Source: Rhizodiscina lignyota
Lineage: Eukaryota > Ascomycota > Dothideomycetes > Aulographales > Rhizodiscinaceae
Reading direction: 5' to 3'
Assembly (NCBI GenBank): GCA_010015805.1
Contig: ML978121.1
Coordinates: 1,426,001 to 1,490,000 of the forward strand
DNA length: 64,000 bases
Shown here: piece by piece, positions 1-64,000 of the stretch
How the letters are laid out: each line of letters opens with the position of its first letter
Numbering within the stretch: the first letter of the stretch is position 1
Position numbers and translations under genes: made by a program
The notes under the pieces: generated by a model
Database searches by the model: none
What the model was told of the DNA's origin: nothing
The model's input: the letters and a program-made list of their open reading frames with translations, nothing else

Positions 1-1217
1 CCCTCTGGTAAGCCTTCGCACTCCGAGTGGAGGCAGCGTCATCTTGGTTGTTGAATCCCTTCAACGGTCCAGCACTCCACGCCTGGGCTTGCGGCAAGAT
101 CAACACGGAATCCATTCGATAGCTTCAATCAAAAGTGTTAGCTGTTCAACAATCGAGGCACAGCTCCATTATCGTAATTTGCACACAAGATGCAGTCGAT
201 TGCTTCAGTCAAGGTAGCCAACGAAGAATATCATCTCTTGAAATATCTACCGGACACTTCTTGTCCTAAGCTCATGCGGCTACTAACTGCTCCTGGCCTC
301 TCCTCTTCCACTTTTTCAACGTTTTTAGAGGTGATGTGCTCTTGAACATATCCCCAACTCAATTTCAGAAGGATTATTTCACCCTTCTAGTCTTCTCTTT
401 CGCCCATATAATGTATTCCACTTACTTTGGATGACAAAGATGACAAGCATGCCGAGCTAACGCGAGCTATCTGCTTGGCAAGAGTTGACAGAGCAGATTT
501 GGAATCAGAATTTGATAGAGCCCTCGCTGGAGAATGAATCGAAACCAGAGAGAAATAGAAAGGATACTGAAAACAGATCAAGCTACATTACAACGAATAA
601 ACACGTGGCAGAGACGTTTGCGCCATTCAAGTTATGGGTAATTCTGATACGGCAAGAAACGGGCCCCTTGCGCATCTGTCAATGCGATATTAGCGACTCA
701 TCGCAAGCAGCAAGGGTTTCATGGTGCAGACTATCTCGCATGTCTTTTGCATTCCTCCTCTACGGTATTCAGGAGAGTTTAACAGTCCCTTTCACGCTAG
801 ATTCAACTCTCGGATTCCTTTCCGGGAGTCATTTCCGCCGCGGGCAATGACCGCCATTGTGTGGCTTGGGCCGGCAATTTGGCGCTCGAACTGAATTTAA
901 AAAAAGCCAAGCTTACAATGCCCATTATGAGACTCACCATCATCATAAAGGCGACTGTCGCAAAACAATTATGGGCGGCACCGAAAATTCGGGTAAATGC
1001 TTAGGAAGAAAGTTGCGGCCTTTAGTCACCAGTTTGGGGACAGGGCGGGTGAAGGGCCGCCTATGAGCACGGAGTGGCGAACCCGATGATGCACCTTTTT
1101 GATACAAAACAACCCACCATTCTTCTTCGCGGACAACTTTCCAAGCTACACCAACGCCAATTGATCGTGTTAACACTACAACGCACTTTCTACATCTTGA
1201 TCTTCGAACCACACGCC
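1..1217. other. Gene-free left edge and transaldolase upstream region
   Basis: No reading frame here looks like a protein. The longest (485-850, +) begins at TTG and has no recognisable domain. The left part may be the 3' flank of a gene outside the window; the last few hundred bases should hold the transaldolase promoter and leader. No repeat or RNA gene is recognisable. Confidence 0.5.
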
Positions 1218-2419
1218 ATGTCTTCCTCTCTCGATCAGCTCAAGGCGACGGGCACTGTAAGTGGTCGCATTTTGCTGCCCCTCGTTGGCGGGGACCCACG
1301 GAGAAGCTTCCCAACGACCGCCATATAAAATTTTCAAGAACGCGACAGCTAACATTGGACTTCAAATAGACCGTCGTCTGCGACTCTGGTGATTTCGCCA
1401 CCATTGACAAGTACCAGCCACAAGATGCGACCACCAACCCATCCCTCATCCTCGCTGCCTCGAAAAAGCCCGACTACGCTGCTCTAATCGACAGGGCCGT
1501 CGAGTATGGCAAGAAGCACGCCAGCGGTGACATTGATGCTCAGGTGGATGCCACTCTGGACAATCTGCTTGTCCAGTTCGGCAGCGAGATCCTGAAGATT
1601 ATTCCGGGCAAAGTGTCGACAGAGGTGGATGCAAGGTTTTCGTTCGACACCGAGGCTTCCGTGAAGAAGGCTCTGCACATTATTGAAGTACGTCTTTGTA
1701 ATTCGATGTGGAGCGAGGCGCATTCTGACCATTGTTTGAACAGCTTTACAAGGAGCAGGGAATCAGCAAGGACCGCATCCTCATCAAGATCGCTTCGACG
1801 TGGGAAGGCATCAAGGCTGCCGAGATCCTTCAGAGCAAGCATGGCATCAACTGCAACCTGACCCTCATGTTCTCCCTCGTCCAAGCCATTGCTGGCGCCG
1901 AAGCCGGTGCCTTCCTCATCTCTCCCTTCGTCGGCCGCATCCTTGACTGGTACAAGGCTGCCAACAAGAAGGAATATGCGCCTTCAGAAGATCCAGGCGT
2001 CAAGAGCGTTGAGAGCATCTTCAACTACTACAAGAAGTACGGCTACAATACGATCGTCATGGGTGCGTCATTCAGGAACATTGGTGAGATCACCGAGCTG
2101 GCTGGCTGCGACTACCTCACAATTGCTGTAAGTGTGCTCTTGCCCAAAGTCGATTGACAGATGCTAACTGGACACCCAGCCCGCCCTTCTTGAGCAACTC
2201 TTCAACTCAAAAGATGCCGTTCCAAAGAAGCTTGATGCCGCCAAGGCTTCCAGCTTGGACATTGAGAGGAAGAGCTACATCAACGACGAGGCGCTCTTCC
2301 GCTTCGACTTCAACGAGGAGCAGATGGCAGTTGAGAAGCTGCGTGAGGGTATCTCCAAGTTTGCCGCTGACGCCGTCACACTCAAGGGCATCCTGAAGGA
2401 GAAGATCCAGAAGGCGTAG
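1218..2419 (+). CDS. TAL1: Transaldolase
   Basis: Transaldolase of the non-oxidative pentose phosphate pathway, cytosolic. It moves a dihydroxyacetone unit between sedoheptulose-7-phosphate and glyceraldehyde-3-phosphate. Four exons join in frame: 1218-1256, 1370-1687, 1744-2127 and 2180-2419, giving 326 aa, the usual length for the fungal enzyme. The N-terminal motif DATTNPSL is present. The Schiff-base lysine lies in KIASTWEG (about K134), and the conserved GASFRN segment is near residue 230. All introns are phase 0 with GTAA, GTAC or GTAA donors and AG acceptors. The ATG at 1218 gives the expected [13 protein letters not shown] start. It is followed on the same strand by SOD1; the 509-bp gap makes independent promoters likely. 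Family identity is secure from the sequence. Confidence 0.97.
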
Positions 2420-2928
2420 GGAGCTTCATAGGGCGCATGCGGTATGGTGCGATTGAGGACGTTAATGCGTAGATTGGTTGTCTCCGCTTTGTGCTCCTCT
2501 CACTTTGATTCAAGATCAAAATTGTATTTAGCCTTCTACATGCAATGCCGTTCGGGCAATTATCGATAGAAGCTTGGCCAAAAGCAGTTTTGAAGGTACC
2601 TTTGTCATGAACGCGGCCTAGACTTTCAATAGCTGTGCTCCAGTGCAACTAACTGTAAATGTGCCGAATGTTCAAGTTCCACCGGAGAGTGGCCCGGCAT
2701 TGGCCAGGAGATTGATTATGACGTGACGTGACGAAAGATATACCTTACCGTAGCTATCGTAAAGTCCGAGCGGAACGTGCGTGCCCCTCACCGAGCAGCG
2801 AGTGGGCGCGCTGACATATTTCAAGTACCCTTCAGTTTCAAGTCTTCTTCTCTTCATCTCTCACAACAAGCAATTGCAAAGCTCCTTTTTCTTTCAATAC
2901 AGCAACAGAGATCTGATATACCGTCACA
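2420..2928. other. TAL1-SOD1 intergenic region with SOD1 promoter
   Basis: Transaldolase 3' flank followed by the SOD1 promoter and leader. A CCCCT pentamer at 2784-2788, about 140 bp before the SOD1 ATG, matches the core of fungal stress response elements, but a pentamer is weak evidence. Nothing else is recognised. Confidence 0.4.
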
Positions 2929-3860
2929 ATGGTCAAAGCCGGTAAGCTCAGCACCCCTTACTACCCTTTCCAGCACTCCAGAAGCTTCACTAGGCCAAAA
3001 GTGGGGTACCCTGAGGGCGAAAGAGCAGATTTTTCTCCCTCATCGAGCTCACTGGATGAGCTAACTCACCTCAATGGTTACCTTTATTACACTGGCCTTG
3101 CAATGGCTTATTCTATTTGTCGCCTAGTCCGCGACATTGAGCGTTTCCCTGTCACTCCATCTCTATCCGTTCTCGCTCGTTTGCACTCTATCCGAACGTC
3201 ACTAATGGGCCACAACAGTCGCCGTCCTCAGGGGAGACTCCAACGTGAAGGGCACTGTTACCTTCGAGCAGGATTCCGAGTCTGCTCCTACCACCATCTC
3301 ATGGAACATCAGTGGCCACGATGCCAGCGCTGAGCGTGGCATGCACGTCCATGCCTTTGGAGACAACACGAACGGCTGCACCTCAGCTGGTCCTCACTGT
3401 AAGCTTCAAGGCTCCCTCCCCCGCATCAATTGAAGGTGTTGAGGTTCAACTACGGGCTCTGGCTAACCATTGCGCTCAGTCAACCCCTTCAGCAAGGAAC
3501 ACGGTGCTCCGTCCGATTCCGAGCGCCACGTTGGCGACTTGGGCAACTTCAAGACCGACGGACAGGGCAATGCTCAGGGTTCCGTTCAGGACAAGCTGAT
3601 CAAGTTGATCGGCCAGGAGAGCGTTATTGGCGTAAGTAGTTTGGCCAACGTAATGATGCCGAGCTAACGGATCTCCTTAGCGTACTATCGTCGTCCACGC
3701 CGGCACTGATGACCTCGGGAAGGGTGGCCACGCCGAATCCAAGAAGACTGGCAATGCTGGTGGCCGTCCTGCTTGCGGTACGATGCAACTTTCTCGTTGT
3801 GTAAATTTGTTTTGCGGAAAGAACTAACAAAGAACAGGTGTCATCGGCATTGCTACCTAA
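2929..3860 (+). CDS. SOD1: Cu/Zn superoxide dismutase
   Basis: Cytosolic Cu/Zn superoxide dismutase, which disproportionates superoxide to oxygen and hydrogen peroxide. Five exons: 2929-2941, 3219-3398, 3480-3631, 3681-3777 and 3838-3860, totalling 465 nt (154 aa), exactly the usual size. Copper and zinc ligands are visible: the HVHAFGD segment (first Cu His pair), GPHFNP with the bridging His, the HVGDLGN zinc region and [10 protein letters not shown] near the C terminus. The C-terminal GGRPACGVIGIA completes the signature, including the disulphide cysteine. Exon 1 is only 13 nt, and the 277-nt first intron is much longer than its neighbours (49-81 nt). No signal peptide is seen, as expected for the cytosolic form. 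Confidence 0.97.
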
Positions 3861-4596
3861 TCAACCAAGTTACACAATCGATCCATATCAGGCTCCAAGA
3901 GCGAAGATTGTAAGGGATCAATGGGAAAGATAAAAGCTGAAAACTCAATAGTGAATGCATAGATAGCACCTACCTGACAAATTGAAGCACTCTTTCCCTG
4001 TAGAAACATAACAGCGGTGAGACTCCGTATCACCCTAGGTCCGCAATAAATTGATGACTGCTGTATTGTGCACAAAAGCTGCCTGCCCTCAACATGCCGT
4101 GAAATTACATGCCTTGAATGTCGCCCCGCCGAATGCTAATTATGGCTGAAGGTGGCTGGTTCCGTCATCGCTCGCGTGGCCAAAATTTGACCCCACAAAC
4201 CTCAGTTGTTCTGCGATCTGTCCTATCCAGCTCCAATATCTCCTCAGCAACCAGATACATAGAGTTTGCTGCTCTTCAGAACTGTGCATAGCTCTCGCAT
4301 TTTCTTCGGGATAACGAATAAAATTCCCCTTCAGCTCCACGTCTGCAAAAGTTTCTGCTTACTGGCCAAGTCCACTTGTGCGTCCTGTCCAATTTTCGTT
4401 CGCCCTGAATGGGAGAGATTCCGCTTCTCTCCACGCTGGACAAGTAAAATATTACTTGAGCTCTATTCTAATTGCTAATTGTCTTGTCAAGAACTTCGTC
4501 ATTCTCCAAACCGACGCCCTCTGCCTACCCAAATCCCAAGTCGTCCCAAACTCGTCAGTCTCGTGCCCACCGCCAGAGCTACCACATCTCTCCAAA
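3861..4596. other. SOD1 3' flank and Tudor-SN promoter
   Basis: No coding frame is supported. The frame of the next gene stays open upstream to 4378 but has no ATG before 4597, so this is its leader. Confidence 0.5.
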
Positions 4597-7281
4597 ATGT
4601 CGACTCTCCAGGCCCGCGTCAAGTCGGTCCTTTCAGGTGATACACTCATCCTCACCTCGGTCAACAACCCTCGCCAAGAACGCACGCTTTCCCTCGCCTT
4701 CGTCTCCGCTCCACGGCTTCGTCGTGAAGGCGACGAACCGTATGCGTTTGCGTCCCGCGACTTCCTCCGCCGCCTGCTCGTAGGCAAGGTCATACATTTC
4801 CGGACACTCTACAAAATCCCAACGACAGGTAGGGAATATGGCATCCTACTGGTGGGTGGAGCGCCCGGCCAGCCGGGCGCGAATCTCCCAGATTTGGCTG
4901 TTGAGGAGGGATGGGTGAAGCTGAGGGATGATGCGGGCCGGAAGGAAGAAGCGGAGGAGACGATGCAGCTACTGGAAAAACTCAGGGCGCTGGAGGCAAG
5001 AGCAAGGGTGGATGGGAAGGGTGTATGGGCGGAAGGTAAAGATGGGAGAGTCGATTGCGGATACGATGTCAGCGACGTGAAGGCGTTCGTTGATGAGTGG
5101 AAGGGCAAGAATATTGAGGCCATCGTGGAGAAGGTCATAACGGGCGATCGCCTAATTGCAAGACTTATGACGGGCCCAACGAACCACACGCAAACGCTGT
5201 TGCTGCTTGCGGGTGTGAGAGCACCAAGCACCAAGAGGACATTGCCAGACGGCACGGAGCAGGCAGGCGAGCCCTTTGCGGAAGAGGCACAGCAATTCAT
5301 TGAGGCCAGGCTGTTGCAACGGAACGTCACGGTTACGATACTCGGCAGCAGTCCCCAGAATCAACTCGTTGCCACGGTGAAACATCCCGCTAAAGGTAAC
5401 ATCGCACCATTTCTCCTCGAAGGTGGACTTGCGCGCTGTACGGATCACCACTCTACACTGCTAGGTCCGGAAATGTCGACTCTTCGCGCAGCGGAGAAGA
5501 AAGCCAAGGATGCACGAGTAGGTGTTTATAAGGGCCATGTCGCAGCAGCTCGGCCTGGTCAAAGTGAGCAAGACGTAGTCGTAAGCCGTGTTTTCAACGC
5601 AGATACGCTCTTCCTACGGAACAAGGCTGGCGCCGAGAAACGCGTCAGCTTGAGCAGCGTAAGACAGCCAAAACCGTCAGATCCTAAGCAAGCGCCATGG
5701 GGTGCAGAAGCGAAAGAATGGCTGCGCAAGCGTGCGATAGGAAAGCATGTACGCGTCACCATCGACGGGAAGAGAGCCGCCACTGAAGGTTATGAGGAGC
5801 GTGAGGTCGCCACTGTAACAATTCAAGGCAAGAATGTCGGCTTGATGCTTGTCGAGAATGGCATGGCGAGCGTCATTCGCCATAGACAAGACGATCAGGA
5901 CAGAAGCCCAATATATGACGAGTTGCTTCAGGCAGAACAAAAGGCTCAAGAGGAGAAGAAGGGCATGTGGGCAGACAAAGGCCCTGCGACCAAGGCATAT
6001 GTGGATTATTCGGAGAGTCTGGAGAAAGCGAAGCGCGCAATGGGACTACTCAGCAGGCAGAAGAAAGTCCCTGCAATCGTCGACTTTGTCAAGTCTGGAT
6101 CGAGATTCACAGTTTTGATCCCACGGGAGAATGCCAAACTCACCCTCGTGATCTCTGGTATCAGGGCGCCGAGGACAGCAAGGAATCCGTCTGAGAAGAG
6201 TGAACCGTACGGCACTGAAGCAGCCGACTTTGCGAACCGCAGATGCCTACAAAGAGATGTTGAAATTGACGTTGAGGACACGGACAAGGTTGGCGGGTTC
6301 ATCGGCACGATGTACGTGAACCGCGAGAACTTTGCCAAGCTGCTTCTTGAAGAGGGCTTTGCGAGCGTCCATGCATACTCGGCAGAGAAGACCGGCAACG
6401 CAAGCGAACTTTTCGCAGCGGAGAAGAAGGCGAAAGATGCGAGGAAGGGTATCTGGACGGATTGGGATCCAAGTCAAGACGAGGATGGTGATGGCGCAGA
6501 CGGCTACAACGACACCAATGGTGCAGCGACAAACGGCGATAGTGCAACTCCACGAAGCAACGATTGGAGAGAAGTAATGGTCACGCATATCGATCCTGCA
6601 ACGGCGAGAATAAAGGTGCAGACGATAGGCACGAGTACTACCGGCAAGCTCACAGAACTTATGTCTGCATTCCGCTCACTACACATCGGCGCCTCGTCCA
6701 ACGCTCAATCGCTCTCTGGCCCGCCAAAGACTGGAGAATATGTTGCGGCCAAGTTCAGCGAGGATGGCGAATGGTATCGTGCCCGAGTACGCCGGAACGA
6801 CCGCGAGAAGAAAACTGCAGAAGTGCTATATATCGACTACGGCAACACAGAGATGAGGCCCTGGAGTGAACTCCGTGTATTATCTGAACGCTATCATCCG
6901 GCAAAAGAGGGTCTCAAGGCCCAAGCAACTGACGTTGCGCTCACCCTCTGCCAGTTCCCTCCGCAAGGCGAGTACCTCAACGATGCGATAGGCTTTTTGC
7001 AGAACGCGCTTGAGGGTCGAAAACTGAAGGCCAGGGTTGACGCACAGGAGAAAGATGGACTGTTGTGGGTCAGCTTAATGGATTCCCAGAGTGATTCTTA
7101 TGATAAAAGCGTCAATGCTGACGCGGTGGCTGATGGCTACGCGCTGGTTCCGCGGAAGCTGAAGGCTTGGGAGCGAAGCGATGGAGAGGCTCTGAAGGCA
7201 ATGAAAAAGCTGGAGGAAGACGCGCGTGATGGTAAGCGGGGCATGTGGGAATACGGTGACCCCACTGCTGCGGACGACTAG
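4597..7281 (+). CDS. Tudor-SN/SND1-like staphylococcal nuclease domain protein
   Basis: An 894-aa intronless protein with the Tudor-SN (SND1, p100) layout: four tandem staphylococcal-nuclease-like domains (about residues 1-155, 170-320, 330-480 and 500-640), then a Tudor domain at about 710-770 ending in VLYIDYGNTE, within a partial fifth SN domain. Typical SN features recur, such as LAFVSAPRLRREGDEPYA, LLLAGVRAPS and the EKKAKDARxGxW ending of each domain. In animals and plants this family works in RNA decay, splicing, stress granules and editing-linked cleavage; the role in this fungus is inferred from that. The first ATG in the long open frame is 4597, although the frame is open 219 nt further upstream without an ATG. 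A low-complexity acidic/Asn spacer (about 628-655) separates SN4 from Tudor. Confidence 0.93.
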   Translation: MSTLQARVKSVLSGDTLILTSVNNPRQERTLSLAFVSAPRLRREGDEPYAFASRDFLRRLLVGKVIHFRTLYKIPTTGREYGILLVGGAPGQPGANLPDLAVEEGWVKLRDDAGRKEEAEETMQLLEKLRALEARARVDGKGVWAEGKDGRVDCGYDVSDVKAFVDEWKGKNIEAIVEKVITGDRLIARLMTGPTNHTQTLLLLAGVRAPSTKRTLPDGTEQAGEPFAEEAQQFIEARLLQRNVTVTILGSSPQNQLVATVKHPAKGNIAPFLLEGGLARCTDHHSTLLGPEMSTLRAAEKKAKDARVGVYKGHVAAARPGQSEQDVVVSRVFNADTLFLRNKAGAEKRVSLSSVRQPKPSDPKQAPWGAEAKEWLRKRAIGKHVRVTIDGKRAATEGYEEREVATVTIQGKNVGLMLVENGMASVIRHRQDDQDRSPIYDELLQAEQKAQEEKKGMWADKGPATKAYVDYSESLEKAKRAMGLLSRQKKVPAIVDFVKSGSRFTVLIPRENAKLTLVISGIRAPRTARNPSEKSEPYGTEAADFANRRCLQRDVEIDVEDTDKVGGFIGTMYVNRENFAKLLLEEGFASVHAYSAEKTGNASELFAAEKKAKDARKGIWTDWDPSQDEDGDGADGYNDTNGAATNGDSATPRSNDWREVMVTHIDPATARIKVQTIGTSTTGKLTELMSAFRSLHIGASSNAQSLSGPPKTGEYVAAKFSEDGEWYRARVRRNDREKKTAEVLYIDYGNTEMRPWSELRVLSERYHPAKEGLKAQATDVALTLCQFPPQGEYLNDAIGFLQNALEGRKLKARVDAQEKDGLLWVSLMDSQSDSYDKSVNADAVADGYALVPRKLKAWERSDGEALKAMKKLEEDARDGKRGMWEYGDPTAADD

Positions 7282-7876
7282 AGGCTTTCAACGCTGTACA
7301 AGTTGGTGTTTGGACTTATTTGGAAATGACTTCGAAAAGGAGCCTCTAGTTTGGGACGATGTTTAAGCATGAGCCTTAGGAATCAGCAGGGGGCATATCC
7401 TACAAAAGTATCTTTCACGTCCCTCGAATTGTGGGATTACCAAATATTTCTGTCATTCTTATGAATACATTCACTGGTGCATTCCTTTGGCTCCTTCAAG
7501 CGTTCTTTGCTCTATTTCAGAGCGGAATTTTATTTGCACTTTCCTGTTTGGGGATTCCGCTATGGGGCTGACGGAGAACATATCACCCCGGTGGCTTACT
7601 TAACCTCCAGTTTCGTGTGAGCTTTTAGGTAAAGACTTCACCGCAAGCCCAATTCTTAAGCTGTGACAAAACTGGTTATTTCCTTATACAAGCAGTCACA
7701 AATCTTAGCTCAGCAACGTCGTGAAACTTCGTCCTGTGTTGATTGGAGTCATTCGACTCATTCCGCAGTATCGTACCTGTTGTAGAGTCTGGATATCACT
7801 CCGACGGTAAGTCAGACGGAGTATAAGAGTGTGAAATCTCCGATATTTTTTCTTTGGATCAGAAGTTCAGAACAAC
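7282..7876. other. Tudor-SN 3' flank and nitrilase promoter
   Basis: Mostly AT-rich, with no coding frame. A TATA-like GTATAAG sits near 7820, about 55 bp before the nitrilase ATG. Confidence 0.4.
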
Positions 7877-8954
7877 ATGAAAATGGGCTCTCTACGCGTG
7901 GCAGTTACTCAGGCAGAGCCAGTGTGGCTCGATCTCGCCGGCTCGGTGCAGAAAACGTGCAATCTCATTGTGGAAGCTGCAAAAGGCGGAGCGAAGCTCA
8001 TCGCTTTCCCAGAATGCTGGGTCCCAGGATATCCGCCTTGGATATGGTACGTTCCGTTTACAACTATGGGCTACCGAAGCTCATGCCCGGAAGAGTTCAC
8101 AGCGACTGACAGATTGCATCAGGGGTACTCATCCCATCGACTTCGAGTTCAACGTCAAATACAGCATGAATGCTCTCGTTGTGGATTCTCCCGAGATGAA
8201 GCAGATCTGTGCTGCAGCAGGGGAAAACTCCATTGTCGTCGTGCTCGGCTTCACGGAGCGTGGCGAGACGGGGAGCCTCTACATCTCCCAGGCTATCATT
8301 TCTCTCAAAGGGGAGCTACTCATGCACCGCCGCAAGATCAAACCCACGCATATGGAACGCACCGTCTTCGGCGACGGCTCCGGCAATGACCTCAAGAACG
8401 TGGTGGAGATCGACTTCGGTGGTGATGTTGGGAAAGTCAAAATCGGATGCTTAAACTGCTGGGAGCACACGTGGCCACTGCTCAAGTATCATACGTACAG
8501 CCAGGGCGAGGTGATCCATATTTCCTCGTGGCCACCATTGCAGCCTCCTCCTGCCGATGATGCTCCGGGCATGTGGTCGATGAGCGATGCAGGAACGAGG
8601 ACCTTGGCCCAAGCATATGCGATTGAGGGTGGTGGGTTTGTATTGTTGTCTTCTATGGTTTTCACCGAAAAAGGCGTCGAGACATTTAGAATGGAGGGCA
8701 ATCCGCTATTCGCCAAGGGAGGAGGGTACAGCGCGGCTATCGCACCAGATGGGCGGCTGATCACAAAACCGCTTGGAAGGCCGGACGAGGAGGGCATTGT
8801 TTATGCTGATCTGGACTTGACGAAGGTGATTGCGAATAGGTCGTTCACTGACGTGGTCGGCCATTATAGTAGGCCGGATCTACTCTGGTTGGGGTACGAT
8901 GATGAGCAGAAGGAGGTCAAGCGGAAGGCAGTAGCTGTGAGGGGTGATGCTTAA
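7877..8954 (+). CDS. Nitrilase (carbon-nitrogen hydrolase family)
   Basis: Nitrilase-branch carbon-nitrogen hydrolase that would convert a nitrile to an acid and ammonia (or an amide). Two exons, 7877-8046 and 8123-8954, are separated by a 76-nt intron with donor GTACGT; the joined codon makes the W of PPWIW before GTHPIDFEF. Length is 333 aa, normal for the family. The catalytic triad is visible: Glu46 in FPECW, Lys130 in [12 protein letters not shown] and Cys169 in LNCWEH. The second and third motifs match fungal nitrilases and cyanide hydratases closely, so substrate class (aliphatic, aryl or cyanide) cannot be assigned by eye. A second in-frame ATG two codons later is an alternative start. 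It converges on the minus-strand gene ending at 9188, with 233 bp between stops and nothing recognisable there. Confidence 0.92.
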
Positions 8955-9187
8955 GGATGATACATAGTGGCGGAGAACGGAAAGCAATTGCAATCTCGAA
9001 GGCATGGAGGAGGAAACTCATCAAATTGAAACGCTTTTGATCAACCAGTTCAAGAGTTTCCGACTGCTCCACGACTTTGGTGAACGTAACTCAATCCGTG
9101 AGCGATACTAACGAATGCTTTCCTCCATCTGACCTTTCCTCCTAAGCTAACTCCCTTCCCAATCCCATTCACCCATGAACAGTCGCC

Positions 9188-10698
9188 TCATCGATTGATT
9201 TTGGTGCGCTTCGAGGCACGACCACGTTTCATCACTGGAGAAGGACGCTTTGTCGGAGAAGGCATTTGACTATTATTTGAGTCGACACCATCGCTTAGCG
9301 CATGCAGAGAAGTCACACTTGATTCTGCACCCTCTTCACCCGAATTCCTTTCGCCCTCAACCTGGTCTGTGACGCTATTCGCCAATCCAATTGCCCCATC
9401 CCTTTGCTCCTTAGCCCAGTCTCGCAGGTTCCTGAACGCGGCTGCCCCGTTTCGGAAGGTCTCAATGTCCCCGTCCATTGCCCAAGAACCGATGAGGTGC
9501 GTGTAATACTCTTGTCGACCGTTTGGGCCATTCGTCCGAGCAGTGTAGATAGTATACATTGAAAGCTTATCTCCTTCGTAAATCGATGTGATGGTGTGCG
9601 CATTGTTGTCGAATTCTGGTTCGTTTGTCCCATACGAGCGAAGCTGGTGCTGACCTCTTTCGCCTAGTGCGCCGTCATAAACACACTGTCGTCGAACTAC
9701 CGCGCTAGTACCATCAGGACCCTTTGCGTGAAGAAAGAAGTTTGGTGCAATAGGTAGATCATCCTGCGTTGAAGGGATGATCATACCCTTGAGTCTATCC
9801 CGTATTCGGCGATCAAGCTGCTCGGGAAGTGCGCCGTCGTATAGGTCAGGATTACCCGGAGTGAGGGTATAATCACTAGTCAGACCAACTAGGCTTTGAA
9901 GGTTCCCAAATTTGATTTTACCACAAACGTATTTGGTTTCTCCGGAGCTGCCTTCAATGATAGAAACTATAGACTTTGTAGCTTGCTCCTCCTTTTTTGC
10001 ATTTGCAGTAGTTTCCTGAAATTTCTCAAACTCTTCATCTGTAAATCGAGACAGTGAAAGAGAAGGTCGACGTTGTTTTGCTCTTTCTCTAATCTCGTCC
10101 AAATTCTTCGGTTTCTCAGGCTTTCGACCATCTGAATATTTATAGAAGGCGGGAAACACCCCATGGTCTTTGAGTATTTGCTCAAAGTTACGAGAGTAGG
10201 GGCTTGTATTCCTGGTCTTTACTGTATTGGTAGTATCTTCGTTCTTCAAGACAGATGGCCGATTCGCAGCCGGCATCGTAGAGTGTTCAAGAGGATTGCT
10301 AGGTTCTGGATACTAGGACGACTCATTAGCATTCTCGTAAAACAAGGACATCTGGGGATGATTACTCCTCTCAGATCAGACGTGCCTGGACCACCCTGTC
10401 TAGCAAACCGCTTGACCTCTATCAAATCGTTCCTTGAATAACCGCTAAGTATCTCAGATGCAGACTGCTGTCCTTTAGCCCACTTAGCGAGAATGCTTCG
10501 TGTGAGAGGCCGGCGATTTTGTCGATACAGCGGAGGATGCTTGTTGGGCTTATTGTTTCTGCGGTTCAACTCTTTCAATGCGCATTTGGTAAGCCAGATC
10601 TTGGACAGGTTATCCCAATAACTTGATGGCGGCTGAGAGTCTGTATATTTGAGTTGGGGACGTTGCTCCGTGTGTTGGTGCATATGTGGATCAGACAT
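9188..10698 (-). CDS. Uncharacterised fungal protein, possible PD-(D/E)xK nuclease-like fold
   Basis: Two exons read on the minus strand: 10698-10366 and 10312-9188, with a 53-nt intron (donor GTAATC, branch GCTAATG, acceptor TAG). Splicing joins FARQGGPGTSDLRG to YPEPSNPLEHST, giving 485 aa. The layout resembles a large family of uncharacterised Pezizomycotina proteins: an N-terminal YWDNLSKIWLTKCALKEL block, a FARxGGPxxSDLRG block, a central domain containing PDLYDGALPEQLD and APNFFLHAKGP, and a basic Ser/Pro-rich tail. As I recall the family, the central block reads D...(E)xK, a PD-(D/E)xK-like pattern; here the position before AK is His306. No function is known to me. The tail (PSPTKRPSPVMKRGRASKR) looks like a nuclear localisation signal. 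The next feature upstream is transposon debris. Confidence 0.75.
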
Positions 10699-11386
10699 TA
10701 TGATGAAGTGCTGCCAGGGTATAAGAGGACGGTATTTGGTAATATTTGACTCCTGTTTTTGCTTGCCATAGTCTAAGTCTAAGACACGGAGCTATGTAGA
10801 GAGACATTTTTGTTTGAGCGGATAGCGACACAAAGAACGCGCAAGACTGCATTAAAATTGCGGCACTGTGAAGGCGCAGACAAAGGGATGCTACCCCATG
10901 GGAGCTTGTTGAAATAGAGCGATAATAATAATACGGCTCGAAGACAAAGGATGTTTGGAATGTCTGCCAGCGATTAAACCTCCGTCCGCTATATGATGTT
11001 GTCGAGCTATCACGTGCATGCAGGTGAGTGACGACTATTAGAGAACTTGGCCCGGGAGCGTTCCTTATCACGACTAATCTGAACTAGGCAAGGCGTATGC
11101 CAAGAGGTATTCTTCCTGCGCTGAGACAAAGTCAGCGTGTGCGCAAAAACCCGGAAGCCGATTCTGCACGCTACTGCAACCCAGGGATTCGTGGACGCTA
11201 CTGTCGCGATTGGGAGGAGCGATTGAGGAAGCGCCCCGCTCCTTTGAACGACTTGAATGGTTGAGTTATTATCAAAATCTGCGTTGCGATAGTCAAGTAT
11301 GGAGCCATGCCTGGGCGGGACGCAAGGACCGCCGCGGATCCCCGTCAAGCCTACCCCATCGAATTCGAACCCCGAGTTGAGGGAGG
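10699..11386. other. Region between the PD-(D/E)xK-like gene and LINE debris
   Basis: Contains the presumed promoter of the minus-strand gene and, towards 11.3 kb, probable 5' sequence of the LINE remnant. Overlapping minus-strand frames (10691-11553) show no domain and were not accepted. Confidence 0.4.
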
Positions 11387-12082
11387 ATGACGAGGGCGGC
11401 AAATGGTGTTTCGAAGAGAAAGAGGCAAGAAATTGAGATTTCAGATACGGAATCGACGGAATTAGATCGTATCGAATGTTCCAGAAGCCACGACAAGCCA
11501 ATTACAACCCCCAGCGAGCTCACGGAACTTATCACAGCACTGAAAGATATCATTCTTCAGCAGGGCCAAATTATCAAGAAAATCCAGAACGACCTCGCCG
11601 ACGTGAAGACTCAGAATAGAGAGCTTAAAGAAGAGCTTAAATCTGTGTAAGCGAAACTCGACGCCTACTCCGTGTCCCCTCCTACCACACGATCGTGGGC
11701 CTCTGTGGCTGTAGGCTCAAATAGTCTACCCTCTCCCACCGACTCGACCTTCTCGCACTCAGTATTATCTGAGCGACGACCGCAAGACTCCTACTGTGTG
11801 AGAATCAGCACTAGGCCACCGACCACCGGAACGGAGGGCCCAACCTTTACTAGATATCTACCGGCCGAGACAGCGAGCGCCCAAATCCAGACGGCCTTAT
11901 CTAATGTCGAGCTAACTAAAGACACGAGAGTCACAGGAGTGGGAACGACAAAAACAGGATATGTCGTGCGTTTCCCCAACGAACAGTCCGCAAGACTTGC
12001 TCAAGAGAACCCTGAGTCACGTAACACGAATAACGTCGCGATTTATAGTAAAGGCTCGTCGTTTCCTTACGAAAGGTTATAG
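11387..12082 (+). pseudogene. Decayed LINE (Tad1-like) ORF1/gag-like fragment
   Basis: An 87-codon frame starting MTRAANGVSKRKRQE runs into a TAA at 11648-11650, then continues in the same frame with AKLDAYSVSPPTTRSWASVAV to a TAG at 12082. The order is coiled coil (LKDIILQQGQIIKKIQNDL), a Pro/Ser-rich RSWASVA motif, then a conserved segment. That order is typical of the gag-like ORF1 of Tad1-clade LINE retrotransposons of ascomycetes. A TAA where CAA is expected fits RIP-type C-to-T mutation. No reverse transcriptase is recognisable downstream, so the element is truncated as well as broken. Confidence 0.6.
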
Positions 12083-12327
12083 CTAGTATAACTTTCGAAG
12101 GTCGAAGGGAGAGGGACGCTTTTAAGGAGACAAAACGGCGAGGGTTAGTTATTAACTCGATCATATAACCGGTCGTCGGGTCGAGGGAGGTCGACAGCTA
12201 CTATACATACAGCTCGTAGCGAGGAGGAGGTGACTCGTATCGACTTTGACACTCAATTCGCGAGTAGAGCTTCTCGAGGTAGTTTAACGACTTGCCCGGG
12301 TCATATTGCTATCTAAGCCTAGCACGG
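12083..12327 (+). mobile_element. Degenerate continuation of the LINE remnant
   Basis: Very rich in CTA/TAG/TAT words with stops in all frames. Near 12290-12360 the translation shows traces of gag zinc-knuckle-like text (CPGHIA, then HGGDKIAKSCK) interrupted by stops. This fits RIP-decayed ORF1 sequence; the boundary is approximate. Confidence 0.4.
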
Positions 12328-12552
12328 GGGTGACAAAATAGCTAAGTCCTGTAAAGTTTAAACGTATTTGGCAAAAGCGAGGTTTCCTCTTCAACACCAG
12401 CGAGAGCATCTCTAAAAGGTCGATAAAATATATACTAGAGTTCGCTTATCTAACATACGCAGCTTTAGCGTGTATAACTTATATTAACTATCGAGGATAT
12501 ATATTCTCGTAGTTCTATATATTATAGCCATGACTCAACTATTTTGTCACCC
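12328..12552. mobile_element. MITE-like element with 14-bp perfect terminal inverted repeats
   Basis: GGGTGACAAAATAG at 12328-12341 is exactly inverted at 12539-12552. Similarity continues imperfectly on both sides of the core: inward CTAAGTC against TTGAGTC, outward CCTAGCA against CTAGGCA. The 225-bp body is AT-rich with no open frame. Size, non-coding content and inverted ends suggest a MITE, possibly of a Tc1/mariner-type parent, inserted in the LINE debris. A TA target duplication is possible if the repeats extend outward, but is not certain. Confidence 0.55.
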
Positions 12553-12976
12553 ACTTGCCTAGCTACATGTAGGATTGAGAAATTCTAAGTCATTAGGGCT
12601 GCACGGACCCTAGTCACGTGAGGGGCTATCACGCTACGGGCGCTCTCTAGCGCTGTGCCTAAAGAGCCGACTTTTACGGTATAGTAGCCTCTAATTGGCT
12701 AGGCGATACTCAGCCACTAAGGAACTGAGATTAGAGGCGTGCGGTTTTCACTTTTCTATGTACCTACAAGGTGAAGACTCCGCTGTTAATTGAATCGAAA
12801 CTCCGCCGCCAAGGAGAGGATCTTCGCGCTCTTCCGCCAGCAGGTTGGGTGTAATTTCCGCTCGCAGGCGGAGCCACGTGTTGACATGCGCCAAGACCCC
12901 GCAACCAGCCACAAGAACACCTTCGATAGCGCACCTTCCTTCCTTCACCTTTCCACAACAACCTCAACACTCCACC
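12553..12976. other. Repeat debris and promoter of the coiled-coil gene
   Basis: A perfect 9-bp inverted repeat, GCCTCTAAT (12687-12695) and ATTAGAGGC (12730-12738), surrounds an inner GGCT/AGCC pair and could form a hairpin or be another small transposon end. From about 12750 composition returns to that of the neighbouring gene, and this part likely carries its promoter and leader. Confidence 0.4.
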
Positions 12977-14491
12977 ATGGATAATAGTCTAGATCCTAAG
13001 ACTTCGCAGGAGTGGTACGAGGAAGTTGAGGCAAGAGAGAAGGAGATCACCGCTCTTCAAGCGGATAGAACCCGCCTGCAAGCCGAGCTTGCAGACACGA
13101 AGAGGACCCTCGGCAACAAGTCTGCTGAGCACGAAAAAGCCAGTGAGACCCTCACCGAACTGGCAAAGAAGCACGAGGACTTGGACTTGGACTGCGGCAA
13201 ATTGAGAGAAGAATTGTCCCTACGAGATGCCAAGATCGCAGGCCTCAATGGGCAGCTCACAGTGCTTTCGGACGACCTCGACCTTAGAAACCGCGCTTTC
13301 TACTCTGCCAAAGCCGAGCGAGCCCAGTTTGAGGAGAAATATGAAACGCTCAAGATTGAGCTCGCCACCAAAGAAGCGTATACCGCAAACCTTTCGGCTG
13401 AGATCGAGCAGATGGAACAGGCTCGGAGGGACTTGGATAGCGTGCAGTCGACCGTTCAAGATCTCATGCTAGAGATTGCCAACCGTGACGAGGAGATGAG
13501 CGACCTCAGGGACCGCGTGCAGTACTGCACTCACAACCATGGCGGCGTCCCAAGCGATGCAGACATCCCAGAAGCAGTCGGCCCACAAGTCGACGAACCA
13601 AGCGCAGTGATCACCAGCAAGCAAGAAACCCTCGGCGCAGAGCTGGCCAACAGCGGGCTTGAAGGCGAATCCGATTCCGACGATGAATTGCAGGATGTGC
13701 CCTCCCCAACCATCTTCCACAACCTCTACAAGGATGCCGACACGCAAACCGAGCCTCCCCTTGTGGCTGCTGTCCCGCAGCTATTGAAAGACGCCGACAC
13801 ACAAACCGACCCTCCCGTCGTGGCCGCCGTCCCTCAGTTCACAAAATCTGGCATCACCGGCACAGGCATCCAGCCTGTGGAGCGTCCGCCGAGGCGCGCC
13901 CCTAGGTTTGCGAAAGGCAGCATCATTGGGTCAGGAACCGAGTCCGTGGATACACCAGCAAGCCTCTTCCCTCAGTTCGCGGAATCCCCCATCAAGGAGA
14001 CACACATTGCGAATCCGAAGCGCCGCGGTAGAGCCGGCCCTCAGTTCACGAAATCAGATATCACCAGCACAGACATCGCGCCTGTAAGGCGTCAGCCTAG
14101 AGTCCTCCCTTACTTCCCGAGAGCCGCCACCCCTGAGGAAGACATCGTGCCTGTGGAACCCGTACCGGCCCCATTGAGCGCCACCCCCGAGGCAATCCAT
14201 ATCTCGCGGCAGTACAATGTCAAGTTGACCGTGTGGGCAGTGGTCTTTGGAATATTCGGTTTGCTGTTCGGTCTGTGGTTGGCAGGGTGGGGAGCGTTGG
14301 CACGCTACCGCGGTTTGCAGGAGCGAAACATGTGGATGGCTGCGAATGAGCAGGCGGTGATCCGCTACTGGTCAATTCAGAGCCAGTCCATGATGGCTGC
14401 TGGAGCCAGGAGCGTAATCGACCTATGGGTCTCGAGCGGGCTGGGCATTGTGGGAGAAGACCTGGCGGAAATGAGCGGGCTGTTGTTTTAG
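12977..14491 (+). CDS. Coiled-coil protein with degenerate repeats and a C-terminal membrane segment
   Basis: A 504-aa intronless protein; family not recognised. The ATG at 12977 lies in a strong CCACCATGG context. Residues about 10-215 form a long heptad-rich coiled coil. Residues about 245-410 hold degenerate repeats: KDADTQTEPPLVAAVPQ and KDADTQTDPPVVAAVPQ are nearly identical, followed by looser units beginning QFTKS or RFAKG. A single strongly hydrophobic helix (VWAVVFGIFGLLFGLWLAGW, about 418-437) is followed by about 65 residues. The arrangement suggests a cytosolic coiled-coil rod anchored to an internal membrane, such as a nuclear-envelope or tethering protein, but that is inference. 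It sits directly downstream of transposon debris, so it may be lineage-specific. Confidence 0.75.
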   Translation: MDNSLDPKTSQEWYEEVEAREKEITALQADRTRLQAELADTKRTLGNKSAEHEKASETLTELAKKHEDLDLDCGKLREELSLRDAKIAGLNGQLTVLSDDLDLRNRAFYSAKAERAQFEEKYETLKIELATKEAYTANLSAEIEQMEQARRDLDSVQSTVQDLMLEIANRDEEMSDLRDRVQYCTHNHGGVPSDADIPEAVGPQVDEPSAVITSKQETLGAELANSGLEGESDSDDELQDVPSPTIFHNLYKDADTQTEPPLVAAVPQLLKDADTQTDPPVVAAVPQFTKSGITGTGIQPVERPPRRAPRFAKGSIIGSGTESVDTPASLFPQFAESPIKETHIANPKRRGRAGPQFTKSDITSTDIAPVRRQPRVLPYFPRAATPEEDIVPVEPVPAPLSATPEAIHISRQYNVKLTVWAVVFGIFGLLFGLWLAGWGALARYRGLQERNMWMAANEQAVIRYWSIQSQSMMAAGARSVIDLWVSSGLGIVGEDLAEMSGLLF

Positions 14492-15149
14492 CTTTTCTTC
14501 TTCTCTTTCTTCTTTCTTCTTTCTCTTTTTTGTAGCTAGCGGAGCCTCTGATACCGCTTCTGAAGCGGCTAGAAAGTTCGGCCTACGCCGGTCGGTCGAT
14601 CGTCCCTTCCTTTTTGGAAGGCGAAGGTCCCGCTGGTGGCAGCCGGAGGAGTACGGCCGAGGCGGGAGCAGTGTCGGAGGCTCGGTTGGCAAGCATGCAC
14701 TGGCGTTGGCGTTTTTCGGTTGTATCTACATTTGCATAAGATACCCAGCATGGCGGCGATGGCTTGGCGCCGCTCAGGCTTTTATGAATGGAATTCAGCG
14801 CTGGGCGCTTGTCAACTGAACTTGTTTGCTCCACTGTAACCGCTGTGCTGAATGTCCCGACTCGAACTACGGCGATACTTGATTGCTCGACAGAGGAAGA
14901 GAGACAGACTCAAACCCCAAGCGGATTGGATGTTCGACAAATGTGCGAATTCTCCAAGTCCTTCCTACTCAGGTCATGCTGGCCTATCGACCGAGGAACC
15001 TCTATTTGAGTACATTATGGATTTCACTCATACGGCTTGCGCGGACTAACGAACATCTACGCTATTCTAACGTGCGTGAGCTTGGAGGGAAGAGATCTAC
15101 AGCATGTAGAGCATTTGGCTCTTGCAGGAGAAGTATGGCATTCAAGCAA
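14492..15149. other. Gene-free region with pyrimidine tract
   Basis: Begins with a TTC/TTTC-rich pyrimidine tract (about 14491-14530) that is probably the 3' end of the coiled-coil transcript. No supported gene follows. Confidence 0.4.
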
Positions 15150-15875
15150 TCCGCATGCCAAGTGGGCCAGAAATGGTCACCGAGGGTCCTGAGATGGATG
15201 GGAGCAAGAGCAAGAGCAAGGGACTCAGGCTGACGACTCTGGCTCAGACTACACCTTTGTTGATGAAGAAGACGAGGCTTGGGAAGACGACTTGTTCAGG
15301 ACGTCGAAGAAGAACTTAACGAACCAGGCTACTCGCCAAACAAGCGGGACTCACCTCACCCTGTCCTCGAAAACCTCACCACACTAGACGTAGGCACCGA
15401 CAGCAAAGGCAAGAGCCCACTCTGTGAAACGCTGATAGCTACGACAACATTTCCACAACATCCTGGGAGCTATAAAGCAGCAGCCTCACGCGCCTTTCGC
15501 AGTCTCTTTAAGGGCGTCAATCTCGAATGGCTTGCAAGCGAGCTTGTTGATGCTATCACCGAGGATGCCGCATCTATTCTGGGCCAGGACAGTACTCAAG
15601 ACTCATCAACCGGGCAAGTGCATCGCGCATCGGCCGAACGAGTAGCCAATGTGAAGAGAGGGGCACGCTCACACTCACGCTCACGCTCACCTTTCCGTGC
15701 ACCGTCTTCAAAGCGTCACCGTTCGCAGTTGTTTGAGGCAGTCCAGGCGTGGTTCAATCATGGCACACTTCAAGAGGCGTTCACTGATGAGGCAATTCGG
15801 AAATTGCGTTCGCGATACGCGGCACGATCCCAAGCTCGGAGAACGGTATTCCTCTCCGCGAGCTCACCTGCGTGA
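15150..15875 (+). pseudogene. Frameshifted copy A of a dispersed gene family with an RS-type basic motif
   Basis: No single frame reads through. One frame gives an acidic stretch SDYTFVDEEDEAWEDDLF (about 15244-15297). A different frame carries QDVEEELNEPGYSPNK and continues to 15875 with a conserved block (LDVGTDSKGKSPLCE, then YKAAASRAFRSLFKGVNLEW), followed by SRSRSPFRAPSSKRHRSQLF and GTLQEAF. The frame change near 15297 has no splice signal, and the second frame has no ATG, so this looks like a broken gene. The same blocks recur at 23646-23860 and 26009-26220. Function is unknown; the Arg-Ser/Lys-Arg motif suggests a nuclear protein. Confidence 0.5.
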
Positions 15876-17156
15876 ACAAATCTGTAGATTTGCGGAAGTC
15901 AGAGCAAGCAGTACGAATGAACTTCGTATATGATCAAGGAGATCCTCAGTCGATAGCCCGGGTGGATTTGTGTAGAGGACAGAGGGTAAGTATGGGCTGC
16001 AACAAGCTCGTACGCCTTGCCTGGAGCAGGAGACCGAGGCACTATGGCTGCTTGTTGACGCGTAGAGCAGGAGCAGAAGACATGCACGTGGAAATGGACG
16101 CCAAGGTGGAAGAGTAGTACACTTTTCCCTAATCTCACCACCTAATTAACTGGGTAGATCTCCCTAGGTCAGCGCAAGCCGGGTGAGTCGATCCCGTGTA
16201 CATTCAACAGATCATCCAGCAATGCCCGCACTTGATCTGCGACGAAGACTCAATCCATCATGGCTGTAACGAAAGGAGTGAAATGTCATTTCGAGCTGAG
16301 TCCCCCTTGGCCATGCATTGAAAAGCAATCTGTCCCTCCATGTCGTGATTTTAGATCGTCAATTAGATACATAAGCTTTGGCAGAACGAGAACGAGGAAA
16401 GAGAAAATGACACGCCTGGGGTTCACGGAAAACCGGTGGAGTGGCGTTTCCCTTGCTGGATGGTGTGGTCCCTGTCCACAACGGAAGAACCAGGTTCGGT
16501 GGATGAATGGATTGCAGAGCAGTGACACACTGCTAACAGCAGCCATGCCATTGAGTGATATCGAAAGAAACTGCAAATGGAAGGCCCTTCCCGTGAGGTA
16601 ATGGACCAGACCACTGTTCCGTGGAAAAACTGCCGCGCAAGCCTCTGTATATTGCTGCCCATGAAACAAGACCTTCCGCTATGGGAGAAATTGCTGGAAA
16701 CTGGAAGGAAGCTTGACGCAAGCGCTCTAACAGAAAATCCGGATGCCGCGTCCCATTTCGTAAGGAAGCCGCGTTGGTACTCCAAGTCGGGCAGCGTTGC
16801 TCCCGTCAATCCTCATTCGCCTCGGAAATGATCTCCTCAAACCCCGAAAAACGCCGCTGAGAAAAAGACAGAAACGAAAAAGCAAACTCCCGGGGTATTG
16901 CGCACGTGGCGTAAACCGTCCGAAAAGCAGAGACATGACAAGAAAAAGAACCCCTGGCGATGCGCGTTCAATCCGGCTTCCAATGGACTTCAGGTGTGTG
17001 ACTTGTGAGAGAAGAGAAGTCAATGACATCCAAGTGGCTTTGAGAGGAAGTCCATGGCAGGAGTATAAACGGCAGGTATGAAAAGGATCCACATCCAGGC
17101 TCCAGGCGCGGGTTGCGCATGCGAAATGAATAGAAACATTGCTCTCCACCTCTGTA
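15876..17156. other. Gene-free region downstream of the RfeG-like gene
   Basis: No supported coding frame; the 16286-16809 minus-strand frames have no domain and no plausible start. The right part should include the 3' untranslated region of the RfeG-like gene. Confidence 0.4.
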
Positions 17157-18525
17157 TTATCGTCTTCGATGATGGCCGCTGCTTTCGTGGCGGCGGCTCC
17201 CTTTACTCGAGCTCTGTTCGGGCGCTTGAACTAGGAGAAGGCAGTTGTGTCAGTCGTTCCACTTTCCTCAACACACAACCACCGCAAGCACGGGATGGAG
17301 AAAGAGGTAAACAGAACAATGGTAGCAATCTCACCTCGACCGTACTGCTGCTCATAGTACGCCGCGGTCGTCGTACTGCATGGAGGGTGGCTTAGCATCG
17401 TCCAACCAAATATCCAAATGATTACGCGAGGGCGTGTTGAGATACCTTGATCCTGCCGGCTGGGCCTGGCCACTTTGATACACGTTTTCCCTGCTTGTAG
17501 TTGCTGTTCCTGCTGGATATCCATAACCAGGCTGGGCTTGGCCTTGAGTGGTCCTATATGCAGCATATGGATCTGCAGCAGTCCTTGTCCCTGGTGGTGC
17601 ATATCCCTCATAAGCCACGGTGCGTGGCTGGCTTGATTGATCATACGACTGCGGAGTGGTAGAAGTCACATATCCACTTCCTTGAGCGGGTGCAGGATAT
17701 CCGGGAGAAGCAGAGCTGTAGCTGCTCGCTTGGGTGGAAGCACTGTAATTAGAGGCACTACTGTATGCAGACGGGGTTGGAGCATGAATGTTTGAATAAG
17801 CACTTGCTGGAGACTGGTACGAGGCCTCCTGATATCCGGCGGGTTGAGACTGATATGTGGCTCCAGTGGACTGTGGATATCCGGCAGATACAGCGTATGC
17901 TGCGTGGGCTTGGGAGGGATAACCCGCGGTCTCTCTTACCGGTGCTGCCCCGTAGGGATCTCTTTGAGGGGCAGGTGCACCATAATGGGACTCCACTGGG
18001 GCGGGAGTAACGCTAGGCCCATAGTATTGCCTGGACTGATGGGTCTGCGAATCCAAATACGCTGGTGCTGCTGCGGCCAAGTCAGGATATCTGGCTCCTT
18101 TTAAGTCTCGCGTGATGTGCGGACTACCTCCTCTGGTTGAATGACCCTGCTGCTCAGCGCGCCATCGCAGTGAGTCCTGCTTCAAATCCGTCACCATTTC
18201 CTGTTGTCCGCAAAATCGACCGTTAGCACTCGACGCAACGAGGAGGGAGGCAGCTCGCGGGAGGGAGTATGTACCGAAGTCAGATTGCGATACGCCGTAA
18301 TCCAGTAGCCCTCGGCGCCCTGGAGTTGATTAGCCACCCGTCTACGAACGGCGGACGCTTTGTTGGGGCGCCTACATTCTGTGTGCCTGGTCGAACGAGA
18401 GCATCGCGGCCGAGATAGCGCTGTATGTCTGCAGTGATGACCTCTCTCGCAATACCGTCACCAGGCTGAAACCATTTGTTCATTCGCTCGCGCGTATGCA
18501 TGCTGCTGGAAGGCATCTTTGACAT
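17157..18525 (-). CDS. rfeG: RfeG-like regulator with Ser/Tyr/Gln-rich low-complexity tail
   Basis: Five exons on the minus strand: 18525-18376, 18319-18275, 18200-17446, 17375-17335 and 17230-17157, totalling 1065 nt (354 aa). Introns of 56, 74, 70 and 104 nt have clear donors, and three show good branch sites (GCTAATC, GCTAACG, GCTAAGC). The N-terminal block (WFQPGDGIAREVITADIQRY, LGRDALVRPG, then YWITAYRNLTS and DLKQDSLRW) matches what I know as fungal transcription factor RfeG. The rest is low complexity, rich in Tyr, Ser, Ala, Gln and Pro with SYSSASPGYP-like repeats, resembling prion-like domains. Without the last two introns the frame would stop at 17352; I prefer the spliced model because its frame closes exactly and it ends in a basic SGHHRRR tail. 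DNA binding is not demonstrated by anything visible. Confidence 0.75.
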
Positions 18526-21502
18526 GAGAAATGAAAGGAAAAGGCGCGCGTCAGTGGATGACCGCGGTGGAATAGAAATCCTGCAGCGGCTGGTAACAGA
18601 ACAGAACAGGTATGTGAAGATTTCTTCAGCGATCGTCGTCAGTCAGCCAAGTGTGACCTGGCCGCTGGGAGCCTGGAGCGGTTTGCGTGCAAGGCCGGTG
18701 GCTTGTAGAAGCGAAGGAGAAGGGTGTAGCGAATCGAGCCGGTCACAGGCGTGTGCGGGGGGTATATGCAGTTAAGCCACGGCCTGCCTTCCCAATCAAC
18801 AGCGCGACCCGGCCCGCTTTTCCTGGTGGCGGCGCTGGCGCGGCTCAGGAGGTTTGCGTGCGTAGAGAGCGATTCCGCGTCGCGCACAGGGCGTGAGTGT
18901 CGATCCGGGGAGGGGCAGATGGGAAACAGGTGGTGGTGATGGGCGAGGATGGGATTTCTAGCTTTTCACCTGCGAAAAGGGCCGACGAGAGAGCGCGCAG
19001 AGTGCGGCTCAAAGATACTTTGACCTAAGTAGGAGGAAGTCAGCGGGCTCAGCGGCCGCGCGCCATTGGCCGTCCGCTCTTCAGTCAGCTGCACGCCAGT
19101 CTGGCAGGGCTGCGACGCGCCATCGGGCAGCGACTGGCCTGGCCTCGCCGCTGCTGCTCTTGCCTCTTTCGCCCGTCGCACTGCGCGTCAACAGCGCGAA
19201 TATAAAGCCAGCGCAATTCGCACGAGCCAGCGCGACGAGAGCAGGCGGGCGAGCAGATGCGTGAGACGCTGGATGCGCAGTGGGATTGGCAGGCACGCGA
19301 CGCCCGCAAAACATTTCCATAGGGGACCGAGCGTCTTGGGCATCACCACCACGGCACCAACGACTTCGGCCCAAGCTTCACCCTAAACTCTCGACATCTC
19401 CGATTCCAGCTCTCCTTACTCCTGCCCGCGCCGTCGATGACTACTAAAGTGGAGCATTGCAACTCGAAATCACGCTTAAGCGCCGCCGGCGCTGCCCTTC
19501 CACCCAAGCTCGTTCCATATCCCGTTTGGTCGCCAGCCGCGCTCACGCAGTGCCACACTCAATCAGCTTTGCCATCCCGCCCGCCGCAGAAAGCCATTTA
19601 TCACGTCCAGCGTCATTGCGACAATCCTTTCCTCCTTGTCCCTCTTTGCCAGTCAGCTCCGCTACCTCTCCCAACGGCAACAACAGACTTGACTCGAGTC
19701 CATTTGCCGCCGTCAGGGTGAATCCCTGAGACTGCTGCAGTGTCTGCCCAATGGAGCCGACATGTGACTTCAGTCTCCAGCGTATTTGCGAGTCGCGGAT
19801 GAATTGGAAGCAAAGCCGTACCGTCCCGTTCAGGCAAAAACGGATGCCCCATAGAATGGAGCTGTTCACGTCCCATTCTGAAACATTCTGGACTTTGTCC
19901 GCTTGCCTTCCGCTCTATCAGACCATTTATTTTCCACCGGTATCAGCTTATCGCGGCCCGGCCGAGACTGCCTTGCACTCTCAACTCAACTTCAGTCCTT
20001 GTCCCTGTCCTATCATCTAAGTACTTTTTCCGGCATCACCAGAAGTATCCATTGTCCGGTGAACTCGCACTAAATATACTGTATCTCGCCGCTAACATCA
20101 TCTTATGTCCCTTGTCATTCTATGAAGAGTGTCGATTCCTCGCCCGAAAAGGATATTCGTCACGCATCGCGCTTGCGTCAACTTGTATCATATCCGTCAC
20201 CTCAGACATCTGCTGTCCGTCACCTGGTAAATGACAATCGTTACATCGCATCCTACAATATCCCTCAGAGCTCCTGCATATCTCACAACTCCAGCATTAT
20301 CGTCAAGAACATTCTTGCGGCCCGTTTAAGCAAGACTTACATTGCATGCTCTCAGTGAGTGGCCGACCATGTCTACGGAACCTTCTTGTACAAATGGCGT
20401 ATCTGAGCGGCGCGATCTGTCAATGCATAGCAATACCTCATCTTGATTCTTTGTCTTGCTCGCCAGACCACAACGAATGAGCAGTTGCCACACTTGTGCT
20501 CACTGCACGCATGGTTGCACGATCTTCGATCTTCCAAAGCGCCCGCGAAGTGTCTTGAACGCTGCGAATGGCCTCTCCCCGTCGTGATAGCCTTCTTTAT
20601 GCTTATGGCTTACGAAGCATGGCGTCTTCTCCGCGAAGTGCCTTCATTGAATAGCTATTTCGACAGATCTCTTCACTCGCATGGCTTTCCTCGCATGGCT
20701 TCCCTCACATGGCTTCATTAAGCGGGACTGCCGTTGTTGTGCTATGTTTTGTCGTTGAAGATGTACTTGGAGACAGTCTCTTCCGCCGGACGCTAGTTTT
20801 GATATTGTAACCACGGCGTTGGGCCATAACTGTCGTGAAGGCAACATCAACTTACGTTTGAGGTCGTGCAGCATGCGTCTCTCTGGTTTTCTAGCCGGAG
20901 CATATCCGCTTGCAGGATACGTAGAAGGAGATCGAATAGCATTGTCCCTTCGTTTGTAGAATGGTGTTATATTTGTACAACGTAACTTCGAACACAATAC
21001 GCAACTGGTGGAAGAACGTGGAGCGAGTGGGATGGGTGAGGTCTCGATCGTGGCGCTACACTAGTGGCTGGACTCCGCGTGCCATGGAACGCATCGATAA
21101 TGCATCGATCCTCCACAGTTCCACTGCATACCGGCGAAAGCAGATGCCCGACTTTGCATATCGATACTGCGGCTTCGCATGTATTGCATAAGTCAATCAC
21201 ACATTGTCTTAAATGGTTATCGTTTCCGAAAATTCTCGAGCAGGAGCGCAGACGTTCACATAGAAGGATTTTGGTCAAGACACTAGTGTGCTTGTATTGT
21301 TTTTTGTTTTTTTTGGTAAGAAGGAATGTACAGCGCTGCAATTCAAATGATAAATCAAAAAGGTGGTATATTCCCAAACACCAGTCGCTAATGCATCAAG
21401 AAGAATGACCAGGCCTAATAAATACAATAAAATCCAAATGGCTCGCTATGCAATGAAAACCAAATCCTCTTCAGCTCATGTATTGCCCTTCATCCCAGCG
21501 AT
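18526..21502. other. 3-kb gene-free region upstream of the RfeG-like gene
   Basis: GC-rich to about 19.4 kb, with CCAAT-box-like ATTGG at about 19058, then lower GC. Many short frames occur on both strands, none with a recognisable domain or convincing start. It is long enough for an extended promoter, a long leader or a non-coding transcript. A 14-bp tandem repeat lies at 20676-20717. The right end is the 3' flank of the secreted-protein gene. Confidence 0.45.
20676..20717. repeat. Tandem repeat, three 14-bp units
   Basis: Three consecutive units of CTCGCATGGCTTTC, CTCGCATGGCTTCC and CTCACATGGCTTCA. No function is evident. Confidence 0.8.
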
Positions 21503-22219
21503 TTACGCAACCGTGCAAGTGATGGCCTTGATGTCCACAGGCTTCTTGAAGGTCGCGTCCTTGCCGACGGAGAAGGCACCGAGCTTCGCGTTCTTGTTGC
21601 CGAGCGCCTCGCAGTTGACGGCCTCGTGCGTGTGGACGATGGAGACGGAGAGGGCGTCCTGGCCCTCGAGGGGCGCAGTGAGCGCGTGGGGCTTGCCGTC
21701 GGCGACGATGTCGCCCTGGGTCGCGAGCTCATCGAGACCGTCGATCTGGATGGTCACGGGGAAGACGTCGGAGCCGCTGCCGCTGCCGGAGCCCAGCTTG
21801 CCGCAGGTGGATGCGAAGAGGGCGGTCGTGTCGCAGCAGACGGAGCCGATGGCGACGGCGGCGGATGCGTTGGAGTCGACCTCGCCGTCAGAGGCGTCGG
21901 TGAAGCTGGCGGTGGTCGTGGAGTCGAAGGTGCTGCCGAGCTTGGTGGCTCCCTTGGCGTCAGAGAAGGCCTGGCAGGTGAATCCACTGTCGACTACGAG
22001 GGCGTTGACGGCGCTGCCGAGGCCGATTCCGTTCGTTTGCGTGGTTTGAAGCTTTCCATTGGATACGATGGTCTGCTGAATGGACTCGTCACCATCTCCC
22101 GTCTTCTCCTGAATGTTGATCGTCGTGGAGGCGGCTCTGGGAACGGCAGCTGGGGCAGCGAATGTGAAGGTGGAAGCGAGGAGGATGGTGGTGATAGCGG
22201 TGGCGATGGAGTACTGCAT
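21503..22219 (-). CDS. Small secreted cysteine-containing protein
   Basis: A 238-aa single-exon protein. Residues 1-21 form a clear signal peptide (hydrophobic ATAITTILLASTFTFA, then APAAVPRA), so it should be secreted. The mature part is Thr/Ser/Ala/Gly-rich, contains six cysteines including a CC pair (GSVCCDTT), and has a short GSGSGSGS linker near residue 148. There is no membrane segment and no GPI-type tail. I recognise no catalytic domain. The profile (secreted, under 300 aa, cysteine-containing) fits a cell-wall protein or candidate effector, but nothing proves either. The coding strand is strongly G+C-rich at third positions, which produces long open antisense frames. The divergent flanks are repeat-rich and gene-poor. 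Confidence 0.82.
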   Translation of the reverse strand: MQYSIATAITTILLASTFTFAAPAAVPRAASTTINIQEKTGDGDESIQQTIVSNGKLQTTQTNGIGLGSAVNALVVDSGFTCQAFSDAKGATKLGSTFDSTTTASFTDASDGEVDSNASAAVAIGSVCCDTTALFASTCGKLGSGSGSGSDVFPVTIQIDGLDELATQGDIVADGKPHALTAPLEGQDALSVSIVHTHEAVNCEALGNKNAKLGAFSVGKDATFKKPVDIKAITCTVA

Positions 22220-23645
22220 TTTGATTGTTTCTTTTGTTGTTTATTGACTGAAAGAAGGTAGGTTGGTCGATTTTTCTTAATGAGTCGAATTGTCTAACGA
22301 TGGTAGAATGAAAGTTGGTTCGGAAAGAATGTAAGTAGGAAATAGATAGGAAAAATAAGAAAATGGAAAGAGATAAGAAAACTGGTTGGTTGCTTTGGTT
22401 TGATTGTTTTGATGAGGAGGAAGAGTATGGTCAGCGAGAGGAGGGTATACTTATACATCTCCAGGACTCGCTCGTGGCGTTGCCACAGCCTCCGCCGGGC
22501 GGTCGTGGAAAGCACAGATGATGTGAAATGCATAATTAAGGTTACTCTACAAAGTAAGGTTAATTCTTAATTCATCCAACCGGGCCCGCTAAATTCTAGA
22601 TCTCACCTAAGAATAGCATACGCCGACCTTTCTGCGCCAATCGTATCGCTAGATTGCCGCTATCGTAGCCAGTGAGATTTTAGTTTCCGCGCGCTGGCGA
22701 GTTAGTCTCGCGCGAGTTGACTCGCATCCTCGGCCGCCTTCGATGTCCACGTTATCAGGTACCTGCGCAAGAATAATCACGGATGGCGCAGCGCTCACGA
22801 CGTCGACATTTGTGTAATCGGAATGCTGCAGTCCCGTGAGCACCATCCCCGCGGGCCGTCTCCAACCCATAGTCGAACATAGATAGATACTCTGTAAGAG
22901 GAGGCTGGTGAGACGACCGGCCGTGCTCGTGCGGCCGCCTGTGGCGGTTCTACACCGAGAGTCATGCGCTTAGCTAACCACCGAGGCCGAAACTCCAAAT
23001 GAGTCCTCGCATTTCAGCTCTCTCGATCGCTTAGGACCGCCGACGGGACTCACGGGGATTCCGTCAGGATTTGGACAAGAGAAGGCGAACCAATCCTTCA
23101 GAATCACGTACCTTTTTCCTATCTCGTTCCTTTAATTTCAAAAGGTTCAACGGCCTGTTTCCTGCCAAGTACGGAATACCTCGGAAATGCCCAATAGAGC
23201 AAGCACCTTGTCTACTGCTTACAGATAGACCGAACGCCTCGCAGAAAGAGATGTATGGCCATAGAGCCAAGACAAGCATTTTGCCAGAGCGTTGTGCAAC
23301 CTCGTAAGAAGTAGTGTCGTACCTAAGGACGATTTGAACAGAAGGATCGCCTCCCCTTCTTCTGCCGGGTAGAAGATGATTTCGAGCCCCTTAGTCATCG
23401 AAGCTGGTCTACATACTAGTTTCTGTGCGATACTAGCAGGTCTGTCGTATTTGCTCCCCCTTAACCAGTTAACTCCTCGAGGGCCATCGTCGATCGATAT
23501 GCTCACATCTGCATACCCGTATGAATCGAGTCATTTCGGTCAATTCAAGTATGCCTAGCAACTTGTCCATGTTTAGTATTCACCATTCTTTACGTAATGT
23601 CACTTCTCTTCTAACTCTTCCCTCGTCCTATCTTCGACCACTTCA
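22220..23645. other. Gene-free, repeat-like region
   Basis: Upstream of the secreted protein there is an AT-rich stretch (22220-22450) likely to be its promoter and leader. 22.5-23.6 kb has short frames only and no recognisable family; it may be old transposon sequence. No gene is called. Confidence 0.4.
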
Positions 23646-23860
23646 CCTCACTGGATATGGGCACTGAGAGCAAACGCAAGAGACCACGCTGCGAAGGCCG
23701 CAAACTCCGAAGACATTTTGACAATATCCTCTAAGCCATACAGCAGCTAATGCCGAGCAAAACTTACATAGCTTCGCTCGCGTTCCGTCAGTTCTTCAGG
23801 GACGTGAACCTTGGATTGGAAGAAATACTCGAACTTATGTGTCACAGCCCAGCTATCTTG
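23646..23860 (+). pseudogene. Copy B (left part) of the dispersed family
   Basis: Translation gives LDMGTESKRKRPRCE, a stop (TAA at about 23731), then SKTYIASLAFRQFFRDVNLGL. These align with LDVGTDSKGKSPLCE and GSYKAAASRAFRSLFKGVNL of copy A at 15.39-15.53 kb, in the same order and spacing. It is broken by the stop and lacks the RS-type block, which appears 2.2 kb further on at 26.0 kb. Confidence 0.5.
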
Positions 23861-24001
23861 TGACCCTCGACAGTGGAATGCTAGAGCGGTGTCTACATGT
23901 AATTTGCGGACTTGGATTAGACGATGCTCAACATATTCTACCATTCTATTCACGTGACATACTTCAGTGTTTTAACTCGTCATACGAAAGAAAGACGCAT
24001 C

Positions 24002-24530
24002 TCATTTGAATACTGGAGCCTGCTGTACCGGAACTCCACGCTCAAGCTGCACAGCTCCTTCAATAGGCTTCAACCATGTAGCTCTCTGCGTCGTGAAAGT
24101 CTCGCCCTTCGGGTCGAATTTTGAAAGGCCGGCATCGTCCAATACTCCAGTTTTGATAATCGCTCTGTCAGGCCTGCGCTCGGAGTAGGTCCAGAGCGGA
24201 GAGCTGCACGTCCCGCAGAAATTCAACTGTACTGGCTTCCCACTGCCTGTGTTGGTGACGGTGTACACTTTTGGCTCTCCGGAGACGATCTTGAGACCTG
24301 CAAGAGGGAACATTGCGTTCGTGCTGCAAGCAGCACCAGAGACCTTTTGGCAATTGTTGCAATGACACGCGCCCTGCCTTATAGTCAGTAGGTACTGGAC
24401 GATTGAGACATAGTTGGTTGCCAATTCACGACTCATACGAGAGACATACTTGGACTGAAGGCTCGCCCTCGAGGCTCAATTTTATGGCCCCACAGAGGCA
24501 CGAAGCGCTGTAAACGGCGGGAGAAGACAT
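24002..24530 (-). CDS. GFA/CENP-V family zinc enzyme (formaldehyde-activating-like)
   Basis: Member of the glutathione-dependent formaldehyde-activating enzyme (GFA, DUF636/CENP-V) family. Two exons: 24530-24450 and 24373-24002, with a 76-nt intron (donor GTATGT, acceptor CAG), give 150 aa, normal for single-domain members. Zinc-ligand cysteines are visible: CLCG near residue 11, CHCNNC at about 30-35, and CGTC at about 78. The order matches the Mss4-like fold of the family. Many fungal members are not true formaldehyde enzymes, so the reaction is uncertain; thiol-adduct chemistry is a fair guess. It is intact although surrounded by broken genes and a RIP-mutated duplicate. Confidence 0.88.
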
Positions 24531-24967
24531 TTTTGCATGCAGTTGAAGTAGATGAAAGCTCGAGAATGAGATTCCAGCCGTGGGAGGAGAAAGGAATTTG
24601 AAGACACGAAGTCAGCATTCAGCTGCGACGCCACAAATCCGATCGTCAACTTTACTTATCTTCACGGAATAACCTACAAGGATTAACCGAGCGACAGCGA
24701 CAAATTATATGCTTTGAAGCTGGCTATCCTCATAATAGCTTCTCATAGCTGTATCAGCGAGCCAAAGAGCACCATGTTCGCTGACAATGTCTAATTGGTG
24801 TTCGGTTCTATTCTCAGCTCTGCCAATCCTCGGGATGTTTCTCATCTCTTCACTTCGCATCCTCATCAGCCTCGGCCCCTTACTCCCACCCCCAGAAGTG
24901 GTTTTGAGAAGTCGCTGAAATATTTTGAATTGTACTTGACAATTTTATCCAGTAAAACACATTTTGA
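24531..24967. other. Region between the GFA gene and the acyl-CoA dehydrogenase remnant
   Basis: Holds the presumed GFA promoter. No coding frame is supported; missing 5' parts of the acyl-CoA dehydrogenase are not found here. Confidence 0.4.
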
Positions 24968-25329
24968 TTTTCTCAATTATACGAGAAAGAAATCGCTGAC
25001 GTCGAACTCGGGGGTCTGACGGCATTGGCGAAAGCGAAGGCTGGCATGGTATTGGACGAATGTGCTAGGACAGCGGTCCTGTTGTTTGGAGGGAATGGAT
25101 TCACAAGAACGGGAATGGGTGAACTGGTCGAGAAGATATACAGAGAGGTGCCAGGCAGCAGGATTCCAGGAGGTACGTTCCGAATGCTATTTTTGGGGTT
25201 AATTTAACATTTTTTCTAGGGAGCGAAGATGTGATGCTAGACCTGGCCATCCGGCAACTAGTAAAGAACTACCGGGCGAAGACAAAGGCACTGCAATCCA
25301 GAGGCACTGATGGAATGGCGAAATTGTAA
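24968..25329 (+). pseudogene. 5'-truncated acyl-CoA dehydrogenase fragment (C-terminal exons)
   Basis: Two spliced pieces, 24968-25172 and 25220-25329, flank a 47-nt intron (donor GTACGT, acceptor TAG). They read QLYEKEIADVELGGLTALAK through LLFGGNGFTRTGMGELVEK and REVPGSRIPGGSEDVMLDLA to a natural stop after KTKAL...MAKL. This is the C-terminal helical domain of fungal acyl-CoA dehydrogenases, including the conserved GGNGFTRTG and PGGSEDV motifs. An in-frame TGA at 24965-24967 and the absence of the N-terminal FAD-binding domain upstream show that about two thirds of the gene is missing. The retained part has no internal stop, so the loss is recent or the fragment escaped RIP. Confidence 0.8.
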
Positions 25330-25358
25330 TATGATTCTAAGGCAGTACATATTAGGAA
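25192..25358 (+). repeat. Source copy of a duplicated ~167-bp segment
   Basis: End of the intron, last exon and 3' flank of the acyl-CoA dehydrogenase fragment. The same segment recurs at 26252-26418 with many transition differences. Confidence 0.75.
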
Positions 25359-25359
25359 A

Positions 25360-25800
25360 TTAGCTTTCCTCGACTGCCTCTTGGAGAGTACGAATCTGTA
25401 GCGAGCTCGTTTTTGGGTGAGAAGTCCCTTTGAGAAGGCTTTCGTATACTCGGGCGCGGGCAAGCATACCGTACGTCCGATCTACTGAAGAGCCAACATA
25501 GCTTCCATCCTCAGAGCTCTTGCGGACACCATTCCAATAGTAACCGAAGCCTAGCAGCGTTGACTCAGAACACCTTGGGATCGCGCGAAGGTCATCATAC
25601 GTGATGAGATGTTGGTCCAGCATAACAGCAGCATCCTCGGTACTCTAATAGCCTCAACGAGTGTGCCCGCAAGCCATGGGATATTAACGCCTTTGAAGAA
25701 TGTGCGAAAGGAGTATCTTCCAATTTCCCGTCTTCTTCATGATCCTCGTCATAGGTAACTTGGTCTGTGTGAGACTGGGAGTGGTAAAGAGCGCAACTCA
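25360..25800 (-). pseudogene. Broken minus-strand frame, possibly GIY-YIG-like
   Basis: Two overlapping minus-strand frames (25801-25595 and 25623-25360) together look like one decayed protein. A segment reading GFGYYWNGVRKSSEDGSYVG, followed by SSVDRTYG, loosely resembles the start of a GIY-YIG nuclease domain (GxYVGSS). There is no clear start or splice signal. The assignment is tentative. Confidence 0.25.
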
Positions 25801-26008
25801 TCGATTGCGTTGTCGGGGAGTGTATTCATAGAGGTGATGGTGACCAGCGAGGCAGGAGCGAGACACTCCTTCCTCAGGCTACATCAGGCTCCAGACATCG
25901 TTCCATCTCATTTTCCCATTATTTTCATCCTCCTTTCCATCATTTCAAAGTCAGGGGCGTCGCCTTCCATCGCTTTGAGTACACTTTCGATCAAGAGTTG
26001 CCACTACG

Positions 26009-26278
26009 ATGGCCAGGCCTGTTCAAGCCCGACCTGCACCAGCTCAACGCGTAGCTAGTGTAAGGAGAAAGGCACGCCCACGGTCCCGATCCCCATCTCC
26101 TAACCCCAAGCGCCGCGCTCGTCGTTCGCAGTTGCTTGACGCAGTTCGCGAGCAACTTACCAACGGCACCCTTCAAGCGCCACTCACTTCTATGGCCGTA
26201 CGAACTGGTGGGCCTGGGCCATCCAGTCACTCGCTTCTCATTGTCCCCCTTCTTGGAGTTCATTTAACATTTTTCTAA
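26009..26278 (+). pseudogene. Copy B (right part) of the dispersed family, RS/KR motif
   Basis: An 89-codon frame from ATG 26009. Its first 65 residues are very basic: RKARPRSRSPSPNPKRRARR, then SQLLDAVREQ and NGTLQAPLT. They align with SRSRSPFRAPSSKRHRSQLF, EAVQ and GTLQEAF of copy A. DNA similarity is plain around CGTTCGCAGTTG. From about 26252 the frame runs into the duplicated acyl-CoA dehydrogenase segment, so its C-terminal end is foreign. It could be a short expressed gene, but it looks like the tail of a split family member. Confidence 0.45.
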
Positions 26279-26418
26279 GGAGCAAAGACGCGGTAATGGA
26301 CCTGGCTATACGGTAACTAGTAAAGAACTGCTGCGCGAAGATAAAGGTACTATAATCTAGATATATTGATAGAATAGCGAAATTGTAATTTGATGCTAAG
26401 GCAGTAAACATTAGGAAA
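26252..26418 (+). repeat. RIP-mutated second copy of the acyl-CoA dehydrogenase last exon
   Basis: Aligns with 25192-25358 along its whole length, including the intron end and 3' flank. Of roughly 27 differences in the exon and flank, about 21 are transitions, most reading C-to-T or G-to-A in this copy. Two Gln codons (CAA) have become TAA. No reading frame survives. Confidence 0.75.
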
Positions 26419-27792
26419 GTATCCAGTAGTCATAAAAGTCAATACTTCGTCAGGTCATTGCTACGTTCCACTTCCGATCTCCGGCCGCCGAACGCAAGCA
26501 AATTCAGATATCCATGAAATTCGACGGCCACACATTCTTAATTCTGCAGCCGCCGCAACGTTTATGGCCGCATGCCTCGCAGCGCGGCCTGCCAAAGCAT
26601 GACGGCTCCCAAAAAGCCATCCCTCGTCTGCAGTTGCAGCACACTACCTTTCTGATTGACTTAGTTTTTGAGGGCATCTTGCAATATCAGTGAGATGGGC
26701 TTAATCTGTTGTGATTCGTTATTGCTGATCAGGTTCTGAGATAGCATTGAAGTGAGTATACGAAACCTCGGCGTATATGAAGCTACGCAACAGATCATGG
26801 TGAGAAGTTTCGTCAATGTGAGACAGAATCGCTTTGTTGCACTCCTTTGAGAACAAGACCAGGAGACATCAAAGAGCTCCTGAAGCATCATGACCCCCAT
26901 TGTGAGCCACACTAGCTCTTTGTTGATTGTTTCTAGTCGACATGAAGACCGATTATAGCTCTGCTTTGAATGTGATCCAAATTCGTTCAGTCACACTTGG
27001 AAAATGGGATGCTGACTTTACATCGGGGAAAAAACTGAGATATTTCGACACCCGGACAGCTACTTTCTATCCCCTCTCACGACCGCAATCTTGCCTTAAT
27101 AATTATAATACTAGTATAAAATGAACTATAAGGATTAGTCTATGTAAATCTCTACTTTATTTTAATAAGAAAATTAATATTCGTCGAGAAAACTGGCGAA
27201 CAATTGCTGATATCTGAGTGTCAATGGCGTGTCACTTTTTCGCCCGACGTAGGGGCTGAGTAGCTACTTCGTATTCACGGGGGCGGTCAAGGGTACCTAA
27301 ACCTGGGTACCCCGCCCCACTGGGGATTGGATTGGGGTTCCGCCCTTTAAGGGCAAAGCCCTCTTCAGAAGATCGCCACGAAGATCTTAACTACTGCTCT
27401 GTACAAATATATTCACCGTCAAATCCTCTTGATTCTAGTGTTGCCTATTGGCGTGTTCGTCTCCGCATTTTGGCCCTTGGGGTCCGTTTTCAGGCCGGAC
27501 CTCTCAGAAGACACCCGTCAGCCATAGGCCGTTTCCTTGCGCTAGTCCAAGCCTCGTTACTGAGGCGGTGACTCCTTCTTGACTCCCTTTTCTACAGGCA
27601 GCGTAGGTATAAGTCATTGTCTGTGTCGCGTGCTACCTTTCCCAGTGTCTTCATCGTCCAGTTACACATGCGACGCGGCGATAGAAGATTTCCTTTGAGG
27701 TCTCTCACGATATACAGAGTATCTTTCTGACTGTTTCAGCTATTGTCAACGTCCTTCACCCGCTTGTCGTTTCATTATTCCTCCCCGTCATA
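26419..27792. other. Gene-free region with AT-rich tract and hairpin
   Basis: A strongly AT-rich patch (about 27085-27185) looks RIP-decayed. An inverted repeat at 27279-27318 contains GGGTACC and GGTACCC flanked by GGGCGG and CGCCC. From about 27.4 kb the sequence should be the promoter and leader of the next gene. Confidence 0.45.
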
Positions 27793-30700
27793 ATGCAAAT
27801 CAATTTCGATATACCACTCATACGAGATGGTAAAAGCAAAGACCTTGTCTCATATCTCAATGAACTTCGACAGAATCACTCGGATGTCGCCATTTGCCAA
27901 TCACTGTTTGAAGCTGTTGATCAAGAATATATCCCGCCAGATATCTTCAGCATATTTATTCCCTGGTCAAAGTCTTCCGATATCATTGCACTGTGCGTTC
28001 ACAATCAACAATCCCGTTTCGTTCGAAATCAAGGCATCAAGTTCTTCGGCAAGGTACTGGCGGATCCCGAACGGTGGGAGGCTGCGTGGTTGGCTTTAGG
28101 CGGATCTGAAGGACTCGTCAGTCTGTTCGCAGAACTCTCCGTCATAGATGTCAGGGCTCTGTCAACTGCAATTGGTTGCTGTAAACGTGCTCAGCATGAA
28201 GATGGAGTGCGAGAGGAAACCATCGAGGAGTTGCTGCGAGCACTTCTACCGACGCACTATCCCGGATCGAAATATGAAAGCCATGACAAACGTCCTATTC
28301 AGCACCACTATGCTCAAATGGCGCCTGCATGCTCGGACGAATTTATTGCCGAATTACTGGATGCCGAAGACGAGTCAAATCCGCTTTATCGACGACTCCC
28401 TGTGACACGCTTGATCAGGACTCACGGAGAGCTCTTACGAAGGCGGGTCATCGAAGGCATCTTTGGGGATGGAAATGAGGACAAGCAACTTCCTCAATTT
28501 CTAGCAGCGTTCGTATACAGCCAACCACCCAGACCTGGACCAGATCAGAAGGTGTCAGCATCCATGGCATTTGCAATGAGCGTCTTGCAGTCCCGACTCA
28601 AAGACATCGATAATGATAAATATTGGCCTGCGACGGTATCTGAAGCCGACATATTCTTCTCACTCTTTCGACGAAGTCTTAAAAAGAGATTGCCCGAGGC
28701 TAGAGTATACGACGTCATCAAACTCGGGCTGCAGATGGTGGAGGCTCAGCCAAAGCTGAAATCCAACTTTAAGTCCAAAGATATCTGGTCCAAGCTGATT
28801 GCACGTTGGAAGAGAACGCCAAAACTCTATGGAGACTTGATTTCGCTTGCTTTGCGTTTGGGACTGGGGGCAAAATCGGAGAAAACAATTTCAAGAGACT
28901 TCCTTCAAACTCTACAAGCTGCCAGCTTGAGGCCAGAATTGCGGTGGCCACTGCTTCGATTGTACTGTCTTCACGTCCCCAGGAAAGGTATCGACATAGA
29001 TAGCGCCGACGACTACACGACCCTTGGGGATCAGCAATGGTCTAGTGATCTCTTCTACCAGCTAAACACGAGTCAAGCACTTCGACTATTGAAAGGCCTT
29101 CAGGACGCGAATCCGGAATATCCATTTTTGGTTGGGTCTGGGGTTTTGGCCGATCAGAAGATCTCAACTTATCACAACTTCAATGCTGAACTCCTTGAAG
29201 TTATTCTCCGGCGCGGCTCCGAAGAGACACAAAGAAAGGCCGAGGCTGCCGTCGACGATCTCCGCAAGAAGTCCGCGACTGCAAGGGAACAATTGGACCG
29301 AGCCCGACTTGCGAAAGGTGCTTCTTCTTATGCTATCGCAAGCGGCAGTCTTGACCTTTACGCCGAGACAATCACTTGGCAGCAGCGATACGTTCGGGAT
29401 CCTCTTACTGTGAAAACCATATTTGCCCGGGATGCCGTCACCACTACAGAAGGGATCGAGCTTCTCTCCGGGATACCGAAACCGTTTTCGAGTTTGGCGG
29501 AAGTCGCATCAAGAGTGGAGAAGGCAAACAAGATCTTACTGACTCTGGAGGAGACAATGCGAATGGCGAAACGAGAGCCCTCCTTCCACCAGCCAGATTG
29601 GCAATTTATCAGCCAGTTATTTGGGGATGTCATCAGTCAACGCGTCGCTCGCGCCACCGATCTGCAGAAGCATCTGAAAGGTTCCGATGCGGACGTGTAT
29701 ACTGCAATATGGGGAGGAACCTTGGCCATGGTGGAGAAAGTAGGCGTTGACTTCCTAAATGCAGCTCGTGGCCCGATCAGAGACCTCTTCGAAACCCTCC
29801 CTCCAAAAGCTCTGGCTGCTACAACGAAGTCTATGCTCGAAGCTGGTAAGGAGAGGCGGAAGAAGCAAGACCGTGAGCCAGGAGATGATATTCTGGAGCA
29901 TCTGTCATACGATGTGCTGCTGCGGCTCGGTAAAAGCGACAAGCCCGAATTAGGGCAGCAGCTTGTTCTCCAGACAATCCTCGATCGACCAGATGCAAGC
30001 TCTTGGCATCGACAAATGTTGTCGGTGGCGTTTATGAAACGTCTCTCCGCCAAAGATGCCCAGGAACTACTTCTTGCATTTGCAGTTGGAATTAGTGAAA
30101 AGCTTGGGGAGCAATCGTTTGTCAGAGTGGGAGAAGCAGAACCAGCCAAATCAGCACCGCCCCAGTCGCTTGTTAAAGTCACTACGGTCAAATACCTAGC
30201 GCAACTCCTTGACAACGCCGAGTTCATCTCAGCAGACAACGCAGTGGAGGTACTAGTGGAACTGTTCAAGGCCGGGACGCACAGGGATATTCGTCTCGCC
30301 ACTCTCGACAGCCTGTTGAGCTTGCTGAACAGCATATGTAGCCGAGGGGACGAGGGTTGGAGATCTAACCCGTTGGTTGAGAAGATAATGGGAGCTCTGG
30401 AGACCGTCATCCCAGTTTTGGTATTTAGGGAGCGCCAACCAATGAGACCCCAGGACTGGGAAGAAGCTAAAGAGACGGGAACCGTGCCAGCTATTCCTGA
30501 CGTATCTCTTGACCTCCCTCCGTTGTTGAATGCTATGCTTACAGCAGCCGATGGACGCCAATACCCTGGTCTGAAAAACTTGCAAGCTGAGTTTGTGGCC
30601 CGGTTCTTCTTGCCCATTCTCGAGCTGTCCCAAGCAGAGCATATGAGATGGGTTGCATTGTTCCTCACTAAATACAATTACAAGGCGAGGTTCACTGTAA

Positions 30701-31821
30701 AGGACCTCCCTCGGACGCCAGTTAGGGTCCGGGTATGGGAGACTCTCGTACGGTCCTATCCCGATTTTGTTCCCCAGACTGTGTTTGAAGACTACAATGA
30801 GCATATCGTCATGACAATCGCACCACCTGCGGCACTTACAGACTTCAATAAGTCTCTCAGAGCGGATCCGAATCTCCGGAATACGGCTGAAGTCCGGCAT
30901 TGGCTCTTAATCTTTGGCCGAAGCATGAACCAGTACTCGTCCTCTGGAACTCAGACATTCGTGTCTATGGTCCATCATGGCTGGCCAACTCCTTCAATTC
31001 AGAATGGCATCTCCGCGGAGTGGTTGATGAGCGCAATCAACAGCCATGCATCACTCTTCCTCAACGATTATGAGAGGTACACGGGTGTCTGGAAACTCTT
31101 CACACGGGATTTACGTATGCCTTCCGAGAGTCCTGGCTCTATTCCCTCGATGGTGTCAGCATGGCAGAAAAGTGGCAGACTCTTGCTCGAGCAAATCACA
31201 TCGCTGGTAGTCCGTACAAGGATCAGGCATGCCGCAGAGAATAAGCGTACTCTTCTTCCCTCGGTTACGAAACTTCGTCTTTGGCTCCTGCCTTATCCTT
31301 GCTTCCCAGACATAACGGAAGCCGATTTTGTCAAGGCATTAGAGGAGCTTCTAGATACTCTTCTGAAAGGTGAAGCTAACGTCCTCCGTTGGCCCAACCT
31401 TGCCGAAGATGCCTTCACGATCTCTGAATTGCTCAACACGGATGAAGAACGACTACGGGTTGCGTCATACATTGGAGGACTCGAGGAGCCATCAGATAAG
31501 AGTATCTCGGAATCGTCTGCCCAGAAACCTTCGTCTGGAGGTTCCACAAGCGATCCAGAGTCGAGAACTACCAGTGATCAAAGGGAGTCAGCTTTGAACC
31601 TCATCCGAGTTGCGCTTGCGCTAAGGCTCATTGAAGAGGGACAGAACGGTTTGAAGAAGGATGCCAAGGGCGAATTAGTGGCGGAAAGCAAGGATCTTGT
31701 CCAACGCCTCCAGAAGAGGATTGTGCACTGGCAGAACGATGACGATGAGAGCATCCGAGAGCGGATCGCAGAGTGGAGAAAGCAAGAGAACGGGCTTTGG
31801 AAGACTTTGATGGGTAAATAA
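27793..31821 (+). CDS. Large conserved fungal protein, predominantly helical (HEAT/ARM-like)
   Basis: A 1342-aa intronless protein starting at ATG 27793 (CATAATGC context). I do not recognise a named family. The sequence is almost entirely amphipathic helices with repeated Leu/Ala patterns over its full length, as in HEAT or ARM solenoids, for example around ELLLAFAVGISEKLGEQ and AVEVLVELFKAG followed by ATLDSLLSLLNS. It has no signal peptide and no membrane helix. A Ser-rich disordered insert (about residues 1236-1262) precedes a final coiled-coil-like segment. Such proteins usually act as scaffolds, so a cytosolic or nuclear scaffold role is inference. Codon use and length support a real gene. 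It converges with the GT2 gene, 614 bp away. Confidence 0.85.
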   Translation: MQINFDIPLIRDGKSKDLVSYLNELRQNHSDVAICQSLFEAVDQEYIPPDIFSIFIPWSKSSDIIALCVHNQQSRFVRNQGIKFFGKVLADPERWEAAWLALGGSEGLVSLFAELSVIDVRALSTAIGCCKRAQHEDGVREETIEELLRALLPTHYPGSKYESHDKRPIQHHYAQMAPACSDEFIAELLDAEDESNPLYRRLPVTRLIRTHGELLRRRVIEGIFGDGNEDKQLPQFLAAFVYSQPPRPGPDQKVSASMAFAMSVLQSRLKDIDNDKYWPATVSEADIFFSLFRRSLKKRLPEARVYDVIKLGLQMVEAQPKLKSNFKSKDIWSKLIARWKRTPKLYGDLISLALRLGLGAKSEKTISRDFLQTLQAASLRPELRWPLLRLYCLHVPRKGIDIDSADDYTTLGDQQWSSDLFYQLNTSQALRLLKGLQDANPEYPFLVGSGVLADQKISTYHNFNAELLEVILRRGSEETQRKAEAAVDDLRKKSATAREQLDRARLAKGASSYAIASGSLDLYAETITWQQRYVRDPLTVKTIFARDAVTTTEGIELLSGIPKPFSSLAEVASRVEKANKILLTLEETMRMAKREPSFHQPDWQFISQLFGDVISQRVARATDLQKHLKGSDADVYTAIWGGTLAMVEKVGVDFLNAARGPIRDLFETLPPKALAATTKSMLEAGKERRKKQDREPGDDILEHLSYDVLLRLGKSDKPELGQQLVLQTILDRPDASSWHRQMLSVAFMKRLSAKDAQELLLAFAVGISEKLGEQSFVRVGEAEPAKSAPPQSLVKVTTVKYLAQLLDNAEFISADNAVEVLVELFKAGTHRDIRLATLDSLLSLLNSICSRGDEGWRSNPLVEKIMGALETVIPVLVFRERQPMRPQDWEEAKETGTVPAIPDVSLDLPPLLNAMLTAADGRQYPGLKNLQAEFVARFFLPILELSQAEHMRWVALFLTKYNYKARFTVKDLPRTPVRVRVWETLVRSYPDFVPQTVFEDYNEHIVMTIAPPAALTDFNKSLRADPNLRNTAEVRHWLLIFGRSMNQYSSSGTQTFVSMVHHGWPTPSIQNGISAEWLMSAINSHASLFLNDYERYTGVWKLFTRDLRMPSESPGSIPSMVSAWQKSGRLLLEQITSLVVRTRIRHAAENKRTLLPSVTKLRLWLLPYPCFPDITEADFVKALEELLDTLLKGEANVLRWPNLAEDAFTISELLNTDEERLRVASYIGGLEEPSDKSISESSAQKPSSGGSTSDPESRTTSDQRESALNLIRVALALRLIEEGQNGLKKDAKGELVAESKDLVQRLQKRIVHWQNDDDESIRERIAEWRKQENGLWKTLMGK

Positions 31822-32435
31822 TGATGCACGATCGGAACCTGTACGAACGATCAGCCATTAATACATTCGCGCGTATCTCCTGGTATGTAGACGGAGAATT
31901 GCGGCTCGACAGGTTTGATACTTTGGACGTCGCGTCGCAAATCCTGAGTCCTGTTTGCTTGTACTGGATTTCCGACGTCGCCTTTTTGAGACAAGAGTCA
32001 CAGTTATGGAGCGAAGCAAGGATTTGACCAACACTAGTTATTAGGTCAAGCATGACTGTCTATGTACACAAAAAGAAACCTCTATTACATTATTAGGGTG
32101 GTGGGAACTGTTTCCGACCCATTTGTCTATGTCATCAAACCATCATTGCAGTGAATTGTTAGAGTCCCGCCGCCCATGTGCTAACTCCACTCAACGCTTT
32201 GGGCGTTATGCGAAAAAGAAAAGGCGAACGTATCCCACGTAGCCTGAATTTGTGTGTTCGAAAGAGGTGCAATGCGGGCGGAAGCCTTCTATATCCGGTC
32301 CAACCGCAGACATGAAGGAACGAACGGTTCATGACACCAAAGCATATGGTGCCAGGCTCCCGTATACATATGAAAGTCGAAGAACGCGCACTCGGAGCCC
32401 CTCAGAGACTGAGCTCTAGTCGAAAGAGGCTATGA
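31822..32435. other. Convergent intergenic region
   Basis: 3' flanks of the large helical protein and the GT2 gene. Nothing else is recognised. Confidence 0.4.
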
Positions 32436-34975
32436 TTAGAAGAAAAAGGCTGCAGCAAACACGAGCGCCGTAAATGCCGTAGTTATACAGTATTCCACTT
32501 CAAACAGAGCTGTTTGCGGTTTAAAGGCAGTTTTCTTGGCATGTCTCGTCGGATGAGCGATGCCGGTCTTCGAATCTCGGTCCAGCAATGCTTCTCTATC
32601 AGGCATGCTTGGTGGATCAATCGCATATGTGACTGGAATCCAGAATGCGCTGCATGTCATGACCCAGGCCACGGGAGGCCAGAAGGCATGTGTTAGAAGA
32701 CATTCCAGCTGATCGCGCGTTGTAGGTTTATCCAGGAGGCAGTGAAGACTAGTCAGAGTAACGGCTGTGAGACAGAAGTAAACGTAGAGAACGTGGTAGC
32801 CGGCGAGGTAGTTGAGGACGATGATGCGGAGTCGGCGAAAGAGAGGAGCGCGGGCGGCAGGGTCGCGCTCATTGAGTTCGGACTTGAGTGAACCAGATGG
32901 CTTGAAAGCTTGAGTTTGGCCTCCGAGCCACCTCGGGAGTACGAAAGAGCGAACGATTGTGAGCGCGATATACGGGCTCATCCAGAGCTGTGCGCGACTT
33001 CCGCGCTGGCCGGTTGCATAGCCAGAGGGTATGAAGAGGACGACCTCGCAGATGCGGTTCATGATGAAAGCGGCGAAGCAGGAACGAATGAGCCAACGGA
33101 GTTGTTCGTCGTTTGCGTAAGCAACGAGTGCGTTTCCGGTGATGAGAACGATCGGCAGCGCGAAGAGGGAGAGGGTGAGGAATACGTTGAACAAGCTGAG
33201 GACGGCGTAGATGAAGCTAGACATTCGTTGATAGAAGGTCATCTGGCGGACAGCGTCTCCATAGAGACAGAACTTGAGTTTGAATGACGTGTCCACAGTG
33301 CCGATTGCCTGGCTCCAAGTTAGTGACAATCATGTAAAACTTGGCGGTAGGATTTACCCATCTCGTCCTCTGCTTCAAATGGCTTCCATAGCTGTCAGGA
33401 ACTGTTCCGAACTGCAGCGGCTCATGGATATATGCGGTTTTCCAACCCTTTCCCAGCATAAGTGTAGAAGTAGCGACATCCTCTGCGAGCGATCCTTTAG
33501 GAAACAAACCAATCTCCTCGAGCGCATCCCTGCGGAGTACATAACCACTACCCGTGCACCATGCAACACCTAATGCGTCTTTTATTGGTTCTGATACATG
33601 CACAAAGAAATCGAGGCTTTGGCAGAGTGGATCGCCTGGTGGAACGTTGTAGAAAAGCTGGGGCGGACATGCGAGAGCCACTTTAGGATCAGCAAGTAGA
33701 TGAGGGACGATTGCACGAAGCCAGCTCTGCTCAGGTATCATGTCCGCATCCAACGCAGCGACGTACTGAGAAGCTCCACCCGGCATATCAATGACCTCTT
33801 CGAGCCCATAGTTCAGGTTACCAGCCTTGAAGTGGTGCGGTACTCCGGGAATCTTCGTTCTGGCGCGATAATGCAAATTTGGATATATCTCAGTCAGCCC
33901 TTGGACGGACCTTTGCAGCTCTGCCGATTTTGCGTCGTCCAGAACAACGACCCGGAATTTGTTCAGCGGATAGTCCACATCACAGGAAGCTCGCACGGTG
34001 TCCAGAATCAGGTCCACCTCTTCTCCACAGCACGTGATAAAGACGTCGACGGTAGGGACGTCCTTACCCACAAGACGAAGCTTAGGGCGTTTCCTCTTTT
34101 TCAGAGAAAATATCGTGAAGAACGACTGCAGGAAGATAGGAATGGCCACGGAGATTTCAACGACGATAAAAACCCACGCGAGTGGAAACCAGCGGTGCTG
34201 TTGTCTCTGTGCCGAAAGGACGAAGAGTATCCTTAGGGTGAAATAGAGCCAGTACAAGCCCAGAGTGAGGATGGCCAGGATCGGAGCGCTGAAGTAGAGG
34301 TATCGCTTCCAGTTCGAGAGCTGGCCGACGTCGTCTCGGCTATGGACTTTCGCAATAAGACCTTCTTTAACCCAATCTTTGTCGAATATTTGGGATGGCG
34401 ATGCCGGAAACAATGGTTTGTTTATTTCAGAGCTCTGGTTCAAATTAGTGTGAGCTTTGCGAGGGTCTTAATGTAGTTCATACCAGAGGTGTTGGAGTGT
34501 TGGAAGAAGCATATGATAAATGTTGATACGGTTGACCGTGAGAGAGCCATGAGGGATGTGGGCTAGTAAATGGTGTGCCCGGCGGACTCTCAGCATACAA
34601 ATCAAGTGATGAGTGTCCTGGTCGAAAAACAGGACGCGTGGCCACGGGCTCGGCTGTGTAAAAGGAGCTTCGTCGCCGCGCGAACGGTTGTATCTCGTCT
34701 ACTTGTTCGTCGCTCTTGTTCTTCCTGTCTTCCACCAGTCTTGCCGATTCCATGGAAGAATGTCCATTCAGCGGCCACACCTCCCTCTCGGCCTCTGTTC
34801 GCATCGGGGAGATGGGCACAAGCTGCTCATACTTCTCTTTTGTCTCATGACTAGAGTTGTCGTCGTTCGCGGTATGTAGGGAAGGGGTGAGCGATCTTTG
34901 GTACGCCGATGGTGGTCTGGTAAGAGTCGGATGCAGCGCTTCGTAGTCGTCAACGATAGGGCGAATCGTTGACAT
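32436..34975 (-). CDS. Processive family 2 glycosyltransferase (cellulose-synthase-like)
   Basis: Polytopic membrane GT2 that would polymerise a beta-linked glycan at the plasma membrane. Three exons: 34975-34484, 34434-33358 and 33308-32436, with two 49-nt introns, give 813 aa. The first intron joins NTPTPL to SSEINKPLF; the second joins QRTRW to AIGTVDTS. All processive GT2 signatures are present: VVLDDAKS (about 327), the DxD in AALDADMIPEQSW (about 389), TGSGYVL, the catalytic ED in LAEDVATS (about 482) and QRTRW (519-523). Residues 1-165 are disordered and Ser/Pro-rich. Two membrane helices precede the catalytic loop and several follow. Known fungal relatives include a GT2 needed for hyphal growth in Zymoseptoria and the Aspergillus mixed-linkage glucan synthase Tft1; which of these is orthologous cannot be told by eye. 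It is divergent from the GH12 gene. Confidence 0.93.
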
Positions 34976-35507
34976 TGCGCTTGGCCGGCAAACACTTATA
35001 ACAAAACGAAAGTAGTACGAGATACCTCAGTATCTCAGTGATGTGTTGGAACGAGTGACAAAGTAGCGAATGAAGAGTCGAGAATAGGATTGCACCAGTG
35101 AAACAAAAGGGAAGAAGGAAAGCTTGCAAGTTTGACAGGTAGGACAAGCTATCAGCGGGACATCCCTCCGGAGCAGCGAAAACACGGCACGGTGTAGTGG
35201 CTGGCGCGTCGCGCACGTTATCCGCAGTGTTGAATCAGGTTGGTGAACGTATCAAACTTGGTGGCTGCGGGCCCACAAAATTCAAGGAGTGATGTTGATA
35301 AGAACAACACCAAGCCGATAAACGCACTGAGACCTGATCATCCTGGAAATACAATATATCGGACGGAAGATCCCACACTGCTTAATTCAGGTCAACGCCC
35401 TCCTTACCTACCTACTTTGCTCTGATGATCTTCGCTCTTCTATATCTCTCCTGAGGGTTCTGGCCTCGAAGACACTCCATCACAGGACAGGCCCTCCGGC
35501 AACAAAA
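34976..35507. promoter_or_regulatory. Shared divergent promoter region of GT2 and GH12
   Basis: 532 bp between the GT2 ATG (34975, minus) and the GH12 ATG (35508, plus). No reading frame is supported. It must hold both promoters; no specific site is identified with confidence. Confidence 0.55.
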
Positions 35508-36943
35508 ATGTTCTTCCTCGCTCTTCTCAGTGGCTCTCTCTTCATCCTACCAGTTGCTGTTACTATCGGCGTCTTCCTCGGTGTCGAGCGACAGCGCATC
35601 TTCAGCGGGGACGCCAGCACTGGCGGCGGCGGAGGAGGAGGAGGCATCTTCGGGTTGGGAAGACCGAAAGTCACCACAGATACGTACTGCCAGAAGTCGT
35701 ACGGCATAACGCCCTTTCCCGGGCGGTACATCTGTACGTCTCAGTTCCCCTGCAGTAGCTCCGACGCAGCGGTTGCGTTGGCAGAAGCATGAGGCGTCGT
35801 CTTGATTTGTGCCATCGGCGTTATTAACCTCCTTGAACCCCGTCACGCTAACCATATACAGTTAACCCAAATCAGTTACGTCGATGTCCCTGCTCGAATC
35901 AACTTTAGGTTCGCTGCCGCGAAAGCCCTGTTTCTAACGATTGACGCAGATGGGGTGATGAGCAAGATTTGGGCGACCTGTGCCTGAACGTGAGTGTCCG
36001 CCACTTTCTCTTCAGCTTTCGTCATCGTGGCTGACGACGCCTCGTTGCACCTTGCCACTTTTGCGCTCGGTCGCGCTTTGATCACGTCCCCAATTTTAAC
36101 GTCTCCGTCGTTTCCGTCGTTTCCATGTGATTCCTTGTTTCAGACAGCTGTTGTGTGACTGCGCTTGCTGAAAACTCCTGCAGATAACAACAAGCACAGC
36201 AACGAAGAGCAGCGAAGTGTACGCTGCAGGATGGTCAGTGACAGTAAGTGTCTCCTTGCTATTCAAGTTGTCGTGATTAACCCCTTTTACAGTGGCAGTA
36301 TCCGCCTGGGTCGGCGGACGAGCCTGTGCATGCTTTTCCAAACGCCAAACTTGAATTGAACGACACAATTCCGGCGCAGCTATCCGACATTAAATCCCTT
36401 TTCCTCGATGTGACGTGGACATATGGACTTGGCAACTATATTCACAACGAGACGAATAGCACTAATCTGGAAGCCGCCGGCGTTAATGCAAACGTCGCGG
36501 TCGATATGTTCTTTGCAAAAGATAAAACCAACTCCACAAGTACCACCGATTCCGATTACGAAGTAATGGTTTGGTTGGGACGCTGGGGAGCAGCCGTGGA
36601 CCCTATCGGCCTTGCGAGCGGAATTAAAGCTAACCACAGCATCAACGGTACTCATTTGTATGTTGCACAATCCAGATCATACGACAGTGCTAATTCCTTT
36701 CGAAGCTCTTTGTACTATGGTGACAACCAGAACACTGGCCAGACGGTATTCACATGGGTAGCGGATCAGAATACGACTTCCTTCACAGGGGATTTGACGC
36801 CGCTCGTGTCAAAACTAGAAGAGAATGCTGGGCCAGATGGGAAAAGTTATCTTGGATATGCTGCATTCGGCTCCGAAGCACTGTACTCCTTTGAGAACGT
36901 CACCTTTTTTGTGCCACGTCTGGAGATGGATGTCCAGGCATAG
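35508..36943 (+). CDS. Membrane-anchored glycoside hydrolase family 12 (endo-beta-1,4-glucanase-like)
   Basis: Five exons: 35508-35733, 35862-35874 (13 nt), 35950-35989, 36184-36243 and 36293-36943, giving 329 aa. The short exons are supported by family text: they build TPFPGRYIFNPNQWGDEQDL, then GDLCLN, matching the GH12 N-terminal YxLNPNQWG...LCLN pattern, and lead to WSVTWQYPPG, VHAFPN and LDVTWTYG. Candidate catalytic glutamates are E203 in DYEVMVWLG and E308 in FGSEALY. The first about 25 residues form a signal-anchor helix (FLALLSGSLFILPVAVTIGV) followed by charged residues and a poly-Gly linker. The enzyme is therefore probably tethered outside the plasma membrane rather than freely secreted. 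The likely substrate is a beta-1,4-containing glucan. The neighbour in divergent orientation is a GT2 synthase. Confidence 0.85.
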
Positions 36944-37843
36944 CCGAGCATTCAAACCGTTTGTATATTAGCAAACAATGACATAGAACAATGTAAACGA
37001 TGCTATCGGGCGTTTCATCACTACCTAAGAATGTCCAGAAGCATCTTGAATTTTTGGAGGATGCAATCAGGTTCAACTCTGAGCAACTCAGTTCCGATTT
37101 GTAGAACTGCCTAGAGAGTTAACGCTGCACCACTCCAAACCCCTGAATGGTGGCCCGCATCAGTTCGAGAACATTCACCGGTATCCTCGTCGTGCATTGC
37201 AGTTATCGTGTGTTGCTATGCAGGTGATGAATGCATGGCCGTTGTTTGACATGTCGTGCAACTTGTACCTTACCTTACTCGCTCCAAAGGTACGGATGTA
37301 GTGTGGTTTAGAGTCTATCGCTTATGTGTTTATTACTAAAAAGCCAAATGAAAAGCATAGTGCGCTCTATACATCCCAGTGCTTTTAGATATCGACGTCC
37401 AAGCTCATGTTGAATTGTGATTAGCTTCGCGTGTCTCGGTGGCCTTGAACGTTAATTCTCTGGTTTTTTTCTCCAGGGGCTATCTCGATCCAGCGGGCCA
37501 GGCACCCATCCCCTAGCTGGCCAGGCACCGAGAACCTAACTAGCAGGGTACCAAAAGTCTGCCTTCTCAGGTACCCGCACTCTCTGCCTAGGCCAGGCAT
37601 CAACAATTAACTACAAAGCACATATGTACTCGTCTCGAACTCATGCCATTTCTTGTTCTTATATAATCTCGTTATCGAACTCGGGATTAGTCACAGCCCT
37701 CCGCCGAGTCCATCTTTGCGTGAGAACCGCCACATTCACGCTGCATCTCCGTGGCGGAATTGTCCACAAAAGACAATTCTCCGATCGTCACACAGCCACG
37801 CCCTTGTTGCCGTGCGTGTTTTGGCCGTCTACGGTTGAATGCA
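36944..37843. other. GH12 3' flank and methyltransferase upstream region
   Basis: No supported gene. It contains three GCCAGG hexamers (annotated separately) and an inverted repeat GGGTACC (37546-37552) / GGTACCC (37570-37576). Confidence 0.45.
37497..37597 (+). promoter_or_regulatory. Cluster of three PacC-type GCCAGG hexamers
   Basis: GCCAGG occurs at 37497-37502, 37520-37525 and 37592-37597, each inside a GGCCAGGCA word. GCCARG is the known binding sequence of the fungal pH regulator PacC. The cluster lies about 250-350 bp before the methyltransferase ATG. Binding is inferred from the consensus only; the shared longer word could also reflect repeat origin. Confidence 0.35.
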
Positions 37844-39331
37844 ATGCCGGAGGCTACCGACGCTGCTCTGCAGCATACAGCCAGCATTGAGGATGCATCT
37901 GCTCCTTCTGGCAACGACCAGGCGTTGAACGATGCTGAAGAAGAACAGCGCGTTCTGCTGGCTGCCATCGACTCCTTTCAGTAGGTGCTAGATCAATACA
38001 ATTCTTTGCCGCAAATCCATTGGGTGTTCATCGTCCGCGAAATCTCCTAAAGTAGACGTCTTGCTGCATGTAATGATCTCTAAGCTCCCACGGCAATTCC
38101 AATGCTGATGCCCTCTCCTCATCATAACGCTTACTTCTCCCGCAGATCCTATCGCACAGCTGCTCATTACAATGTCACTCATCTCCGTCGTCAATCTTTC
38201 TATGCTTTGCCTCAGGCTCACTGGACTCTTCTGGCCGAGCCTCCTTTCTCAATCCTCGATACGTTCAACGAGGTAGACGACGCGATTGATGCAAACGCGG
38301 ACATTGCCGAAGCAATTGCGAACGCCGCATTACCACCATTCGGAATCGCTCTGGAAGAAGACGGAGAAGCATCCCATGAAGGAAACTCCAATAATAATGA
38401 GGTTCCCTGGAGAGGCCAAGCCACCCCCTCAGACCGGGATAAGGCGCGAAGCACTCTCCGTCAAATCTACAGAGACTGGAGCGCAGAAGGTGCAGCAGAA
38501 CGTGATGCCTGCTATGGGCCAATTCTACAAGCCCTTCAATCCGAATTCTCCTCGACACCGGATCGAGAGAAGGGTAATATCAGTGTACTCGTCCCTGGAG
38601 CCGGTCTTGGTCGCCTTGTGTTCGAAGTGTGCCGTGCGGGATTCGCAGCTGAAGGGAATGAGATATCCTTTCATCAACTCCTGACCAGCTCGTACATTCT
38701 GAACCATAGTAGCCGCGCGGATCAATTCGCTCTGTACCCCTTCGCGCTCTCGTTCTCAAACCACGTCAGCCGCTCTAACCAGCTCCGCAAAGTCCTCATT
38801 CCAGACGTCCATCCGGCCACGGCTCTCGAGGAAGCTTCAGCTGGAATGGATATTCACGCTTTCGAGAGACTAGGCATGGCTGCGGCAGACTTCTGCGTGG
38901 CGTATAAGGAACCCCATAGCAAGGATAAGTATGATGCAATCGCTACCGCCTTCTTCATTGACACTGCGCCAAACTTGATTGCATATATCGAAGCCATACA
39001 AAACTGCCTCAAGTCTGGTGGTATATGGGTTAATGTCGGCCCATTGCTCTGGCACTTTGAGAACAACCCGCCTGGGAAGCCTGAGCAGGGAAGCCGACAG
39101 CCTTCGGCATCTGACCCGCGGGACGCCACGTTCGGCAACCAGTCTCTCGGGATCGGAGAGGCAGGGTCTGTCGAACTGTCGGAAGAGGAAGTCGTGCACC
39201 TCGTTCAGCACTTTGGATTCACGATGGAGAAGCATGAATGGGGCGTGCATTCCACAGGCTACATTCAGGACCCGAGAAGCATGTTGCAAAACGTCTATAA
39301 GCCCTCATTCTGGATTGCGAGGAAAAGGTAG
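37844..39331 (+). CDS. Carnosine N-methyltransferase-like (N2227 family)
   Basis: SAM-dependent methyltransferase of the N2227/CARNMT1 family, which methylates the imidazole of carnosine-type or related substrates. Two exons, 37844-37980 and 38146-39331, with a 165-nt intron (donor GTAGGT, acceptor CAG), give 440 aa. The N-terminal RSYRTAAHYNVTHLRRQSFY block and the SAM-binding VLVPGAGLGRLVFE motif are characteristic. EGNEISFHQLLTSSYILNH, a DAIATAFFIDTAPN segment and a GGIWVNVGPLLWHF block follow, all in family order. The start at 37844 is the nearest ATG; an in-frame ATG at 37751 would add 31 less conserved residues. The physiological substrate in fungi is not certain. It is convergent with the cupin gene (198 bp between stops). 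Confidence 0.92.
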
Positions 39332-39529
39332 AAAATGGTATCATCCACGTAATTTGAGAGAAGAGGTCTCGTTGGCTCATCATGCTCGTCCGACATTTAT
39401 CAAAAGCAATTCCCCAAGCCAGCTAGCCTCGCTATGCTCCTGCCGCAACGCCTTTACCATGCCGGCCGTTATGTTCTTAATGCAGCAGTGTTTCTCGTTT
39501 CGTCGTTAGTCCAGGATCATGAAATTGGT

Positions 39530-40268
39530 TCATTCCGTTTCCTTCTTGAAGTATTCGTCATAGCTCCCTTTGTATCCCAGCAACAACTCTCCGATAAGGA
39601 CCCCTCCGACATAGACGAGCGCCCAGCTGACAGCTCTTCCAACAAAAGCCGGTATGAACGGACTCGGTATCGGTACCGCTAGCGGGGTGCTGCTGGCATA
39701 CAGAAAGAGCAGAAGTTGGAAGATACTCGGCTCCATCTTCCCCTTTTTGCAGTCGTCGATGTAGCTAAAGAATGATGTTAGCGCTCGGCTCTCCATATCG
39801 AAGGTGTTCCCAGTCATTGAGGCTCCCTTACCCCAGGAAATTCCTGAAGAAACTGTGCTCGGCGTCCCTCAGATCTGGATCCAGTGCAATCTGTAGCACC
39901 ATCACATTGTCTGGGTCCGGGTTCTCAAAGCGATGATAAGCACCCATTGGAATGACAATGGTCTCCCCGGCGTTGATCACGGTTGGCTTGCTCGCGTCCG
40001 GCACCATGCAGGTCTCGGTGTTCAGGAAGAAGTGTCCAACGCCTTCGCGGACGGTCAGCGTTTCGACTTGTACCGCATGGAAGTGAAGCGGCGGGTTGAA
40101 CGCAGAGGGGATGCCGGCCTTTGGAATGACGTGCGTTACGCCATAACGCGAGTTCTCGGCGAGGGAGTGGAATTCTTGGGAGGCGCGGCCGTCTTCGTAG
40201 TATACTTTCGACTGAGCAGCGGTGTTTGAGCGCCGCGGTGGGTGTCCGCCAGCGAGGAAGGAGAGCAT
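39530..40268 (-). CDS. Cupin-domain protein with C-terminal membrane helices
   Basis: Two exons: 40268-39832 and 39764-39530, with a 67-nt intron (donor GTAAGG, branch GCTAAC, acceptor TAG), give 223 aa. Residues about 45-130 form a single cupin barrel: PPLHFHAVQVETLTVREGVG is motif 1 with metal-ligand His and Glu, and PMGAYHRFENPDPDN is motif 2 with the last His. After splicing the protein continues FRNFLGYIDDCKKGKMEPSI into a hydrophobic C-terminal part with probably two membrane helices. A cupin tethered to a membrane is unusual among small cupins. Function is unknown; such domains may be dioxygenases, isomerases or sugar-binding proteins. Confidence 0.82.
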
Positions 40269-42529
40269 GTTGGAGGGGCGCAGTTGAGGAGGCGATGTGG
40301 TGATAATGCTTCATCAACTCCTCACCGCCTGCGGGACATGCCAATGCGGCTCTGGCTTTGATACGGCGTTCGCTGCCGGTTGCTCGGGCGGTTGTTCGGC
40401 CCAGTCTATGGGTCGGTCGTGGCTGCCTCCCAAGGACCCTGCTCTTGCGACATAGATGCGTGCTTAAAGTCAGACTTCAAGTGTTCATCTCCGCGCTCTC
40501 ATGTTCACGGGGTCCCGTGAGGCTGTGAATGAGAACACTCTCAGAACACTGTCCCGCGGGCCTGCTGCCGCAGCTCGCTCCTTCCACTGGTCACTCGAGG
40601 ATCACGCTCATTCCTTCACTGTTGAGAACAGGCGCTTGGAGCGCGCGGGGTCCCAACCAGTGTTTTCGGTTTCGTTTTGCGGTTTCGTTTCCTTCTGCTT
40701 GAGCCTTGCCCCAATTGGGCATGATAAGGGAATATCTGGAATATCTTCTTTCCATGCTCCTTTGCCAACCTCCTCCGTCCGCCATGGCGCCAGCAACAGC
40801 AGTGTAAGTAGAGGTCACGTTGGCGCGAGCAGATCTGGAAGTGGTGATAATATACTACATCCCCACAATTGACGTCGTGTCGGTAACGTGTGGGATTATT
40901 CCGCCCGCCCACGCGAGGGGTATAAGATCCGATGCTTAACCTTCGCCTTCCAGCAGGGATTGCCCTTTCGCTGACGTGGAAAACGGCGCTGAAAACGCTG
41001 CAGGGGGAATATGGTCAAAGACAGTCGCGCGCGTCAGCTTGGGAATGCACGTAAGAAGGCCTTGTGGGCCGGCGAAATGAATGGCAGAGAGACGCCTTGC
41101 ATCAGAGCTAGGGGACCAGTCCGAGATGCTCCACACTCCTGGACTATTCTCCGCTGCATGAACAACAATCCGAGCTGAAGTAGTCGCAGCTGCTGCCGCT
41201 GCTGCATATACGATGGAATGCGAATCTATCCTTCGTTCCGTACGTTACTCGCGACCCATAGGGTTATTAAGCTGTAGAAGAATCCAGACATCGAGGGAGT
41301 CCAACGCAAATGGAGACTAAGCCGTATCGACGCTGTATCGACCCAAGGAATCTCTGGAGCCCCAGTATATTTTTTTTCCGTGGGCCTCGTGTTTCTCGCT
41401 TATTGCATGATCCGCACATCCAATTAATTTTCCGAAAACGTTGCCGCTTTCAGGAGCATTGGAGTGACATGTCACTCATTCTGATCGGCGCGATGCTGGA
41501 GGTTCACACTTTCGCCTTAATGGACGAAAGGCCTATAATGCTGCCTAAATATCACCCAAGCTGCCTTGGGCTGGATGATCGGCAAATACACAGACTCCAG
41601 GCAGCGAATAGCCTGACTGCCGATGCAAAGGCGGGAGAATATGCAGGAGTAAACAAGAGACTGCTGTATGTCAAGGACAAGGGGCGAGGCCGTGGGCCGT
41701 AGCGCACTGCATGTTAAATGACTCGCATAAGCCTGCACGCTGCCAGGATTGCTATTGAATATTGATTTGCATGCAAATACCAATTTCGCAGGTTCTTGTT
41801 CAGCAAATACAGTGATGCTACCAGAGCGAGCCACGAGCGCGCAGCAGAGACAGGAGAGCAAAAGAGTTTTGCAATACGTACAGCTCAGCAATCGGAAATT
41901 GCGAGACGCGCCAACACACCCCGAACAAGTAAGAACACCTCCACTCGTTTCTCTGGTCTTTTGTACAAAAATTCAAAATTGCATATGCCATGGACCACTT
42001 CGCCATCTCGTGCGTTGCCATGCGGACACCTGAACACCTAACATCACCCAGAGACGAGCTGTGACCCTAGCATAGGCCCTTTCAGAGTCCCCTTGAAACG
42101 TTCTAATCACACATTGACGAGAAAGACCAACGATTGGAAGGGCATAGCGCCCGATCCAGTGTACAAGTTGGCCAAGAAAAACCCGATCCTGAACTGCCCC
42201 CAAATGCACCTAGCATGTGGTATCCTGTGAGTGCAGCCATCAAAAACATAGGAGAGACGTTTCCATGGACCCATAGACAGTATCGTGACAACGTGCGCCG
42301 CAATATGGACGTACATGAAATTAGAGCTGCCGTCTGCGCACCAGTCTAGCCGACGAGAACGAAAGTATTAAAGGGTGCGCAGATCGAGTATGAACAGCTG
42401 TGGGATGCGGACGGATGGTCGATTGTGCGGTTATCTTCGCCTTCCTGAGGACGAGGCTACCGTGTTCTGGTCATCGAGCAGATCAAGACACTGCATGAGT
42501 ACTAGATAGCTCCATTAGACTGTTACACC
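40269..42529. other. 2.3-kb gene-free region
   Basis: The cupin promoter and the 3' flank of the Gln-rich gene lie at the two ends. Short overlapping frames on both strands show no domain. No repeat or RNA gene is recognised. Confidence 0.4.
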
Positions 42530-43743
42530 TCATCCTTCAGGTCTTTGGGGCTCACAATCCATTATCGACTCCTCCCATACTCCCATCTGATAATCTACTA
42601 GCCCGTGCTTCTCCATGATGTCGCAGAGCCGCACGAGTTCGTTGCCCATATTCTTCAGGAATTCGACTTCCATAAGTGTTTGCGGTGCTTGTGGAGGTTG
42701 TCCGGTTTTGTGCATCTCGACCGTGAGATCTTTTTGCCTCTGCAGAGCAGCTAGCCAACAGTAGTTGAACTCCTCCCAGAGCCTTAATCGCTCGTCGTGC
42801 ATGGCTTCCTCATCACGAACTAGACCTGTGTCAATGTTGCTCAGTCGCAATTCTCTCAATAACGCCAAAACGGAGCTATCTCCGGCGACGAAAAATTTGA
42901 ATGTCAGGACATACCCAGCGACTCAGCATTCCCTAGTAACCACTCGGATACGCGCACCAGGGAGCTCCCTGCTTCAGCCAGCCTTCCATCTCTCACATTT
43001 TCGTTTGTTCTCCGTAACTCTCCCTGATACTGCTGGTATGCCGCATCGAACTCAGATCCGCTCTGCGCTGAGTAGCCTTGTGTGCCGTATTGTGAAGTCG
43101 TCCCTTGCGCCGAAGTATCTGTCATAGCCGCGCCATAGGCAGACGCAATAGGCTCACGAGCGTGCGCGACAGGGCTCTGCTGCGTATACGACAGCGATGG
43201 GTACTGAGAGGGAACATTCTGCTGCGCTATTGCTGTGTTTGGTGCGCTCGTAGGACCTGTATCACCGGCCCCTGGGACATAATATTGCTGTGGTACCCCA
43301 AACTGCGTCGCTAACACCTCGACCGCTGCCGATTGCCGAGGCTGCTGCGCGTAAGGTTGCACAGAGTCGTAAGGCGAAGCTGGCGAAGCTCCCTGCTGCT
43401 GCCCGGGCACGTTGTACATGATATTTGATCCATACTGGCTATATTGTGGTTGTTGCTGTGAGCGCGTCGAATCTGACGTGTACTCTGGCTGATACTGGAT
43501 TGTTCCCGCCTGCATTGAGGAGCCGACGAACTGCGCGCCTTCACCGTACCCGTAGGCGCCGTAAGTCTGACTACCAGCTCTTCGATTTGACGGTGCTGAT
43601 GTTGGTGACTGCTGTAGTGTCGCCTGTCGATAGCGATCCGGCGCGCTCGCTGGCGGATACTGCGGCGATTGTTGTAGGAGTCCCTGCTGAGTGGTGTAGC
43701 CTGTTGGATTGCTCTGCCTTTGCCGCCGGTCATTATTTTCCAT
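42530..43743 (-). CDS. Conserved fungal protein: Gln/Tyr-rich N terminus, helical C-terminal domain
   Basis: Two exons: 43743-42915 and 42825-42530, with an 89-nt intron (donor GTATGT, acceptor CAG), give 374 aa. Splicing joins WLLGNAESLG to LVRDEEAMHDERLRLWEEFN, which restores a continuous conserved domain. Residues 1-220 are low complexity and rich in Gln, Ser, Tyr, Ala and Pro (for example QQSPQYPPASAPDRY and YSQYGSNIMYNVPGQQQ), resembling a prion-like domain. The C-terminal 150 residues are well-ordered helices with ELVRLCDIMEKHGLVDYQMG near the end, a pattern I associate with an uncharacterised fungal family. No enzyme motif or membrane segment. A nuclear or RNA-granule role is only a guess from composition. 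A 4.7-kb gene-free stretch lies upstream. Confidence 0.82.
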
Positions 43744-46700
43744 CCCACCCGCTCGGTCCTTTAACGCTACGGGCGGATCGAGGACCCTTCGATGCGCCGA
43801 CGGCGAGAGAGGCGGGGTCGCATAGAGCAGTGCCAGCTTTTCGAACTTGGATTTCGAATGAGCTATGTGGAGCGGCGGGTGTTGTTGTGCGATGGTAAGC
43901 GTGCCCGTGTCTGCTAAATGACACTTTCAGTCCACGGAGCCACGGAACACGGACTGATGACCTTATAGTACAACAACCATTAGACGCGAACACTCTTGAC
44001 TATTCTTCGCATGAGAAGGGACGTACCGAGCCAAGCTGGAGCAAAGACTGAATCACAGGCGAAAAAGAAAGGTTGGATGAGGCACGCGGATGATGCCCAA
44101 TGGGACCATGCAAAAGCTCAAGTTGAATGTCAGGTCCCAAAAGAATGTCTTGCACAGAACGGAGCGACAAGGGTACCCTCGAGGCAAATCGACAGCGCAA
44201 AAGAAACGCAAAGGCGAGAATCCTGGAATTATACCTGGTTTGCAGCTCCCCGGGTGAGATCAAGCGAGCAAGATGAACTGGCAATGCGGACTAGCTGGAC
44301 GAGCTTGACCCAGGCGTGATGACAGCCCTGTGTGGGTTTAGCCAGGACTGGCCTTGGTGCGTCAGACGTGATGTTCGACCGGGCTTGAAACGACGCGTGA
44401 AGGGAGGCCCTTGTAAGGCCGCTCCACTCCACGAGGGCGCCCAGCTGCGGCAGCACGTGTGACGCGATTTCGGCGAGGGAAGCTTCTAACCTTCTGGAAA
44501 GACCAAGGAGGACCGAGCGCGGTAAGGTTCCGGCAGGTCAGCGCTGGTTTCGAGTGCAGAGTGCCGGAAACGTTCGCTCGAATGGACAGAGCCGCAATGA
44601 GATGTTCCTGCTCGATTACGCCGGGTCGAGTCAGAGTCAGGACTCAAGACAGAAGTGCGACGGGCTAAAGACGTCTTTGTAAGCCCGGCGGCCACGCGCG
44701 CTGAGCGGGAGAGATGCGAAGGAGGCAACAGCAGAAGAAGAAGCATGAAATTGGGAAGTTGCAGAGTTACGAACCTGCTCAGAGCGCGCTCCGCTCTCCA
44801 TTGGCTGCCGTCCCACGACAGCAATAACGGACGAGTGGCAGCACTTGAGACGAACGGGCAGGAAGGGTGACTACGGCAGATAGATGGAGCAGAGAGGCTA
44901 TGCTCGAAACAACATCGCCCAGTGCTAACCAACGCTTTAGGGCCCAGAGGAGCGCAGGCCGGAGCAAAAGAGCCAATTGCTTCGTGCCGGGGCCAAGCTT
45001 GAGATGGGGACGCGCAACAGGCCGGCGGAGGGGGTGGCAGAGGGGAGGGTAGGATTGAGCTTTGGTAGCAGGCCGGCAGGGCTGGCTAGTGAGAGTATTT
45101 GTAGAGTGATGGCGCGCCGACGTCGACGAGGACGCGTTGGTCCTGGTGTAACGCTTGCGGCGCCATCGACTGCCAAACCCAAAAAGGTGAGCGAGATGTG
45201 GTCCCCGATGGGCACCAGAAGGGACCGGCGGATGACAAGACGAGGAAGAGTGGGGAGCAACGCCGCCAACGCCACACTCGAGCTTCCAACTCTCGCCGTG
45301 GCCTGCGAAAGCGGCGTGCTATTGCATCCAGCATCGCGTGACGGCGACTTGGCCTTGACGGATGCTGGAGCACTTCAAACTCACCACGCGCCCTGCCCGC
45401 CGCGCCGTACGCCGGGAGCAGAGATTTTCACGCGCGCAGGCTCGCTGTCGCGCTCTGCCTCGACGCCAGCTGAGGCAGCGCGAATGAGCAGCAAGATGGA
45501 TCGAAGAGGCTTGCCAGCCGTCCCAGCTTCCTGGGAGGCGTGGCGGGCCGACTCAGTGCAGTGCATGTTGAAGCTGGCGCCGCACTCGCTGCCATTGGGT
45601 GCAGGGCGAAGAAAAAGTCCGAATGCCTTTGGGTCGCGTTACAGAGATCTGCGAGATGCGCTCTGGACTTCAGGGCTGGCGGGCAGGGGGCAGCTTCCAA
45701 CCATAATCTCCCCACTTTGGGTAAATCGCTGTTGATGCCCGACCATTCGCCAGATGGACTGCTCCCCTTTCGCTCCATGCCTCGTGCATTCACGCTGCGC
45801 GCGGCCACAATTTCAAAAAGCTCTCCGTCTAGAACTCGGCGCGTCACGAGGCCAGTCCAATGGCGACGATCGGCCTTCCCGCTGCATCCGCTCAGCAAAC
45901 GACGAGCGGCAACGCGGCTGGTGGCTTGTGCAGAGGATATTTCAGTCCTGCCATCCCAAGTCAATGCCTGGGCGTGGGCGGGAGCAAGTCAATGCGCTCT
46001 GTCACTGCAGTGTCTTATTACATCGCACCGCTCATGCCCTGACCTTTGGCGACGTTCCTGCGCATGCCGAGTGGGGAGCGTCATGGCGACCTCAAAGTGC
46101 CACTATGGGCTTACTACTGGTCGCAGTAAGCGAGAGAGAGGTCGCTGCTCCGCCCAAGGGCGGTACTAGTGCACGGGTATTGACGAGCAGAAGTTCATCA
46201 GGGGAATGGTCCGCCTGAAGCAGGCGAACATGCGCGCACGTCGATCACAGATCCGATGCATTCGCTCTGCGCGACTCAGTCGCCACGACGAGGAGCCTCA
46301 CTTAGCCTCACCAAACGCTTCATCGCAGTCTAGAAAGTGTGGCCACTGTCGATCCAATACATGTTTATTTTAAGCACGCCGCACGCGATCCATCTCGCTT
46401 TCGAGCCGTCCTTACTACTCCCGGCTATCCGGATCCGTGCGGCGCCTCTTAGTACATAGATACAGATTACAATATGTAATGCCACCGACCGAGTTCGGCT
46501 TTAGCAGCTTGGAAGACTCACACGGCACCTCCTCTGCGCACAGTACTGTGGAGTGCCAAAATTGCTTCTTGGAGCGTAAGCAGGAAAGCAACCCGGCTGC
46601 CCGGATATATGACCTCGTCATCACCCAAACTCCCAGACAATAAGCTCACTCCTAATCAGAGCAGAAAAAGTCTATCCTCTGGCCTTTGTCCACTTCCTGC

Positions 46701-48449
46701 CGGTAGCATGCTTGCGATTGGATCAATGTCCATGTGCTCAGCAATGCACTTCACCAAGACTCTGACCAACTTCAGCAGTGTCGCCGTTCATGGCTGACCT
46801 CAGTTCATGGACCGTCCAAAGCATGTTTGCATGGCTCTGGCAAGCACTCCTGTAACCTGCCCAGCTCCCATGCGCCGACGTCACGCGACGGCCACCCTTC
46901 CGTTGCGACTCCAACGGTTTTCTCATGATCCACGCCGTGGATCGCCGCCTGGCTTGAGCGGCACGCCTTTGGCAAGGATGCTCCGAGATGAGATTGAGGG
47001 GGATATTGCACATTCTCCCCTAGCGCGTTCCCTCGTCCTTTCCAGAAGTTTCAGGTTCTTCCAGAACGACCATTCTTCCGACATGGCAGCGAATCATGCG
47101 CAGATGAACACCGCCCGCATGATATGCTTTGTGTACGTCCGCACTCGAAGGATCCGCGAAGTTCCCCATGTGGCTGGACGCGTTTCGCGTTTCCGCCTTG
47201 AGCATCGCGTCACGGACTCACGGTGCACTTTTGGGGTTCATCCTGCGTGCAGCAGGCAGCCATCGAAGAAGCTTTCAATGCCCTCACTCTCCCGGCGAAC
47301 GCTCGTAAACAAGATATCTCGCGTCACGCCACAAGGACCAACGGATGCGCTGGAGAGACTCCTCACCAACACCTGCGTACAGCACTAATGTCCACATAGT
47401 TTCATGATCGAACACCAAGCACGCCTCACGATAGTAAGCTTATCTCTGCCAGCACTCATCCTTCTGGAAGGTTTTATGGCACTTTGCTTCGGCATTGCGC
47501 GCATACATATGCGACGCTGGAGTGCCACGCGAGTACGCCAGCCACAACATCTGTGCATGACTAAAGGCCGCGATTGTCAAAGCTCTCATGTATTCGGTAA
47601 TTGGACCTGCAAGGCTGGAGCTCGTATACACGGGTAGTAGCGAGCGTTTGCAGGGCTGAATCTGCATGCAGGCTTCCGTGTCATCAATATGGGTTCATGC
47701 TTGTGCATACCCGGAAAGATGGAAAGGATCGCCAATGTCGACATCAAGCTGTCACAGGCCATGACTTCGGTCTTAGTGACCTTTTCCTCGACGCATCCCG
47801 CTGTCGCTGGCAGATTTTGCGCATTGCAAGAATAGACGAAGAAATGTCAAACACCGTTCGGTGGAGTACATTGAGCATACGACATCCTACAATCAATCCG
47901 AAACATGCAAGGGCGGTGGATCGCAAACCCGACCACGACTGAGCGATAGTGAGGCAAACCGCCGACGAAACAAAGCAACTCTTGTCGGAGAATGAATCTC
48001 AAAGATACGTAACTCTTGAGGAGCCTTGTAACTGCGGAAATAATAGTCCAATGGACCGATGTAATGCGTACGTTATCGCTTCATGCCTCATGACTGACCA
48101 AGCAATATGTCGGAGCGGAATGAATGCGCTCCGCTGCATCTCAATTACTTCCAAACCATAGACATATACGTATTTGAAAGCTTATACGTTGCGTTCAGAT
48201 CGCTATACATGATCTTAAGGCATGAGGATCGTTATTAGCGATCTCTAGTTCATCGTTCTTCTCTCGTTGGTCAAGATGTACACAGAATTATTTGTTTTGC
48301 TAAGCATTCTCATACTCTTGATGCTATCAGACATTTAGTATCCTCTGTACAAATGGGGTTTGCCAATGCTATGTGAGCCGGCATAAATGCATACAACATG
48401 AATATTTGTACAGTCGCGAAAATGCGGCAAAACGTAATGTGAATCCCGA
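43744..48449. other. 4.7-kb gene-free region
   Basis: GC-rich between 44.4 and 46.1 kb, with a CCAAT-box-like ATTGG at about 44800, then nearer average. Long frames (44977-45735 and 46807-47388, +; 45428-45964, -) arise from GC bias and have no domain, no homologous pattern and no splice support. It is the longest gap in the window. It could hold a distal promoter, a long leader of the Gln-rich gene, or non-coding RNA. Confidence 0.45.
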
Positions 48450-49469
48450 TCATCTCTTGACCCAAGTCGGCATCTTTCTAGCTTTGACATGGCCAGGCTT
48501 CTTTCGCTCAACTTTTCGGGAATCACGAGTGAGTGTGCCGGCTACAGAGATAATTAGCAATGCTCGTTTTCCAAAAGTCACAGTCAAACTTTGGACAATC
48601 GACTCACCAAGTTTAAGCGGCAATCTCAGGCCTGGTTCCATAACGCACAACGCCTTCGCAACGGCCAATGTCAACGCCTCTGCCTGCCCCGTGATTCCAC
48701 CGCCTCTCACGAGCGCCCAGACATTGTACTTGTCGAGCCTCTGCGTGATTTTCAGCGGCCACACCGCGCTCTCCCTGTCATGCACGCGGCCGAAGAACTG
48801 GGTCAGACTCTTCCCATTGATCAGAACCTCTCCGTCTCCTTGCACGACGTATGCCTTGGCCGTGCTGGACTTTCTCCTCCCGATGCCCATTGCGCGGCCC
48901 CACTCGTCCAGGAATTGCTGCTTTGGCCGAGACTCGTACGGGTCGATTTCTCGCGTGTGTCTCGCGATTGCTTCTTTGACTTCGTCGGGCATCAGTGCGG
49001 GATGGATGGCATTCAGTCGTCTGAGCACGGCAATGATCCTCTCGTATCGCGCCGCGTCGATGCGCTCGCCGTCGCCAATCTCATGGTGGAATTGGTCCAA
49101 AGTTTTCCACGAGGCTTTCGGTGGCTCCGGTGTCCTCGGGAGGACTTCATGACGGCGGAGGAGCGCTCGCAGGGCGAGGAGCGTGTCAGTGTATTGTGGC
49201 TTCGCAGTAAAGTATGAGGGGGAAGCTGGGACTATGCGAACGCGTTTTGATAACGGGACACGTGACGGATGGGAGGAACTGAAGTCGATTTGGGGAGCGG
49301 CTTTGAAGGGTTGCTGTTGCTGCTCTTGACGGCCAGGAAAGGATGAAAAAGCCGCTCGAGGTGATTTGCGGAGGAGTAGCCGCTGCTGAGTTGGGCAGAG
49401 TGACCTGTGGTTCTGTTCGGAGCTTAGAGAGAGCCTCTCCAGAGCTATTGAGAGACGTGAGGCCCTCAT
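48450..49469 (-). CDS. MRPS9: Mitochondrial ribosomal protein uS9m (MRPS9)
   Basis: Small-subunit mitochondrial ribosomal protein S9. Two exons: 49469-48608 and 48541-48450, giving 317 aa. The 66-nt intron (donor GTGAGT, acceptor TAG) is a multiple of three and contains no stop, so the unspliced frame also reads through. Splicing gives LPLKLAGTLTRDSRKVERKK followed by PGHVKARKMPTWVKR, the canonical S9 tail contacting the decoding site. GIGRRKSSTAKAYVVQGDGE, INGKSLTQFF and VRGGGITGQAEAL are the core S9 motifs. The N terminus (MRASRLSIALERLSLSS) is Arg/Ser/Leu-rich without acidic residues at first, like a mitochondrial presequence; a longer 5' extension has no ATG support in the family. It is head-to-head with eEF1-gamma. 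Confidence 0.94.
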   Translation of the reverse strand: MRASRLSIALERLSLSSEQNHRSLCPTQQRLLLRKSPRAAFSSFPGRQEQQQQPFKAAPQIDFSSSHPSRVPLSKRVRIVPASPSYFTAKPQYTDTLLALRALLRRHEVLPRTPEPPKASWKTLDQFHHEIGDGERIDAARYERIIAVLRRLNAIHPALMPDEVKEAIARHTREIDPYESRPKQQFLDEWGRAMGIGRRKSSTAKAYVVQGDGEVLINGKSLTQFFGRVHDRESAVWPLKITQRLDKYNVWALVRGGGITGQAEALTLAVAKALCVMEPGLRLPLKLGESIVQSLTVTFGKRALLIISVAGTLTRDSRKVERKKPGHVKARKMPTWVKR

Positions 49470-49705
49470 GTTGCAGGATATGCCGCCGCAATGGGCGAAA
49501 TGGAGGTCGAGCAAAGCTTGAGACGAAAAGTGAAGATGCAGATGCACGTCCCCTGTTGCCAAGCCCACTCTTGGCGAGGCTCCTGCAAAAAAGTCCTCCA
49601 CCAGCGTGGAGCTTCTCCAGCCCACCACCTTTCAATTCCCAAAGCACCACCAACTTCCGCTCTCAAGCTCAAGGAACTGCAAGCAAACCGTAAATACCGG
49701 CAAAG
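49470..49705. promoter_or_regulatory. Bidirectional promoter, MRPS9 / eEF1-gamma
   Basis: Only 236 bp separate the two divergent start codons. CT/CCA-rich patches precede the eEF1-gamma start. No individual site is assigned. Confidence 0.6.
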
Positions 49706-51246
49706 ATGGCTACCGAGTTCGGCGGAAAGCTTTACGGTTTCGATGTAAGCTCCTCCACATTGCATTTCGACCCTCCACAGCTTCTGACCTTTGCGTCTGG
49801 CAGGGCAATGCGCGCACAACTGGCATCATGGCCGTTGTCAAGGCCAACAATCTCAAAGTCGAGCTCGTACAGACCAATCCTGCAAATGGACTGTCGAGCG
49901 ATTACCTTGCCATGAACAAGCTCGGCCGCGTTCCCACATTCGAGGGAAATGATGGCTACGTCCTGACCGAATCTATGGCCATCGCTATCTACTGTGAGTC
50001 AGATTTTCTTTGTACCTTGCACAGCAAAGTTTCGATGATGAGTAAATTATGCTTCAGTTATCCCTGTCTGAAATACAATGTTGAGACTATTCACACTCTG
50101 AGTCATCTATCTCATTGAAGATTCTTCGAAATACAAGTAGGGGATTTTTCTGACATTGGCAAAGTGACCTCCCAGAACGAGAAGACTACCCTCCTCGGCA
50201 AGACCAAGAAGGACTACGCTAGCATCTTGCGATGGATGTCCTTCAGCAACACTGAGCTTCTCCCGGCGCTCGGTGGCTGGTTCCGTCCCCTGGTTGGCCG
50301 TGACCCGTACAACAAGAAGAGCGTTGAGGACCACAGGATCACAGCCCTCAAGAATATCAAGGTGCTGGAGGAGCACTTCCTCGTGAACACCTACTTCGTC
50401 GGCGAGCGTCTTACCCTTGCCGACCTCTACGTCGTCTCGCAGGTCTACCGTGGATACCAATACGTCCTTGACAAGAAGTTCCGCGAGGAGCACCCTAACG
50501 TCACCCGCTGGTATGAGACCGTCTACAACCAGGACATCTATAAGTCAGTGGCGCCGAAATTTGAGATGTGCGAGGAGGCCGTCAAGTACACCCCTCCGAA
50601 GAAGGAGGCCGCACCAAAGAAGGCTGAAGCACCGAAAAAGGAGGCACCAAAGAAGAAGGAAGCTGAGGACGAAGAAGAAGAGGAGGACAAGCCTGCGCCA
50701 AAGCCCAAGCACCCGCTCGAGGCTCTGCCGAGAGCCACGTTCGTGCTGGACGACTGGAAGCGCAAGTACTCGAACGAGGAGACGCGGGAGGTTGCTCTGC
50801 CGTGGTTCTGGGAGAATATGAAGTGGGACGAGTACTCTATCTGGCGTGTCGACTACAAGTACAACGAGGAGTTGACCATGACGTTCATGACGTCCAACTT
50901 GATCGGTGAGTTTCAAAACCTCCGCTGATGGGAGTCATGGATTATGCTAATGGGAGTAGGCGGCTTCTTCGCTCGTCTTGAGGCTAGCCGCAAGTACCTC
51001 TTCGGTGCTTGCTCCGTCTATGGTGTCGCCAACGACTCTGTCGTCCGTGGCGCATTCGTCGTACGCGGGCAGGAGGCGCTCCCCGCGTTTGATGTTGCTC
51101 CTGATTGGGAGAGCTACGAGTTCACCAAGCTCGACCCTACGAAGGCTGAGGACAAGACGTTCGTCGACGACATGTGGGCGTGGGATAAGCCCATCGAGGT
51201 CAACGGCAAGACGTACGAATGGGCGGATGGCAAGGTGTTCAAGTAA
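49706..51246 (+). CDS. Translation elongation factor 1-gamma (eEF1B gamma)
   Basis: Gamma subunit of the eEF1B nucleotide-exchange complex, cytosolic. Four exons: 49706-49744, 49804-49993, 50165-50905 and 50960-51246, giving 418 aa. The N-terminal half is a GST-like fold (GRVPTFEGNDGYVLTESMAI, FVGERLTLADL). A Lys/Glu/Pro-rich linker (about 217-255) leads to the conserved C-terminal EF1G domain starting at HPLEALPRATFVLDDWKRKY, with NEELTMTFMTSNLIGGFFAR in the middle and ending EWADGKVFK. The second intron's acceptor is AAG (50162-50164), less usual than YAG, but it keeps the conserved IAIYLTSQNEKTTLLGK join and has a CTGAC branch 12 nt before. The alternative TAG acceptor upstream would insert nine residues. 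Confidence 0.95.
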
Positions 51247-52409
51247 GCGAGGCTGTATGCCTTGTTGATGAGGTTGATGAGCGACACGAGTGGATGAAAA
51301 ACGAGCTTTGATGCACGATGAATGTGATTTCGAGATGCGATTATACCTGGCATGGGTTACACTGCGATGTCCTTCATGGTAGTTCGCATGCACATAAAAT
51401 AGACAAAGTTACCCTACAAATGCGCCGCGAGATAAGTGATGTGAGGCCAGGATACAAGCGAATCACTGTGACAGGCTCGCTTGCCTTCTAGAAGATCGAC
51501 GGAAAGCAGCAGCAGGATCATGACCTCTCCATTGGGTAACTCCAGCCAGCGCCGTAGTTCGTCGTCATGATCGCGAAATTGCACTGTGCACAACGATGAT
51601 ATGGACTGCCTAGACTGCGAGGACTGGGACGGCCTAGGCCCCGCTGTAGGGCTGCGTAATAGAGTGGGAGGATGCGGCTTAGATCTGTGATTGAGATCTG
51701 CGGTTGGCTGTGGCACAACGTCGCGTTGCTTGGCGCGCGAACATTCGAGACTTTGACGTCTTGCCTCCATCACAGCCAAACAAACTCCAACATTCCACCA
51801 CCCGCTCCACTTGACTTGCACTGGCCGCTTACCCGCAGCGAAGACGTCACCTCTTCTAGCTCCTCGCCTTCTCTCTCAACCGTTTCACGGACACGTCTCT
51901 GGGAATTCTTCGATCCTTCCATACGCCACCTCACGAGACCACCCAATGCAAGGCAGCTGCCCAGAAGGCGTGAAAATCAGCGCGATCCTCCACTCTCGAT
52001 ATTTCCATCTTGCCCTCTTCCTTGGATCGCTTTCTCGGAACGTCTATTTACCTTTAGCTCCGATCTAAAACCCACTGCGTTGGTTTGACGGTTGGCAGCG
52101 TGTGTCGCCCCACAAGGCCAGCCAATTGTCATTAACGCGTTTGGCATCTCCGTTGTTCCCAAGCGCGTCCGTAGCCTGCACGTGCGGAGACTTTTACTTT
52201 AAACTCCCTAGACGGCTTTGTTTTAGCAGCTACCCGAAACATACTTAGGAAATCCACCGTACCTTGCGCCTGGTCGGCCTGCCAACCTCTCTACTCGCCG
52301 TCCATCTAATTTCCGGCACGAGATCTGTCTGAGAGCAACCGTTTGGTCAGGTTCCGCTTAACGGACGGAGTGCCCGTTCCGATTGAAGCATTTACGAGGG
52401 AGAGCCTTC
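51247..52409. other. eEF1-gamma 3' flank and cAMP phosphodiesterase upstream region
   Basis: No supported gene. Frames such as 51672-52088 (+) have no domain. The right part is the phosphodiesterase promoter and leader. Confidence 0.4.
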
Positions 52410-54543
52410 ATGAGCCACGGCCAAAGCAGGACGAGCGGCAGGAGCCATGGCCATGGTCATGGAGCGCAGCGTTCGAGCGAACCGGCAATCCAGGTGATAT
52501 GCTTGGTGAGTCATTACTATCTTCTTTAAATGATTACTCTTACCACGGTACCAGGGGCTTGTATGACATGTATGCTAGAGTATTATGTTTCTGTATAAAT
52601 CGAGACATTTCTGTGCGCGTCATTTGCCGCAGCAACATCCAGGCCCATTTTCGTCAATGTGCTTGTTTTATGCAAGTAAACGCGTAGATCGTTAACCACG
52701 GGATTAGGGCTCGGGCGGTGGACCAAGCGAGGACAACGTCACGGGTTTCCTAGTCCGGTCGACGGCCGCAAATTGGTCAAAGGGCTCCATCTTAGCGGTC
52801 GACGCAGGTTCTCACCTTGCTGCCATTACCCGTATCCTAGAGAAAGATTTCTCAGCTGAATTCTCGAAGGTGGAGAACAACCATGTCACAGGCTCGGGAG
52901 AACTGGCACATTCCCCTGAAAATCTCTCTGGATCACCATCATCATCTCCACCCTCGGGAACTGAAAGCCCTGCCTTCTCTCGAGCCTCAACTCCACCAAT
53001 CACTATCACTACTCTTTCCACAGGACCATTTGCTGGCGTTCCGTTTCCCTACGCAACAGCTTCTGCAAACGCAGCGCACATCGTCCGAGAACATGTCTCA
53101 ACATATCTCATCACGCACCCACATTTGGATCACCTCTCTGGCTTTGCAATCAACACAGCAGCCTTCCACAACACTTCACGGCCAAAGCGCTTAGCTGCTC
53201 TGCCATTCACCGTCAATGCGATCAAGACTCACATCTTCAATGATCTCATTTGGCCGAATCTTACAGACGAGGATGGCGGTGTTGGTTTTGTGACCTTTCA
53301 GCGACTCACAGAAGGCGGCAACATTGCGCTTGGTGAAGGTCATGGCAGAGGCTTTATTGAAGTCTGCGATGGCTTGAGCGTCCGAGCCTTCAAGGTCTCT
53401 CACGGCAGGTGCACGATGGGATTTCCTCCTCCTTCTGGCTATCGTAGGAGCAGTGGCGGGAATATCCCAGAAGCAGCAACTCCCGTCCATCACGGCCATT
53501 CGCATTCACATTCTCAGACGATTTCGTACAACGGCGTCGGTGCAGGCGGAGCTCCACAACCATTAGGTACACCGAGAGATCCAGGCAGACGAGGCAGCTT
53601 GTACAGCCAGCCTTCGCAACCGGGCACGCCGACGTGGGCACCAGAGCACACCCAGCCAGTTGTTGACAGTAGCGCGTTCTTCATCCGCGCCGAAGCTCCC
53701 TACCTCACGTCTTCCACTCCGAACTTTTCGGCTTCTACTGCATCTCATGGATCATCTCACACTAGTGTAGCCTATACTCCTCGCTCGACAGAGATCTTGG
53801 TCTTCGGCGATGTCGAACCAGATTCTGTTTCCCTGTCTCCCCGCACCTCCTTTGTCTGGGGAGAAGCGGCACCAAAGATCGCAGCAGGCATACTCAAAGG
53901 CATCTTCATCGAATGTAGCTATACCGACGCGCAGGCCGATGCTGTGCTATTCGGTCATTTGGCCCCGCGTCACGTCATTGCTGAGCTCGTGGCACTCTCC
54001 GAACTTGTCGAGAAGGAGCGCAAAGAGCTGCAGCGCGAGCGGGAGGAGAGTAAGAAGGAACGAGCAGCAAGGAAGAGGAAGCGCATAAGCGTTGGCGTCA
54101 TAGAGATGGGCAACGACTCAAGCGCCGGCTTGGCACCACCTGGAGAATACGTTAGAACAGACGATGTAGAGAAAGGTCACCGCAGCAGGCGACGCACGTC
54201 TAAAACGCCGAACCTCCCGATCGATGAGTCGATGACTGACATACCGGCGGAAGCGTCCACGCCACTTCCTCCGCCACAGTCGCTACCGATTTCGACGATG
54301 ACTTCACCTACCTTACCCAGGAGGGCGAGTGTCAATGTGGCAACCGTCGGCGGCGGCGGCGGTTCTTTGAGGGGCTTGAAAGTGGTCATCATTCACGTCA
54401 AGGACTCGCTGAGCGACGGGCCGCCCACTGGGGACGTGATTCTGCAGGAGTTGAGGGCGCACGAGACGAGGCTTATGAGTCAAGGGAAGGGACTTGGCTG
54501 CGACTTTGAGGTCAGCAAGAGCGGCAACTCTTATTGGTTTTGA
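52410..54543 (+). CDS. PDE1: Class II (low-affinity) cAMP phosphodiesterase
   Basis: Class II 3',5'-cyclic-nucleotide phosphodiesterase (metallo-beta-lactamase fold), hydrolysing cAMP and so damping PKA signalling. Two exons: 52410-52505 and 52708-54543, with a 202-nt intron (donor GTGAGT, acceptor TAG), giving 643 aa. Exon 1 encodes AIQVICLG, which joins to SGGGPSEDNVTGFLVRST, the diagnostic N-terminal block of the family. The metal motif THPHLDHLSG is at about 168-177. LVFGDVEPDSVS and GIFIECSYTDAQAD follow, with the final block GLKVVIIHVKDSL near the C terminus. The protein is much longer than yeast Pde1 (369 aa) because of disordered inserts. Two His-rich runs, HGHGHG at residues 13-18 and HHGHSHSHS near 293, are notable. 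No ATG opens the second exon's frame usefully, which supports the exon 1 start. Confidence 0.93.
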
Positions 54544-54981
54544 TTTGGTATTTCTCGTCTTGCAGGGTCCGCGAGGGGTGGACATTATGGGCGGCGGCTA
54601 TTGTGAATTTCTACGTGGCTATGGGGTTTGATTATGGATGGCACAGCCAGCATGGGTTCTCTCACCCAGGCTGGAAGAGCCTTCTGCATCTTTGGTTGAG
54701 TTTCGGGTTTCAGGAGCGCTATTCCCGCAAGCGTCGTTCGGATTGGCGAAGCGCGAGCGACATTTTTTCATTTCATCTCGATTAACGCAGTATATCCTAG
54801 TACAGCGCTCTGTTTCTTCTCTTGTACACAGCCGAGACTCCAGTAACTCCACAGATGGGTGCGATGCTACTTCAATGGAAGTTGATATCGAAAAAGTTCA
54901 GAGTTGCCTTGATTCCGTAAGGATATTTCTAGAACAAAGATGATTGAAGAAAGATAACTACATACGCGCGAAAGGCAAAAC
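54544..54981. other. Convergent region between PDE1 and ATG27
   Basis: 3' flanks only. A frame starting in this gap (54534-54785) has no recognisable content. Confidence 0.4.
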
Positions 54982-56135
54982 TTACACTGCACTGTATCCT
55001 CCTCTCGACCCTGGGCCTTGTATGGTGCTCACCACTCGCCTTCCCCAGTCCTTTACTAGGTACGGGATGTCGCGAATGGTGTCGCCGTGTGGCAGGAGAT
55101 CCCAGCCTCTTGCACCGTAGCGATTGTAGTTCAGCCAGGAGCCGAAGATGAGGTAGGCAGAAATGCAGAGGAAGAGGCTTGATAAAACATTGGCATGTGG
55201 CATGCGGCATGTGGCAGAATGAAGGAGGGAGAACTCACATAATCAAGAACCAAGTAAAGAAGCCCCATCCATCTTTGGGATTCAAATCTGGGTTGTTAAC
55301 CGCGTCCTCGCATGCATACTTCGTTTTCCATTCCAGCCTGAGCACACCGACAGCTGGGTCGCCTTCTTGTTTATAGCTCACAAACGTCAAGCTCTTATTC
55401 TTCTTCTCGCCTTCCTCTCCCTTTTCTTCTCCCTCATCGTCCCTCTTCTCTTTCTCATCTCCATCCTCCTTCGGCCGGTCGTCCTCCTCGTCCCCTTCCA
55501 ACCCCGAGCGGTCCTTGTCGCACACCATTTCTATCATGGCCTTCTGCGGTACTCCCTTCTTGTCGTTGAACGGAAATTTCCCGCCGTTGAATTCGATCAG
55601 TAGCCCCTCGCGGTCCGCGTCAGCGTGAGATCCGGAGTTCTTGAGTAGCTGCCACTTTGGGTCCCAGCCCGCTGTCGAGTGGATGAAGTCGCCCGCGATG
55701 GGCACGACGTGCTCGATGCGCGAGGTGTTGTCATTTTTACCCGTGACGTAGTCGATACCGCAGACTGTGATTGAGGGGACTCATGTTAGCTCGGAGGCTT
55801 CTGGTGATGCGTTTGGGTGCCTGATAACTTGGTGTGGGGAGTATGGGAATTGGGTGGAACATACCTCTCGCACCGTTGGGGCATTCTTCGTCGGCGGGGA
55901 CGCCCTTTGTCCTCTTCAACGGTTGACATATGTCGATGGTGTATGTGTGATTGTGGGTGATAAGCTCTTCCGTCTCTATCCAATGTACCACGTGCGGACC
56001 CCCGAGCGGTTTCAGGTTGAAGCGAATTCTATCCTTGACAATGTCGGAGCAGTCGAAGCTAGCTGCGGCGAGGATGAGGCTAGGGAGGGAGAGGAGGGAG
56101 CATAGGCGAATCGTGGGCGCCGATAAGGGCCGCAT
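54982..56135 (-). CDS. ATG27: Autophagy-related protein 27 (type I membrane protein, MRH-type lumenal domain)
   Basis: Atg27-like type I membrane protein that cycles between Golgi, endosome, vacuole and Atg9 vesicles. Three exons: 56135-55865, 55764-55239 and 55177-54982, with introns of 100 and 61 nt, giving 330 aa. Residues 1-25 are a signal peptide (LCSLLSLPSLILAAA). The lumenal domain shows FDCSDIVKDRIRFNLKPLGG, then CPNGARVCGIDYVTG and MIEMVCDK, ending YACEDA. After the second splice the transmembrane helix reads TWFLIILFLCISAYLIFGSW, followed by NYNRYGARGWDLLPHGDTIRD, the conserved cytosolic tail, to SRGGYSAV. A highly charged insert (about residues 178-213, nearly all Asp, Glu, Lys and Gly) interrupts the lumenal domain. 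Splice sites restore exact family text, so the model is secure. Confidence 0.93.
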
Positions 56136-56774
56136 GTTGGAGGTCGTGGTGTATTACAAAAGAGGATCCGCAGTTGTGGAAGGTCGGAAAGGGGAAGGAG
56201 AAGACGGTACTTGAGTTTTGGACGCCGCAGATGGAAAAGGGATTAAAGAGCGACGCCGAAGGAAGATTAGGAGGGTCTAAGTAGAAGGGTGACAGATAAA
56301 TGGGGCTTTGAAGTGTGGAGAGGTTCTTGTTGGCGTTGACTGCGAGCGTGACATCGGCATATGCCTGAACGGCAAAACCTCGGCTCGGCAACTTTGTCGA
56401 AACCTTTTAGTCCAACTCCTTTGGCGTTTTGTATAATGTGTGATGGCTTCGTACTGTCATGGCATCTATTTCATTCCTAACACGAATACATTTCTGACTA
56501 TCAGACCTAGATTTTGCGAGTCCGTACAGAGTAACACGATCTCTAATAAGCTACTGACAGCCGACGATGTCTCACAGCAGACAACCTCCCGAGATCCACG
56601 CCTCGCATCCGCGTGACAATGTACAGAGACAGCACAAACGAATCGACAGAATGACATAAGTACAGGAAACCGCATAAACCAACTAACGATCATGTTCATA
56701 ATCATGACATATTACCGAAATGGTTGCCTTTGTGGCCTTTGTCTCTCATATCGTACCTTTCCTTTTCCGTCGCT
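56136..56774. other. ATG27 promoter and C2H2 gene 3' flank
   Basis: No coding frame is supported. The ATG27 promoter is at the left and the 3' untranslated region of the zinc-finger gene at the right. Confidence 0.4.
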
Positions 56775-58229
56775 TCATCGCCCCTTTGAGTCCTTCTCCT
56801 CGTGCGCCTTACTCTTCCTCCATTTCTCCAGCGTCATGATCGACTTTTTGGCTTGGTCTACCGTCTTGTTCTCCTTGATCAGTTTGTACATTTCCTCAAA
56901 GCAGATCCGTGTGTTGCGGCCGACTTTGCTATGACCAAGGTGCGTTTTGTAGTGTTCTTGAAGGTTGTCGTTCCTGCTGAACCAAGATTTCTTGCATCCA
57001 GGAACATCGCAGTGGAACTCTCTCTTTCCGGTGTGGGTGTATATGTGTCGTCTATGATGTTCGATACGGGCAAATGCCTTTAAGCACCTCGATCCGTCAG
57101 GGAGCATTGCGCCACAGGGATGTTTTTTCGGAACTTTCCCCGTTCGATCGCCGTTCACGTTGTTATCGATTGTGACAGCTATCTTGGTACCTTCGGCGCC
57201 TGGAAGATATCCGGTAACCTGGCGCGCCTCTCGATGCTTCCTCGGCAACGACCGACGTCGTTTCTCCCTCTTCGCTCTTTTGCCGCCAGTCGGCGACTCA
57301 TACATGGAGTGGGTCGTCCCTTTACCGGAACGTCTGAATGATGGGGTGAAGTCCGGGTCATCATCGGACTTCATGTCAACGTCCATGAAAGGTTCCGGCG
57401 ATGCAGTTCGACTCAAGTCGGCAAATCTCAAGCGATGTCCAGACGACGGACTCGGGTCCACCTGCAGAGGGCTGTGCTCGACGAATGTCGCCGAAGGAGC
57501 AATGGTAGATCCATGCTCTGCAACCATACCACCAGGGAGCGAAAATGGCTGCCGGAGCTGATCGATTGGAATGTTTGGAAGACCATTGAATTGGCTGATT
57601 TCGGTGGGAGCTTGCGCAGATCCATAGAAAATGTCGGGCTCCTTCCAACTGTCACATGTTGAGAAGTAATAACCGGACGGATTGCCTGGACCAGTTGAAG
57701 TACAAAACTGAGCAGGGTCTTCTTGGGCAGTGAAAGGCAGGCTTGGCCCAAACGATGATCCAAAGCTACCGGTGGTGGACAAATCCTGATAAGCGACCGA
57801 AGAGGGAACATTGGTTTCAGAGCCACGTATCCATATCCACTCTGTCTCTTGTTGAGCTGAGAAATCCTCTACTGGCGTCACTGGCGTTTGTGGTGTCGCG
57901 ACCGGTACGCTGTCGAAAGAGCTTTTTGAATCCAATACCTGAGACTGTTGGCTCAAGGTAAAGCTACTAAACGAAAGACCGGGATTGACTACGCAGTAGC
58001 TGTTGGAAAGCCCATTGTCTGCTCCTCGTGGCGTTGAAGGACCTTGGGTTGTTTCGACTGAGGACACACTTCCCGGATAGGAACCGAACCCCCAACACTC
58101 TGAAGACGCAATAGAACCTCGTCGTCCTTCCGTTGCAGAGGGAAGTGGAGTCAGCAATCCGCTATGGATATACCCTTCGTCACTCGGAGTCCCTAGGTCG
58201 GTGGTGTCAATACGCAGGTATTGATCCAT
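56775..58229 (-). CDS. C2H2 zinc-finger transcription factor
   Basis: A 484-aa intronless protein. The first true ATG in the frame is 58229 (MDQYLRIDTTDLGTPSD); the frame is open a little further upstream only through a TTG codon. Residues 1-300 are disordered and Ser/Thr/Pro-rich, with several acidic patches typical of activation domains. A basic stretch GKRAKREKRRRSLPRKHRE (about 330) is a likely nuclear localisation signal. Two C2H2 fingers lie near the C terminus: CGAMLPDGSRCLKAFARIEH with HRRHIYTH, and FHCDVPGCKKSWFSRNDNLQ with EHYKTH. A conserved helical tail rich in Lys follows. The second finger is canonical (C-x4-C-x12-H-x3-H); the first has a longer C-C spacing. Its target is unknown. 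A 3.9-kb gene-free upstream region suits a developmentally regulated factor. Confidence 0.9.
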   Translation of the reverse strand: MDQYLRIDTTDLGTPSDEGYIHSGLLTPLPSATEGRRGSIASSECWGFGSYPGSVSSVETTQGPSTPRGADNGLSNSYCVVNPGLSFSSFTLSQQSQVLDSKSSFDSVPVATPQTPVTPVEDFSAQQETEWIWIRGSETNVPSSVAYQDLSTTGSFGSSFGPSLPFTAQEDPAQFCTSTGPGNPSGYYFSTCDSWKEPDIFYGSAQAPTEISQFNGLPNIPIDQLRQPFSLPGGMVAEHGSTIAPSATFVEHSPLQVDPSPSSGHRLRFADLSRTASPEPFMDVDMKSDDDPDFTPSFRRSGKGTTHSMYESPTGGKRAKREKRRRSLPRKHREARQVTGYLPGAEGTKIAVTIDNNVNGDRTGKVPKKHPCGAMLPDGSRCLKAFARIEHHRRHIYTHTGKREFHCDVPGCKKSWFSRNDNLQEHYKTHLGHSKVGRNTRICFEEMYKLIKENKTVDQAKKSIMTLEKWRKSKAHEEKDSKGR

Positions 58230-61200
58230 GCTTGAAGTTGCTTGGAGTCCACTACGTAATGATTCAATCAGCAAGAGGACGGAGCTGAAGCAGGTACACT
58301 TGCGAAGCTCATACCACAGTGCGACAAATGGGAATTATGCGGGGTGACTCAATGAAAATGTCGAGCGTCCACGGACAACATTTATGGACGGAAATCTCTC
58401 TCAATGGACGAATGAGACGAATAACAGGGGACGGAGAGACTCTGCAGGACCAGCCCTCCAAGAGCATGGCCAGAAGGGCATAATGGCAATCTTTTGCGAG
58501 GCGAGCACTAACCGCTGTGAAACAAGAATAATTGCAGACTGCCAAAACGCGGTTCGTGAACGCGCTCTAGTTAGGACCTGACGTAGGAATGGCGTATCGG
58601 ATATCGGCAAAGGCTGGATCTCTCCACAATCGTCAACGTTTTCAGTAGGGCTTCGTCGGTAGACGTTGAATCTGCAGTGCAAGAGTAGGTAGCGCCACCA
58701 AGGGGTCTGGGTGGAAAGGACGACTTAATCTCCCGCAGGTAGATCGGATCGCGCAGGGTCTGCAAGGGATATCCTGAACTGGCAGGATCTTCAGGAACTG
58801 GACAAGTGAAGTGCTTTCAACGGCGGAGGGCCACATGTAAACGAGTACCTTGCAGAATCGTTCGTGTGGGGAGAAAAACGGTCTTTATGAAAGCTAGCTG
58901 AAGTGGTGTGTGCCTCAGCAGGTGAATTGACCATACCCGCCAGCTTGGACCTTGTTGGAATTGAGGGTCTGCCTCGAGAGCATACTGGCCAGTTTTGATC
59001 ATTGCTCTTTCAGCCTTCAGCAAACGCCTCAGACGTGGAATGACACAACACAGGTTTGCCACAAAGCAAGCTCGACGCAAAATGCTACAGCCACCTCCAC
59101 CACGGTTCTGCAGGCACTGCGATAACATCTGCATTTCCACGATGCCACATCTTCGAAGAATCTGCTCGACGTTCTGCGCTAGCAAGCTCGAGTCGCATCT
59201 TGCCCCTGAGCTTGCAGCTGCAGAAAATGACTTGCAGACGCGTCCAGCCATACTGCACCCCACAGCATGAACTGGGATTGATCCAAAGATTATCCAGTGA
59301 TTTTGCAGCGCAGTACATGGCTACCGGCTGTGTAAGGCGATACTGAAATGACTATCATCGTGTGAACTTTCCCTGCGCACTAGATCGCAGCTATTCGTGC
59401 GGGACTAAGAACGCAGACAAGGTATACAGAGGAATGAAAACAGTCTGTGGCACACATCTCCGCCAAGTTTCTCCACCAGCCTTCAACACACTTTTCCCGT
59501 GCGCCAATCGTACCACTTTCTGCGAAGCGTATCGCTCAAGCTAATCTTCATTCGAGACCCACTTGGCGGAAAGGCAAAGAGGCTGTTTTGTGTCAGAATG
59601 CACTTCAACTGACCTGCTGAAAGAGGGCTGTGGCGGATCAGTCAGCCTGGAATGGATGGCTAGCACGACCTTCTGGGGATAGGCAAAATTTACGATTGGA
59701 TACCAAAGGGACGGGTATGGCGTAGATCGCATAGGCCAGCTACAGCTGTCAAAATCCCGCCCACTGCCTATTTGGACAACAACGCTCTCCACCACGTTTT
59801 TGGAGGTCACTACAACCTCCATCCAGTCTTTCAAGTTGATTGAGTACAACATGACATGTCTCCTCTTCTGAAAAGGTCGCACATCATCGTTTGAATTCAG
59901 CACTGGCGTTTCTCAGTAGGGCCGAATAGCGCCGCTCGATTAGGACGTTGTACAACGTCTGCAAATTCTATATGCAGTAGGGGCTTGGACCTCTTATAGC
60001 TCAAAGCTGAATCGGAGAAGACACATCGAATATTCCGTGGAGCAACAGTTGCCGATAGCGAGCTAGCCACCACTAAAGTGGCCTACATGTCTTAAACCCG
60101 CTGCAGGCTACGCGAGAACCCAGAGGAATGAACCTTCAGGATATCGCCGACCTCGGAGCCAGAACGAGGCGCGAGGCTCAAGTGGAGATCCCGACGGTGG
60201 CTGCATTGCTTCTTTCTTCTGGAACTCAGAAGAAGACGTCAGTCTGGAAACTGGAGAGAAGTCACGCAACTGTGGATCCTCGTTGGATCTTCTTTGTATT
60301 CCCAACAGTGTCTCATCCATTCCTGTCCGGATCCGTCTTTCCAGTGTGTGTACTCGAAGGTGGTGGTGAACACAGGATAAATGCCAACAAGGGCCCGAAA
60401 TGGAGTCGACTCTCTACCGGGGTAACGGAGGAGCCCATTGGTCGGATACAGTCTGGCCGATCATGTCAACGTTGTGAAAAATAACGGTTCGCCGACGGCT
60501 CCCTGCATCGTGAGAACAAAGAAACGCGCTCTCTGGAGATGAGTTTCAACAGACGCGAGAGTCGCCTGCGAGGTCATTGGCCTGAGGCCATTGCAGATGC
60601 GTTCCTCACAAGGGCGGCTGGGCAGGCTAGCGCGCCAGACGCGGTCGATAGCGAGATGAGATGCTTCACGCCAAGCACAATATGCAGACATGTCATACTG
60701 ATGGTGGAGAAAATGGTCTGGGGACGGGAGTGCTTTTCCTTGATTTTTCCATGTCTATTGCTGTCCCCAATTTGCGGTCGCTTCTCTTTCCGGTCTCAGT
60801 TCCAACTGCTCGTCCGTGAGACACTTGTGTCTCATACCGATGAGAACATTGATCATCTGTTGCCCGTTGATCAGTACCCTCTCACTGGCACTTGACATGT
60901 CCATTCCCCCTATGCATCGATTTGTACTGCCGACTGAGTCAGTGCCCGAGGCGAGCCGGATCTGCGTCGTAGCGTCCGGTGACGACCTGTCTCAAACATG
61001 CACAACACCGCTCCACGTGAGTGGACGAGTAGGCGCTGTATGTCTCAACAGGCCTGGCATTCGCGCAATGACATTCGCGCAACGGCATTGTCTTGGGTCC
61101 GTGAGGTCTGGTCTTTGCCATTCAACATGCGGTACAAATGCATCGGGCCGAGTTGACGTGCGTACAGCAACGCAGAGAGATCACAGGGCGCACCCACGGT

Positions 61201-62116
61201 TGACAGTGCTACGACATACATCTCTCCAGGCAGCACCGTTGTGAGTGGTCTCTGCGGCAGGCGCGCATAACCAGTACGTTTCGTTTGTGAGGTCTCTTCT
61301 CTGAGGTGGGATGACAAGTTCGGATTTGAATCGAATCGTCTACTGTTCGGTACAGTACAGTCTGTTGGTCAATCTGACCAGAATGTGGATGATCTATCAT
61401 GCGTAAATCGCGACCGTCAGTCTAGATGTGGTTCCCAAAATTCCAGTCCGTCTATGTCTTGGTAACATAACCATCATTCCTGCCTCCTTTCCATGTCCCT
61501 GAAACCCATATGTTACAACAGCGCTTGGGAAACCGAACCGAAAACGCCAGTACTATGCAGTAAGCAGAATTTCGTATAACACGTCCAACCATATGTTTTT
61601 CATCTCCCAGTGACGTTGATCGATATCTTCGTTTCACGTCTTCGGTTTCACGTCTTCGGGACTTCCAGATGTGATTTCTTAAGCGCTAAGTTCAGATCCC
61701 CTTGTGTGAAATGCTCGTCGTTTCTCTGCGTCGGCGATTTCGCTATGCCGTTCGTGAGAGGCGACTTCGGTCGCGTTACAAGTCGGCTCGACTGATTTCG
61801 CGGCCGCGGCGATGTCGGTCGCGATGCGCCGGCGGTGGTATCTTCATTTGTCGCCTGGCGAGAGAGCCCGACTGTGAGGGAAGACTCACGTCAGCGCCGG
61901 GTGTCTATACGAAGAACTCTTAATATCGGACATGTACGGCAAAGCAATGGATTGCTACTAGGGAGGTAGACATGTATGCGCCACTTCCAAGTCTACAGTG
62001 AGACCAAGTAGAGTGATGATGCTTGCAGAGAAGTAATACGAGAGTATGAGGGGACAATGGAGGAATGATGGTTAGGGGCACGAATCTAAACGGCTATGTC
62101 TATGCCATCCATGTCT
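58230..62116. other. 3.9-kb gene-free region upstream of the C2H2 gene
   Basis: Scattered short frames on both strands (for example 58817-59263 minus and 60816-61244 plus) without domains, splice support or good starts. It is probably an extended promoter and leader of the C2H2 factor. The right end is the 3' side of the small Ser-rich gene. Confidence 0.45.
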
Positions 62117-62317
62117 ATGAAGAGCACTCTCTCGGCTCCTTCGGACAACAATCAACGCCAATCTCATGAAGAGCATACTCCTCCCGGCTCTTTCGGCTGC
62201 AATGCGACATGAGGAAATGATGGACAATGAACGCCAACCCAATGAAGAGCATACTCCTCTCGGCTCTTTCGGATGCAACGCGACATGAGAAATGCTGGAC
62301 AATTAACGCCAAACCAA
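62117..62317. repeat. Tandem repeat, 76-bp unit, two full copies and one shortened
   Basis: Units start ATGAAGAGCA at 62166 and 62242 and are near identical over 76 bp (containing CGGCTCTTTCGG, GACATGAG and ACGCCAA). A first copy at 62117-62165 lacks about 27 internal bases. The array lies just past the stop codon of the gene ending at 62343, possibly inside its 3' untranslated region. No coding role is seen. Confidence 0.85.
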
Positions 62318-62342
62318 TGCAATCGTGACTTTCATGTGTAGC

Positions 62343-62819
62343 TTAGAACGACCATGACTCCAAGGAAGACCTCAACGCACCGTTTGCAACGTCGCTTGCA
62401 TCTTCCTTTCCTTCCTCTAGCCCATCGGGAGGAAGCTCTAAGCTCCCACCCCTCTGAAAGCTCTTCCTCATTCCTGCCGTGCCAGCCGTCGTCACGCTCC
62501 CATTTCTCGATGGTCCAGTTGTGACACTGCCCGCACGACTGGGCATTCTGCTTCCCATCGGACTGTACATGCTCTGATGCGACCTTCGCCGCCACGCTTT
62601 TGCGAACGAGAATGCTTCAAGATGCTCCTTGTGTTCTTTGGCGACAGGTCGCCGGTATTTTAACGGCGGCATCTTCTCTCCCGGCTTATAAACATTTGGA
62701 TTTGTACGGTAGTCGAGGGTGGTGCCATTGGTGTTGGTTTTGGAGAGCGAGGAGGTATCGGAGTTGCCGCTGGAGGAGTTGCGGGAGAATGTCTTCCTCA
62801 GGCGCTCGCGGAAAGGCAT
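62343..62819 (-). CDS. Small Ser-rich basic fungal protein
   Basis: A 158-aa single-exon protein with an ATG at 62819. It begins MPFRERLRKTFSRNSSSGNS, a basic amphipathic start followed by Ser/Thr-rich sequence. A central block, GEKMPPLKYRRPVAKEHKEH, continues LEAFSFAKAWRRRS. I believe this type of short protein (PFR+RLR+xFSR start) recurs in ascomycetes, but I know no function. There is no signal peptide, membrane segment or enzyme motif. RNGSVTT- and SRAGSVTT-like repeats suggest phosphorylation by basophilic kinases (inference). A 76-bp tandem array lies immediately downstream. Confidence 0.7.
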   Translation of the reverse strand: MPFRERLRKTFSRNSSSGNSDTSSLSKTNTNGTTLDYRTNPNVYKPGEKMPPLKYRRPVAKEHKEHLEAFSFAKAWRRRSHQSMYSPMGSRMPSRAGSVTTGPSRNGSVTTAGTAGMRKSFQRGGSLELPPDGLEEGKEDASDVANGALRSSLESWSF

Positions 62820-64000
62820 GGTGGCTGAATTGGATATTTATTTCGAGAATATTAGAATGGAAGAATATTTAATTGAAGGCCAATTGATCGCTAAAATATG
62901 GCGTTTGACGTTATGGAGGCGGAGATTAGCGGCCTGACGATTGGTGGTCGAGGCGTGGCGGCGTCATGCACGCGATAGGGATCGCGTCGATAAGGTGACG
63001 TTCTGGAAGACGGTTCGATGCAGGCTGTGCCAGCGTTATAAGAGAGACATATCTACCTGCGGTTTCAGGTTCGGAGATGAAGAGATATCCAAAGCACCGC
63101 GAGACATGTGAGAAGGCGGCGTACGTACGCACGTCGAGAGGTCGAGCGGATATTTTAAATACGCCTCATGCCTGGCGATTCTCCCGCCGCCCGCAAGGTG
63201 GCATCCGAATCGTGGGTGCGTGTTTGGGGTGTGATGGGGACGGGGGATGCTCCTTGGGGCAAAACCGGGGCTTGCGGGAGGTTGCGGCTCCTTAGCTTGA
63301 ACATGCTTCGCTGAGCTTTTCCTCGCCTTCGCGACGCTGCTGGGATGGCATGCTCTGCACGGCTAAACGTTGGGCGGAGCTCGTTGGTCGTTCAGGAAGG
63401 TGGCCGGACAAGCTCCTGAAAGCGTTGGGGAAGGCTGACTGCTGCTTTCTTGGTCGCTGAAGCTTTGATGCTTTTGGGGACTGCCAATTCGTATCTGGCA
63501 CACATCCTGCATGGTGTTGCATCTCTGCTCGTTAGGAGGCTGACAGTTGTTTGGCATGGTCCCTCTCGTCTTACGGGGGTCTATTACGATACGCAGATTT
63601 GATCAACCCACGATCTTCCAGCGTGCTCTCGGTGCCTCGCGGATTCGCGCTGTCGTTTACCATGTTTCGATTGTGGCGAGCGCTTTGTCGGGAAAGAACC
63701 GGATCAACGGTTGTCTTACGACCCCCACTGATAGCATATTTGCCTGTAAAAGGGAGGCAGGTCTTACTAGAGATAGCAGAAGGGTCGAGGGATACTTGGG
63801 TACTTCGCCCCATGTCAGAGAAGGAATTCAGCCGTCGGATGCGGCCGAGCATGGTGGGATTATTGCAGCCACAGCCAGCCACTTCGTAGTTCGTAATGCT
63901 GTCCAGAGCGACGAGCAACCTGGAAGAGTGCATTCAGCTCGGGGCTGCGCAGAACACGAGTTCACGAGACGTGCGGAGCCTGATTGAGGCAGGCATAGCA
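62820..64000. other. Right-edge region without a supported gene
   Basis: Contains the promoter of the small Ser-rich gene. Minus-strand frames at 63292-63557 open with a real ATG but carry only low-complexity sequence without a domain, and plus-strand frames at 63547-63987 are no better. A gene running off the window cannot be excluded. Confidence 0.35.

Follow-up and report, generated by a model that had tools for sequence, protein, structure and literature searches.

The analysed window, a stretch of 64,000 nucleotides of the Rhizodiscina lignyota genome, contains a GT2 synthase gene and a GH12 endoglucanase gene placed head to head on opposite strands. Their start codons are 532 bp apart, the distance already given in an earlier sequence-only reading of this DNA. 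The features of the locus are as follows.

32436..34975, minus strand: GT2 synthase gene, by its sequence the Tft1/CelA orthologue; 813 aa; exons 34975-34484, 34434-33358 and 33308-32436
34976..35507, no strand: intergenic region of 532 bp, delimited by the two start codons and presumed to serve both genes as a promoter region
35508..36943, plus strand: GH12 endoglucanase gene with an N-terminal hydrophobic helix; 313 aa; exons 35508-35733, 35862-35874, 35950-35989, 36184-36243, 36293-36657 and 36706-36943
35508..35597, plus strand: N-terminal hydrophobic helix of GH12, residues 1-30; P15, T19, G21 and G25 conserved
35598..35687, plus strand: Gly-rich linker of GH12, about residues 31-60, recognised from the sequence; the least conserved stretch, with low pLDDT in the model of a homologue
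36560..36562, plus strand: codon of Glu203, presumed catalytic nucleophile (YEVMVW), conserved in 49/49 rows
36875..36877, plus strand: codon of Glu292, presumed acid/base (GSEAL), conserved in 48/49 rows and aligned with the GTEP glutamate of PDB 5gm3

The spliced three-exon model of the synthase is identical in every letter to a public R. lignyota protein (P0098). In a 40-sequence alignment the motif set of processive GT2 enzymes (D, DxD, ED, QxxRW) was found as DD330-331, DAD393-395, ED482-483 and QRTRW519-523, invariant in all 40 aligned relatives, which bears out the earlier description of a complete processive GT2 with DxD, ED and QRTRW. In a profile search, the Pfam scores of both GT2 and GH12 were far above the cut-offs. 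The synthase shares 61% identity over 713 columns with the Aspergillus fumigatus protein P0141, compared to 43% over 267 and 35% over 333 columns for single-ORF pieces of two other Tft1-like loci in the same genome. P0141 can be taken as Tft1, because its N-terminus MNGHYGQ and its peptides KPHHFK and EPLQFG, compared by eye, are those encoded by the published Tft1 primers SB-1, OL-9 and OL-10. On sequence grounds, the GT2 of the window is thus the orthologue of A. fumigatus Tft1 / CelA. Deletion of Tft1 in A. fumigatus is described as leading to loss of (1,3;1,4)-beta-glucan (PMC4344333). Since the window GT2 is placed as a Tft1/CelA orthologue, it probably makes mixed-linkage (barley-type) glucan rather than cellulose. 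Two fungal GT2s had been named as possible relatives; the link to Tft1 was confirmed, while identity with the Zymoseptoria GT2, which was considered at the level of its description, was rejected, as nothing was found to tie the two proteins and Tft1 fits well.

Comparison within the genome was made by scanning ORFs of at least 130 aa at control loci. Around the two GT2 paralogues, located on contigs C10 and C9, none of the 34 such ORFs, over about 20 kb per locus, matched a glycoside hydrolase. The sole other GH12 match found in the genome lies on contig C16 (67780-68407, L001) and has a plain secretion-type N-terminus; no GT2 occurs among the 8 ORFs of at least 130 aa in 10 kb around it, and a GT2 search across the whole genome found nothing on this contig. 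In the window itself, 8 of the 19 ORFs surrounding the pair have a Pfam match (one below the cut-off), none to a glycoside hydrolase or glycosyltransferase, and the other 11 have no match, so no larger cluster is evident among the scanned neighbours.

Several other features of these loci were recorded. The C10 paralogue (about 31-51 kb, L009-L010) is a second Tft1-like GT2, with 36% identity to that of the window, and is accompanied by sulfotransferase-like, acyltransferase-like, GDP-mannose dehydratase/epimerase-like and MFS-like genes; this locus is possibly a cluster for another, perhaps modified, polysaccharide. The third GT2, on contig C9 (about 1078-1080 kb, L011 and L012), is more distant (30% identity to the window GT2), and its catalytic motifs appear altered, because DD and QAAKW align at the positions of ED and QRTRW of Tft1. 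The window also includes a frame of the carnosine N-methyltransferase family (PF07942) at 38084-39328, about 1 kb downstream of GH12, a plus-strand open frame of 1378 aa at 27685-31818, which lies beyond the GT2 on its 3' side and matches no Pfam family at E 0.001, and a tandem repeat at 62148-62319 consisting of 2.3 copies of a 76-bp unit.

All five introns of the GH12 gene have GT-AG borders, and the only Pfam match of its product is PF01670 (Glyco_hydro_12), with 76.9 bits against a cut-off of 27. This score falls to 65.3 bits in a 329-aa model that reads through the 48-bp intron, and these 48 bp are likewise absent from the public model (P0001) and from relatives. The public annotation, of 306 aa, omits the 13-nt micro-exon 35862-35874, which encodes part of the NPNQWG motif (N77 and W81 each in 48/49 rows). 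Near-invariance of the motif among relatives makes it very likely that the micro-exon is genuine, and gene finders may mis-model GH12s of this family through missing it (window 35734-35989). The possibility of a pseudogene was rejected, since the exons are open, all introns have regular borders and both glutamates are kept. The predicted fold of a homologue (P0004) is the GH12 beta jelly roll. Its best fold matches include xyloglucanases, and sequence identity to the GH12s of known structure is 24-30% in a comparison that does not separate substrates. For one fungal GH12 enzyme, Cel12A of G. trabeum, the highest activity is reported on beta-glucan, followed by lichenan (PMC4177221).

The catalytic domain is preceded by a hydrophobic segment (residues 2-20) with a mean hydropathy of 2.32, a measure that alone cannot tell a cleaved signal peptide from an anchor. 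The segment is kept in 47 of the 49 GH12 relatives of at least 290 aa, and the helix (residues 9-30) is conserved as well as the catalytic domain (residues 111-313), with mean values of 0.58 and 0.59, against 0.41 in the linker (residues 31-56). P15 is found in 47/49 rows and G21 in 41/48. In the predicted structure of P0004, residues 2-33 form an unbroken helix of 32 residues, followed by a stretch with pLDDT below 50 (residues 33-47). A cysteine pair, C61/C91, present in 48/50 rows, and the 2-10 N-glycosylation sequons per GH12 domain are consistent with a domain located outside the cell. Together these features suggest that the enzyme is tethered to the membrane by its conserved N-terminal helix. 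The N-terminal signal anchor and Gly linker proposed earlier therefore stand as a hydrophobic helix and a linker, and the anchoring itself as a probable interpretation.

The linkage of the two genes in other fungi was assessed by comparing, by eye, a list of 97 GH12 matches with two GT2 lists (best 120 of 370 and best 120 of 396), in which rows are clusters at 90% identity. Sixteen species, including R. lignyota, are named in both lists. In 13 of these the longest contig is the same to the base for both proteins, equal contig size being read as a shared contig: Rhizodiscina, Aulographum, Lineolata, Meristemomyces, Trichodelitschia, Microthyrium, Cladophialophora psammophila, Talaromyces proteolyticus, Penicillium angulare, P. 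taxi, P. capsulatum, Calycina marina, where both proteins are on one contig of 99.8 kb, and Grosmannia clavigera. The longest contigs of Paecilomyces lecythidis differ, yet its locus tags are consecutive, making it the fourteenth linked species, so that 13 of the 15 species other than R. lignyota are linked. The remaining two are undecidable: the Trichoderma asperellum rows have contigs of 4134283 and 2680503 and a tag for one protein only, and those of Verticillium albo-atrum are split between two genomes, tagged ACHAQA and ACHAQH. Adjacency in the strict sense is given by the tag pairs of the same genome, which are consecutive in all six readable cases (LTR85_007653/007654, A1O5_04479/04480, N7456_009368/009367, N7495_004361/004362, N7512_000388/000387 and Plec18167_004526/004527); the head-to-head orientation is that of the R. 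lignyota window. About 23 further named GH12 carriers have no GT2 row among the best 120 of 370 or the best 120 of 396, which carries no meaning because only the best matches are in these lists.

Adjacency of GT2 and GH12 is conserved in Dothideomycetes and Eurotiomycetes, and a shared contig is found also in Leotiomycetes and Sordariomycetes, classes to which we take the linked species other than R. lignyota (Dothideomycetes, Aulographales) to belong. The genes are thus kept adjacent in other fungi, contrary to the missing conservation that the earlier reading had named as evidence against the pair, and more widely than the Dothideomycetes for which conservation had been proposed. By a rough estimate, two given genes in a genome of some ten thousand genes would be adjacent by chance in about 2 of ten thousand cases. 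The identity of the synthase model to an annotated protein, the Pfam scores of both genes and their linkage across fungal classes show that the pairing is more than chance. The identities of GT2 and GH12 in the 14 linked species are correlated (r 0.66, with 1 of 10,000 permutations as high), 4 of the 14 GH12 rows being truncated or oddly modelled; this was not taken as functional evidence, because common descent alone yields such a correlation.

The conserved neighbourhood suggests that the two enzymes jointly build and trim a cell-wall polymer, and it appears probable that the pair constitutes a module which makes and trims a mixed-linkage (1,3;1,4)-beta-glucan in the wall of the fungus. In this module, the Tft1-type synthase would take UDP-glucose on the cytosolic side and extrude the chain via its own membrane helices, while GH12, held in the same membrane by its N-terminal helix and exposed outside on a flexible linker, would cut beta-1,4 bonds of the emerging or newly laid chain at the outer face. 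Such cutting could set the chain length or free stalled chains, as is thought for BcsZ and KORRIGAN acting on cellulose. In this scheme we infer the product in R. lignyota, the anchoring, topology and substrate of GH12, contact between GT2 and GH12, and their co-expression. Support comes from the gene structures, Tft1 orthology, catalytic residues in both proteins, linkage and helix conservation, with the GH12 fold and helix taken from the model of a homologue. The make-and-trim pair put forward originally is therefore retained as a synthase beside a helix-bearing GH12 in conserved adjacency, with mixed-linkage glucan rather than cellulose as the likely polymer. More tentatively, the face of the GH12 transmembrane helix formed by P15 and G21xxxG25 might pack on the Tft1-type synthase, in an ancestral membrane complex of Pezizomycotina that combined synthesis with cutting or cross-linking; we regard this as possible, with the balance against it.

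The genes may instead have remained neighbours by an old accident or through regulatory sharing of a promoter, with GH12 acting as a surface enzyme on xyloglucan or beta-glucan of plants, independently of an unrelated synthase. Such an enzyme would agree with the annotation of several homologues in the GH12 match list as xyloglucan-specific endoglucanases and with the xyloglucanases among the best fold matches. Many Tft1-bearing species also seem to be without GH12 among the matches listed, so GH12 would be at most accessory in those fungi. However, the linkage holds across four classes, the helix matches the catalytic domain in conservation, and the same genome has a separate GH12 of secreted type. 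Among the species with this GH12 are Meristemomyces frigidus and Cladophialophora psammophila, which we take to be rock-inhabiting and hydrocarbon-degrading rather than plant-degrading fungi. Accident or shared regulation is hence considered unlikely.

Two further explanations concern GH12 itself. It could be an endotransglycosylase, which would transfer the cut end of a mixed-linkage glucan onto a different wall glucan and so create cross-links where the polymer is made. Tethering beside the synthase would fit this role, both catalytic glutamates are kept, and the retaining mechanism of GH12 enzymes permits transfer. The mixed-linkage glucan:xyloglucan endotransglucosylase of Equisetum provides a plant precedent (PMC5341106). 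Against this proposal, GH12 enzymes are mostly described as hydrolases, and transfer is judged less likely still than an accidental neighbourhood. The lowest probability, slightly below that of transfer, is assigned to an ordinary cleaved signal peptide and a freely secreted enzyme. The segment is N-terminal and hydrophobic, as such a peptide would be, but its conservation equals that of the mature domain, it carries a Pro that hardly varies and two Gly at a spacing of four residues, and it is modelled in P0004 as one uninterrupted helix. The preferred reading remains that of a synthase and a tethered GH12 acting on the same glucan.

The pairing of a synthase with an endoglucanase is already known from Bcs and from CesA/KORRIGAN. 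As far as the literature was searched, what is new here is GH12 as the partner, a synthase of Tft1 type and conservation over several fungal classes; in this mainly open-access literature, accessible in part, none of these was found described, nor was a pair of a Tft1-type GT2 with GH12, in agreement with the earlier view that the pair was undescribed. In PMC5872309, GH12 is listed among 'mixed glucanases' and two analysed Cryptococcus species are without GH12 and CelA, the genes not being linked to each other there; in PMC13224840, Tft1 is present only in a reference title. For fungal mixed-linkage glucan, one synthase, Tft1, has been shown by deletion and no dedicated partner enzyme was found in the literature searched, and the conserved linked hydrolase is a candidate for such a partner.

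Among known systems, Tft1/CelA is closest in sequence and has the same motifs; the R. lignyota synthase differs in its linkage to a putatively anchored GH12. Of the 97 GH12 matches, those with a species name include no Aspergillus, and the celA neighbour described in PMC5519750 is a DUF3431 gene. ZtGT2 and FgGT2 of Zymoseptoria and Fusarium are likewise fungal GT2s, with hyphal roles; the ZtGT2 paper gives the domain as cd06434, and its main text is without 'Tft1' or 'cellulose synthase'. The fungal GH12 endoglucanases and xyloglucanases whose structures have been solved stand apart by their low identity, and they are known as freely secreted enzymes that lack a membrane helix. In bacteria, the BcsA synthase pairs with the GH8 endoglucanase BcsZ, whereas the partner in R. 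lignyota is a GH12, the synthase has no PilZ among its Pfam matches at E 0.001, and mixed-linkage glucan is the probable polymer. In plants, KORRIGAN is a membrane-anchored GH9 endoglucanase working with the GT2 synthase CesA; the R. lignyota enzyme would parallel it if its conserved N-terminal hydrophobic helix serves as an anchor and it acts with the synthase, and differs in being a GH12 of a fungus, encoded by a gene linked to that of the synthase. If the proposed module is correct, it would be one more independent origin of a partnership between glucan synthase and membrane endoglucanase, this time involving a different family of hydrolases, and a packed complex, if formed, would be a fungal counterpart of Bcs and CesA/KORRIGAN that uses an unrelated hydrolase family and serves a different polymer.
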